Below are positions 1-40,964 of a DNA stretch of 40,964 bases, piece after piece (positions within the stretch are counted from its first letter, which is position 1; each line of letters starts with the position of its first letter). This DNA comes from a virus: the IMG/VR virus record IMGVR_UViG_3300009537_003934, positions 1 to 40,964 of that record; one strand, 5' to 3'. The notes beneath the pieces are model-generated. The model ran no database searches. It was not told the origin of the DNA and was given only the letters and a program-made list of their open reading frames with translations. The translations under genes and the position numbers were made by a program.

Positions 1-1
1 A

Positions 2-499
2 ATATACAATAAAAGCACCAAAAAGCTAATTATAGAAGTTAAAAACATTAAAACTGATTTAAAAGGAACTAATTTAAATTATGCTGATTTAAAAGAAACT
101 GATTTAATAAAAGCTAATTTAATAAAAGCTGATTTAACAGAAGCTGATTTAAGATATGCCGATTTAAGGTATGCTGATTTAAGATTAGCTGATTTGAGAT
201 TAGCTGATTTGAGATATACCGATTTAAGATTAGCTGATTTAAGATATGCTGATTTAATAAAAGCTGATTTAAGAAAAGCTGATTTAAGATTAGCTGATTT
301 AAGATATGCCGATTTAAGTAATACTGATTTAAGCAATGCTACTTTGACAGATGCTAATTTAAATAATACTGATTTAACAAATGTGACAATTTCAGATAAA
401 ACAAAAATAGATAAAAAATATTTAAAGAAATTTCACTATAGCATATCATACAAAGAACTTCAGTTGATAAAAGCTCATAGAAAAATAAATAAAAGATGA
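2..499 (+). CDS. pentapeptide-repeat protein, 5' end outside window
   Basis: The frame is open from the left edge, so the gene starts upstream of the window; a TTG at 194 is only an internal codon. About 25 consecutive five-residue units of the form A(D/N)LXX (ADLRY, ADLRL, ADLIK) run from about position 55 to 385, followed by a short basic non-repeat tail ending in RKINKR. Pentapeptide-repeat proteins fold as a right-handed quadrilateral beta helix. Some (Qnr, MfpA) mimic DNA and bind gyrase, but many have no known role, and nothing here points to a partner. The near-identical DNA repeats also create a long meaningless open frame on the opposite strand. Confidence 0.8.
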   Translation: MYNKSTKKLIIEVKNIKTDLKGTNLNYADLKETDLIKANLIKADLTEADLRYADLRYADLRLADLRLADLRYTDLRLADLRYADLIKADLRKADLRLADLRYADLSNTDLSNATLTDANLNNTDLTNVTISDKTKIDKKYLKKFHYSISYKELQLIKAHRKINKR

Positions 500-609
500 A
501 TACTCATCTATTCGAAATTTTATCTATTATGTATATTGTTCATTCCATAGTAGATACTGTGAAATTTATCTTTAATTTTTTGAAACAGATATTTTAAAAA
601 AAAATAATT

Positions 610-639
610 TTGACTTTATCTATAAAAATATATTAGAAT
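610..639 (+). promoter_or_regulatory. candidate sigma-70-type promoter for parB
   Basis: TTGACT (610-615) and TAGAAT (634-639) are separated by 18 bp in the AT-rich gap after the pentapeptide gene, about 40 bp before the TTG start of the ParB gene. The rest of 500-679 is AT-rich with no other recognisable element. Confidence 0.4.
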
Positions 640-679
640 ATAAACATATTATGATATATCATAAAAGAAAGGATATGCT

Positions 680-1543
680 TTGAAAGAAAATAATATTATT
701 CATTATATAGACCCTAACAAAATTATAATAAAAAATGATTTGAAAAAATTAAATCCAAGGTTTCTATTTAATGAAGGTATGGAAGATTTTATAGAATCAA
801 TATATTCAAAAGGAGTTGTTAATCCCGTAAAGACATATCTTGACAAAGATAAAAATCATATATTAGTCCATGGTTATAGAAGAATGATGGCTGTACTTTC
901 TATAAACCAGAATCATAATGGTAAGAAGAAAATAAAAAAGATACCGACAATAATAACAGAAAAGAACATAACAAAAGAAAAAATACTTGTAGAACATTTT
1001 ATAAGTAATGACAATTCTCCACTTAAACCAATAGAAGAAGCAAAAGGTTTTAAACAATTTATAGATTGGGGATGGACTAAAAAACGTATAAGTCAGGAAA
1101 TAGGCAAATCAACAGATTATGTACATAACAGATTAACATTGTTTGAAGGTGGAAGAACATTACAAAAAGCAGTAGAAAATAAAAAAATATCTACATCTCT
1201 TGCCGCAGATATAGTAAAAGCATCAAGAGGAAATAAAACAAAACAAGAAACACTTACAAAAACAGCAAGCTCCAGCAAAAAAGGAAAGAAAATCGTTAAA
1301 ATAGCAATAAGCAGAAAAAAAGAAATATTAACAGAATATGTAAAACTTGCTATGGAATCAGAAATAAAATTATTAAACAAGCATATTAAAAAGAAAAGTA
1401 GCAAAATATACATTTCTTATTTATTAGGAAAATATCAAGCTATAAAACAAATATATGAAAATTCTATTAATAATAAAGAAACTGTGACAGAAAAAAACAT
1501 TAATGAAAATTTGACAAAACTTATTACAGAAAGGAGGAATTAA
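680..1543 (+). CDS. parB: ParB/Spo0J-like partition protein
   Basis: A 287-residue protein with the ParB/sulfiredoxin-like N-terminal fold: a segment predicting a constraint on an identifier (RFLFNEGMEDFIESI), then VHGYRRMMAV, which corresponds to the ParB box II arginine motif (G-x-RR). A helix-turn-helix follows at about residues 115-155 (PIEEAKGFKQF, then TKKRISQEIGKS), and the tail is strongly basic. Family members bind parS centromeres and, as CTP switches, spread along DNA for segregation, usually with a ParA ATPase. No ParA is visible in the window, so this could instead be a ParB-like regulator. The TTG start is chosen because an AGAAAGGA ribosome site lies 7 bases upstream. It is followed after 2 bp by a small gene, suggesting one transcript. 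Confidence 0.75.
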   Translation: MKENNIIHYIDPNKIIIKNDLKKLNPRFLFNEGMEDFIESIYSKGVVNPVKTYLDKDKNHILVHGYRRMMAVLSINQNHNGKKKIKKIPTIITEKNITKEKILVEHFISNDNSPLKPIEEAKGFKQFIDWGWTKKRISQEIGKSTDYVHNRLTLFEGGRTLQKAVENKKISTSLAADIVKASRGNKTKQETLTKTASSSKKGKKIVKIAISRKKEILTEYVKLAMESEIKLLNKHIKKKSSKIYISYLLGKYQAIKQIYENSINNKETVTEKNINENLTKLITERRN

Positions 1544-1545
1544 AT

Positions 1546-1728
1546 ATGCACAGACTATTAGTTGATATAGAAAAAGATATTTTCTTGAAAATAATAGAAA
1601 AAAGCAATAGCGGCTATAATGAAAATGGAAAAAGAATTGCTTATAAGGCAATTATCAATAATGCATTAAGAGAATGTCTATTAAATGAAAAAGAAAGCAA
1701 AAGAAAAAAATTAGCAATTAGCAAATAA
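1546..1728 (+). CDS. small protein, possible ribbon-helix-helix
   Basis: A 60-residue protein with an excellent ribosome site (AAGGAGG 8 bases before the ATG), immediately downstream of parB. The order is a short strand-like start (MHRLLVDI), a helix, a glycine-containing turn (SGYNENGKR), a second helix (AYKAIINNALRECLL) and a basic tail. This resembles the ribbon-helix-helix DNA-binding fold used by plasmid copy-number and partition regulators, but no signature residue proves it. A plausible role is autoregulation of the partition operon; that is inference from position. Confidence 0.6.
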   Translation: MHRLLVDIEKDIFLKIIEKSNSGYNENGKRIAYKAIINNALRECLLNEKESKRKKLAISK

Positions 1729-1745
1729 GATCAGTTTTCAAACTA

Positions 1746-1932
1746 ATCCTGCTGGAATATAGCTTAAACCTTTATATTTCAGCAGGATACAATTATTAAA
1801 TGGTAAAGATTCTTTTATGAGGCTTGAAATTGCGTTTTAAGCCTTGTAAAATACTCAACCTATACTTAACCATACCTTAACTAAAAAAAGTTCAATATAC
1901 GGCAATCTAAGCCTATTTAAAGGCATTTTAGA
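1746..1932. repeat. cluster of three hairpins after the partition genes
   Basis: Three inverted repeats lie in a row. (1) 1746-1761 pairs with 1773-1788: a 16-bp stem with one G-T pair and an 11-nt loop, core ATCCTGCTG/CAGCAGGAT. (2) 1820-1829 pairs with 1835-1844: AGGCTT...AAGCCT, 10 bp with one G-T pair and a 5-nt loop. (3) 1906-1914 pairs with 1921-1932, core TCTAA-GCCT/AGGC-TTAGA with a 3-nt bulge. No hairpin is followed by a T-run, so a plain terminator is unlikely. The place is right for a centromere (parS) or incompatibility region. Between hairpins 2 and 3 and again at 1968-1979 are CCTATA(C/G)TTAA motifs. Confidence 0.45.
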
Positions 1933-1933
1933 A

Positions 1934-1962
1934 TTGACTCACTAATACAATTTTCACTTAAT
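1934..1962 (+). promoter_or_regulatory. weak candidate promoter
   Basis: TTGACT (1934-1939), a 17-bp spacer and CTTAAT (1957-1962, four of six consensus bases) lie 36 bp ahead of the small gene at 1999. The -10 match is weak. Confidence 0.25.
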
Positions 1963-1998
1963 GCAAACCTATAGTTAAAATCAAAGGTCAAAAATTAG

Positions 1999-2226
1999 AT
2001 GATTCCCTACGAAATTGAATCTACAAAAACATCAAAAAAATTTCTTTGCTGTAAAGAGCAGGAATCTAATTTTAAACTAAGCGAAAAAATAGAAGAAGAT
2101 GGAATGATTAATCTTTACGATGTGATTAAAGAAACAAAAAGCGGAAACCTGAAAATAAAAATTTGCCGATGGTGTAAAAAAGAAATTCTTAGAGTGAGTG
2201 AAATTTCTAAAGAAGATTTAAGCTAA
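1999..2226 (+). CDS. small Cys-containing hypothetical protein
   Basis: A 75-residue protein of unrecognised family. It has a CC pair near residue 17 (FLCCKEQ) and a CRWC motif near residue 58 followed by KKEI. These could together bind one zinc as a small treble-clef or ribbon. The charged central part (SEKIEEDGMINLYDV) looks structured. The ribosome site is weak (AAAGGT about 11 bases upstream of the ATG). It lies alone between the hairpin cluster and the origin, consistent with a plasmid maintenance or regulatory protein, but no function can be assigned. Confidence 0.45.
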   Translation: MIPYEIESTKTSKKFLCCKEQESNFKLSEKIEEDGMINLYDVIKETKSGNLKIKICRWCKKEILRVSEISKEDLS

Positions 2227-2452
2227 AAGCAATTGAAATCTTCAAAAAAAATAAACCAAAAAGATGATATTTGAAAAAGAAGATTTGTTTTTGATTTTTT
2301 TTAAAAAAGCCAGCACGAAGTGCTTCTAAAATCTCTAAAGATTCAAATCTTAAGATTTGGAGATTTAGCTTTCAATATTTTAAAACCTTTTAGACGATTT
2401 TGTGGCATTTTAATTCTTTAAAAAACAATAGATTATAGAGATTGATCTTCTC
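2227..2452. other. AT-rich, gene-free flank of the replication origin
   Basis: No convincing gene. It contains a perfect 5-bp hairpin with a GAA loop (2312-2324, AGCAC/GTGCT). It also contains a larger imperfect palindrome in which 2326-2335 pairs with 2360-2368 around the palindrome AAATCTTAAGATTT. The stretch 2370-2450 is almost pure A+T with runs such as TTTTAAAACC, as expected of a duplex-unwinding element beside iterons. No clear DnaA box was found. Confidence 0.4.
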
Positions 2453-2557
2453 AAAGGTATAAAAAAAGTAGTGAAAGGTATAAAAAAAGTAGTGAAAGGT
2501 ATAAAAAAAGTAGTGAAAAAGACGTAAATCTTCTGCAAAGGTATAAAAAAAGTAGTG
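2453..2557 (+). repeat. iterons of a theta-replication origin (4 x 21 bp)
   Basis: Four exact 21-bp copies (beginning AAAGGTATA, ending AGTAGTG, with a run of seven A in the middle) lie at 2453-2473, 2474-2494, 2495-2515 and 2537-2557. The first three abut. The fourth starts exactly 42 bp after the third, so all four are on the same helical face (21 bp is two turns). ATCTTCT precedes both copy 1 and copy 4. Such phased repeats upstream of a Rep_3 gene are the classic initiator-binding array of iteron plasmids, which controls both initiation and copy number. Confidence 0.85.
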
Positions 2558-2743
2558 AAAAAAGATGGTTGGTTTTATTTTTTATAATCCATTGAAACAA
2601 AACAAGTTAGATATGAAAACTGAATTTATAGATTTATATAAACTTCAAAAAAAAAATACTAAAATTTTAGCAATAATGTTCTTTTTTTCTATATATAACG
2701 ATATAATAATTCTTGGTCAAAATCTATATTTTTTCACAAAAAT

Positions 2744-2772
2744 TTGACATTACTTTACGATTTTGATAGAAT
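2744..2772 (+). promoter_or_regulatory. strong extended -10 promoter for ncRNA 1
   Basis: TTGACA (2744-2749), a 17-bp spacer and TAGAAT (2767-2772), with TGA just before the -10 making an extended -10 element. A start near 2779 is expected, four bases before the first arm of the structured RNA. Confidence 0.7.
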
Positions 2773-2778
2773 GTAAAT

Positions 2779-2896
2779 GCAATGACAATAGTATTGAAAA
2801 ATAATTTCACATTCTATAAGATTCTGTCGGGGTAAAATCGAAATGGCGAAACCTGTTTTCGTCTACTATTGTCAGCCTCGGCAGGATCTTTTTTTT
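2779..2896 (+). ncRNA. structured RNA 1, A-B-A'-B' pseudoknot ahead of rep
   Basis: Predicted transcript of about 118 nt from the promoter above. Arm A (2783-2793, TGACAATAGTA) pairs perfectly with A' (2864-2874). Arm B (2820-2832, GATTCTGTCGGGG) pairs with B' (2876-2888) over 13 bp with three G-U pairs. B' starts one base after A' ends, so the two stems interlock as an H-type pseudoknot and could stack. Between B and A' a hairpin (CGAAA, 2839-2843, with TTTCG, 2857-2861) is capped by a GG/CC pair. Eight T follow B'. It could be a free small RNA controlling copy number or a leader of rep. I do not recognise it as a known RNA family. Confidence 0.6.
2820..2896 (+). terminator. terminator-like stem with T8 at end of ncRNA 1
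   Basis: The B/B' stem (2820-2832 with 2876-2888) is followed directly by eight T (2889-2896), as in an intrinsic terminator. The long loop, which contains arm A', is unusual. If it terminates, rep must be read from its own promoter downstream or by readthrough. Confidence 0.5.
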
Positions 2897-2919
2897 AAAT
2901 GAAATATTTCACAAAATGT

Positions 2920-2946
2920 TTGACATGCAATTAGATTCTTTATCTT
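2920..2946 (+). promoter_or_regulatory. candidate rep promoter
   Basis: A perfect TTGACA (2920-2925) lies just after the T-run of ncRNA 1. The best -10 is TATCTT (2941-2946) at a short 15-bp spacing, 22 bp before the rep start. The -35 is convincing and the -10 is not. Confidence 0.35.
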
Positions 2947-2968
2947 CACTTTTGCAAAAAGATCTAAA

Positions 2969-3916
2969 ATGGGCGATTTGATAAGAAAGCATAATAAACT
3001 TATAGAAGCGAAAAATAATAATCTTACTATCTATCAACAGAGAATAATGTTAAAACTGCTCACTCTTATTAATAAGAATGATACTGAATTTAAAGAGCAT
3101 AAAATAAATATTTCAGAATTTAGTAAACAATTTGATTTTAATGTAAATTACGAAAGGCTTGAAATAGCTGTAGATAATTTAATGAGGAAAGTCTTTCATA
3201 TTGACTGTGAAGACGGAGGATGGAAGAAGTTTAATTATTTTGAAAAAGCAGAATGTTTAAGAAAAGATGGTATTCTTCTTTTAAAAATAAGCAATCACAT
3301 GAAACCGTATTTCTTGCAGTTGCAAAAAGAATATACCAATTATAGATTAGGGAAACTTGGCACATTAAAGAACAAATATTGTTTTGGAATTTATGAATTG
3401 GTAAAGCAATACCTGAAAACCAAGCATCGTAAAAGAAGTGTTAGTTTAAAATATTTATTAGAGTTTCTTGAGATTGACGATAAACCTGCATATAAGAATT
3501 TTAAATTATTAAATCAGAAGATACTTTCTCCTGTTAATAAAGAAATTAATGAAATGACAGATATAACTTATGAATATAGAGGGATTAGAAAATCAAAATT
3601 TATTACTGATATTGAATTTTATGATATAAAAGAAAAATCAAAAATAATAGAAAATATTGATAATGGAGATAATTGCAGTATTGAAAAAAAAGAAGTTTTT
3701 ATAAAAAATTTATTAAAAAAAATTGCAAGAGATGAAGAAAAGAATAATCGAAAAATAAATCATAATTATAAGCATAGAAAAAACATAATAAAGAAAGCTC
3801 TTAAAGATAATTATGAAGAAGTAATTAATAATTATTACGAAATGCAAGATGAAAAAGAAATTAATCATGTGGATTACTATTTTAAGAATATCATTCCTTT
3901 GTGCAAAGAAAAATGA
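2969..3916 (+). CDS. rep: Rep_3-family plasmid replication initiator
   Basis: A 315-residue protein with the layout of iteron-binding initiators (RepE, RepA, Pi; Rep_3 family): two winged-helix domains, about residues 1-120 and 125-225. Typical features are the opening (IRKHNKLIEAKNNNLTIYQQRIMLKLL), the ISEFSKQFDF turn, the YTNYRLGKLGTLKNKYCFGIYELVKQY junction and the second domain SLKYLLEFLEIDD with a helix that would read DNA (NKEINEMTDITYEYRG). The C-terminal third is basic and lower in complexity. Monomers are expected to bind the iterons at 2453-2557 and open the AT-rich flank, and dimers to repress. Its stop overlaps the next gene (ATGA). An initiator of this type beside phage replication genes is the main evidence for a plasmid-like lifestyle. 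Confidence 0.85.
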   Translation: MGDLIRKHNKLIEAKNNNLTIYQQRIMLKLLTLINKNDTEFKEHKINISEFSKQFDFNVNYERLEIAVDNLMRKVFHIDCEDGGWKKFNYFEKAECLRKDGILLLKISNHMKPYFLQLQKEYTNYRLGKLGTLKNKYCFGIYELVKQYLKTKHRKRSVSLKYLLEFLEIDDKPAYKNFKLLNQKILSPVNKEINEMTDITYEYRGIRKSKFITDIEFYDIKEKSKIIENIDNGDNCSIEKKEVFIKNLLKKIARDEEKNNRKINHNYKHRKNIIKKALKDNYEEVINNYYEMQDEKEINHVDYYFKNIIPLCKEK

Positions 3917-4383
3917 GATTATCAGAACTTGAAAAATTATCAGCTCAAAGACTTAAAGAAATAAAAACAAAAATTGATTTTCTTCTGCTATCGCAAAACA
4001 TAAGATATGCGGAAGATGATTCTGATTTATTAATATTTTATAATTCAATTACTACAGAAATTTATAAAAGAATAAAAAGGGTACAGTTAGATCTTCATGT
4101 AAAAAGAAAAAGACATAAACATTCTTATAAGAAAATTATTGAAGTAAAAGGATATCTTGAAGATTACTTAAAAGAGATAATAGATGAAGATGTGACTAAA
4201 ATTATGTTAAAGAAATGGTATATTATCTATTCAAAAATAGTTTGTGACTATATCTTCTTTATAGAAAAGAATAAACCTTTAACTGTGGACAATGTCTTAA
4301 GATATTATAATATCTTTCCAGAGCTTTTAGACAAAGAATATCCCGAATATATCAACAATGGTCTGGTAAAATTGATTTTGTAA
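3913..4383 (+). CDS. hypothetical protein co-transcribed with rep
   Basis: A mostly helical protein of about 156 residues with no recognised motif. It starts with a charged helix (RLSELEKLSAQRLKEIKTKI) and has a basic middle (HVKRKRHKHSYKKI). The ATG at 3913 overlaps the rep stop as ATGA and is preferred over a GTG at 3901; translational coupling is likely. A role in replication control or as an initiator accessory factor is only a guess from position. Confidence 0.6.
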   Translation: MRLSELEKLSAQRLKEIKTKIDFLLLSQNIRYAEDDSDLLIFYNSITTEIYKRIKRVQLDLHVKRKRHKHSYKKIIEVKGYLEDYLKEIIDEDVTKIMLKKWYIIYSKIVCDYIFFIEKNKPLTVDNVLRYYNIFPELLDKEYPEYINNGLVKLIL

Positions 4384-4385
4384 AT

Positions 4386-4520
4386 TAAATTTATGAGAAA
4401 GGATGTCAAATTTCCTATCGAATTTTTTAGAAATTAACGCAGGAAATTTTGCAAACAACCTGCTTGCAAAATAAATTTATGAGAAAGGGTGTCAAATTTC
4501 CTATCGATTTTTTTTAGAAA
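4386..4520. repeat. two 48-bp direct repeats with internal inverted repeats
   Basis: A 48-49-bp unit (beginning TAAATTTATGAGAAAGG, ending TTTTTTAGAAA) occurs at 4386-4433 and 4472-4520, spaced 86 bp, differing at about three positions. Each unit contains TGTCAAATTTCCTATCGA and is followed by AGGAAA, giving TTTCCT...AGGAAA inverted repeats. Between the units is a 9-bp inverted repeat (4446-4454 with 4464-4472, ATTTTGCAA/TTGCAAAAT). The array fills most of the gap before the helicase operon, so it is most likely an operator or a secondary replication site. No good rightward promoter was seen in it. Confidence 0.6.
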
Positions 4521-4573
4521 AGTTTAGGAAATTATTTCAAAATCCTGTTGAGAATCTATATTAAAAAACATGT

Positions 4574-6013
4574 ATGGAAAAAATTAGTCAATCTCTTCAA
4601 GAAAATCTATTAGTTCTTTTTTGTTATTCAAAAAAAGATATTCCAATCCTAATTAATTCATTTGACCCTAAATTATTTGAATCTTCTATATATAGAGAAA
4701 TTGCTGGTATAGCAATTACTTTTTTCCATCAATTTAATGAACCAATCGGCAGTCATCTTAAAGATGAACTGAAGCATAAAATAAATCCAAAGAAAAAAAC
4801 AATTAAAAATATAGAAATCGCCAAATTATATAAAATGGTATTATCAGAAATTAATGAATTAAAAGAAGGTGTGAATTCTGAATATATAATGAGTCAACTG
4901 ACAGAATATATAGAATTACAAGATATGAAAAATGATATTCTGAGAGTTCATAAGTATCTGTCAAAAGATGAAGTTAGTAAAGAAGATATAGAAAAATCAA
5001 AATTAATACTATATACTAATAAAAGCAAGCATCTTCAAAAATTTGATGAGGGTGTATCTTTTGGTGCGAATAGTGATATTATGAGTAGTTTAAATCTTGA
5101 AGAGGATTTATTATGTACAGGGATAAAAGAATTAGATAATGCTGGTGCTTGTCCGTCAAGAAAATCTCTTACTCTTTTTTCATCTTTGCCAGGTAAAGGC
5201 AAATCCTGGTTTATGATAATGGTCGGAAAGTATAATGCTTTTCATAGAAAAAAGGTTTTGCATATTTCGTTAGAAATGTATTGGAAAGAGGTTGTAAGGA
5301 GATATCTTCAATGTTATTTTGGAATTAGTGAATCTGATGAAATGCTTGAAATTCCAAGATTCAATTTGGATAATTTTGGTAAGTTCCATGACTTCAAAAT
5401 GGAAAAATTCAAGCCTAATTTATGGTTTGAACAAAAAGATATCGGCAAAACATTAAAAAGGAAATTGAATAAAATAAAAGGCGTACCCAAATTAATTATT
5501 AAGGATTTTCCAAGTGGATCTCTTACTGTTAAAATGTTGCAGGTCTATCTTGACAGCTTAATAAATTATTCAAATTTTCATCCTGATCTTTTGATAATAG
5601 ATTATGCAGATTTGATGAAAGTAGACGCAAAAAACAAAAGAATAGATTTAGGTAATCTTTTAATTGAATTAAGAGGGCTTGCGAGTACATATAATTGTGC
5701 CCTTCTTACAGGTGCACAATTTAACAGAGGTGCAAAACTTGAAAAAAGGCATTGGTATGACGAAAGATTTTTTCAAGAGGATTTTAGTAAAGCAAATACT
5801 GCTGACAAAATAATCAGTTTTAATCAAACGGATAGTGAGTTTGAAAAAAAACTTGCAAGATTGTTAGTAGTAAAAAATAGAGGAAGAAGAGGCGGACAGA
5901 AAGTCATAATCACACAGTCTTATGACACAGGACAATTTGCGGTAGAAACATTACGGCTTGCAAAATCAAAAATAATTGCAGGTAAGTATTGGAATGCCGT
6001 AGAATCAGAATGA
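4574..6013 (+). CDS. dnaB: DnaB-like replicative helicase
   Basis: A 479-residue RecA-fold hexameric helicase. The first about 170 residues form a helical N-terminal part less conserved than in DnaB. The ATPase core has Walker A SSLPGKGKSW (about residue 211), an H1a-like ISLEM (about 235), Walker B LLIIDYADLM (about 340), the H3 region GAQFNRGA (about 378) and an arginine-finger region KNRGRRGG (about 440). It unwinds the parental duplex at the fork 5' to 3' and should work with the primase at 7927. The ribosome site is weak, so the start is approximate. It heads a run of closely spaced replication genes. Sequence features are closer to phage than to chromosomal DnaB. Confidence 0.85.
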   Translation: MEKISQSLQENLLVLFCYSKKDIPILINSFDPKLFESSIYREIAGIAITFFHQFNEPIGSHLKDELKHKINPKKKTIKNIEIAKLYKMVLSEINELKEGVNSEYIMSQLTEYIELQDMKNDILRVHKYLSKDEVSKEDIEKSKLILYTNKSKHLQKFDEGVSFGANSDIMSSLNLEEDLLCTGIKELDNAGACPSRKSLTLFSSLPGKGKSWFMIMVGKYNAFHRKKVLHISLEMYWKEVVRRYLQCYFGISESDEMLEIPRFNLDNFGKFHDFKMEKFKPNLWFEQKDIGKTLKRKLNKIKGVPKLIIKDFPSGSLTVKMLQVYLDSLINYSNFHPDLLIIDYADLMKVDAKNKRIDLGNLLIELRGLASTYNCALLTGAQFNRGAKLEKRHWYDERFFQEDFSKANTADKIISFNQTDSEFEKKLARLLVVKNRGRRGGQKVIITQSYDTGQFAVETLRLAKSKIIAGKYWNAVESE

Positions 6014-6020
6014 GGTAAAA

Positions 6021-6221
6021 ATGGAATCAGATAAAAAAATTGAAGATTACAAACAGTTATTAGAAGATTGTTGTGAAGAAGACAGTGAAATTAGAAAAAT
6101 TGCAAGGGAAGTATTAACTGAAAAAGAAGTTTATGGGAATCATTTTGGCTTTCCGCCTTTAGCAGATGTTATAGAATTATTAGTGGGCAAAATAAAGAAA
6201 TTTGAGGATAAAAAAAATTGA
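6021..6221 (+). CDS. small acidic hypothetical protein
   Basis: 66 residues, mostly helical and acidic (KQLLEDCCEEDSEIRKIAREV), with a conserved-looking FGFPPLADVIELLVGKI segment. The AGGTAAAAATG start signal is reasonable. It lies 7 bp after the helicase stop and its stop overlaps the TTG of the next helicase (TTGA), so the three are likely co-translated. No family recognised. Confidence 0.6.
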   Translation: MESDKKIEDYKQLLEDCCEEDSEIRKIAREVLTEKEVYGNHFGFPPLADVIELLVGKIKKFEDKKN

Positions 6222-7735
6222 TTTCCAAAAATGCAATAATAGAATTTGAATCAAAAAAAATAAATAATTGGGATTATATCAAAACTATTGATAGAAATTT
6301 TCTTGAAGAAGAATTTAGTCATATTTCTAATGGTTTTAAATTTAAAATAGAACCATACGATCATCAACTCGCTTGTATTTTACTTGGATACTACAACCCA
6401 TCATTTTTATTTCTTCTTTCCATGGGCACAGGGAAATCAGCAATAATTATTCATCTTGCCAAATTAAGAAAGCAATTCGGTAAAGTTAAAAAGACTCTCG
6501 TGCTGATGCCTAATATTGCTGTAGTAGGGTCTTGGATAGATGAAATAAATAAACAAAGTGACCTTTCAAGTGTCGCTTTGATTGGCACAAAAGCTGAAAG
6601 AGAATTAGCTATTAAAAAAGAAGCTGATTTATATTTAATGAATTATGCAGGATTACAGGTAATGATGACAGATACTGTTAATAAGAAAAGAATACCTAAC
6701 CTAAAAAAGATGAAAGATTTTGCTGATATATTTGACGCTGTTGTTTTTGATGAAATTCATAATTGTTCTAATAAAAACAGTCTTGTATCAAAGCTAAGTT
6801 TAATCCTGTCTAAAAATTGCAAATATAGATATGGTTTGACAGGCACTCCATTTAATAGAGATTTAATGGGATTATGGAATATATTTAATGTTATAGATCA
6901 TGGTAAAACTCTTGGGCATAATATAACTCTATACAGGAGTATTTATTTTGATCAAAAAATTAATTATTGGGGTGGATACGAATACAACCTTAAAAAAAAT
7001 ATAGAGCATAAATTATATAAAAGAATAAAAAATATTTCTATAAGATACTCTGAAGATGAGTGTATGGATTTACCACCAATAATAAGAAAAAAAATATCAC
7101 TGTCATTTCCTAATGAAAATTATAAATACTATATAAAAGCTATTAAAGATGTTATTGAAGCTAAAGGAGACTTTAAAGCTTTAAAAAATGCTTTTGTTCA
7201 ATTACGACAGATCTCAAGCGGTTTTATCGGATTTAAAAATGAAGAAGAAGAAAAAATGCGGATAAGTTTTGACAGTAATCCTAAACTTGAAACACTTATT
7301 AGTTTGATAAATGAAATAAACGACAAAGTTATTGTGTTTAATGAGTTTATATATAGTGGCGATATTATCGCAGAACGTTTAAAAAAAGAAAAGATAAAAT
7401 TCGTAAGATTGTATGGAGGAACTAAGAAGAAAATAGATGTCATTAAAAAATTTCAGAATGATCCTAAAATAAAAGTATTTGTTATAAACTCAATTTCTGG
7501 CGGAACAGGCTTAAATCTTCAGTGCAGTAAATACGGTATATTTTACGAATCTAATCCTTCTGTTATTGTAAGAAGTCAAGCTGAAAAAAGATTTAGCGGG
7601 GCAAGACAAAAAAAACGATCATTTATTTTTGACTTAGTGATGAAAAAATCAGTAGAAGAAAAAATATTAAAATTTCATTCTGAAGGAAAAGATTTATTTC
7701 GTGCGATTGTCGAAGGCAAAGAAAAATTTGAATAG
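6218..7735 (+). CDS. SNF2-type superfamily 2 helicase/ATPase
   Basis: A 505-residue two-domain SF2 ATPase. Motif Q/I region: YDHQLACILLGYY then MGTGKSA (about residue 70). Motif Ia: TLVLMPNIAVVGSW. Motif II: VVFDEIHN (DEIH box, about 180). Motif III: YGLTGTPFNRD. Second RecA domain: KVIVFNEFIYSGDIIAERL, then INSISGGTGLNLQ (motif V) and SQAEKRFSGARQKK (motif VI, with Q-x3-R-xx-GxxQ character). It resembles the compact SNF2/UvsW-like helicases that many large phages carry for remodelling recombination or fork structures. TTG start overlaps the previous stop. It is followed by the ncRNA 2 promoter. Confidence 0.85.
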   Translation: MISKNAIIEFESKKINNWDYIKTIDRNFLEEEFSHISNGFKFKIEPYDHQLACILLGYYNPSFLFLLSMGTGKSAIIIHLAKLRKQFGKVKKTLVLMPNIAVVGSWIDEINKQSDLSSVALIGTKAERELAIKKEADLYLMNYAGLQVMMTDTVNKKRIPNLKKMKDFADIFDAVVFDEIHNCSNKNSLVSKLSLILSKNCKYRYGLTGTPFNRDLMGLWNIFNVIDHGKTLGHNITLYRSIYFDQKINYWGGYEYNLKKNIEHKLYKRIKNISIRYSEDECMDLPPIIRKKISLSFPNENYKYYIKAIKDVIEAKGDFKALKNAFVQLRQISSGFIGFKNEEEEKMRISFDSNPKLETLISLINEINDKVIVFNEFIYSGDIIAERLKKEKIKFVRLYGGTKKKIDVIKKFQNDPKIKVFVINSISGGTGLNLQCSKYGIFYESNPSVIVRSQAEKRFSGARQKKRSFIFDLVMKKSVEEKILKFHSEGKDLFRAIVEGKEKFE

Positions 7736-7755
7736 TCAAAATAATAATTTTTAGC

Positions 7756-7784
7756 TTGACGTTGATTAAAATTTGTGGTAATAT
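7756..7784 (+). promoter_or_regulatory. strong extended -10 promoter for ncRNA 2 / primase
   Basis: TTGACG (7756-7761), a 17-bp spacer and TAATAT (7779-7784), with TGG before the -10 (extended -10). The architecture equals that of the ncRNA 1 promoter. A start near 7791 is expected. Confidence 0.75.
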
Positions 7785-7790
7785 GCATTA

Positions 7791-7921
7791 AGTGAAATGG
7801 TCGAGACGTGAGAGATAAAACCAAAAAAAATCATAATAGCGACAGAAGGGATAGCCTACCGACATTTCTCTCAGGGAATAGTTGCAAGCCGTCTCGACCA
7901 CCTTCTGTCGCTTTAAATTTT
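7791..7921 (+). ncRNA. structured RNA 2, A-B-A'-B' pseudoknot ahead of primase
   Basis: Predicted RNA of about 130 nt. Arm A (7798-7808, TGGTCGAGACG) pairs perfectly over 11 bp with A' (7890-7900). Arm B (7838-7849, AGCGACAGAAGG) pairs perfectly over 12 bp with B' (7901-7912), which starts at the very next base after A'. A third stem C (7809-7815, TGAGAGA, with 7867-7873) lies inside A and encloses the 5' arm of B. TTTAAATTTTT follows B', a broken T-run. The primase ATG is at 7927 with no visible Shine-Dalgarno sequence, so this may be a cis-acting leader of primase, a free RNA, or both. G+C is clearly higher than in the flanks. Confidence 0.65.
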
Positions 7922-7926
7922 TGCCA

Positions 7927-8892
7927 ATGTCTTTAGATAAAATAAAAGATTTTCTTGATAATAACGGAATAGAATACATAGAAAAAGGCAAGAATGTAAT
8001 GGCTGGTAATATAGGGATAAATTGTCCATTTGAATGTGACGACCCAAGCCATCATTTAGGCATTAATAGTAAAGGATGGTATAGTTGCTGGAAAGATAGC
8101 TCTCATTCCGGTAAGCAATTTACTAACTTAATTGCAGCTTTATTGAATGTTAGTAAATATGAAGCGGAAAGTTTATGGGCAGAAAATGAATATATATCTA
8201 ATACTGAAGAATTTTATACTATTACTGATAAATCAGTATCTGAAAATATTTTAGATACTAAACCTATTGAGCTTCCTAAAGATTTTAGACTAATAAAAAA
8301 AGAAAATGGTATTACTCAAAGATTTATTTCTTATTTAAAAAGTAGAGATATTCCTGATTATCAAATTTATGACAAAGAGAATCCAATATTTTATAGCATT
8401 AAAGGGATTTGGATAAATAGATTTATTTTTCCAATATTATTTAACGGACTTATTTTTTCATGGACAAGCAGAAGTATTTATCCTGACTGTGAATTAAAAT
8501 ATTTAGATTTGTCTCCTGACGAATCTGCCAGACCTGTTAAGCATTGTATTTGGAAATATGATAATTTGAAAAAATATAACAATCAAAATATTCTATATAT
8601 AACAGAAGGTGTTTTTGACTGTTTAAAACTAAATAGTTATTTGCCTAAAGGCAATCAAGCAACGTGCATCTTTACAAAAACATTAAGAGATGAACAAAAA
8701 GGTTTGTTATTTGATATAGCTCATAATTTTAAAAAAATAAAAATAATGTTAGATGCTGACGCTATTATGGAAGCTGAAAGAATAAGGCGTGAGATAAGCT
8801 TCTTTAAGAATATCAGTATTGAGTATTTACCAGATGGCATAAAAGATCCTGCTGAATTACCAGCGGAATACATAAGAAATTTTTTACACTAA
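7927..8892 (+). CDS. dnaG: DnaG-like DNA primase
   Basis: A 321-residue protein from the ATG at 7927; an upstream in-frame codon at 7882 lies inside the structured RNA and is rejected. The N-terminus has a CHC2-type zinc-binding module: NCPFECDDPSHHLGI then WYSCWKDSSHSG. A Toprim domain follows at about residues 225-300: LYITEGVFDCLKL (the catalytic glutamate motif EG), then KIMLDADAIMEAE (DxD-like motif). It makes RNA primers for lagging-strand synthesis with the DnaB-like helicase. It is shorter than chromosomal DnaG and lacks the helicase-binding C-terminus. Absence of a ribosome site and the structured RNA directly upstream suggest translational or transcriptional control. Confidence 0.8.
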   Translation: MSLDKIKDFLDNNGIEYIEKGKNVMAGNIGINCPFECDDPSHHLGINSKGWYSCWKDSSHSGKQFTNLIAALLNVSKYEAESLWAENEYISNTEEFYTITDKSVSENILDTKPIELPKDFRLIKKENGITQRFISYLKSRDIPDYQIYDKENPIFYSIKGIWINRFIFPILFNGLIFSWTSRSIYPDCELKYLDLSPDESARPVKHCIWKYDNLKKYNNQNILYITEGVFDCLKLNSYLPKGNQATCIFTKTLRDEQKGLLFDIAHNFKKIKIMLDADAIMEAERIRREISFFKNISIEYLPDGIKDPAELPAEYIRNFLH

Positions 8893-8911
8893 AACAAATA
8901 GGGGGCATTTT

Positions 8912-9445
8912 ATGGTTGAAGATAAAGATATGTATCAGCCAATTTGGGATGGTATAATTGAAAGATTTGCCAAAAAAGTTATTGCAAAAAATTTATGGAG
9001 GGTTTTAAAATATGGATACGAATATGACGATTTATATTGTGAGTCTTATCTTGTTTTTCTTAAATGCAAAGAAAAATTTACAGGCAGTAATATTAAAATG
9101 TTCATGGCATACTTTAAAAAATCACTTTTAAACAGGCTTTGCAGTATATCTTTAAAAGTTAAAGAATATAATGAGTATATAATAGATAAGAATGTTCATG
9201 AAATGGAGATTGAATCTGAAGATAATCAGGATTTTTGGGAAATACTTAAAAATGTTCCTAAAGAAATTCAAATGGTAGTTGATTTAATACTTGAGTGCCC
9301 TTCAGAAATTTTAGATATGGTTGGAGCAAAAAAGAAAAAAAGGAGGTGGAGTCATAACAATAAACTACTTTGTAGTATGTTAGGTATAGATCATAAAAGG
9401 CATGATTTGATCTATGAAATTAAAAATTATTTTACAAATGTATAG
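8912..9445 (+). CDS. sigma-70 region 2-like protein
   Basis: 177 residues. The segment YEYDDLYCESYLVFLKCKEKF then FMAYFKKSLLNRLCSIS resembles sigma region 2 (a D-DL-x-E-YL-F-x-A pattern followed by a long helix). The C-terminal half has the basic stretch KKKKRRW and a possible region 4-like helix pair (LLCSMLGIDHKRHDLIYEIKNYF). Phages often encode such minimal sigma factors for middle or late genes. The match is by pattern only, and it could instead be a DNA-binding protein of another kind. A strong AGGGGG ribosome site lies 8 bases upstream of the ATG. It follows the primase by 19 bp. Confidence 0.5.
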   Translation: MVEDKDMYQPIWDGIIERFAKKVIAKNLWRVLKYGYEYDDLYCESYLVFLKCKEKFTGSNIKMFMAYFKKSLLNRLCSISLKVKEYNEYIIDKNVHEMEIESEDNQDFWEILKNVPKEIQMVVDLILECPSEILDMVGAKKKKRRWSHNNKLLCSMLGIDHKRHDLIYEIKNYFTNV

Positions 9446-9458
9446 ATGGAGGAATGCT

Positions 9459-10127
9459 ATGTCAAAAATAAGAGAAAATATAGAAGAAGTTGTTGGTGTG
9501 TCAATCGGAAATAAAGAAAGTGTTGAAGAATATATTAAAAGATTAGCTGTTTCTTGCAGTGCTTTAGAAGATAAAGATTATGATATGCTTGCAGAAGAAT
9601 CACAAATATACATAGAATCAGTTATAGATACTATAAATAAAAGCAATGGTGATATTAGTGGAGGAATACCGTTATTTCCTGATTCTGAAGATGAAGAAGT
9701 AGTTCCAAGACAAAAAGTAAAAACAAAATCAAAAGCAGTAAAGAAAGTAGCTTCAAAGAAGAAAAGAATCGCAAAACCAAAAGCAGAAGATAAAGAAATC
9801 GCAAAACCAAAAGCAGAAGATAAAGAAATCGCAAAACCAAAAGCAGAAGATAAAGAAATCGCAAAACCAAAAGCAGAAGATAAGATAGTTATAAAGCCAA
9901 AAGTAGAAAAGAAAACATTTACAAACACAAAACCAAAAGCAGAAAAAAAGACAGCCGTAGTAACAAAATGGAATCATGGATTGGCTTTTGATTCTGGCAA
10001 AATAGATGAAAAAATAATTGAAGGTATTACTAACCCTGTCAGGATAGCAAAAAGTTTAAAACTGACGCCAAGAAGAGTCAAAGAACATATCAGGCATCTT
10101 AGACAAAAACATTCCGCTAAATTTTAG
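9459..10127 (+). CDS. lysine-rich repeat protein with C-terminal HTH
   Basis: About 222 residues from the ATG at 9459 (TGGAGGA ribosome site); an earlier in-frame codon is inside the previous gene. Layout: an acidic helical head (residues 1-65), an acidic patch (PDSEDEEVV), then a very basic Lys/Ala/Pro linker including four IAKPKAED(K)-type decapeptides. A compact C-terminal domain (about 180-222; IDEKIIEGITNP, then IAKSLKLTPRRVKEHIRHLRQK) looks like a winged or simple helix-turn-helix that binds DNA. The linker recalls histone H1 tails or phage nucleoid proteins. A role in DNA compaction or regulation is inferred. Confidence 0.65.
   Translation: MSKIRENIEEVVGVSIGNKESVEEYIKRLAVSCSALEDKDYDMLAEESQIYIESVIDTINKSNGDISGGIPLFPDSEDEEVVPRQKVKTKSKAVKKVASKKKRIAKPKAEDKEIAKPKAEDKEIAKPKAEDKEIAKPKAEDKIVIKPKVEKKTFTNTKPKAEKKTAVVTKWNHGLAFDSGKIDEKIIEGITNPVRIAKSLKLTPRRVKEHIRHLRQKHSAKF
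9767..9884 (+). repeat. four 30-bp in-frame tandem repeats
   Basis: Units of 30 bp start at 9767, 9797, 9827 and 9857; the first three are identical and the fourth diverges at its last bases. Each encodes IAKPKAEDKE. The near-perfect DNA identity indicates recent slippage expansion, so copy number may vary between relatives. Confidence 0.9.
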
Positions 10128-10135
10128 GAGAGCTT

Positions 10136-11095
10136 TTGAATAGTAAAAATTATATTCTTGGGGCAGGGCTATCTGGCTTAATATGCGCAAATTACTTTAA
10201 AGAATACAAAGTTCTTGAAAGGTCTGATTCAGTAAAAATAAATCATAGAGCATTGTTAAGATTTAAAAGTAATGAATTGTCAAAATTTATTAATATAAGA
10301 TCTTTTAAAGCTGTTAATGTAAGAAAATCAATTTATCATAAGGGTAAATTTTATGATAAACCTGATTTAACTGCTTCTATTCTTTATAGTCAAAAAGTAT
10401 CCAATACAATAAGTGATAGATCAATTTGGATGGAAGATGGTAATCATGTCATAAGATATCTCCCCAATTATAATTTAATTAATGAATTGTCTTTAAACAC
10501 AAACGTAAAATGCAGCAAGAAAATAATAAAAATAGATAATGGCAGAATAACATTTAGTAATGGTACTATCGAAGCATATGATACTATAATTTCAACCATT
10601 CCTTTAAACGAAATGGTTAAAATAGTTGGTATTGATGATAAAGATAACAAATTTAAAAGCAAGTCTATTTTTACCACAGTAATAAAAATTAAAGACTGTG
10701 ATTTTCATCATACAGTATATATTATAGACGAAGATACTTCAATTTATAGAATAAGTTTTGTTGGTAATACTGTAATTTTTGAATCTATGGACAGAATAAC
10801 AAAACCTATAGTGTATGATTTTCTAACAGCTTTTGGGCTTAAACAAAATATGAATGACTGCGTATTTGATTGTTTTAATTTTATACATCAGTATGGAAAA
10901 TTGTTTAGTATAGATAGAGATGTTGTAAAATCTATACTATTATATCTTACAGAAGAATTTAATATTTATTCACTTGGTAGATATGCTGTTTGGAGAAATA
11001 TTATGTCAGAAGATTTAATTAAAGATATTCTTAAAATAAAAGAAATGATTTACTGCGACAAACATAAATATGACATTAAATTAGGAGGAAGTTAA
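10136..11095 (+). CDS. FAD-dependent oxidoreductase, UGM/amine-oxidase-like
   Basis: 319 residues with an N-terminal dinucleotide-binding motif (YILGAGLSGLICANYF, GxGxxG) followed by a short strand ending in ER (KVLERSD), the usual ribose-binding acidic end. A second FAD-contact segment DTIISTIPLNEMV matches the TxP motif of UDP-galactopyranose mutase, protoporphyrinogen oxidase and amine-oxidase-like proteins. The C-terminal YSLGRYAVWRNIMSED resembles the G-R-W block closing their FAD site. Substrate unknown. TTG start with an AGGAG site that overlaps the previous stop. It sits immediately before the flavin-dependent ThyX, so a link to nucleotide or flavin redox chemistry is possible; a sugar substrate is the alternative. 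Confidence 0.65.
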   Translation: MNSKNYILGAGLSGLICANYFKEYKVLERSDSVKINHRALLRFKSNELSKFINIRSFKAVNVRKSIYHKGKFYDKPDLTASILYSQKVSNTISDRSIWMEDGNHVIRYLPNYNLINELSLNTNVKCSKKIIKIDNGRITFSNGTIEAYDTIISTIPLNEMVKIVGIDDKDNKFKSKSIFTTVIKIKDCDFHHTVYIIDEDTSIYRISFVGNTVIFESMDRITKPIVYDFLTAFGLKQNMNDCVFDCFNFIHQYGKLFSIDRDVVKSILLYLTEEFNIYSLGRYAVWRNIMSEDLIKDILKIKEMIYCDKHKYDIKLGGS

Positions 11096-11096
11096 T

Positions 11097-11852
11097 GTGA
11101 AAGTTGATCTTATTGATTATACAAAAAATGCGTTAGAGTTATTGATTTTCAGTAAGAAAACAAGATTACTGAATGATGCTTCAGATTATCATAAAATATT
11201 TGAGATGTCTGAAGAAGAAAAATTAAAAGAGCTTAATTATGTAAGAGGTACAATCAATAGCAGTTGGGAATTTGTAGATTATACTTTTTTAATTACGAAA
11301 GTTAGCCGTGCTTTTACCCATCAAATTATTCGTCATCGTATTGGTATTTCATTCGCACAACAAGCACAAAGAGTTGTTGATGCGTCTGATTTTGAATATT
11401 TATCTACCGGTGCGTGTGTTGACAGCCTACATTATCATAAAGGTATGGATGGTATAAGAGAAAATTATAAAAAATGTTTGGCCAACGGTGTTAATGTTCA
11501 GGACGCAAGAGGTCTTTTACCAACAAATGTATTAACTAATATTCTTGTCAAAGCAAATCTTAGAACTCTTAATACTATTATGGGAATAAGATTGTGCTAT
11601 AAAGCTCAAGGAGAATTTCAGAATGTCGCAAGAGCTATTAGGAAAGAAATAATAAATGTTCACCCATGGGCAGAATCTTTTCTTGAAGTATATTGTGTGG
11701 ATAAAGGTATTTGCGCATTTCCTAATTATAAAGAATGCCCTGTATTGCCTGTTCTATGCAGTATAGAAAAGAGTAAAGGTTTTGCAAAAAAAGTATGGAG
11801 TGAAACACAACATGAAGCTCAACCAAGAGGAGAAATTAATGCAGAAAAATAG
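11097..11852 (+). CDS. thyX: flavin-dependent thymidylate synthase ThyX
   Basis: A 251-residue ThyX. It converts dUMP to dTMP using methylenetetrahydrofolate and FADH2. The signature stretch is AFTHQIIRHRIGISFAQQAQR; RHR and the Q-R end are present, but the usual serine of the S-x-R part appears to be alanine (QQAQR). Downstream blocks DARGLLPTNVLTNILVKANLRTL (the conserved R-x-LP-xxx-T/N-x) and the C-terminal E-F-x-x-VA-RA-IR-KE support the family well. The extended tail contains several Cys (CVDKGICAFPNYKECPVLPVLC), as in phage ThyX forms. GTG start with an AGGAGG site 8 bases before it. The HAD gene starts inside its 3' end. Confidence 0.85.
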   Translation: MKVDLIDYTKNALELLIFSKKTRLLNDASDYHKIFEMSEEEKLKELNYVRGTINSSWEFVDYTFLITKVSRAFTHQIIRHRIGISFAQQAQRVVDASDFEYLSTGACVDSLHYHKGMDGIRENYKKCLANGVNVQDARGLLPTNVLTNILVKANLRTLNTIMGIRLCYKAQGEFQNVARAIRKEIINVHPWAESFLEVYCVDKGICAFPNYKECPVLPVLCSIEKSKGFAKKVWSETQHEAQPRGEINAEK

Positions 11853-12210
11853 CAGAATTGTCGCAATTGATTTTGACGGAACTATAGCGGCTTATGTATG
11901 TGATAAAAAAGGATATCCATTTGGCAAGCCTATGAAAGGTGTCAAATCGGCATTGCAAAAATTAAAAAAAAACAATTGTATAATTATTATACATAGCTGT
12001 AGAAATGAAAATGAAGATATAAAAAAATATTTAGAAGAACATTCTTTAGCTTATGATTATATAAATTATAATCCTATAAATGATAAGGATTGGCATTCTC
12101 AAAAACCATTAGCTGATATTTATATAGATGACAAAGGTTTAACATTTAATGGTAAATGGGATAATGATTTTATAGATACTATTATGAATTTTAAAGCATG
12201 GCATAAGTGA
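11839..12210 (+). CDS. HAD-superfamily phosphatase
   Basis: A 123-residue minimal HAD protein from the ATG at 11839 (AGAGGA site); an upstream frame start lies in thyX. Motif I is VAIDFDGTIAA (nucleophile Asp and acid/base Asp). Motif II is the Ser of IIIHSCRNE. A Lys lies in HSQKPLADIYIDDKG, whose DD would be motif IV. With no cap domain it could act on exposed phosphates such as nucleic acid ends or nucleoside monophosphates. It overlaps thyX by 14 bp, implying coupled expression and a nucleotide-related role. A sugar phosphate (for example heptose bisphosphate) cannot be excluded. Confidence 0.7.
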   Translation: MQKNSRIVAIDFDGTIAAYVCDKKGYPFGKPMKGVKSALQKLKKNNCIIIIHSCRNENEDIKKYLEEHSLAYDYINYNPINDKDWHSQKPLADIYIDDKGLTFNGKWDNDFIDTIMNFKAWHK

Positions 12211-12213
12211 CCG

Positions 12214-12933
12214 ATGATAGAAGTAATTAATTATAAAAATATGCAGGATTTTTATGACTCATGCGGAAATATCAGTATAAGTAAGAATAAAACAAGCTTG
12301 TATATTTCTGTTGTAGATAATATTGGTTTTTTAAATAATAAAAAAACTCATAATTCCATATCAATAGCAAAACGTAAAATAAATAAAGCTATAAAGAATA
12401 AAGGGAAAATGGTTTTCCTTGATAAAGAAATTGATAATTTTTTTGATTACTGTGCCTTAAGAACATATCCTTATAGTTTTGTTTCAAGTATTACTAATTT
12501 ACAAGAATTATTTGATCAAAATAAAGAATTTAGAATTTGCAGAAATTACGCAAGACATTTTACTGAATCTCTTTATCATTATGGCATAAAGAGATTATTT
12601 GGTAGTGTTGCTTCTTATTGTTTCTTTACAACATTCTCCCCTGCTGCAATTTATAATGAATTTAAAGAAAGCCCAATGAAACCATTTGGAAGCCCAAAAG
12701 AAGGTTTCTGTATAGGTGCATTAAATTTTGAATATATTAAATCAAAAGCAATGTTTAAACTTTCAATTATTTATAGAAGTGCTTATCTAACCCATATTTA
12801 TCCTAATATGTATGCCCTTTCCTGTTTAGTTTCTGATATATTAACAGATAAGAAAGAAATTAAAATAAATAAAATATGTATGGAAATGTTCATTCCAAAA
12901 TTAACTATCAATAGGAGAATATTTATTGACTGA
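12214..12933 (+). CDS. divergent thymidylate-synthase-fold protein
   Basis: 239 residues. The C-terminal half aligns by eye with the ThyA core. GFCIGALNFEYI matches the catalytic PCHxxxQF block (Cys kept, His absent, Gln to Asn). FKLSIIYRSAYLTHIYPNMYALSCLV matches the YQRSxDxxxGxPxNIxxYxxL block: Arg-Ser and Pro-Asn are kept, and the folate-side Asp is replaced by Tyr. ALRTYPY could hold the early Arg-Tyr element. Family relatives make dTMP or 5-hydroxymethyl dUMP/dCMP. With a true ThyX next door, plain dTMP synthesis seems redundant, so a pyrimidine-modifying role or a non-canonical one is inferred. No strong ribosome site; the start is 4 bp after the HAD stop. Confidence 0.55.
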   Translation: MIEVINYKNMQDFYDSCGNISISKNKTSLYISVVDNIGFLNNKKTHNSISIAKRKINKAIKNKGKMVFLDKEIDNFFDYCALRTYPYSFVSSITNLQELFDQNKEFRICRNYARHFTESLYHYGIKRLFGSVASYCFFTTFSPAAIYNEFKESPMKPFGSPKEGFCIGALNFEYIKSKAMFKLSIIYRSAYLTHIYPNMYALSCLVSDILTDKKEIKINKICMEMFIPKLTINRRIFID

Positions 12934-13282
12934 AGAGAAAACAATTATAGAAAAAAGAATAGAAGATACAGAAGAACAAATAAAAAGATATATGGAAAAA
13001 TCTTTGAATACAATGCTGACAAAAAATAAACAAAGAGGCGATTGTTGGAGGAATAGCGGGCTATTAGGTCAATTTGTAGAAATACATTCAATGTATTTTC
13101 GATTAAGAAATTTAATATGGGATATGAAAGATCATACCTTTTTTAATCAAAAAGAATATGAAGAATGGAAATTACAAGTTATTAACGCTCTTGAAGATTT
13201 AAGAAATTTTACGCTACTTGGTGAAATGTGTGTGATAGATAAAAATTTTGATGGAGGCAAATATATAGATGAAAAGCTATAA
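12926..13282 (+). CDS. DUF1599-like, nucleotide-modification-associated protein
   Basis: 118 residues, helical. The core KNKQRGDCWRNSGLLGQFV then EIHSMYFRLRNLIW, with a later QVINALEDLRNFTLLGEM, follows the pattern of nucleotide modification associated domain 1 (DUF1599; K-N-x-DYG-x-x-W-x-x-x-G-x-x-G ... K-x-x-R-L-x-x-L ... D-L-x-NY). That family is found in phage genomes next to base-modification genes and is distantly MazG-like. The assignment is by pattern only. TTG start with an AGGAGA site, overlapping the previous gene by 8 bp; its 3' end overlaps the radical SAM gene by 14 bp. Confidence 0.55.
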   Translation: MTEEKTIIEKRIEDTEEQIKRYMEKSLNTMLTKNKQRGDCWRNSGLLGQFVEIHSMYFRLRNLIWDMKDHTFFNQKEYEEWKLQVINALEDLRNFTLLGEMCVIDKNFDGGKYIDEKL

Positions 13283-14309
13283 TTATGTCAGCTATAGGAA
13301 AAATAAAATATTAAGATATATAGATTCTATTAAATATGCTCATAGGATTTTCCCTCCAAGTTTACAAGTTTCCCTTAGTGATTATTGCGTTAATAAGTGT
13401 ATAACTTGTAGTCATTGGAAAATGGAAAACAAGCAAATCATAAATTATCAGGTGCTAATAGATTTTTTAGAATTTGGTAAAAAAAATAATCTTGAAACAG
13501 TATGCTATAGCGGTGGTGACCCATTTATATATAAAAGATTAAATGAAGTTATGGAGTGGCATTGCAGGAATGATATAGATTTTGGTTTTATAACATCTGG
13601 GCATTTATCAGATTTTATCAGCTTGCATTTACTTTCTAAATCAAAATGGGTAAGAGTTAGCCTTGATTCTATTAAAAATTATAATTTATGCAGAGGCGGT
13701 ATTCTTTTTGAGAATATTGACAAATCGATTAAGCAAATGACACACTGTAATATTAATGTTGGATTAGGAATAACATTACATAAGCATAATTATAAAGAAA
13801 TAAAAGAGTTATTTGATTATGCGATTTTTAATGGTATTAAAGAAGTAAGAATTTGGTTTGTCAGAGGTATGCCGGAATTGAATATTCCGAATAACGAATA
13901 TGATATAAAACCTATTTTAGATAAATATATAAACAAATTTGAAAAACTTAAAATCTCTAATAATTTAAATTCTGCTTTTAATATTTTATCAAATGAATAT
14001 AAAGAATCATTAGAATTTAAAAATTGCCATGCGGTTAAATATCAATTATTTATAGCTGCTTCTGGTATGATATATCCTTGCTGTATTACCGGTGGAGATA
14101 CTAATGATTCAAGTAAATGTGATTCTATAGGTGATATTAGTTTTATAAGCCCAAAAAGAGCATGGGATTTTGTAGTGGAGAATATAGAAAAATTTAGTAG
14201 AAAAAATATACAGAACTTACCTGAAATTTGCAGAAATAACTGTATCTTGAGATTATCCAGCATAAATCATATAGTAGAAAAAGAATTAAAAAATAAAGAA
14301 TTTATCTAA
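13269..14309 (+). CDS. radical SAM protein with SPASM-like C-terminus
   Basis: 346 residues. The radical SAM cluster motif CVNKCITC (CxxxCxxC, about residues 39-46) is followed by the GGDP-type SAM-binding element (VCYSGGDPFIY) and an LDSI strand. The C-terminal part holds further Cys: NCHAVKY, IYPCCITGGD and PEICRNNCIL, typical of SPASM or Twitch auxiliary Fe-S domains. Such enzymes modify peptides, sugars or nucleic acids by radical chemistry. It ends the nucleotide island and precedes dnaE by 20 bp. Substrate unknown. The partner gene context favours a nucleotide or DNA substrate, but peptide maturation is possible. Confidence 0.75.
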   Translation: MKSYNYVSYRKNKILRYIDSIKYAHRIFPPSLQVSLSDYCVNKCITCSHWKMENKQIINYQVLIDFLEFGKKNNLETVCYSGGDPFIYKRLNEVMEWHCRNDIDFGFITSGHLSDFISLHLLSKSKWVRVSLDSIKNYNLCRGGILFENIDKSIKQMTHCNINVGLGITLHKHNYKEIKELFDYAIFNGIKEVRIWFVRGMPELNIPNNEYDIKPILDKYINKFEKLKISNNLNSAFNILSNEYKESLEFKNCHAVKYQLFIAASGMIYPCCITGGDTNDSSKCDSIGDISFISPKRAWDFVVENIEKFSRKNIQNLPEICRNNCILRLSSINHIVEKELKNKEFI

Positions 14310-14329
14310 ATTATCTTCTCAAGGAAACA

Positions 14330-17300
14330 ATGCCAATTAGAAAATTTTCGCATTTGCATACCCATAGTCAATATAGCATACTTGATGGTTTAGGCAAACC
14401 AGATGATATTTTTAAAAAGGCAAAAGAGTTAAATTTTAAAGCTATAGCGATTACAGATCATAGTAATATGGATGGTTATGTTAAATGCATAAAAGCTTCT
14501 GAAGAAACCGGAGTTAAATATATTCCTGGATGTGAACTTTATATAGTAGATTCAATAGAAAATTATAAGAAAGTAAAAGCTAAAGGCATAAAAAGAACTC
14601 ATATAACAGTTTATGCCATGAATAATTTAGGTGTTACCAATCTCTTCAATATCCTCAATAGAGCCAATTCAGATAATAATTTTTACAAAAGACCATTAAT
14701 TGAATGGAATGATTTAGTAGAGCTTAAAACATCTGATTTATATTTTGGCACTGCCTGCTCAAGTGGAATCAATATAAGAAAAGATAGAGTTAATATTATT
14801 AAAATGTTTCTTAATAAAATAAGTGAAAAATTATTTATTGAAGTAATGCCTCATCTTATGGATGAACAAAAAGAAGCAAATTTTAACGGTATAAAATTAT
14901 CAGAACAATTTAATTTACCATTGATTGCTACTAATGATAATCATTATATAAATTCTAGCGATAGTTACTATCAGGAAGTTTTGCTTGCTATGCAGACAAA
15001 AGCAAAATGGAATGATCCAAAAAGATGGAAATTTAGTATTACCGGATTATATATGCGTACAGAAAAAGAGATGGAAGAAGTATTTAAAGAACAAGGGATT
15101 CTTGACAAAAAACAGATAATAAATTCTTTAGAAAACACATCAATTATTTCTGATAATTCTAATTGTGTTTTTAAACAAAAGAAAGTGGAATTGCCTGTTG
15201 TATATGAAGATAAAAAACAAAGTGATAAAGATACGCTTGAAAGCCTTGTTATAGATGGTTTTGAAAATTTAATAGTAAATAGAAAAAATTTATCTGACAA
15301 AGAATACAATATTTATTGTGACAGGATAGAAGAGGAACTTGGTTTAATTCATAAATTAAATTTTGATGGATATTTTATTCTTGTTTATGATTTTGTCAAA
15401 TGGGCAAAAGAAAATGATATTCTTGTTGGGCCTGGAAGAGGATGCTTCACTCCGGATTCTAAAGTTTATATTTTAGATTTTTCTGAATCAGAATTATGTC
15501 AATGTAAGATTAAAAATATAATAGATGGCGATAAAGTTATTACTCATAATGGAAGTATTGGGACAGTTCTAAAAAAATTTGAATATTATATTGATGAAGA
15601 AATAATAGAAATTCATATGAGTGATGGCAAAATTATTCAATGCACAAAGGATCATAAAGTATTTACAAAAGACGGCTTAAAAATGGCTTGTGAATTGACT
15701 GATAAAAGCAGTTTGATAGAAAGTAAAATAATATTTGAAGGAAATATAATTGGCGAATCAAGTTTATATTACAACCAAGTTAATTATATAACTAATAAGC
15801 ATTATAAAGGCAAGGTTTATGACTTAGAAATTGACAAAGGGACATATAATATAGAAGGTTTAGGGGTTCATAATTCCAGTGGGGGCAGTCTTGTAGCTTA
15901 TTGTTTAGGAATAACCGGTGTAGACCCAATTCAGTATAATTTACTATTCGCAAGATTTATATCACCAGCAAGAATAGATTTACCAGATATAGATTTGGAT
16001 TTTGAAGATAGGAAAAGACATAAAATAAAAGAATATCTTGAAAGTAAGTATGGGAAAGATTGTGTTGCTTCTATTTCAACATTTGCTGAAATGAACGGTA
16101 GAGGTGCATTAAGGGATATAGCAAGAGTATTTAGTGTGCCACTAATAGAAGTTGATAAAGCGGCAAAAGCAATCGTTGTAAGAGGCGGCGGTGATATAAG
16201 AAGTACATTCTCAATAAAAGACGCATTTGATACTTTTGAAGAAGGTAAACTATTTTTAAAGAAATATCCAAAAGTTTCACAAACAGCTATGGCTATGGAA
16301 GGTACTATGAAAAATACAGGCATACATGCCGCAGGTATAGTTGTTTCTTTAAATTCTTTGCAATCTGGCCTTCAAGGTTATGTTGCAAAAAGAAGAGATA
16401 TTCACGCTATAAATTGGGATAAAGAAGATCTTGAGTATATGGGATTAATGAAACTTGATATACTTGGCTTAAATATTCTTTCTATACTGAGTCAATGCTC
16501 TGATTTTGTTGTAGCAAATGGTGGTAAAAAAATTGATTTTTATGGTATGACTGAATTTACAGATAAGAAAATATTAAATGAATTTAATATTGGCAATACA
16601 ATAGGTGTTTTTCAATTTGAATGTATTTTTGAAGATACTATTATTGGAATCAAAAATAAAATAGAAATAAAGAAAATTATTGCAGGAAGTAAAACAGAAA
16701 GCATTACAGAAGATGGTAAAATAATTTTTAATAAAGTAAAAAGGATTGTCAAAACCGGAGTTAAAAAAGTATTTTTATTAACTCTTGAAAAAACAGATAT
16801 ATTAGCTACAGAAGAACATAGATTTAAAACAAGAAATGGATGGAAAAAATTATCAGAAATTACTATTAATGATGAAATACTTACTTTTACAAATTCTTAT
16901 TCCAAGATATTAAGCATCCAGCAATGGAAAGAAGTAGAAACGTATGATATGGAAATGGAAAACAGAAAATTTCCTAATTATATTGCTAATGGAATAGTAG
17001 TTCATAATTCTTATGGGATTCGAAAATTAACATTTCAATGCGGCGTCAAAGAATTTAAAGATATTTATGATATTAATGCTCTTTTTAGACCCGGAGCATT
17101 GCGTTCAGGATTAAGTACGGATTATGTGGCAAGAAAACATGGTCAAAAAAAATATGGAAAAGTGCATGAAGAAATATCAAAAATAACAAAAGATACTTAT
17201 GGAATAATTTTATATCAAGAACAAATAATGAATTTGTTGTATAATCTTGGTGGTTTACCTTGGAAAACAACAGATATGGTAAGAAAGGTAGTTTCAAAAT

Positions 17301-19366
17301 CAAAAGGTATAGAACAATTCCAAAAATTTAAAGGAATGTTTGTAAAAGGTTGCCTTAAAAGAACAAGTATGAGCAAAGAAGAAGCTGGTGCGATATTTGA
17401 TGAAATGAAGCACTTTGGAAATTATGGTTTTAATTTATGCGTAAGTGAAAATACAAGGGTAACAACTTTTTATAAAGATTCCAAAACAGAAATGACTATA
17501 AAAGAAATGTATTTAAAAAAACCTAAATATGTTTATTCTTATGATATAAAAGCAAAAAAACAAATTAAAACTTTAATAAAAGACATAGTTAAATGCGGAA
17601 GGAAAAAAGTATTTCAATTACGTTGCCTATCTCCTTTAAGTATTAAACACATCACTACAACCAATGAACATAAATTTTTAACAGAAAATGGATGGCAACA
17701 ATTAAAAAATTTAAAAGTAGGAGATAAAATTCTCACAAAACGTAGTATTTATGATAGGCAATATTATGATAAATATGGAGGTGAATTTGAGTTTTCTATA
17801 ATAAGAGATATTAATTATGCAGGATATGAAGAAACTTATGACATTCATGTAGATCATTTATGCCATAACTATTTAGCTAATGAATTTGTTGTCCATAATA
17901 GTCATAGTGTTGAATATTCAGTTATTGCATGGCAATGCATGTATTGTAAAGTTTATCATCCGCTTGAATATATGCAGGCATTATTATCTTATACCACAAA
18001 AAATAAAGATAGATTTCAAGTATATATAGATGAAGCTTTGAGGCTTGAAATAAAAATAGAATTTGTTGATATAAATATATCAGATTCTATTGAATGGAGA
18101 TTTAATAATGGCAAATTATATGTACCATTTATTGCAGTAAAGAATATTGGTGATAAAGCTGCTAAAGAAATTGTAAAAGCAAGAGAATCTGGCTATAAGA
18201 ATAAAGAAGATTTTATGAATAAGATAAACAAAAGAATAATTAATATTCGTATAAGAAAAGCTCTTGAAACTTCCGGCGCATTCAGGGTATGGGATAGCAA
18301 TAGTCATGATATTCAAAAAGCTGTTACTATGTATGATTTTACATGGATAAAAGATAAGCAATATAATACATGGAATGATTTTGTATCAAAAACTTATGAA
18401 TTGGGTCCATTAGGTCAAAAATGTGACGTTAATAAATGGTATTTTGGCTTAATGACTGAACTTAAATTTGGTTATCACGCTAAAGGTAAAAGTGGGAAAA
18501 TAACTGAAAGTTTAAGAAATATACTTGGTACTTCTGAATCTCTTGGCGGCGCATACGGGTTTTTAAGAAATACTGACAGTGAATATGGTATGGTTACATT
18601 CAATGTAGAAATGTTTTACCATTTAAAAGAAAGGATAGAACGTTGCGCAAGAAAATTTATTTTAGTAAGAGGTATGCCGGATACATTTAGTAATAATATT
18701 ATAGCGGATAGATTTTATGATGAAGACGATTTCTTAAAATGTAAAGTTCCGTTAAATATATATGAGTCAAAAAAACCTGACTATGATTTTAATAATACTA
18801 AAGATTGTAATAAATGTAAATTATCAGAAGAATGCTCTATAAAAGTTAATACTGAATATAATTCTAATATAGTAATACTTGGCGAGGCTCCTGGACGTGA
18901 AGAGCATAAAATAGGCAAACCATTTTTAGGAGCGGCTGGTTCTGAGTTATTTAGTACATTAGGAAAAATGGGAATAAATCGAGAAGATGTAACCGTATCT
19001 AATTGTTGCAAATGTTTTCCGTCTAAAACAAAAACACCTACAGATAAACATATAAAAACTTGTACTGAGCATTATTTAAAAAAAGAATTAGAAGCTATCA
19101 AGCCGATATTAATCCTTGCTTTGGGGAATACAGCTTTAAAATTTGTTAAAGACGAATCTTCCGGAATAAGAGATCTTAGCGGTAAAACAGAATGGAATAT
19201 AAAATTAAACTGTTGGGTTACATATTGTGTTCATCCAGCTTCTGTAATTTACGATAAAGGAGCAAATGGTGAGATTTTCAATAATTCTTTAAAAGCTTTT
19301 GTTGATAATATTAAAATGATTTCAGGTATCCATCAGGATAAGTGGAGAAAATATCATGTTTTTTAG
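14330..19366 (+). CDS. dnaE: DNA polymerase III alpha with three inteins, fused to UDG
   Basis: A 1678-residue precursor. Order: PHP domain (HLHTHSQYSILDG at start, about 1-280); polymerase palm with GPGRG/SSGGS split by intein 1; catalytic Asp in PDIDLDF (D553, D555) and KLDILGL (D710); fingers interrupted by inteins 2 and 3; a helix-hairpin-helix-like part (about 1290-1340); a linker or OB-like region; then a uracil-DNA glycosylase (about 1485-1678). The glycosylase has GEAPGREEH (1518-1526), VHPASV, and the family-4 iron-sulfur set C1493, C1496, C1562, C1578, whose 3- and 16-residue spacings match that family. Removing 427 intein residues leaves about 1251. AAGGA ribosome site. This is the replicative polymerase of the element. 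Confidence 0.9.
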   Translation: MPIRKFSHLHTHSQYSILDGLGKPDDIFKKAKELNFKAIAITDHSNMDGYVKCIKASEETGVKYIPGCELYIVDSIENYKKVKAKGIKRTHITVYAMNNLGVTNLFNILNRANSDNNFYKRPLIEWNDLVELKTSDLYFGTACSSGINIRKDRVNIIKMFLNKISEKLFIEVMPHLMDEQKEANFNGIKLSEQFNLPLIATNDNHYINSSDSYYQEVLLAMQTKAKWNDPKRWKFSITGLYMRTEKEMEEVFKEQGILDKKQIINSLENTSIISDNSNCVFKQKKVELPVVYEDKKQSDKDTLESLVIDGFENLIVNRKNLSDKEYNIYCDRIEEELGLIHKLNFDGYFILVYDFVKWAKENDILVGPGRGCFTPDSKVYILDFSESELCQCKIKNIIDGDKVITHNGSIGTVLKKFEYYIDEEIIEIHMSDGKIIQCTKDHKVFTKDGLKMACELTDKSSLIESKIIFEGNIIGESSLYYNQVNYITNKHYKGKVYDLEIDKGTYNIEGLGVHNSSGGSLVAYCLGITGVDPIQYNLLFARFISPARIDLPDIDLDFEDRKRHKIKEYLESKYGKDCVASISTFAEMNGRGALRDIARVFSVPLIEVDKAAKAIVVRGGGDIRSTFSIKDAFDTFEEGKLFLKKYPKVSQTAMAMEGTMKNTGIHAAGIVVSLNSLQSGLQGYVAKRRDIHAINWDKEDLEYMGLMKLDILGLNILSILSQCSDFVVANGGKKIDFYGMTEFTDKKILNEFNIGNTIGVFQFECIFEDTIIGIKNKIEIKKIIAGSKTESITEDGKIIFNKVKRIVKTGVKKVFLLTLEKTDILATEEHRFKTRNGWKKLSEITINDEILTFTNSYSKILSIQQWKEVETYDMEMENRKFPNYIANGIVVHNSYGIRKLTFQCGVKEFKDIYDINALFRPGALRSGLSTDYVARKHGQKKYGKVHEEISKITKDTYGIILYQEQIMNLLYNLGGLPWKTTDMVRKVVSKSKGIEQFQKFKGMFVKGCLKRTSMSKEEAGAIFDEMKHFGNYGFNLCVSENTRVTTFYKDSKTEMTIKEMYLKKPKYVYSYDIKAKKQIKTLIKDIVKCGRKKVFQLRCLSPLSIKHITTTNEHKFLTENGWQQLKNLKVGDKILTKRSIYDRQYYDKYGGEFEFSIIRDINYAGYEETYDIHVDHLCHNYLANEFVVHNSHSVEYSVIAWQCMYCKVYHPLEYMQALLSYTTKNKDRFQVYIDEALRLEIKIEFVDINISDSIEWRFNNGKLYVPFIAVKNIGDKAAKEIVKARESGYKNKEDFMNKINKRIINIRIRKALETSGAFRVWDSNSHDIQKAVTMYDFTWIKDKQYNTWNDFVSKTYELGPLGQKCDVNKWYFGLMTELKFGYHAKGKSGKITESLRNILGTSESLGGAYGFLRNTDSEYGMVTFNVEMFYHLKERIERCARKFILVRGMPDTFSNNIIADRFYDEDDFLKCKVPLNIYESKKPDYDFNNTKDCNKCKLSEECSIKVNTEYNSNIVILGEAPGREEHKIGKPFLGAAGSELFSTLGKMGINREDVTVSNCCKCFPSKTKTPTDKHIKTCTEHYLKKELEAIKPILILALGNTALKFVKDESSGIRDLSGKTEWNIKLNCWVTYCVHPASVIYDKGANGEIFNNSLKAFVDNIKMISGIHQDKWRKYHVF
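15443..15874 (+). other. mini-intein 1 (144 aa) in dnaE
   Basis: Residues 372-515. It begins with Cys (CFTPDSKV, block A), has the block B histidine in CTKDHKVFTKDG, and ends with block F/G YDLEIDKGTYN...GVHN followed by Ser. It interrupts the polymerase motif GPGRG|SSGGS. No LAGLIDADG or HNH endonuclease fits in this length. Confidence 0.9.
16622..17008 (+). other. mini-intein 2 (129 aa) in dnaE
   Basis: Residues 765-893. It begins Cys (CIFEDTII), has block B ATEEHRFKTRNGW, and ends VETYDMEMEN...IVVHN before Ser. The insertion is in the conserved VFQFE|S motif. At 129 residues it is close to the minimum for splicing and has no endonuclease. Confidence 0.9.
17438..17899 (+). other. mini-intein 3 (154 aa) in dnaE
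   Basis: Residues 1037-1190. It begins Cys (CVSENTRV), has block B TTNEHKFLTENGW with KVGDKI, and ends EETYDIHVDHLCHNYLANEFVVHN before Ser. It splits the YGFN-SHS motif between the -1 residue Leu (often Lys in DnaE) and SHS, near but not at the site of the cyanobacterial split DnaE intein. No endonuclease. Confidence 0.9.
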
Positions 19367-19407
19367 TAGTTGTTCGCAAGATTTTGTATATTAAAACTGG
19401 AGGGATT

Positions 19408-20403
19408 TTGAACATATTAATAACAGGGATAACAGGTTTTGTTGGGTCGCATTTAGCAGATTATATCTTATCTTTAAATAAAGGTCATAAAGTTTTTGGC
19501 TTAACAAGATGGAGGAGTTCTAAAGATAATATTAAACATATATTAGATAAGATAGATTTATTAGATGGAGATTTATTAGATCCATTTTCTTTAATTCGTG
19601 TTTTAACTGAATCAAAACCAGACATAATATTTCATTTAGCCGCTCAATCTTATGTCCCTACAAGTTATAATGCCCCTTCTAATACTTTAATGATTAATGG
19701 AATTGGAACTATTAATTTATTAGAAGCGATTTTAATGCTGAGTCAAATTGAAAATTATTACGGTAATCATTATCCTATTATTAGTATTTGTTCATCAAGT
19801 GAAGTTTATGGTCAGGTAGAAAAAGATGAAGTTCCGATTAAAGAAACAAATCAATTAAGACCTGCTTCTCCTTATGCAGTTAGTAAAGTTACAGAGGATA
19901 TGCTTGGGCGGCAATATTGGGATTCTCATAAATTATATACCTTAATAACAAGAGCTTTTACTCATACCGGAGCAAGAAGAGGTGAAGTATTTTTTGTTTC
20001 TGCTTTTGCCAAACAAATTGTAAAAATAGAAAAAGGATTACAGGAGCCAATTATAAAAGTAGGTAATTTAAATTCAGTAAGAACTATTTGTGATGTAAGA
20101 GATATAGTAAGAGCTTATTGGATGTTAGTAAATTCAGAATTTAAAGAATATGGGCAAGTATTTAATATTGGTGGAGTAGAAACATTTACAGTAGGAGATA
20201 TTTTAAATAAACTAATAGCCATTTCTTATAAAGAAAAAGAATATTTCAAAATAAAAGTAGATCAAGATTTATTAAGGCTTTCTGATGTAACTTTACAAAT
20301 TCCTGATTGTACTAAATTTAAAAAAGTTACGGGATGGGAACCTGGAATTGAAGTTAATGATACGTTAGAAAGCGTATTGAATTATTGGAGGCAGAAGCTT
20401 TGA
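19408..20403 (+). CDS. GDP-sugar 4,6-dehydratase (GMD/DmhA-like)
   Basis: A 331-residue extended SDR. NAD(P) motif ILITGITGFVGSHLADY at the start; FHLAAQSYVPTSY; catalytic SSSEVYG and SPYAVSKV (Tyr-xxx-Lys); then RAFTHTGARRGEVFFVSAFAKQI, typical of GDP-mannose 4,6-dehydratase and of DmhA/WcbK, which acts on GDP-manno-heptose. Given HddA and HddC in the same cluster, the heptose substrate is the more likely one (inference). TTG start chosen for the GGAGGG site; an upstream frame start lies within the dnaE 3' end. It opens the sugar cluster. Confidence 0.8.
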   Translation: MNILITGITGFVGSHLADYILSLNKGHKVFGLTRWRSSKDNIKHILDKIDLLDGDLLDPFSLIRVLTESKPDIIFHLAAQSYVPTSYNAPSNTLMINGIGTINLLEAILMLSQIENYYGNHYPIISICSSSEVYGQVEKDEVPIKETNQLRPASPYAVSKVTEDMLGRQYWDSHKLYTLITRAFTHTGARRGEVFFVSAFAKQIVKIEKGLQEPIIKVGNLNSVRTICDVRDIVRAYWMLVNSEFKEYGQVFNIGGVETFTVGDILNKLIAISYKEKEYFKIKVDQDLLRLSDVTLQIPDCTKFKKVTGWEPGIEVNDTLESVLNYWRQKL

Positions 20404-20432
20404 TTGACACATTCCTAAATAAAGAATTTATT
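20404..20432 (+). promoter_or_regulatory. candidate promoter for the E1 genes
   Basis: TTGACA (20404-20409) starts right after the previous stop codon; a 17-bp spacer leads to TTTATT (20427-20432, four of six bases). The start point would fall just before the palindrome at 20444. Confidence 0.4.
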
Positions 20433-20443
20433 TTTGCGTGTTG

Positions 20444-20459
20444 GATGATAATTATCATC
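20444..20459. promoter_or_regulatory. perfect 16-bp palindrome, possible operator
   Basis: GATGATAATTATCATC is its own reverse complement and lies about 5-20 bases after the expected transcription start of the promoter at 20404. That position would suit repressor binding to DNA, or a hairpin in the leader. Confidence 0.4.
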
Positions 20460-20485
20460 GTAATAGTGAAATTACTGAAGAAAAA

Positions 20486-21391
20486 ATGAATATTGATTTA
20501 GACTTAGAAGTGAAATTATATAAAAAAATGTATTTGATAAGAGCTTGTGAAGAAGCAATTATTAAAGAATATCCAAACAATCAAATGAAAACTCCTATGC
20601 ATATGAGTATGGGTTCAGAACATATAGCTTCCGCAATTTGCCTGGCATTAGGCGATAAAGCGCAAATATTTTGTTCTTATCGCTCTCATGCCCCTTTCTT
20701 AGCAAGAACAGAAGATACGGATCAATTCTTTTTGGAAATGTATGGTAAAAAAGAATCTGTAGTAGGCGGCAAAGGCGGCTCAATGCACTTATGTTATCCT
20801 GATAAAGGGTTTATAATGTCATCTGCTATAGTGGGAAGTCAAATCTCAGTCGCTTGCGGTTGGGCTTGGGCTAATAAACAAAAAAACAATGATAAAATTG
20901 TAGTTGTATTTTTTGGAGATGGAGCTACTGAAGAGGGTGTCTTTTGGGAAAGTTTAAATATAGCTTGCCTTTATGAGTTGCCTATAGTGTTTGTTTATGA
21001 AAATAATGGATTAGCTGTTCATACTTCTGAAAAAGATAGAAAGGGGCATAAATATTTTATTGAAGCAGTCAAAAATTTTAATTGTAGAGTAGAAGATAAT
21101 TTTGGTTTTGATGCGGAAACTATTCATAGAGTTATTGAAAATTATGCCGATTGCAATCTTCAAATACCCTTATTTTTAGAAATTAAATATTTTAGGATGT
21201 TAGAGCATGTCGGTATAAATGAAGATTATGATGCTGGATACAGAATAAAACCTGATAATAATATTGATCCAATAAAATACCAAAGACAAAAATTAGTAAA
21301 TAAACTTGGCAGAGATTATGTTCATAATGAAATCGATAATAAAATAGATATTATGATTCAAAAAAGCATACATTTAGCTAAATCAAGTTGA
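20486..21391 (+). CDS. TPP-dependent E1-type dehydrogenase, alpha subunit
   Basis: About 301 residues from the ATG at 20486 (GTG at 20438 is possible but overlaps the palindrome). Typical alpha-subunit blocks: MHMSMGSEHIASAICLAL; FCSYRSHAPFLAR; GGKGGSMHL; and the thiamine diphosphate motif GDGATEEGVFWESLNIA...YENN (GDG to N). It forms an alpha2-beta2 enzyme with the next gene. E1 pairs normally decarboxylate 2-oxo acids. Here, without E2 or E3 and inside a sugar cluster, the acyl or hydroxyalkyl unit may be passed to a nucleotide sugar to make a branched sugar (inference). Confidence 0.8.
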   Translation: MNIDLDLEVKLYKKMYLIRACEEAIIKEYPNNQMKTPMHMSMGSEHIASAICLALGDKAQIFCSYRSHAPFLARTEDTDQFFLEMYGKKESVVGGKGGSMHLCYPDKGFIMSSAIVGSQISVACGWAWANKQKNNDKIVVVFFGDGATEEGVFWESLNIACLYELPIVFVYENNGLAVHTSEKDRKGHKYFIEAVKNFNCRVEDNFGFDAETIHRVIENYADCNLQIPLFLEIKYFRMLEHVGINEDYDAGYRIKPDNNIDPIKYQRQKLVNKLGRDYVHNEIDNKIDIMIQKSIHLAKSS

Positions 21392-21393
21392 TT

Positions 21394-22437
21394 ATGGAAA
21401 AAATAACTTATTGCGAAGCTATTAATAAAACTCTTCATTGGAAAATGGAGAAAGATAAAACAATAATAGTATGTGGAATAGGCGTACCAGATCATAAAAA
21501 TGTATTTGGCAGTACTGAAGGGTTACAGAAAAAATTTGGTAAAAATAGAGTTTTTGACACGCCGTTATCAGAAGACGCAATGACAGGTTTTTGTATTGGT
21601 ATGGCTATGAATGGAATGAAACCAATACATATCCATATAAGAGCTGATTTTGCTTTATTAGCTATTAATCAAATAATTAATATGGCTTCTTCCGTTAGTT
21701 ATATTTCTAATAATCAATTAAAGTGCCCAATAGTCATTAGAATTATAATTGGCAGAGGATGGGGGCAAGGTTTCCAGCATAGTAAGAGTTTATTTTCTTT
21801 ATTTACTCATATTCCTGGATTGAAAGTCATTGCTCCATCTACCCCGTCAGATGTTATTGAAATGTTAAGCCTCGCTATTATAGATAATAATCCAGTTATA
21901 TGCTTTGAACATAGATGGCTTTATTGGCAGAATGGAATTTATAATAATGATTTTGAACATGTTTTACCTTATTATAGCTCTAAAAATATATTATCTGGTA
22001 AAGATATAACTATTGTCAGTTATTCATGGGGCATTGTAGAGTCAATGCAAGCGGCAAGAGTTTTAAAAGATAAGCATAATATATATGCCGACGTGGTTGA
22101 TTTAAGAGTTTTATCTCCATTAGATACCAAATATATAATTGATTCAATTGAAAAAACTCATAAATTATTAATTGTTGAAGATGATTGGTTAAGTAATAGT
22201 GTTGGTAGTAATTTAATAGCTATTCTTTGTGAAAAAGGAGTATTAAGTAATGTTCAAGTTAAAAGAGTGGGTTGGGAAAATATTCCTTGCCCAACAGCAA
22301 GGCATCTTGAAAATAAATTTTATTATAGTGCTGAAACAATAATTAGAAAAGCGGAAAGAATGTTCGGTTTGAGTAAAAGTGATTTATCTGATGTAGATTT
22401 TCACTCACATGAGAATAAATTCATAGGGCCATTCTAA
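21394..22437 (+). CDS. TPP-dependent E1-type dehydrogenase, beta subunit
   Basis: About 347 residues. It has the transketolase pyrimidine-binding domain (FDTPLSEDAMTGFCIGMAMNGMKPIHIHIRADF, with Glu for cofactor activation), then GRGWGQGFQHSKSLFSLFTHIPGLKVIAPSTPSD, and the C-terminal transketolase domain (DITIVSYSWGIVESMQAARVL ... VVDLRVLSPLD). The PCPTARHLENKFYYSAETI end is typical of E1 beta. ATG at 21394, 2 bp after the alpha stop, indicates coupled translation. The final C-terminal tail is short. Confidence 0.8.
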   Translation: MEKITYCEAINKTLHWKMEKDKTIIVCGIGVPDHKNVFGSTEGLQKKFGKNRVFDTPLSEDAMTGFCIGMAMNGMKPIHIHIRADFALLAINQIINMASSVSYISNNQLKCPIVIRIIIGRGWGQGFQHSKSLFSLFTHIPGLKVIAPSTPSDVIEMLSLAIIDNNPVICFEHRWLYWQNGIYNNDFEHVLPYYSSKNILSGKDITIVSYSWGIVESMQAARVLKDKHNIYADVVDLRVLSPLDTKYIIDSIEKTHKLLIVEDDWLSNSVGSNLIAILCEKGVLSNVQVKRVGWENIPCPTARHLENKFYYSAETIIRKAERMFGLSKSDLSDVDFHSHENKFIGPF

Positions 22438-22778
22438 TGACGGATAAAGAAGGTAATTTTTTGTCTGCTTTTAATAAGATTGCGGAAGAAATTTACCAAA
22501 TTTCTCGAGATAAAGGATTTCACGATAAAGAAAGGAACGAAGGCGAAGTGATAGCATTGTGTCATTCTGAATTGTCTGAAGGATTAGAAGCATTAAGGCT
22601 TGACAAGATGAGTAATAAAATACCTGATTTTTCCGGAATTGAAGAAGAACTTGCTGACACTATTATAAGAATAATGGATTGGGCACATAGCAAAAAATAT
22701 AGAGTTGCTGAGGCACTAATAGAAAAAATTAAATTTAATAAAAACAGAGAATATATGCATGGAGGGAAAAATTTTTGA
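22437..22778 (+). CDS. MazG-like NTP pyrophosphohydrolase
   Basis: 113 residues, all helical. Metal-binding acidic motif: LCHSELSEGLEALR followed by GIEEELADTIIRIMDWA (E-xx-E then E-xx-D), the all-alpha NTP pyrophosphatase pattern. It would hydrolyse (d)NTPs to monophosphates, and phages use it to clean nucleotide pools or lower alarmones. It overlaps the E1 beta stop by one base. It sits in the sugar cluster but its function belongs with nucleotide metabolism. Confidence 0.8.
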   Translation: MTDKEGNFLSAFNKIAEEIYQISRDKGFHDKERNEGEVIALCHSELSEGLEALRLDKMSNKIPDFSGIEEELADTIIRIMDWAHSKKYRVAEALIEKIKFNKNREYMHGGKNF

Positions 22779-22975
22779 TGAAAAATGAATCTATAGAATT
22801 AGAATTATATTGTGATAAAGACATTGTGATATCTCATCATGGAGCTGGCATTGCTAAAGTCAAACTTAAAGGAGTATTAATTTTTGATTTACTAGACCAA
22901 ATTGCGGGCGATAAAAACAAATATCTTTTTGACGAAATAGAATCTTTTGTAAGGAATAAAAAATATGAAGGGTGA
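22778..22975 (+). CDS. small hypothetical protein
   Basis: 65 residues from the ATG at 22778, which has a strong GGAGGGA site. A beta-rich start (IELELYCDKDIVISHHGAGIAKVKLKGV) is followed by a helix (FDLLDQI) and a charged tail. No family recognised. It overlaps both neighbours by a few bases, so it is translated as part of the operon. Confidence 0.55.
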   Translation: MKNESIELELYCDKDIVISHHGAGIAKVKLKGVLIFDLLDQIAGDKNKYLFDEIESFVRNKKYEG

Positions 22976-23825
22976 CAAAATTAGTATTATTATTCCTTCT
23001 TATAATGGTGGTAGATTTATAAGAAAATGTCTTAATTCTATAAAAAAGCAGAAGGGGGATTTTGAAAAAGAAATAATAATTGTTGACAATGAATCTACTG
23101 ATGAAACTGATTCTATAATAAATGATTTTGATTATCTTTTTCCTGATAAAAAGTGCAATAAGCAAATATTTGATACCTCAATGACAGTAATAAAAGAAAA
23201 AGATAAAGGAATTATGGATGCGTGGAATAAGGGAATGAAATTAGCTACTGGAAATTATATTGCTTTTTGCAATACTTCTGAATGCTATTATGAGTATGAA
23301 TGGTTTCAGCGATGTATTAATATTATTAAAAAAAATAAATGGGTATCATGTGCTTATGGGATGACTTTAATTGAATATGAAAATGGTGAAATAGAAGGAA
23401 TGGGAGGGTTTAGGATATTAAAAGAAATTTTAATGAATGAAAAGCAGGTTCCTGAAACCTGTTTTAAGCTTTATTTTGAAAAAGCTATTACATGGAATGA
23501 ATGTACAGCTATCTTTAGCAGAAAATCAATTGAATCTGTTTTGCCATTTCAAATTAATGATTTTGGAGCTGTTTTAAAAGCGGAAAGAGATTATTTTGAA
23601 AACGGTTATTTATCTTATTTTATCAGAAGAATTGGAGCTTTATCTATAAGACATGCTGATAGCGGTACTGTTAATCATCAATCTCCTGCAAATAGTGATA
23701 AAATGTTTAAAAATCATTGGAAAAAAATAGCAGAATATGCTAAAGAAATAATTAAATCAAATTATGAATTAAAAGATCAAAATGGTAAAAGCATAGCAAT
23801 GATAGCATTGGGGAAAAATGGATAA
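22965..23825 (+). CDS. family 2 glycosyltransferase
   Basis: 286 residues with a GT-A fold start: KISIIIPSYNGGRFIRKCLNSI, then EIIIVDNESTDETDSII and the GIMDAWNKGMKLATGNYIAFCNTSECYY block. In most family 2 enzymes the last segment carries DxD for metal and nucleotide sugar; here it is NTSE, so the metal site is altered. The C-terminal half (TWNECTAIFSRKSI ... IRRIGALSIRHADSGTVNH) is also typical. It transfers a sugar to a surface glycan or glycan-lipid intermediate. It overlaps the FkbM methyltransferase gene by 8 bp. Confidence 0.75.
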   Translation: MKGDKISIIIPSYNGGRFIRKCLNSIKKQKGDFEKEIIIVDNESTDETDSIINDFDYLFPDKKCNKQIFDTSMTVIKEKDKGIMDAWNKGMKLATGNYIAFCNTSECYYEYEWFQRCINIIKKNKWVSCAYGMTLIEYENGEIEGMGGFRILKEILMNEKQVPETCFKLYFEKAITWNECTAIFSRKSIESVLPFQINDFGAVLKAERDYFENGYLSYFIRRIGALSIRHADSGTVNHQSPANSDKMFKNHWKKIAEYAKEIIKSNYELKDQNGKSIAMIALGKNG

Positions 23826-24648
23826 ATCTTTTACAGGAAAGTTTGACGTTAAGCCAGAAGATATTGTAATTTTCCATATTGGTTTTGGTTGTGGCGGTAG
23901 TAGGCACGCAACTGATTTTCAAAATATGTTTCCTGAAAGGACTGTTGTTTACGGGTTTGAACCGAGAGATGATAACAGCAATAAAGGGATAGAAAAATAT
24001 TTAAGAGGTAAATTTATAAATACGGCTTTACATTCGGTTAATGGTAAATTTTCTTTTAATGTCAATAAAGCTGTTTCAAGTAGTTCTATGTTAGAACCTA
24101 ATGATGTAGTTTGTGAAGAACATATAAAGCCGTGGACGCAGGATAATTGGGTAAAAACTTGGGGGGATAATACTAAATTAGATAAAAAAATTAGGATTGA
24201 ATGCAGAACTTTAGGAGATTTTATAAATGAAGAAGGAGTAATTCCTGATGTGCTGGTTATAGACGCTCAGGGGATGGAATTAGAAATAATGAAAGGGATG
24301 GGAAAATATTTTACAAGTGTCAAAGCTGTTTGGGCAGAGGCAGAATTTTTTCCTATTTATAAAAATCAAGATTTATTTTATGATCATTATAAATTTTTAG
24401 ATCAATATAAATTTAGATTAGCTGATTTATATGCTATGCAGAAATGGAGAACTTCTGAATTTGCAGGGGAAGGATTTTTAACTGTCGCTCAAGCTCTATG
24501 GTTAAAGAGGTTTGATGTATTGTTTTCTGAATTTGAAAGTGATATAGATTTACTAAAATGTGCGGCTATAGCTCAAGTTTATAATAAAACTTCTTATTCT
24601 TCAGCTATTTTAAAAAAAATAAACTCCCTACCTTTAGGTGGGGACTAG
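23818..24648 (+). CDS. FkbM-family methyltransferase
   Basis: 276 residues. FkbM pattern: IFHIGFGCGGSRHATDF (SAM site), VYGFEPRDDN, CRTLGDFI, and PDVLVIDAQGMELEIMKGM. Likely O-methylates a sugar hydroxyl in the glycan built by the neighbouring genes. O-methyl-heptose in Campylobacter capsules is a known parallel. The last residues (NSLPLGGD) come from a GC-rich hairpin repeat that also supplies the stop codon, so the native C-terminus may have been changed. Confidence 0.75.
   Translation: MDKSFTGKFDVKPEDIVIFHIGFGCGGSRHATDFQNMFPERTVVYGFEPRDDNSNKGIEKYLRGKFINTALHSVNGKFSFNVNKAVSSSSMLEPNDVVCEEHIKPWTQDNWVKTWGDNTKLDKKIRIECRTLGDFINEEGVIPDVLVIDAQGMELEIMKGMGKYFTSVKAVWAEAEFFPIYKNQDLFYDHYKFLDQYKFRLADLYAMQKWRTSEFAGEGFLTVAQALWLKRFDVLFSEFESDIDLLKCAAIAQVYNKTSYSSAILKKINSLPLGGD
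24625..24644. repeat. GC-rich hairpin at the FkbM 3' end
   Basis: CCCTACCT (24626-24633) pairs with AGGTGGGG (24636-24643) with one G-T pair and a TT loop; T25/A44 extend it. It stands out against the AT-rich flanks. The following gap to 24717 holds no gene but contains GGGTTTCACGCAG (24674-24686), also unusual here and echoed at about 27151-27163. Confidence 0.6.
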
Positions 24649-24717
24649 AAAAGTTTATTAATGCCGATTTAAACGGGTTTCACGCAGTTAAATTAAACTC
24701 TTTATTCAATTCTTCAA

Positions 24718-25449
24718 GTGACTTTGAAAAATAAAACAGTATTAGTTACCGGAGGCACTAAAGGAATTGGTAAAGCTATTGTTAAAAAATTATTAAATAA
24801 TAATTATAATGTTTTTACATGTGCCAGAAATACTGTCAATATGGATGATTTTTATGAATTGCAAAAAGAAAATAATCAATTCCAGTTTATTCAGGCAGAT
24901 TTAAAAGATATAAATGGGGTCAAATCTTTTATAAGTAAATCTGCTTATTATAAATATGGTTGGAAAATTGACATATTAATCAATAATGTTGGCGGCGGAG
25001 GAAGTTTAAATAATTATGAAAATATTATGAGTATTAATTATTATACGATGTTAATTTTATCAGAATTTTTTTTACCATTTATGATTCATAAAAAATGGGG
25101 TCGGATAATAACTATTTCCTCTATATATGGAAAAGAACCTGGGCTTAATCCGTATTTTGATGCTGCTAAATCAGCACAAATAGCTTATATGAAGTGTATG
25201 TCAAAGAAAGAAGAATATGTTAGAAATGGAATCACTTTTAATAGTATTCTTCCAGGGCATATTAGTAGCGGTTATAGCTATAACAAAAATAAAAATACTG
25301 TTAAGTATAAAAATATAATTGATTCTACTCCAATGGGGAAAATAGGAGAGCCTGAAGATGTTGCCAATACGGTTGAATTTTTATGTTCTGAGAAATCTAA
25401 TTATATAAATGGTAGTTGTATTACTGTAGACGGTGGAGAAGCAAATTGA
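24718..25449 (+). CDS. short-chain dehydrogenase/reductase
   Basis: A 243-residue classical SDR. Cofactor motif TVLVTGGTKGIGKAI; DINGV; ILINNVGGGG in place of NNAG; ITISSIYGKEPG with the catalytic Ser; PYFDAAKSAQIAYMK; and the C-terminal TVDGGE. The catalytic Lys has Phe, not Tyr, four residues before it, with Tyr one residue further back, so the active site may be altered. The GTG start lacks a clear ribosome site and the upstream hairpin may have disrupted the leader. Probably a nucleotide-sugar oxidoreductase. Confidence 0.75.
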   Translation: MTLKNKTVLVTGGTKGIGKAIVKKLLNNNYNVFTCARNTVNMDDFYELQKENNQFQFIQADLKDINGVKSFISKSAYYKYGWKIDILINNVGGGGSLNNYENIMSINYYTMLILSEFFLPFMIHKKWGRIITISSIYGKEPGLNPYFDAAKSAQIAYMKCMSKKEEYVRNGITFNSILPGHISSGYSYNKNKNTVKYKNIIDSTPMGKIGEPEDVANTVEFLCSEKSNYINGSCITVDGGEAN

Positions 25450-26351
25450 AAAAAGTTATTCTTATTACCGGAAGCGAAGGTTTAATTGGAAAAGAATTAC
25501 AATTATTATTAGCTAAAAATAAGCGAGTAATAATTAAAAAAGCTGATTTAAAACTTGGTAATGACCTTAGATATTTTAAAGAATGTTTGAACTTATGCGA
25601 CGGAGTAAATGAAGTTTATAATTGTGTTGGAGTTAAAGGTTCTGCAAAAATGACAAAGGAAAGACCTGCTGATTTTCTTGTCCCAATGCTTCAATATAAT
25701 ACAAATATGATGGAAGCCGCAAGGCAATGTGGGGTAGATAAATTTTTATATGTGAGTTCTATTGCTGTTGAAAATTTAAAAACTGATTACTATCCAGCTA
25801 TGGCTAAATTAATGGGAGAAAAACAAATAGATGCTTATAGGGCGCAAAATTCTATAAAGACAAAATTCTGTATTGTCAGACCTGCTAATACTTATGGCAG
25901 ATTCGACCAATTTTATAATCCAAATGCTATGGTTATAACTTCTTTAATAAATAAAGCTGGTACAACAAATAATAATGAATTAAAAGTTTGGGGAGATGGT
26001 TCTCCTATAAGAGATTTTATCAACTCTATTGATGTAGCAAATGGTATGATAAAATGCATGAAGGTTATGCCAGAAGTACCGATAAATCTATGTAGCGGAA
26101 AAGGCGTTACTATAAAAAAAGCTGCGAATATTATTGGTAAAATATCAAACAAAAAAGTAATATTTGAGAAGAAAAGTAATGTCGGGGCTAAATCAAGAGT
26201 AATGAAAATCAATGGAGACATTATCGATTGGAAACCGAATATTTCATTAAAAGATGGATTAGTTAAAGTTTGGGATTGGTATCAAATTATAACCAAAATA
26301 GATCAATCATCCCTCCCTAAAGGAAGGGGTTTCTTGGATAAAACTGGATGA
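25446..26351 (+). CDS. NAD-dependent epimerase/dehydratase
   Basis: A 301-residue extended SDR from a TTG at 25446 (GGAGAA site) that overlaps the preceding stop. Motifs: KVILITGSEGLIGKELQLLL; EVYNCVGVKGS; FLYVSSIAVEN; DYYPAMAKLMGEKQ; CIVRPANTYGRFD; DFINSIDVANGMI. The Tyr-Lys spacing is one longer than the usual YxxxK. Substrate specificity cannot be read, but GDP- or dTDP-sugar is likely. The C-terminal residues (SLPKGRGFLDKTG) are encoded by a hairpin repeat, so the original end was probably lost or extended. Confidence 0.75.
   Translation: MKKVILITGSEGLIGKELQLLLAKNKRVIIKKADLKLGNDLRYFKECLNLCDGVNEVYNCVGVKGSAKMTKERPADFLVPMLQYNTNMMEAARQCGVDKFLYVSSIAVENLKTDYYPAMAKLMGEKQIDAYRAQNSIKTKFCIVRPANTYGRFDQFYNPNAMVITSLINKAGTTNNNELKVWGDGSPIRDFINSIDVANGMIKCMKVMPEVPINLCSGKGVTIKKAANIIGKISNKKVIFEKKSNVGAKSRVMKINGDIIDWKPNISLKDGLVKVWDWYQIITKIDQSSLPKGRGFLDKTG
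26302..26337. repeat. hairpin repeat copy 1 (matches 40731-40767)
   Basis: A 36-bp segment with core CCCTCCCTAAAGGAAGGGG forming an imperfect hairpin. It matches the opposite strand of 40731-40767 with about five mismatches and one gap. It encodes the C-terminal SSLPKGRGFL of the epimerase. The form resembles the hairpin ends of IS200/IS605-type elements or REP-like repeats, though no transposase or TnpB is present. Confidence 0.65.
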
Positions 26352-27081
26352 ATAATTTCACTAATATAAAAACTATATCATGGTTTAGTAGTGGAGTGTC
26401 AAGTGCCGTAGCTACCAAACTTATGATTGATGAAATAGATCAAATAATTTACACTCATATTGACGATCAACACTCAGATACTTTGCGTTTTGTTTCTGAT
26501 TGTGAAAAGTGGTTTGGAAAGCCAATTAAAATACTTCAAAGTCATTATAAAAATGTTGAAAATGCTTGCAGGGCAGCAGGAGGACGAGGTTACGTGAATG
26601 GGATTGGTGGAGCCCCCTGTACGAGATTTCTAAAAAGACGTGTAAGAGCCGAATGGGAACTCAATAAAAAAGAGGCTTTACGCTATGTTTGGGGTATAGA
26701 TATAAATGAACAGAATAGATGTAAAAAATTAATATTAAATATACCAAATCAGGAACATGTTTTCCGCTTGTTGATAAAAAAATAAATAAAGCAGAAGCAC
26801 ATAGAATTTTAAAAGCCAGCGGAATAAAGCGTCCAGCAATGTACGATTTAGGATATAACAATAATAATTGTATTGGATGTGTTAAAGGCGGTATGGGGTA
26901 TTGGAATCATATTCGAGTAGATTTTCCGGAAATTTTCGCTCAAAGGGCTAAAATGGAAAGATTAATTGGTGGGACTTGCATAAAGGGCGTATATTTAGAT
27001 GAATTAGCTCCAGAAAAAGGCAGGCACACACCACCAATCGTTGATGATTGTGGTATCTTATGCGAAAGCATAGGATTATGA
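26348..27081 (+). pseudogene. PAPS-reductase-like ATP pyrophosphatase, frameshifted
   Basis: Two open frames form one protein. The N-terminal part (26348-26785) has the PP-loop SSGVSSAVATKL, then HIDDQHSDTLRFVSD and GGAPCTRFLKRRVRAEW, ending at EHVF followed by a wrong-frame RLLIKK stop. The C-terminal part continues in another frame from about 26766 (LVDKKINKAEAHRIL, KASGIKRPAMYDLGYNNNNCIGCVKGGMGYW) to 27081. One missing base in TTTTCCGC at about 26760-26766 (a C would restore EHVFPLVDKK) explains it. Intact relatives are common in phages and resemble DndC/CysH adenine-nucleotide alpha hydrolases. Either a real inactivation or a sequencing error. Its start overlaps the previous stop (ATGA). 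Confidence 0.75.
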
Positions 27082-27183
27082 CTACTTACCTGAGTAACCT
27101 ATCCCCTTATTTTGTTCATAATTTGTGACTACCTTGGGGCAAGCCGCCGTGGTTTTACGCAGCTTCTTATAAAAAAGGACAAA
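27082..27183. other. non-coding segment with elevated GC motif
   Basis: No gene ends in this gap. It contains CTTACCTGAGTAAC (a small hairpin) and a GC-rich run ACCTTGGGGCAAGCCGCCGTGG followed by TTTTACGCAG. The GGTTT(C/T)ACGCAG end is shared with 24674-24686. It may be a remnant of a short mobile element. Confidence 0.35.
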
Positions 27184-27729
27184 GTGAAAATATTTAATAC
27201 ACGGCTAAACGGAGTTTTTAGATTAGAACTTAATCCTTTTACAGATCATAGAGGTGAATATGTTGAAATCTATAATACTAATTATTATAAATTAGCCTTT
27301 CCAAAAATAGGAGATAAATTTATTCAGGATGATATTTCAATTTCCAGAAAAAATGTAATTAGAGGTATCCACGGAGATAATAAGACATGGAAATTAGTTT
27401 CCTGCATTTATGGAGAGATGTATTTTGTAGCTATAAATTGTGATAAAAAATCGAAAAACTTTGGGGAATGGGAATCATTTATATTATCCGATAAAAAAAG
27501 ATTTCAATTATTACTTTCTCCTTTATACGGCAATGCCTTTTTAGTACTTAGTGATAAATCTATATTCCATTATAAACAAACTACTTATTACGGAGAGGTA
27601 GAACAATTTACTTATAAATATGATGACCCTTATTTTGATATATTCTGGCCAATACATAAAAATAATGCAATATTGTCTGAACGAGATAAGAATGTCAAAT
27701 CTATAAGAAACGAAGAAAGGATGATTTGA
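27184..27729 (+). CDS. RmlC-like nucleotide-sugar 3,5-epimerase
   Basis: About 181 residues from a GTG at 27184 with an AAAGGAC site; an earlier frame start lies in the GC-rich noncoding segment. A cupin of the RmlC type: FRLELNPFTDHRGEYVEIYN, FIQDDISISRKNVIRGIHGDNKTWKLVSCIYGEMYFVAIN (the RG-x-H ... K motif with catalytic His), then PLYGNAFLVLSDKSIFHYKQTTYY. It epimerises C3 and/or C5 of a 4-keto nucleotide sugar made by a 4,6-dehydratase such as the one at 19408. In the Campylobacter heptose pathway the equivalent is MlghB. Confidence 0.8.
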   Translation: MKIFNTRLNGVFRLELNPFTDHRGEYVEIYNTNYYKLAFPKIGDKFIQDDISISRKNVIRGIHGDNKTWKLVSCIYGEMYFVAINCDKKSKNFGEWESFILSDKKRFQLLLSPLYGNAFLVLSDKSIFHYKQTTYYGEVEQFTYKYDDPYFDIFWPIHKNNAILSERDKNVKSIRNEERMI

Positions 27730-28742
27730 TGCATAATTTTTATAAAAATAAAAAAATATTAGTAACAGGCGGTTCAGGATTTATTGGAATCAATTTAATA
27801 TTACAATTACAAAAGTTAGAAGCAAAAGTATTAGGTACATATTATAATCATCTTGTTATGTCGCCTACATCCAATACTAATAATTATGATTATTTAGCAA
27901 ATGATTTGGCTTTTGCTGATTTAACTATTAAATCCAATTGTGAAAATATTTTGAATAAATTTAAATTTGATTATATTTTTAATTGTGCTGCTGTTACTCA
28001 CGGGGCGAAATTTATAAAAGAATACCCTGAAGAATTGGTAGTAGATAATACTATTATGAATATGAATATAATTGATGCCGCTTATAAAGCTAAAATAAAA
28101 AAATTTGTATTCATAAGTAGTGGAACGGTTTATCCGCAAAATATTGGTAAAGAAATAATTTTTAAAGAAAAAGATATGTATCCTGATCATGCTGAAAATA
28201 ATGACCCTCCTGATTGCTATTTTGGAGTAGCTCACATGAAAAGATATGGGGAAAAATTATGTGAGTTTTATTCTAAATATGTTAAAAATCCAATGGCTTG
28301 CATAGTTATTAGACCGAGTAATATTTATGGTCAGTATGATTGTTTTGATCCTGAAATTTCTCATGTGATGGCAGCTACTGTTAAAAAAGTTATGGATGGG
28401 AAAAATCCGATAGAAGTATGGGGCGACGGTAAAGATGAAAGAGATTTCTTATATATTGATGATTTTATAAACGGAATGTTATTAGCTGTAAAAAAGACTG
28501 ATTCTTTTGATTGTTTTAACTTAGCTTATGGTAAAACATATAATATCGCAAAAATTTTAAAAATTATGGAAGAGATAGCCAAACGAGAATTTAATATTAA
28601 ATATCTTTCTAATAAACCGTCTATGATAAAAAGCAGGAAATTCAATATTAAAAAAGCTGAAAAAGTTTTAGGGTGGTATCCAAAAATTGACATCAATAAA
28701 GGTATTAAAAAAACTATGGAGTGGTATCAAAAAAATGATTAA
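27729..28742 (+). CDS. GDP-fucose-synthase-like reductase/epimerase
   Basis: 337 residues from the ATG at 27729 (GAAAGGA site). Motifs: KKILVTGGSGFIGINLILQL; YIFNCAAVTHGAKF; KFVFISSGTVYP; YFGVAHMKRYGEKLCEFY; VIRPSNIYGQYDCFDPEISHVMAATVKKV; IEVWGDGKDERDFLYIDDF. The fucose-synthase group is suggested by the AHMKRYGE block and the VWGDG-x-x-x-RDF(L/I)Y block. It would reduce a 4-keto GDP-sugar, giving GDP-6-deoxy-heptose in a pathway with HddA/HddC (compare MlghC/Fcl). Its ATG overlaps the preceding stop (TGATG). Confidence 0.75.
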   Translation: MHNFYKNKKILVTGGSGFIGINLILQLQKLEAKVLGTYYNHLVMSPTSNTNNYDYLANDLAFADLTIKSNCENILNKFKFDYIFNCAAVTHGAKFIKEYPEELVVDNTIMNMNIIDAAYKAKIKKFVFISSGTVYPQNIGKEIIFKEKDMYPDHAENNDPPDCYFGVAHMKRYGEKLCEFYSKYVKNPMACIVIRPSNIYGQYDCFDPEISHVMAATVKKVMDGKNPIEVWGDGKDERDFLYIDDFINGMLLAVKKTDSFDCFNLAYGKTYNIAKILKIMEEIAKREFNIKYLSNKPSMIKSRKFNIKKAEKVLGWYPKIDINKGIKKTMEWYQKND

Positions 28743-28788
28743 AACTTTTAAAAAAAAAATAATTTGTAGATAGTCAAAAAGGAAAATT

Positions 28789-29769
28789 ATGATTTTAATA
28801 AGAACACCATTTCGTATCAGTTTTTTTGGCGGAGGTTCTGATTACCCCATATGGTTTAAAAAGCATGGCGGTCAGGTTTTATCAACTTCTATAAATAAAT
28901 ATTGTTATATAACAGTAAGAAAACTCCCTCCGTTTTTTAATCATAAATATAGAATTAGATATACAAGAAGAGAAGAAACTAACATGATTTCTGAGATTGA
29001 GCATCCTTCAGTAAGAGCTTGTCTTGATTTTATGCAGGTAGAACATGGAGTTGAAATTTTACATACTTCAGATATACCAGCTAATTCAGGAGTAGGTTCT
29101 TCTTCTGCCTTTACCGTTGGATTGCTCTATGCCCTTTATTCATTACAAGGCAGAATACCAGCTAAAAGAAGATTAGCAAAAGAAGCGATTTATATAGAAC
29201 AAACTATTATAGGAGAGAATGTAGGGTCTCAAGATCAAATAGCTTGTTGCTTTGGAGGCTTAAATAAAATTGAATTTAAGAAGAATAGTGAATTTGTAGT
29301 AACTCCATTACCTGTAAATGTTTTAAGATTAGAAAAATTAAGAAAAAGATTATTATTATTTTTTACAGGTGTTTCAAGATTTTCATCTGATATTGCCGGA
29401 GATAAAATTAATAATTTATTAAAAAGAGAAAAACATATTAATGATATGAAAGTAATGGTAGATATAGCTATTAAAGTATTAAATGGAGAAGAAGAATTAA
29501 TTACTTTTGGTAATTTATTAGATGAATCTTGGAAACGTAAAAAAGAATTATCAGATAGAGTTTCAACTAAAGAAATAGATGATATTTATGAATCAGTTAG
29601 AAGATATATTATTGGTGGGAAAATTCTTGGGTCTGGCGGCGGCGGGTTCTTATTATTTTTTGCTGAACCGGAACATCATACAACTATAAAAAAAATACTT
29701 AAAAAATTAGTTTATGTCCCATTTGATTTTGATAATACCGGTACTCAATTAATTTACTATTCAAAATAA
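28789..29769 (+). CDS. hddA: D-glycero-D-manno-heptose 7-phosphate kinase (HddA-like)
   Basis: A 326-residue GHMP kinase. It starts MILIRTPFRISFFGGGSDYPIWF (the substrate-binding GGGSDYP of HddA and related sugar kinases). The GHMP ATP loop is PANSGVGSSSAFTVGLL, followed by GSQDQIACCFGGLN and the C-terminal GGKILGSGGGGFLLFF glycine motif. It phosphorylates C1 of heptose 7-phosphate, the first committed step to GDP-heptose. AAAGGA site 7 bases before the ATG. It is separated by 11 bp from the nucleotidyltransferase that would use its product after dephosphorylation. Confidence 0.85.
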   Translation: MILIRTPFRISFFGGGSDYPIWFKKHGGQVLSTSINKYCYITVRKLPPFFNHKYRIRYTRREETNMISEIEHPSVRACLDFMQVEHGVEILHTSDIPANSGVGSSSAFTVGLLYALYSLQGRIPAKRRLAKEAIYIEQTIIGENVGSQDQIACCFGGLNKIEFKKNSEFVVTPLPVNVLRLEKLRKRLLLFFTGVSRFSSDIAGDKINNLLKREKHINDMKVMVDIAIKVLNGEEELITFGNLLDESWKRKKELSDRVSTKEIDDIYESVRRYIIGGKILGSGGGGFLLFFAEPEHHTTIKKILKKLVYVPFDFDNTGTQLIYYSK

Positions 29770-29780
29770 AGAAAAAATAA

Positions 29781-30398
29781 TTGAATGATTTGACTAAAAT
29801 TGATATTGTTATACTTTGTGGCGGGTTTGGGACAAGATTAAAAGAAGTTACTGAAGATAAAATACCAAAATGCCTTGTTGATATAAATGGAAAACCTTTT
29901 TTAAACAGGTTAATTGATTATTTATATAAGCAGGGATTTAGAAGATTTATACTTGCCACAGGCTATAAATCTAATATGATTACTAAAGATATTTTGTGCA
30001 AGTATGTAAATTGTAATTTTATTTTTTCGCATGAAATTAATCCGTTAGGCACAGATGGAGCGATTAAATTAGCAGAAACTTATGTGGAAAGTAAAGAATA
30101 TTTTGTAGTTAATGGAGACACCTATTGTGAAATTCATTATAAAGATATATTTCAAATATATAAAAATATGAATACTCCAAAAGGAATGGAAATTATATTT
30201 ATTGATAACAGTCAAAATTTTCAATCTATCAAATCAGGTATTTTTATTTATAAAAAAGATTGGGTAATAAACGAATCTATGATTAAATTAAAATTACCTA
30301 CACCATTTATAGATATTGGCACTCCGAAAGGTCACAAAGAACTTTGTAACTATTTTTCAGGAAAAAATGAGAATATTATTTGTAATACCAACTCTTGA
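29781..30398 (+). CDS. hddC: heptose 1-phosphate guanylyltransferase (HddC-like)
   Basis: A 205-residue sugar nucleotidyltransferase. Signature VILCGGFGTRLKEV then KIPKCLVDINGKPFL (the uridylyl/guanylyl transferase loop), NPLGTDGAIKLAE, FVVNGDTYCEIHY (metal Asp) and PFIDIGTPKGHKEL. It transfers GMP from GTP to heptose 1-phosphate. Slightly shorter than the usual length of about 225-230, and its 3' end runs 32 bp into the next gene. TTG start with a weak ribosome site. Together with HddA it marks a GDP-heptose pathway; GmhA and GmhB are not visible. Confidence 0.8.
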   Translation: MNDLTKIDIVILCGGFGTRLKEVTEDKIPKCLVDINGKPFLNRLIDYLYKQGFRRFILATGYKSNMITKDILCKYVNCNFIFSHEINPLGTDGAIKLAETYVESKEYFVVNGDTYCEIHYKDIFQIYKNMNTPKGMEIIFIDNSQNFQSIKSGIFIYKKDWVINESMIKLKLPTPFIDIGTPKGHKELCNYFSGKNENIICNTNS

Positions 30399-31764
30399 TT
30401 TTGCCGATCACATATCAATAGCTTACCTTTCTTCAATTGCTAAAGAATCAGGACATGAAACTTTATTTCTTGAATTAAATAAAGGAGATCGTTCAAAGAG
30501 AATAAAAGATGCGGAAAGTTTTGTTGACCCAAATAATTTAGATATTATAGCTTATTCTTGCACTATTCAAGGATTTAAACAAATTGTTGATTTTAATAAT
30601 GCTGAAAAGAGATTGACAAAAAAGCGTTTTGTCTCTATATTAGGTGGCTCTCATGCTACATTCGCTCCTGAAACATTCAAAAAAAGCGGAATGGATTATT
30701 ATTGCGTAGGTGAAGGAGAAGAAACTTTTAAAGAATTTTTGTATGCAATATCTAATAATATGTCGGCATTGAATATTAAAGGTATAATAGGTGAAGGCAA
30801 TGATGTTGTAATAAGACCATTAATACAAGATTTAAACTCACTTCCATTTCCTGATAGAGATTTGATATTAAAAAATTCTTATTTAAAAAATATTCCAAAA
30901 AAAACATTTTATACTTCAAGGGGTTGTCCTTATTCGTGTTCGTACTGTGCGAATAATCATCATAATAGAATGTATAAAGGTCAAAAGATAGTAAGAAGAT
31001 TTTCAGTTGATAGAATTATTGATGAGATGAAGCATGTCAAATCAAAATATAGAATGGATTTTGTAAAAATAGGTGATGACTTGTTTGCTTTAAAAGCTGA
31101 CCTCTGGCTGACTAAATTTTGTGATAAATATTATAAAGAAATAAATATTCCGTTTAATTGTTACTTAAGAATAGATTCTATCAGTTATGATTTATTATAT
31201 ATGCTAAAAGAAAGCGGCTGTCATTCAGTTCATCTATCTATAGATAGTACAGATTATCACATAAGAGAAGTTATTTTAAAAAGAAAGTCAAAATTAAATA
31301 CATTAGAGATGATTAAAAAATTAAAAATAATTCATAGTTTTGGGATTAAAACCTGGGTAAATTTTATGTTAGCGGCTCCTGAATCATCTTTGCAAAATGA
31401 TCTTGATACTATAAAAGTTGCTAAAAAAAGCAGTATTACTTATACAAGTTATTCCATGACTGACCCAATAAAGGGAACTGATTTATATAAATATTGTCTG
31501 AATAATAATTATATTGATAGAAATTACAAAGGAGATATGAGTAATTGCTCTAATAAATCTCCATTAAATTGTTTTTCAGAAAGGGATAAAGATATTCGTT
31601 ATAATATTTACTTATTAGGGGCAGTTATTGCTAAATTACCGTATATATTACTAAGCATAGCAATTTATATTATCAAGAATGTTAAGCCAAATAAATTTTT
31701 TGAGATTATAAGGCAAAAATTCTATAAATATAATATTGAAAAGATAATCTTTATTTTAAAGTGA
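30367..31764 (+). CDS. B12-binding radical SAM protein
   Basis: 465 residues from the ATG at 30367 (AGGA site); an earlier frame codon lies in the preceding gene. The N-terminal cobalamin-binding Rossmann domain (RILFVIPTLDFADHISIAYLSSIAKESGHE ... SILGGSHATFAPE, YYCVGEGEETFKEF) is followed by the radical SAM TIM barrel (FYTSRGCPYSCSYCANN, CxxxCxxC). A hydrophobic stretch near the C-terminus (YLLGAVIAKLPYILLSIAIYII) suggests membrane association. Relatives methylate or rearrange unreactive carbons in lipids, cofactors and secondary metabolites. Here it may act on a glycan or glycolipid (inference from the neighbours). Confidence 0.8.
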   Translation: MRILFVIPTLDFADHISIAYLSSIAKESGHETLFLELNKGDRSKRIKDAESFVDPNNLDIIAYSCTIQGFKQIVDFNNAEKRLTKKRFVSILGGSHATFAPETFKKSGMDYYCVGEGEETFKEFLYAISNNMSALNIKGIIGEGNDVVIRPLIQDLNSLPFPDRDLILKNSYLKNIPKKTFYTSRGCPYSCSYCANNHHNRMYKGQKIVRRFSVDRIIDEMKHVKSKYRMDFVKIGDDLFALKADLWLTKFCDKYYKEINIPFNCYLRIDSISYDLLYMLKESGCHSVHLSIDSTDYHIREVILKRKSKLNTLEMIKKLKIIHSFGIKTWVNFMLAAPESSLQNDLDTIKVAKKSSITYTSYSMTDPIKGTDLYKYCLNNNYIDRNYKGDMSNCSNKSPLNCFSERDKDIRYNIYLLGAVIAKLPYILLSIAIYIIKNVKPNKFFEIIRQKFYKYNIEKIIFILK

Positions 31765-31780
31765 ATGGAGGTGGAACCCT

Positions 31781-31972
31781 ATGAAGAATAGACGCATAGA
31801 AGGCTCACTAAGTAAGACGATTAATTTAGGAAATTATGAATCAATAAAAATTAATGTTGGTTTATCTGCTGATATTACTGATAAAGAAGATTTAAATGCC
31901 TGCTATAATAATTTATTTGTAGAAGTAGAACAGCAGTTGCTAAAAGAAATCAAGGAAGTCACGCCAAATTAA
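31781..31972 (+). CDS. small phage-type hypothetical protein
   Basis: 63 residues with a very strong site (GGAGGTGG). It is beta-rich (TINLGNYESIKINVGLSADI) followed by an amphipathic helix (LNACYNNLFVEVEQQLLKEIKEV). I do not assign a family. It opens the recombination module, 16 bp after the sugar cluster and 13 bp before the UvsY-like gene. Confidence 0.6.
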   Translation: MKNRRIEGSLSKTINLGNYESIKINVGLSADITDKEDLNACYNNLFVEVEQQLLKEIKEVTPN

Positions 31973-31985
31973 TCAAAGGAGAACC

Positions 31986-32480
31986 ATGGAAATTGAAGAA
32001 GCTAAAGAATTATTATTAATAGATAAAAATAGTTTAGATGATGTTTGTCTTGAGCAATCATCTTTGTTTGAAAAAATCGGCTCTACTTATGTTAATGCTA
32101 TTAGCAAAAGAGATAAAGCAAAAGAAGAATTTCATACTATAGACGCACAATTAGCTATAACAAAAAGAAAGGAAGCAGATTTAAGTAATATTAAATTAAC
32201 AGAAGCTAAATTAGCGGAGATGGTTCAAGTTCATCCTGAGCATGAAGAAGCTATGGAACGATATTTTTATTATAAACATGAAGCAGATAAATGGGGGGTA
32301 TTAAAAGAATCATTCTCACAAAGAAAGGATATGATTGAAATAGTATGCAAATTATATTTGACAGGTTATTTCAATTCAGAAACAAGTGTCAAAGAGTCAA
32401 AATATACAAACATAACAGAAGTAAGGGCTATTAGAGAAAGACAATCAAAAAAAAGACAAAGAAAAAAAATTAATCAATAA
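31986..32480 (+). CDS. UvsY-like recombination mediator
   Basis: 164 residues, long helices with coiled-coil character (YVNAISKRDKAKEEFHTIDAQLAI). The block ADKWGVLKESFSQRKDMIEIVCKLYLTGYF resembles the C-terminal block of T4 UvsY (WGIL ... F-S ... I ... F), and the tail is basic (RQSKKRQRKK). UvsY loads the RecA-like UvsX onto ssDNA covered by gp32. Genes for exactly these partners follow at 32655 and 33696. The sequence match alone is thin; gene order makes it likely. AAAGGAGA site 7 bases before the ATG. Confidence 0.55.
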   Translation: MEIEEAKELLLIDKNSLDDVCLEQSSLFEKIGSTYVNAISKRDKAKEEFHTIDAQLAITKRKEADLSNIKLTEAKLAEMVQVHPEHEEAMERYFYYKHEADKWGVLKESFSQRKDMIEIVCKLYLTGYFNSETSVKESKYTNITEVRAIRERQSKKRQRKKINQ

Positions 32481-32503
32481 AACAGAAAGGAGAGAAAAGA
32501 ACT

Positions 32504-32680
32504 GTGTTCGAAAATATCACCATTTTTAAATTGCTTGGTGGAATATTTTTATTTATTTTTTTTGCTTACTTAATTACTCGTGTAATAAGTACAGCTATTT
32601 TTAAATCAAAAGAGGAATATGAAAAGTCTTTATTAAAAAAAGGAGGAAAATGTAATGGCAAGATCCAGAATAGCAAGTAA
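32504..32680 (+). CDS. small single-pass membrane protein
   Basis: A 58-residue gene with a GTG start and an AAAGGAGAG site 8-10 bases upstream. The frame encodes one clear membrane helix (about residues 9-33, FKLLGGIFLFIFFAYLITRVIST) and a charged tail (KSKEEYEKSLLKKGGK). It overlaps the SSB gene by 26 bp, and the SSB ribosome site lies in its tail, suggesting coupling. Function unknown. The last about 10 residues may be accidental readthrough of the next gene's start. Confidence 0.55.
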   Translation: MFENITIFKLLGGIFLFIFFAYLITRVISTAIFKSKEEYEKSLLKKGGKCNGKIQNSK

Positions 32681-33677
32681 AAAATCAAGTTCAATAAAAA
32701 AAAGACCATCTTTCAATGATATGCTGAAAAGAGCATCGCAAAAGGGTAGTATTTTTGATTCATATCTTTCTGATAATTTTAATACATTTAAAATAAAAGA
32801 AGGTCACATGACTATACGTATCCTTGAACCTACATGGGACAATCCAGATCATTATGGATATGAAGTTTTAGTCCATAGGAATATAGGTCCAGATAATGTA
32901 AGCTATCTATGCCTTGGAATGAAAGATGAACCATGCCCTATTTGCGAAGATAGAGAAGAAAATTCAGATGATATAGATTACGCAACAGCTTTAAAGGCAA
33001 AGAAAAGATATATTGTTTGGATGATAAACAGAGATGATGTCAAAGCTGGTCCATTGCTCTGGTCAATGGCTTGGACTGTAGACAGAGATATTGCAGAAGT
33101 TTCAATAGACAGAAGAAATCAGGATGTGTACTATATAGATGATTTGGAAGAAGGATATGATGTTTTTTTTAAAGTAGAGCAAGTGCATTCTAAGAACTAT
33201 AAAGGTCCAAGCCCATCTGGTTATTCTATTTCAAGAGCATCATCACCAGCATTAGATGACCCAAAAGAAATGGAAAAACTAAAGACTTTCTTAAAAGAAA
33301 ATCCTATTCCTGATTGTTTAAATTTCTACAACTATGATTATCTTAAAAAGGTTCATATCCAGCATAAAAAATTAGAGGATGAAAATGTAGATATGAAAAC
33401 CGGTGAAATATTGTCATCAGAAGATGAAACTGAAGACGATATACCGATAGATTATGATGATAAACCGGAAAGCAAAAAAGATGATTATACATGGGAAGAA
33501 ATTCACGCTCTTGACGCCAAAGCTCTTGATGAGCTAGGTGAAGGTTGTGAGTTAGATATAAATTCTTTCACATCAGATGAAGAACTTGCTGATGAAATCT
33601 GCAAAGTAAAAAGAATTGCAAATCCAAGCACGGCAAGGCAAAAATTACGAGGATTAAGAGAAAGAGCCAAAAAATAA
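32655..33677 (+). CDS. gp32-like single-stranded DNA-binding protein
   Basis: 340 residues. Basic N-terminal tail (SRIASKKSSSIKKR, for cooperativity), an OB-like core with a zinc motif (LCLGMKDEPCPICEDREE; C-x-x-C with an earlier Cys), FKIKEGHMTIRILEP and YIVWMINRDDVKAGPLLWSM, as in phage T4-type gp32 families. A very acidic linker follows (EDETEDDIPIDYDDKPESKKDD), the usual partner-binding region. It coats ssDNA during replication and recombination and interacts with UvsY and RecA. AGGAGG site. A further C-terminal domain (about 270-340) is not typical of T4 gp32. Confidence 0.8.
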   Translation: MARSRIASKKSSSIKKRPSFNDMLKRASQKGSIFDSYLSDNFNTFKIKEGHMTIRILEPTWDNPDHYGYEVLVHRNIGPDNVSYLCLGMKDEPCPICEDREENSDDIDYATALKAKKRYIVWMINRDDVKAGPLLWSMAWTVDRDIAEVSIDRRNQDVYYIDDLEEGYDVFFKVEQVHSKNYKGPSPSGYSISRASSPALDDPKEMEKLKTFLKENPIPDCLNFYNYDYLKKVHIQHKKLEDENVDMKTGEILSSEDETEDDIPIDYDDKPESKKDDYTWEEIHALDAKALDELGEGCELDINSFTSDEELADEICKVKRIANPSTARQKLRGLRERAKK

Positions 33678-33695
33678 TTTTCACGAAGGAGAGTA

Positions 33696-34697
33696 ATGGG
33701 CAGAATAAAATTAAAGGAAGAGCCTGTAGATAAAATTGGTTCTTATTTCTTATCAGATAAAAAAGATATTGATTTTATTTCATCAGGCTCTACATTATTA
33801 AATTTAGTGTTAGGCGGAGGTTGGGCAATGGGCAGAATGTCCAACCTTGTTGGAGATAAAAGTAGTGGCAAAACACTACTTGCGATTGAAGCATGTGCTA
33901 ATTTTGTTAAAAAATACCCTAAAGGCAAAATTTATTATCATGAAACAGAAGCGGCTTTTGATAAAAATTATGCCGGTGCTTTAGGTATGCCTGTAGATAA
34001 AGTTATTTTCATCGAAGATATAATGACAGTAGAAGGCATGTTCAAGTTTATTGATGATAAAATACTAGATAAATCTAAAATTCCCAAACTATATATATTG
34101 GATTCTTTAGATGCGTTAGATGCCACTGAGGATTCACGGAAAGAATTAGATGAAGCTGGATATTCAGGGGCAAGAAAAGCTGGTAAATTATCTTCTTTAT
34201 TCAGAAAGAGAATTAAAGATATTGAGGGATCTAATATATGTTTATTAATTATCTCTCAAATAAGAGTTAATATCGGGGTAACTTTTGGAAAGAAGACAAC
34301 TCGATCTGGTGGAAAGGCATTAGATTTTTATGCTTCGCAAATAGTTTGGCTAAAAACATTATCAAAAATATCTAAAACCATAAGCGGGATAACAAGACCT
34401 TATTCTTTATTGGTTAGAGCTAATTGTGAGAAAAATAAAGTAGGGTTAGCTTTTAGAGAATGTGAGTTTCCGATTTTATTTGGTTATGGCATCAATTCTG
34501 TTTTATCTAATTTACAATTTTTAGAAAAAACGAAATTCCTTGATAAATTAAGTTTTAAATTCAGAAGGATTCAGTCATTTGCTGAAAAAATAATTGAAGA
34601 AAATGATATAGATAAAATTACAGAAATTGATAAAATCACCAAAGAAGTTTGGAATAATATAGAAAGCGGTTTTTTACCAAAAAGAAGGAAATATTAG
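33696..34697 (+). CDS. recA: RecA/UvsX-like recombinase
   Basis: 333 residues. The start of the core is FISSGSTLLNLVLGGGWAMGRMSNLVG; Walker A GDKSSGKT (about residue 53); YHETEAAFD with the catalytic Glu; Walker B LYILDSLDAL; LLIISQIRVNIGVTFG (L1/Q194-type switch) and TRSGGKALDFYASQIVWL (L2 side). It catalyses strand exchange and drives recombination-dependent replication. The C-terminal about 80 residues diverge from bacterial RecA. AAGGAGAG site; 18 bp after the SSB gene. Confidence 0.9.
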   Translation: MGRIKLKEEPVDKIGSYFLSDKKDIDFISSGSTLLNLVLGGGWAMGRMSNLVGDKSSGKTLLAIEACANFVKKYPKGKIYYHETEAAFDKNYAGALGMPVDKVIFIEDIMTVEGMFKFIDDKILDKSKIPKLYILDSLDALDATEDSRKELDEAGYSGARKAGKLSSLFRKRIKDIEGSNICLLIISQIRVNIGVTFGKKTTRSGGKALDFYASQIVWLKTLSKISKTISGITRPYSLLVRANCEKNKVGLAFRECEFPILFGYGINSVLSNLQFLEKTKFLDKLSFKFRRIQSFAEKIIEENDIDKITEIDKITKEVWNNIESGFLPKRRKY

Positions 34698-34792
34698 GGT
34701 TTCCATTGGGTGTGGAGTCAAACGTCAAAATTTGGCTATGTTTTGAGCGATCTGAGGCATTCTAAGGCAACTAAATTGAGGGAGAATATTCA

Positions 34793-35284
34793 TTGATAAT
34801 AGGGATTGATCCAGGGCTTGACGGTGCTATAACATTTATGTCAAAAAATATGATAAAAATCTATGATATTCCTGTTATTGAGCTTGTAAGTGGAAGGAAA
34901 AAAAGAAGAGATTATAATATCCCTGAATTTAAATCTATTATAGAAAAGTATTGTACCAATATTAATAAACCAATAGGGGTAGTGGAAAAAGTACATGCAA
35001 TGCCGATTAATGGCTCAATTGCCTCATTTAGTTTAGGAAGAGGATTAATGTTAATAGAAGCGACATTTTCTTTTTTGGGAATTTCTTATGAAATGATTAC
35101 CCCAAACGCATGGAAGAAGATAATGTTAGTTGGTATGCCTAAAGGTAAAGATTCAAGTAGATTAAAAGCTATTCAATTATTCCCTAAATTAAATCATTAT
35201 TTGAGTAGGAAAAAAGATCATAATAGGGCTGAAAGTTTATTGATTACTGAATATTACAAAAGAACTTCAAAGCCTTTACTATAA
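34793..35284 (+). CDS. ruvC: RuvC-like Holliday junction resolvase
   Basis: 163 residues with the RNase H-like RuvC fold: IIGIDPGLDGAITF (first catalytic Asp), GVVEKVHAMP (second catalytic Glu), FSLGRGLMLIEATFSFLGISYEMITPNAWKK, and the C-terminal DHNRAESLLITEYY (last acidic pair). It resolves branched DNA before packaging or segregation. TTG start with a GAGGGAGA site. The 95-bp gap upstream holds CATTGGGTGTGGAGTC and a TCAAAA/TTTTGA inverted pair but no clear promoter. Confidence 0.85.
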   Translation: MIIGIDPGLDGAITFMSKNMIKIYDIPVIELVSGRKKRRDYNIPEFKSIIEKYCTNINKPIGVVEKVHAMPINGSIASFSLGRGLMLIEATFSFLGISYEMITPNAWKKIMLVGMPKGKDSSRLKAIQLFPKLNHYLSRKKDHNRAESLLITEYYKRTSKPLL

Positions 35285-36291
35285 TGCGACAACAGATAAA
35301 AATAAAAAAAAGTAATTCAAATAGAATAATTTGCGGTGATCCGCATTTTACAGACAATCCAAAAGATAGTTATAGATGGGATTTTTTAAAATGGTTGAGA
35401 AAAAAAATAATAGAATTAAATATAGAAAAATTATATATTCTTGGAGATATTTGCGAAAAGAAAAATTATCATAGTTCAACCCTTGTTAATAGGATTATTT
35501 ATGAACTTTATGAATTAAGTAATATATGCGAAATAATTATCTTAAAAGGAAACCATGATTATGATAAAGATGAAAATAATCCATTTTTTCAATTTAGTTC
35601 CAAGTTAAATAAAATCACCTATATATCTAATCCATGTCAAATTGCTTCAGAATATTTTATTCCGCATTCTTCTTCTGAAAAATTCTGTGCTGATATTCCA
35701 GCAGATATTGATTTTACCTATCTTCATCATGATATAATCGGAGCAAAAGTCAGTAATGATTATCTTCTTGAGAATGGAATTAAAATAGAATCTTTAATGC
35801 ATAAAAAACCATATTTTATTTCAGGTCATGTTCATATACCGCAATCAATAGGCAGTAATTTTATTTATGTCGGTGCGCCATATCCTATAAAATTTGGAGA
35901 TATTTATGTTGGCAGAATAGTATTTATTGATTCATATAATAAAATAAAATCCATAGATTATCCTTCTATAAAGAAATGGAGTTTAAAAATAAATTCTATA
36001 GATGAAATTAATGATTATGATTTGGAAAAAGAAGATCAAGTTAAAATTGAAATAAATATACTTCAATCTGATTATCATAGATGGAACGATATTAAAAATG
36101 AAATAAAATCTTTATGTGAAAAATTAGAAATAGATTTATTTTCTGTTACTATAAAACCTATAACCAAAAAGAGAAGAAAAAGATTGAGGCAAAACAATAA
36201 TATTATTTCTCCTGAAGATATTTTAAATAGATTTACAGAACAGGAAAAATTAGGTTCTGAATTATTAGAAGTAGGTAAAGAACTTTTGTAG
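35284..36291 (+). CDS. sbcD: SbcD/gp47-like nuclease subunit
   Basis: A 335-residue Mre11-family metallophosphoesterase. Metal motifs in order: IICGDPHFTD (usually GDxHL), LYILGDICEKKNYHS, IILKGNHDYDKDENN, FTYLHHDIIG and ISGHVHIPQ. A C-terminal capping region follows (KVKIEINILQSDYHRWNDI). With the SbcC-like protein it forms an ATP-dependent double-strand exonuclease/hairpin endonuclease, as T4 gp46/gp47 do. Its ATG overlaps the RuvC stop by a base (TAATG). Confidence 0.85.
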   Translation: MRQQIKIKKSNSNRIICGDPHFTDNPKDSYRWDFLKWLRKKIIELNIEKLYILGDICEKKNYHSSTLVNRIIYELYELSNICEIIILKGNHDYDKDENNPFFQFSSKLNKITYISNPCQIASEYFIPHSSSEKFCADIPADIDFTYLHHDIIGAKVSNDYLLENGIKIESLMHKKPYFISGHVHIPQSIGSNFIYVGAPYPIKFGDIYVGRIVFIDSYNKIKSIDYPSIKKWSLKINSIDEINDYDLEKEDQVKIEINILQSDYHRWNDIKNEIKSLCEKLEIDLFSVTIKPITKKRRKRLRQNNNIISPEDILNRFTEQEKLGSELLEVGKELL

Positions 36292-36298
36292 GAAACGA

Positions 36299-38131
36299 AT
36301 GAGACTTAAAAAAATAACAATAGAAGGTTTCAGAACATTTAAAACCAAGCAAGTTTTTGATTTATCTAAATTTAAAGATAATTCTTTTATTTATGTAACT
36401 GGAATAAATAAAACGGAAGAAAGTCTTGGTGGCAATGATTGCGGGAAAACGTCGATATTTGAGAGTATTATATGGGGAGTTTTTGGAAAAACTTCTGTTA
36501 ATCTTAAAGCGAATAATGTGATTAATTGGAATTGTAAATCATGCAAGGTTACTATTGAGACAGAAAATTTTGTATTAACAAGACAGCAAAATCCAAATAT
36601 CATAAGTATAGACGGAGAAGTTAAGACTCAAGAGGATATAGATAAATTAATAGGGTTAGATTATTACGGGTTTCTATATTCTGTTTTTATCAGTCAATTT
36701 TCTGATAAGTTTTTTGATTTAGATCCATCAGATAAGTTGAGAGTTTTTTCTAATATCTTTCAATTTAATGATTGGCTTGAAAGAAGCGACAGAGCGAAAA
36801 ATAAAGCTAAAAAAATAGAATCGCAAATATATAGTGAAGAAATAAATTTAAGTAACTGTAAGGGAAAAATTTCTACTTTAAGAAGCCAAGATTATAAAAA
36901 CAAAATACAGGAATGGCAAAGCCAAAATAAAAGAGCTATTGAAAATAGAGAAATAAGAATTAAAAATTATAAAGATGAAATTCAAAGTTTAAGAAATAAT
37001 ATAAATAATTTTAATGCCGAGGAAGAAAAAATAAATGAAGCTCTATCTGTTTCTGAAAAAGAACTCAAAAATCAATCGATTATTTTAACAGATTTAAAAG
37101 AAAATTATAATTCTAAAAAAGAAATATTTATTAGTAAATCTACTAATGAAGATAATAAAGAAAGAGAAATACAAAAATTTGAGAGAGTAAAAAGTATTTG
37201 TTCTTCCTGTTTTCAGAGTGTCTCTAAAACTTATAAAGCAAAAATATTAACAGATTTAAAAAATGAACTAATTATTTTGACCAAAGAAGTTCTAAGAATT
37301 AAAAAAGAAAGTGAAAATATTTATTCTAAAATACAGGATAAGAAGAAAGTAAAAGATTTTCTAATAGAAGAAGTTTTAAATTATAAATCAAAATTATCAG
37401 AAATAAATTCAAAGATAAACGGATATAAATTTAATATAAATAAAATCAGTTCATTTATAAAAGAGTTAAATAATGATTTAAGTAAATTTAAAAATGAAAA
37501 AAATCCGTATGAAAAATTAGAAGAAACTCGTATTAATAATTTAAAAGAATTAAAAGAAAAGAATATTCAGCTATCTTCAAAAATAGAAGAATTAGAAAGT
37601 AAAAAGAAACAGTTTGAATATTGGATAAAAGGATTCAAAGAAATCAGGCTTATGGTTTTATCTGATGCACTGAATGAATTTGAAATTTGTATAAATAATA
37701 ACCTGTCTAAATTAGGTTTAGATGATTGGGAAGTTGAATTAGATGTTGAAAGAGAAACAAAAGGGGGCAAATCAATTAAAAAGGGTTTTGAAGTTACTAT
37801 CAAGTCGCCGTATAATAATAATTATGTACCATTTAAGGTTTGGGGTGGCGGCGTTTCTCAAAGGTTACGGATAGCTGGAACTATTGGGCTAATGGATTTA
37901 ATCGATAGCAAGACAAATAAAAATTGGGATATAGAGATATGGGATGAACCAACTCAATTTTTATCTTCAAATGGCATAGAAAATCTTTTGGAAATTTTAA
38001 CTGATAGAGCAAATAAAAATAATAAGAAAATATTTTTTATAGACCATCGTAAACTTTCTTCTTACGGTGGTTTTACTGATATTATTACTATCATAAAAGA
38101 TAGTAATGGAAGCAGAATAGGAGAAAATTAA
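36299..38131 (+). CDS. sbcC: SbcC/Rad50/gp46-like ATPase
   Basis: A 610-residue SMC-like ATPase. N-terminal lobe RLKKITIEGFRTFKTKQVF with Walker A GGNDCGKTSIFES (about 45-55) and the Q-loop FISQFSDKFFDL. Long coiled coils (about 165-455) flank a zinc hook CSSC (about residue 302). The C-terminal lobe has the signature VWGGGVSQRLRIAG and Walker B WDIEIWDEPTQFLSS with a D-loop and H-motif (FFIDHRKL). It is the partner of the SbcD-like nuclease 7 bp upstream. Compact compared with bacterial SbcC (about 1050) and similar to phage gp46. Confidence 0.9.
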   Translation: MRLKKITIEGFRTFKTKQVFDLSKFKDNSFIYVTGINKTEESLGGNDCGKTSIFESIIWGVFGKTSVNLKANNVINWNCKSCKVTIETENFVLTRQQNPNIISIDGEVKTQEDIDKLIGLDYYGFLYSVFISQFSDKFFDLDPSDKLRVFSNIFQFNDWLERSDRAKNKAKKIESQIYSEEINLSNCKGKISTLRSQDYKNKIQEWQSQNKRAIENREIRIKNYKDEIQSLRNNINNFNAEEEKINEALSVSEKELKNQSIILTDLKENYNSKKEIFISKSTNEDNKEREIQKFERVKSICSSCFQSVSKTYKAKILTDLKNELIILTKEVLRIKKESENIYSKIQDKKKVKDFLIEEVLNYKSKLSEINSKINGYKFNINKISSFIKELNNDLSKFKNEKNPYEKLEETRINNLKELKEKNIQLSSKIEELESKKKQFEYWIKGFKEIRLMVLSDALNEFEICINNNLSKLGLDDWEVELDVERETKGGKSIKKGFEVTIKSPYNNNYVPFKVWGGGVSQRLRIAGTIGLMDLIDSKTNKNWDIEIWDEPTQFLSSNGIENLLEILTDRANKNNKKIFFIDHRKLSSYGGFTDIITIIKDSNGSRIGEN

Positions 38132-38132
38132 A

Positions 38133-38468
38133 ATGGTTATAAGTAGGCAAAGAGCGTGGCAAATCAAAATGAAAGCAAATAAAAGATGCCATATTTGCGG
38201 TAAAAAAGCTGTCGAAAACAATATTCTTTGCGAAAAGCATAAAAAAATAAATATAGAAAGAATGAGAAATCGCTATAGATCTCTTTCTAAAGAACAGAAA
38301 AAACGAATAATAGCTTATCAAAGAAGATATATGGAAAACAGAAAATTTCTTGGCTTATGCGTGAGATGCGGAAAAGCTAAAGATAAGAATAGAATGGATA
38401 AAAACTATTGCGAGTCATGTAGAGTCAAAAGTCAACTTCAAGTAAATAGAAGAAAAGAAGTGAATTAG
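38133..38468 (+). CDS. double zinc-ribbon small protein
   Basis: 111 residues, strongly basic. Two CxxC pairs are each matched by a later Cys: RCHICGKKA ... LCEKHKK and LCVRCGKAK ... YCESCRV, separated by a basic helix with RMRNRYRSLSKEQKKRIIAYQRRYMENR. It probably binds DNA or RNA. AGGAG site; directly follows sbcC by 1 bp. Confidence 0.65.
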   Translation: MVISRQRAWQIKMKANKRCHICGKKAVENNILCEKHKKINIERMRNRYRSLSKEQKKRIIAYQRRYMENRKFLGLCVRCGKAKDKNRMDKNYCESCRVKSQLQVNRRKEVN

Positions 38469-38792
38469 ATGGATGAGAAAAGAATTAACGAATGGCTAAA
38501 AGCTATTAATACTTTAGAAAAATATTATTCTAAATTTAAATTAGATGAGCATCCAGGTTTATTAAATTCTTGCCCTTTATGTGAAATTGTAAATGGGAAT
38601 TGCTATAACTGCTTATGGATAATTTACCCATTGGATAAAGATTTGAATTTATCTAATGAAGAATTAACTTTGTACACTTGCTATTCAGTAAAAAATCATA
38701 CTATTAAATGGTCTCTTGATAGATTGAGAAAATGGAAAGAACTTTTGCTGAAGAAAATGGACGAATATTGCATCAAGAATCAAAAAAATTAG
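38469..38792 (+). CDS. Cys-rich hypothetical protein
   Basis: 107 residues with CPLCEIVNGNCYNCLW (C-xx-C ... C-xx-C), suggestive of one zinc site, followed by a Tyr-rich stretch and a helical C-terminus (LDRLRKWKELLLKKMDEYC). Its ATG directly follows the previous stop. Function unknown; several small phage proteins have this CPLC...C-x-x-C-xW pattern. Confidence 0.55.
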   Translation: MDEKRINEWLKAINTLEKYYSKFKLDEHPGLLNSCPLCEIVNGNCYNCLWIIYPLDKDLNLSNEELTLYTCYSVKNHTIKWSLDRLRKWKELLLKKMDEYCIKNQKN

Positions 38793-38811
38793 TAAAAGAA
38801 ATAGGAGACAA

Positions 38812-38991
38812 ATGGCTTATTATACTATTACACAGTTAAAAAGAAACCTTAAAGATGTAAATAAATTAAGAAAACATCTTAAATTAAAAAAAGTAGTTCA
38901 TAAAAAAAGAGAGTGTTTGAGATGTGGTGATAAATTTACTTCTTCTGGTATCAATAATAGATTATGTGATCTCTGTAGGCATCTTATATGA
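38812..38991 (+). CDS. 59-residue zinc-ribbon protein
   Basis: A short gene with an ATAGGAGA site 4-10 bases before its ATG. A basic helical start (QLKRNLKDVNKLRKHLKLKKVV) precedes CLRCGDKF ... LCDLCRHL, a clean four-Cys zinc ribbon. The stop overlaps the left arm of the palindromic hairpin at 38988. Part of a run of small Cys-rich genes. Confidence 0.6.
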   Translation: MAYYTITQLKRNLKDVNKLRKHLKLKKVVHKKRECLRCGDKFTSSGINNRLCDLCRHLI

Positions 38992-39023
38992 CGCTCTTCG
39001 TGGCTTGCCTCGTGGAGCGTCAT
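38988..39023. repeat. 9-bp perfect inverted repeat at methyltransferase boundary
   Basis: ATGACGCTC (38988-38996) pairs with GAGCGTCAT (39015-39023) around an 18-nt GC-rich loop containing two CGTGG motifs. It marks where base composition starts to rise before the methyltransferase. No T-run follows, so not an obvious terminator; it may be a mobile-element or insertion scar. Confidence 0.5.
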
Positions 39024-39094
39024 GTGAGGAGATTATATGGAAAAAGATTGGGCAAAATATATTTCTAAAAAAGATAAAAGTGAGTGACAAGTAC

Positions 39095-39829
39095 ATGGGT
39101 TTGCGAGAATTTGAGTTACATTGTGGTGACTGCCTTAATGTGATGAAAATTATTCCTGATTCGTCAGTGGATATGATTCTCGCAGACCCTCTATAACTTT
39201 ACGGCACAACAGCCTGCGAATGGGATAGTGTGATACCGCTAGAACCGATGTGGAAACAGTTGAAACGGGTGATTAAGCCTAATGGGGCTATTGTGATGAC
39301 AGCCTCACAGCCGTTTACTACTACATTGATAGTCTCAAATATGAAGATGTTTAAGTATTGTTGGGTGTGGGATAAGAAAAAAGGGGGCAGCCCGTTGTTA
39401 TCTAAAATACAACCATTGCGTGTTACTGAAGATGTTGTTGTATTTGGATGTGGGAAGGTGACGTATAACCCCATCATGACCTTGAGGGATAAAACCAAAA
39501 GTCGCGGAAGCAATACCGGGAAAGTTTCCGAAACAACAGGGAATGCTTTTACAGAAGATAAGGTTTATACGCACAAATACCCAAAGAATATCATTGAGGT
39601 TAGCAACGCCTCACAAAAGGGAAAGCTACACCCAACCCAGAAGCCCGTGGAACTCATGGAATATTTAATCAAAACATACACCGAAGAGAAAGAACTTGTT
39701 CTGGATTTCACAATGGGAAGTGGGACAACAGGCATAGCCTGTGTGAACCTCAACAGAGATTTCATCGGCATAGAAAAAGATGCCGGATATTATGACATTG
39801 CCTGCAAAAGAATAAACAATGCAAGGTGA
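39095..39829 (+). pseudogene. DNA adenine methyltransferase, interrupted by in-frame TAA
   Basis: A beta-class-like site-specific DNA methyltransferase: FELHCGDCLNVMKIIPDSSVDMILADP, then the DPPY position, then YGTTACEWD, target-recognition region, and a C-terminal SAM-binding motif LVLDFTMGSGTTGIACV. The catalytic DPPY reads D-P-L-stop-L-Y: six extra bases around 39190-39199 include a TAA at 39194-39196 in the same frame. The remainder is intact and well conserved. G+C is near 45-48%, far above neighbours, and codon use differs, indicating recent transfer. Start taken at ATG 39095; a GTG at 39080 is possible. Unless the stop is read through, the enzyme is inactive. Confidence 0.8.
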
Positions 39830-39885
39830 GCGTGAAAAGAAGTATAATGCTGGCTAATGCCTGTCACATAGGGAAAAGTTAGAAG

Positions 39886-40134
39886 ATGATAATTTGTAAA
39901 GAATGCAAATGGATTGGAACTAAAAATCAAATGCTAAAAGGAAAGCATCCTTTTGAAGACAATGAAATAATAACTGGATGTCCTAATTGCAAAGAAATTA
40001 ATAGTTTACGCACAAAGTGCATGGTTGAAGGATGCAAAGAAATAAGCACTTGTATATCAACCCTGACAGGCCAAACAAAAACAACAAAAAATGGATATTT
40101 TTATTGCTATAAGCATTATGAAAATGAAAAATGA
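39886..40134 (+). CDS. small zinc-binding hypothetical protein
   Basis: 82 residues. Cys pattern IICKECKWIG ... ITGCPNCKEI, then KCMVEGCKEISTC and YCYKHYE, enough for two zinc sites. Base composition is back to AT-rich. Its stop overlaps the next start (ATGA). Function unknown; probably nucleic-acid binding. Confidence 0.6.
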   Translation: MIICKECKWIGTKNQMLKGKHPFEDNEIITGCPNCKEINSLRTKCMVEGCKEISTCISTLTGQTKTTKNGYFYCYKHYENEK

Positions 40135-40349
40135 TTTTCCAACTGAAGGAAAAGGCTAAATTGGATGTAGATAAAGAAAGTAAAAAAAAAGAATTTGAAA
40201 TATTTTTGTTAAAATCTTTAGCTAAAGCGCAAAACGAAATACTTAATAATTATAGAACAGGGCAAGGATTTATTCCATCTTGGGTTTATGATGTGATTAC
40301 TGATGTCAAACAATTCTACAAAGTAGATAGTATTGACGACATCAAGTGA
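40131..40349 (+). CDS. small hypothetical protein
   Basis: 72 residues, helical, with alternating charge (KEKAKLDVDKESKKKEFEIFLLKSLAKAQNEIL) and a FIPSWVYDVITDVKQFY segment. It is translationally coupled to the preceding gene by ATGA. It is the last rightward gene and meets the leftward gene set end to end with 24 bp between. No family recognised. Confidence 0.5.
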   Translation: MIFQLKEKAKLDVDKESKKKEFEIFLLKSLAKAQNEILNNYRTGQGFIPSWVYDVITDVKQFYKVDSIDDIK

Positions 40350-40373
40350 AGTAGGAAACTAACATCACAACAG

Positions 40374-40721
40374 TCACAACTCTCTCATCCATAGAATTGT
40401 TATTCTGTCAAAACTAATCTGAATAATATCTAATAAAAAAGGGATGCAAAGATAAGTATCAATAAATCTATATTCAACAGATAGAATAATTGAGTCGGTA
40501 GTTATAAGATAAATATTTTTTTTACTTTTAATAATAGTAAAATTTTCATTTTTGTTCGCAGTAAAAATTTGAAGAACTATATTTTTAATTTCAAAAGGGA
40601 TTGTTCTATCAATCCTAATATACCAGCTACTATCCAGTAGAGGGGCTTTATATGGGTAAGCGAAATCAACAGGAAAAAATAAAAAAATAAAAAGAAAAAA
40701 TAAAATAAATAATTTTTTCAT
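40374..40721 (-). CDS. exported small protein with signal peptide
   Basis: About 115 residues on the reverse strand. ATG taken at 40721-40719 with a GGAGA site 7 bases upstream. The start KKLFILFFLFIFLFFPVDFAYP has a basic N-region, a long hydrophobic core and an Ala-containing end, as a Sec signal peptide or N-terminal anchor. The mature part is beta-rich (SSWYIRIDRTIPFEIKNIV) without known motifs. Direction reversal suggests a separate, perhaps later, transcription unit; a lysis or surface role is only a guess. Confidence 0.5.
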   Translation of the reverse strand: MKKLFILFFLFIFLFFPVDFAYPYKAPLLDSSWYIRIDRTIPFEIKNIVLQIFTANKNENFTIIKSKKNIYLITTDSIILSVEYRFIDTYLCIPFLLDIIQISFDRITILWMREL

Positions 40722-40730
40722 CAACTTTCT

Positions 40731-40767
40731 CCAGGAGACCTCTTCCTTATAGGGAGGGGTGATTGAC
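40731..40767. repeat. hairpin repeat copy 2 (matches 26302-26337)
   Basis: Reverse-strand copy of the 26302-26337 repeat with about five mismatches and one gap. Core CTCTTCCTTATAGGGAGGGG forms an imperfect hairpin. It fills most of the 48-bp gap between the two leftward genes. Confidence 0.65.
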
Positions 40768-40769
40768 CA

Positions 40770-40964
40770 TTACTGCAAATGAAAATCTCTTAATTTGTCA
40801 ATCGCTTCCCATTGAGCTTTGTCCTGATCTGATTTATCTGCTAACTTGCTTACAGTAACGGACGTATTATATACAACTGTAAATAGCCATGTAAAACCTG
40901 TTAGTAATATTATTCCGAGTACAGAAGCCAGCACTGTCATCACCATTCGCTGTGTAATAAAATG
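40770..40964 (-). CDS. membrane-anchored small protein, partial at right edge
   Basis: The reverse-strand frame is open from the window's right edge to a stop at 40770-40772 (64 codons seen). A clear membrane helix (MTVLASVLGIILLTGFTWLFTVVY) is followed by a short polar tail with a helix (KLADKSDQDKAQWEAIDKLRDFHLQ). The ATG codons seven and nine residues in lack a ribosome site, so the start may be outside. The layout recalls phage holin or spanin-like proteins, but this is not proven. Confidence 0.55.
   Translation of the reverse strand, partial: HFITQRMVMTVLASVLGIILLTGFTWLFTVVYNTSVTVSKLADKSDQDKAQWEAIDKLRDFHLQ

Follow-up and report, generated by a model that had tools for sequence, protein, structure and literature searches.

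Synthesis of the initiator in plasmids of the IncI-alpha (ColIb-P9, repYZ) and IncL/M (repA) groups is reportedly controlled by a pseudoknot together with a leader peptide; in these leaders the pseudoknot stimulates translation, with an antisense RNA working against it. The pseudoknot of phage T4 gene 32, a small H-type structure of the classical kind, serves as a translational operator for gp32 and has no terminator, and rep attenuation of the pT181/pIP501 type is driven by antisense RNA and involves no such pseudoknot. The available part of PMC10724649 cites titles on a pseudoknot and a leader peptide (Asano and Mizobuchi 1998; Athanasopoulos 1999), and that of PMC7157519 describes RNA-based origins in extrachromosomal mycobacteriophage prophages, in phages without RepA.

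We analysed a viral DNA of 40,964 nucleotides (IMG/VR record IMGVR_UViG_3300009537_003934, positions 1 to 40,964), referred to here as the window, which contains two predicted pseudoknotted RNAs, RNA 1 upstream of an initiator gene and RNA 2 upstream of a primase gene. As in the IncI-alpha and IncL/M plasmids, a predicted pseudoknot lies in the putative leader of the initiator (RNA 1 crossing stems at 2783-2890, rep from 2969), and a short open reading frame, here of 19 codons with a Shine-Dalgarno (SD)-like site and coding for a candidate leader peptide, overlaps the structure. Unlike those plasmids, the initiator is a Rep_3 protein accompanied by iterons and not a homologous RepZ/RepA protein, one pseudoknot stem would double as a terminator, and the layout recurs before the primase. 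The only antisense candidate at RNA 1 is a weak minus-strand promoter-like site (9/12, 3053-3026), and no antisense RNA was identified. The resemblance to T4 gene 32 lies in a pseudoknot at the putative 5' end of the mRNA of a phage replication gene, although the T4 stems and loops are much shorter than those of RNA 1 and RNA 2, and that to pT181/pIP501-type attenuation in a predicted terminator ahead of the initiator, within the rep leader. The mycobacteriophage origins likewise place a noncoding RNA beside a phage replication/partition region, with a structure that the available part of PMC7157519 does not describe as a pseudoknot.

Two predicted RNAs of similar build

The features of the two RNAs are as follows.

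2744-2772, + strand: extended -10 promoter of RNA 1, TTGACA-17-TAGAAT with TGn extension
2779-2897, + strand: RNA 1, predicted leader or small RNA of ~119 nt, A-B-A'-B' pseudoknot with U8 tail (structure prediction)
2783-2793, + strand: RNA 1 stem A, 5' arm (TGACAATAGTA)
2818-2833, + strand: RNA 1 stem B, 5' arm; three internal G.U pairs with B', no mismatches
2843-2902, + strand: 19-codon open reading frame (MAKPVFVYYCQPRQDLFFK), candidate leader peptide, crossing A', B' and the U-tract and preceding rep
2864-2874, + strand: RNA 1 stem A, 3' arm
2875-2890, + strand: RNA 1 stem B, 3' arm, then U-tract to 2897
7756-7784, + strand: extended -10 promoter of RNA 2, TTGACG-17-TAATAT with TGn extension
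7791-7924, + strand: RNA 2, predicted leader or small RNA of ~134 nt, A-B-A'-B' pseudoknot with U-rich end (structure prediction)
7798-7808, + strand: RNA 2 stem A, 5' arm (TGGTCGAGACG)
7838-7849, + strand: RNA 2 stem B, 5' arm (AGCGACAGAAGG)
7873-7884, + strand: SD-like site with its start codon (AGGGA ... TTG), within the B-A' loop of RNA 2 (SD -5.1 kcal/mol)
7890-7900, + strand: RNA 2 stem A, 3' arm
7901-7912, + strand: RNA 2 stem B, 3' arm, then TTTAAATTTTT

An earlier note had assigned both RNAs extended -10 promoters of the type TTGAC(A/G)-17-TA(G/A)(A/T)AT and a common build, and both descriptions are confirmed. TTGAC-N14-16-TGnTAnnnT matches these two promoters and no other site in the 41-kb window, with 0.32 matches expected by chance, and the predicted starts lie 4-7 nt upstream of stem A in the two RNAs. 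Stem A has 11 bp in each, stem B has 12 bp in RNA 2 and a core of 13 bp in RNA 1 (16 bp including the ends), the gap between A' and B' is 0 in both, and the loops are of similar size (A-B, 24 and 29 nt; B-A', 30 and 40 nt, in RNA 1 and RNA 2 respectively); the U-run is strong 3' of RNA 1 (TTTTTTTT) and interrupted 3' of RNA 2. The crossing stems of RNA 2 span 7798-7912, and its stem A is lengthened by a TGAGAGA/TCTCTCA pair, with TGAGAGA at 7809-7815. A G+C-rich B stem followed by a U-tract, T8 in RNA 1 and the weaker TTTAAATTTTT in RNA 2, has the layout of an intrinsic terminator; a standard terminator scan does not accommodate loops of this length. When the nascent RNA is folded up to A', stem A is the minimum-energy form in both.

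The two RNAs are the top two A-B-A'-B' structures of the window, scoring 60 each, and the architecture they have in common exceeds chance within the genome: the best score in 120 block-wise dinucleotide shuffles was 55, a value reached at a rate of 0.008 per shuffle. Adjusted for composition, the scores are 51.3 (RNA 1) and 44.7 (RNA 2), and AT-rich control phage DNA (~0.6 Mb) reaches about 36 at most, except for two sites in one virus, G001. As predicted structures, the two pseudoknots are thus confirmed as real, unusual, similarly built and far above chance.

In each RNA a single start codon in the B-A' loop has a ribosome-binding site, and its frame continues without a stop across A', B' and the U-tract. 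The 19-codon frame of RNA 1 has an SD-like GGGGT within arm B (-6.3 kcal/mol), and the TTG of RNA 2 (7882) is in the same frame as the primase; of random starts across the window, ~10% reach an SD energy of -5. Neither rep (-0.9) nor primase (+1.7) has an SD at its conserved start, in which they differ from most genes of the phage. These loop starts, common to both RNAs, are absent from the earlier note.

Replication genes and relatives

The surroundings of the two RNAs contain the following features.

2453-2562, + strand: four iterons (TATAAAAAAAGTAGTGAAA), spacing 21, 21 and 42, plasmid-type Rep_3 origin
2731-2749, + strand: TTTCACAAAAATTTGACAT, possible Rep operator, covering the -35 of the RNA 1 promoter
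2907-2926, + strand: TTTCACAAAANNTTTGACAT, second copy of the repeat at 2731-2749, one base longer, between RNA 1 and rep
2969-3916, + strand: rep, Rep_3 initiator (PF01051, E 7e-26), start codon without SD
7927-8892, + strand: DNA primase (phrog_47, E 1e-30), ATG 7927 being the start conserved in relatives, without SD

The placement of RNA 1 before the initiator (Rep_3, PF01051/PF21205) and of RNA 2 before the primase (phrog_47) is borne out, the primase ATG lying 2 nt downstream of the RNA 2 end. A further TTGACA at 2920, between RNA 1 and rep, may mark a promoter of rep's own. In so compact a one-strand genome any intergenic RNA precedes some gene, so position by itself is weak evidence.

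The phage resembles Mardecavirus distantly and has an initiator of the plasmid Rep_3 type. It shares the order DnaB - SF2 helicase - primase, at 28-35% protein identity, with Mardecavirus (Vibrio phages SSP002 and MAR10) and Edwardsiella phage ZHS, whereas those phages have no Rep_3 initiator match and no RNA in the helicase-primase gap. The three genes are kept in order in ~30 relatives; helicase and primase abut in several of them (12-85 nt; L115, L117, L118, L121, L125 and L126), and at ~30 loci with the same module no RNA was found in the gap.

The stems of RNA 1 and RNA 2 could not be aligned by MAFFT, and because two unalignable sequences carry no covariation, further members were sought not with a covariance model but by scanning with a pseudoknot descriptor and adjusting the scores for composition. 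Members beside replication genes in other phages, as the earlier note had anticipated, did not emerge: the scan of ~3 Mb of phage DNA gave no convincing further member, and the ~30 module loci no clear one. Rfam 15 has no family above its curated threshold for either RNA, no near DNA relatives occur in the phage and plasmid records, no covariation or conservation of either leader was found among homologues, and in other plasmids and viruses with Rep_3 the leaders contain iterons and no such pseudoknot. Matches in the helicase-primase gap of L034 and in L126 were rejected, the former falling within a methyltransferase-like gene and the latter within the first part of the helicase gene. Two sites are leads and not members. 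A compact A-B-A'-B' structure with a U-tail in L134 (minus strand, 1043-966) has loops of 11 and 5 nt that are probably too short for joint stems, at an only distantly related locus; the intergenic site at 9987-10170 of G001 (L178), a Rep_3 virus of 25% GC (A 14, B 12, A'-B' gap 1), counts less for its 85-nt loop and missing U-tail. Two copies of RNA 2 arms in viral contigs are chance matches in GC-rich contigs, and the one locus with a DnaB relative in the genome-contig scan is irrelevant. Of the structurally conserved RNA class that the earlier note had envisaged, the shared architecture above chance in this genome stands (60 each, against 55 among the shuffles); with two unalignable examples from one genome and no clear member in relatives or ~3 Mb, it would be premature to speak of a new RNA class.

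Leaders, small RNAs or DNA elements

From the computed structures, promoters, open reading frames, ribosome-site calculations and neighbourhood we infer leader function, transcription, termination and switching as follows. RNA 1 and RNA 2 would be cis-acting 5' leaders (attenuators) of rep and primase, each with its own strong promoter, a reading we favour tentatively and hold at somewhat below an even chance. Stem A would form once A' is transcribed, and stem B would then close ahead of the U-tract as an intrinsic terminator, A and B together making the pseudoknot; closure of B-B' would bury the RNA 1 ribosome-binding site and stop transcription, leaving an RNA of ~120 nt. A ribosome starting in the B-A' loop, where the sole usable ribosome-binding site of each leader is predicted, would unwind A' and B', so that no terminator forms and the replication gene is transcribed, yielding primase possibly with 15 additional N-terminal residues, and rep after the 19-codon leader peptide. 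This reading is favoured because both RNAs have the single loop start and SD with a frame through A', B' and the U-tract; the scores far above chance, the promoters found nowhere else in the window, stem A as the fold of the nascent RNA and the lack of an SD at the rep and primase starts also speak for it. Selection at the RNA level is favoured because G.U pairs make up all three internal deviations of stem B in RNA 1. Just 2 nt separate the putative RNA 2 terminator from the primase ATG, and helicase and primase abut in several relatives; such a terminator must therefore affect the primase in cis. Against the leader reading, the U-tract behind RNA 2 is broken up, relatives do not share the 15-residue primase extension, rep may have its own promoter at 2920, and no homologue shows leader covariation or conservation.

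The main rival, which we consider somewhat unlikely, is that these are two stand-alone phage small RNAs of one structural kind acting in trans, for instance by binding a protein, with RNA 2 as an RNA 'moron' inserted between helicase and primase. Each would be a complete transcription unit with its own strong promoter and U-tract, the RNA 2 site has no counterpart in relatives, and the same geometry in unrelated sequence fits recognition by shape; but a strong RNA 2 terminator would sever the primase from its operon, ~3 Mb of phage DNA and Rfam yield nothing further, and the RNAs have no common sequence motif except a chance 8-mer. That 8-mer, in which 2822-2829 in RNA 1 arm B is complementary to 7840-7847 in RNA 2 arm B, is present as the earlier note described; as evidence of pairing in trans it is refuted, since 28% of shuffled RNA pairs have a complement of at least 8 nt and the predicted duplex is of average energy, with 72 of 200 shuffles doing as well. 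Both sites are moreover buried in stable stems of 12-16 bp, and regulation of each RNA by the other through direct pairing at TTCTGTCG is close to refuted. Replication could be coordinated, as the earlier note proposed, only in a weak sense, in that a replication gene follows each RNA.

It is improbable that the elements act as DNA, as interleaved inverted repeats bound by Rep or another protein, with RNA pairing incidental. RNA 1 does lie between the iterons and rep, flanked by repeated TTTCAC(A) motifs, and an iteron-like inverted repeat in another Rep_3 virus (G001) gives a similar picture, yet the arm sequences recur neither in the iterons nor from one locus to the other, G.U pairs account for all three interior departures of RNA 1 stem B from a perfect inverted repeat, and promoter and U-tract are both positioned as for a transcript. 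Origin RNAs are very improbable, with RNA 1 priming or activating replication beside the iterons and RNA 2 marking a second origin. RNA 1 would be transcribed out of the AT-rich region adjoining the iterons, and according to the available part of PMC7157519 a noncoding RNA is needed for replication of non-RepA mycobacteriophages; those phages have no Rep protein, however, while Rep_3 and iterons are both present here, and no second origin feature was seen near RNA 2.

If the leader reading is true, a phage with a plasmid-type origin would control its initiator and its primase by one RNA layout in different sequences, as the phage equivalent of plasmids whose initiators are under pseudoknot control; a terminator stem forming half of a pseudoknot would also be unusual. 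It is unlikely, though conceivable, that this would amount to a new kind of regulatory RNA, employed twice by one phage: a stem of a long pseudoknot would serve as the terminator, the reading frame of the downstream gene or leader peptide would cross both 3' arms, and production of the plasmid-type initiator and of the primase would thereby be tied to one signal.

Genome and replication module

The viral contig of 40,964 bases (G+C 28%) has no near DNA relative in the phage and plasmid collections searched. Its Rep protein belongs to Rep_3 (PF01051/PF21205), and further genes encode ParB, a DnaB-type helicase, an SF2 helicase, primase, ThyX and a DnaE-type polymerase. Among annotated phages, those most closely related to it are Edwardsiella phage ZHS and the Mardecavirus phages of Vibrio, with which the contig shares the order DnaB-helicase-primase and 28-35% protein identity; these similarities, together with Rep_3 and the iterons, identify it as a distant Mardecavirus-like phage carrying a plasmid-type initiator module. 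The elements considered here are as follows.

2453-2562, four iterons
2783-2890, RNA 1, the predicted pseudoknot RNA before rep
7798-7912, RNA 2, the predicted pseudoknot RNA before the primase gene

The repeat TTTCACAAAA(TG/A)TTTGACAT flanks RNA 1 on both sides (2731-2749 and 2907-2926) and covers the -35 of its promoter; the repeats are a putative Rep autoregulatory operator. Elsewhere, a 15-nt repeat array at the start of the contig (54-499) encodes a pentapeptide-repeat-like protein, and a PAPS-reductase-like gene and a DNA methyltransferase (26348-27081 and 38924-39829) are each broken into two ORFs, by frameshift, sequencing error or decay.

Crossing stems and the start codons within them

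A scan of both strands of the whole window for crossing stems in the order A-B-A'-B' (A and B the 5' arms, A' and B' the 3' arms) ranked sites 7798 and 2783 first and second, bearing out the positions at which the earlier note had placed the two RNAs. Both score 60, with A' directly abutting B'. In 120 dinucleotide shuffles in 1-kb blocks the top-scoring crossing pair whose 3' arms abut reached 55, and scores of at least 55 arose at 0.008 per shuffle, confirming the observation of two such RNAs. Their composition-corrected scores are 51.3 and 44.7; AT-rich control phage DNA (∼0.6 Mb) peaks at ∼36, except for two sites in one virus, G001.

The window contains just two matches to the pattern TTGAC-N14-16-TGnTAnnnT (0.32 expected), one 5' of each RNA, and a U-tract lies 3' of each structure on the same strand. 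Stem B of RNA 1 has three internal departures from perfect inversion, all of them G.U pairs. These deviations and the placement of promoter and U-tract favor a transcript, albeit modestly because the scan itself permits G.U pairs. When the nascent RNA is folded to the end of A', the minimum-energy form is stem A in both RNAs, and when B' is included the best nested fold is stem B. Judged by geometry, the two stems would be mutually compatible, with loops (24-29 nt and 30-40 nt) that should be long enough to span them.

The B-A' loop of each RNA also contains one, and only one, start codon with a reading frame uninterrupted across A', B' and the U-tract, a common feature that the earlier note did not include. 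The ribosome-binding site (SD) energies are -6.3 kcal/mol for ATG 2843 of RNA 1 and -5.1 for TTG 7882 of RNA 2, a value of -5 being reached by ∼10% of random starts in the window. The RNA 1 frame is a 19-codon ORF that ends at 2902, before rep, and that of RNA 2 runs on into the primase gene. For primase itself the conserved start is ATG 7927: a start codon stands at this position in almost every relative, and no N-terminal extension upstream of it is conserved among the relatives. Neither this ATG (+1.7) nor that of rep (-0.9) has an SD; most genes of the phage have one. The GGGG of the RNA 1 SD lies in arm B, and closing stem B would therefore hide this ribosome-binding site.

The DnaB ATG likewise lacks an SD. 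Its leader (4378-4514) is filled by two 51-nt direct repeats, 92% identical and 86 nt apart, which carry AAATTTCC/GGAAATTT arms and fold no better than shuffles (z -1.1).

Search for further members and for pairing in trans

More than 150 viral-contig loci were gathered through alignments of DnaB and helicase; the same DnaB-helicase-primase module is present in ∼30. Helicase and primase nearly abut in L115, L117, L118, L121, L125 and L126 (gaps of 12-85 nt), and a longer, mostly open stretch separates them in the remainder. None of the ∼30 has a comparable RNA in this gap, and RNA 2 thus has no counterpart at that site in the relatives. In Rep_3 relatives from plasmids and viruses, rep is preceded by iterons, and a pseudoknot of this type is absent. 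Rfam gave no match to either RNA, even at permissive thresholds, and the two sequences cannot be aligned with each other. Crossing-stem descriptor scans over nearly 3 Mb returned a few other high scorers, namely L134, G001 near 9987, and a family in unrelated phages; because none combines the loop sizes, promoter and U-tail, we do not claim them as members. The conserved RNA class proposed in the earlier note is accordingly unproven.

These other elements have features of their own. G001 (also L178/L179), a Rep_3 virus of 25% GC, has an intergenic crossing-stem element at 9987-10170 (A 14 bp, B 12 bp, A'-B' gap 1 nt), and on the minus strand U-runs follow two of its arms. L134 has compact interleaved inverted repeats AGGTCGCCGCCTA / AGAACCCTCTTGGA (1043-966, minus strand); the 3' arms abut, a U-tail is present, and every departure from perfect pairing is G.U. 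The element recurring in unrelated phages (L078/L050/L046 and L095/L093/L088, with a similar site in L045/L087) lies immediately 5' of a VRR-NUC-type gene (L050 9538-9798, for example). In sequence, its near-perfect stem of 18-19 bp is wholly different between groups and similar to the end of the gene before it, and its spacing and CGTAAAATC/GA(C/T)TTACG stem are constant. The element has no Rfam match in L078, L050 or L095. It seems to be either a covarying RNA not yet described or a target-derived element. The phage contig L050 also carries a DUF2800 RNA motif (1424-1581; Rfam RF02960, 113.9 bits).

The suggestion that RNA 1 and RNA 2 pair in trans does not hold up. Their 8-nt complement is present, and a complement this long or longer occurs in 28% of shuffled RNA pairs, the predicted duplex is equally good in 72 of 200 shuffled pairs, and both sites lie within stable stems. 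Coordination of replication by such pairing is rejected.

Proposed leaders of replication genes

The anatomy of RNA 1 and RNA 2 favors cis-acting leaders, in which stem B would be a terminator and at once half of the pseudoknot, and translation starting in the loop would be the event that opens it. The main rival is that they are stand-alone small RNAs; it counts against this reading that primase, with a terminator ending 2 nt short of its ATG, would be cut off from the rest of its operon unless read-through is regulated. For cis-acting leaders the closest known kind is the control of plasmid initiators by a pseudoknot and leader peptide, as in ColIb-P9 repZ and IncL/M repA. The likeness is one of working principle, not of membership: the initiator family here is different, and no antisense RNA is identified. 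The likely reading is that this one phage has two structured leaders, each belonging to a replication gene.
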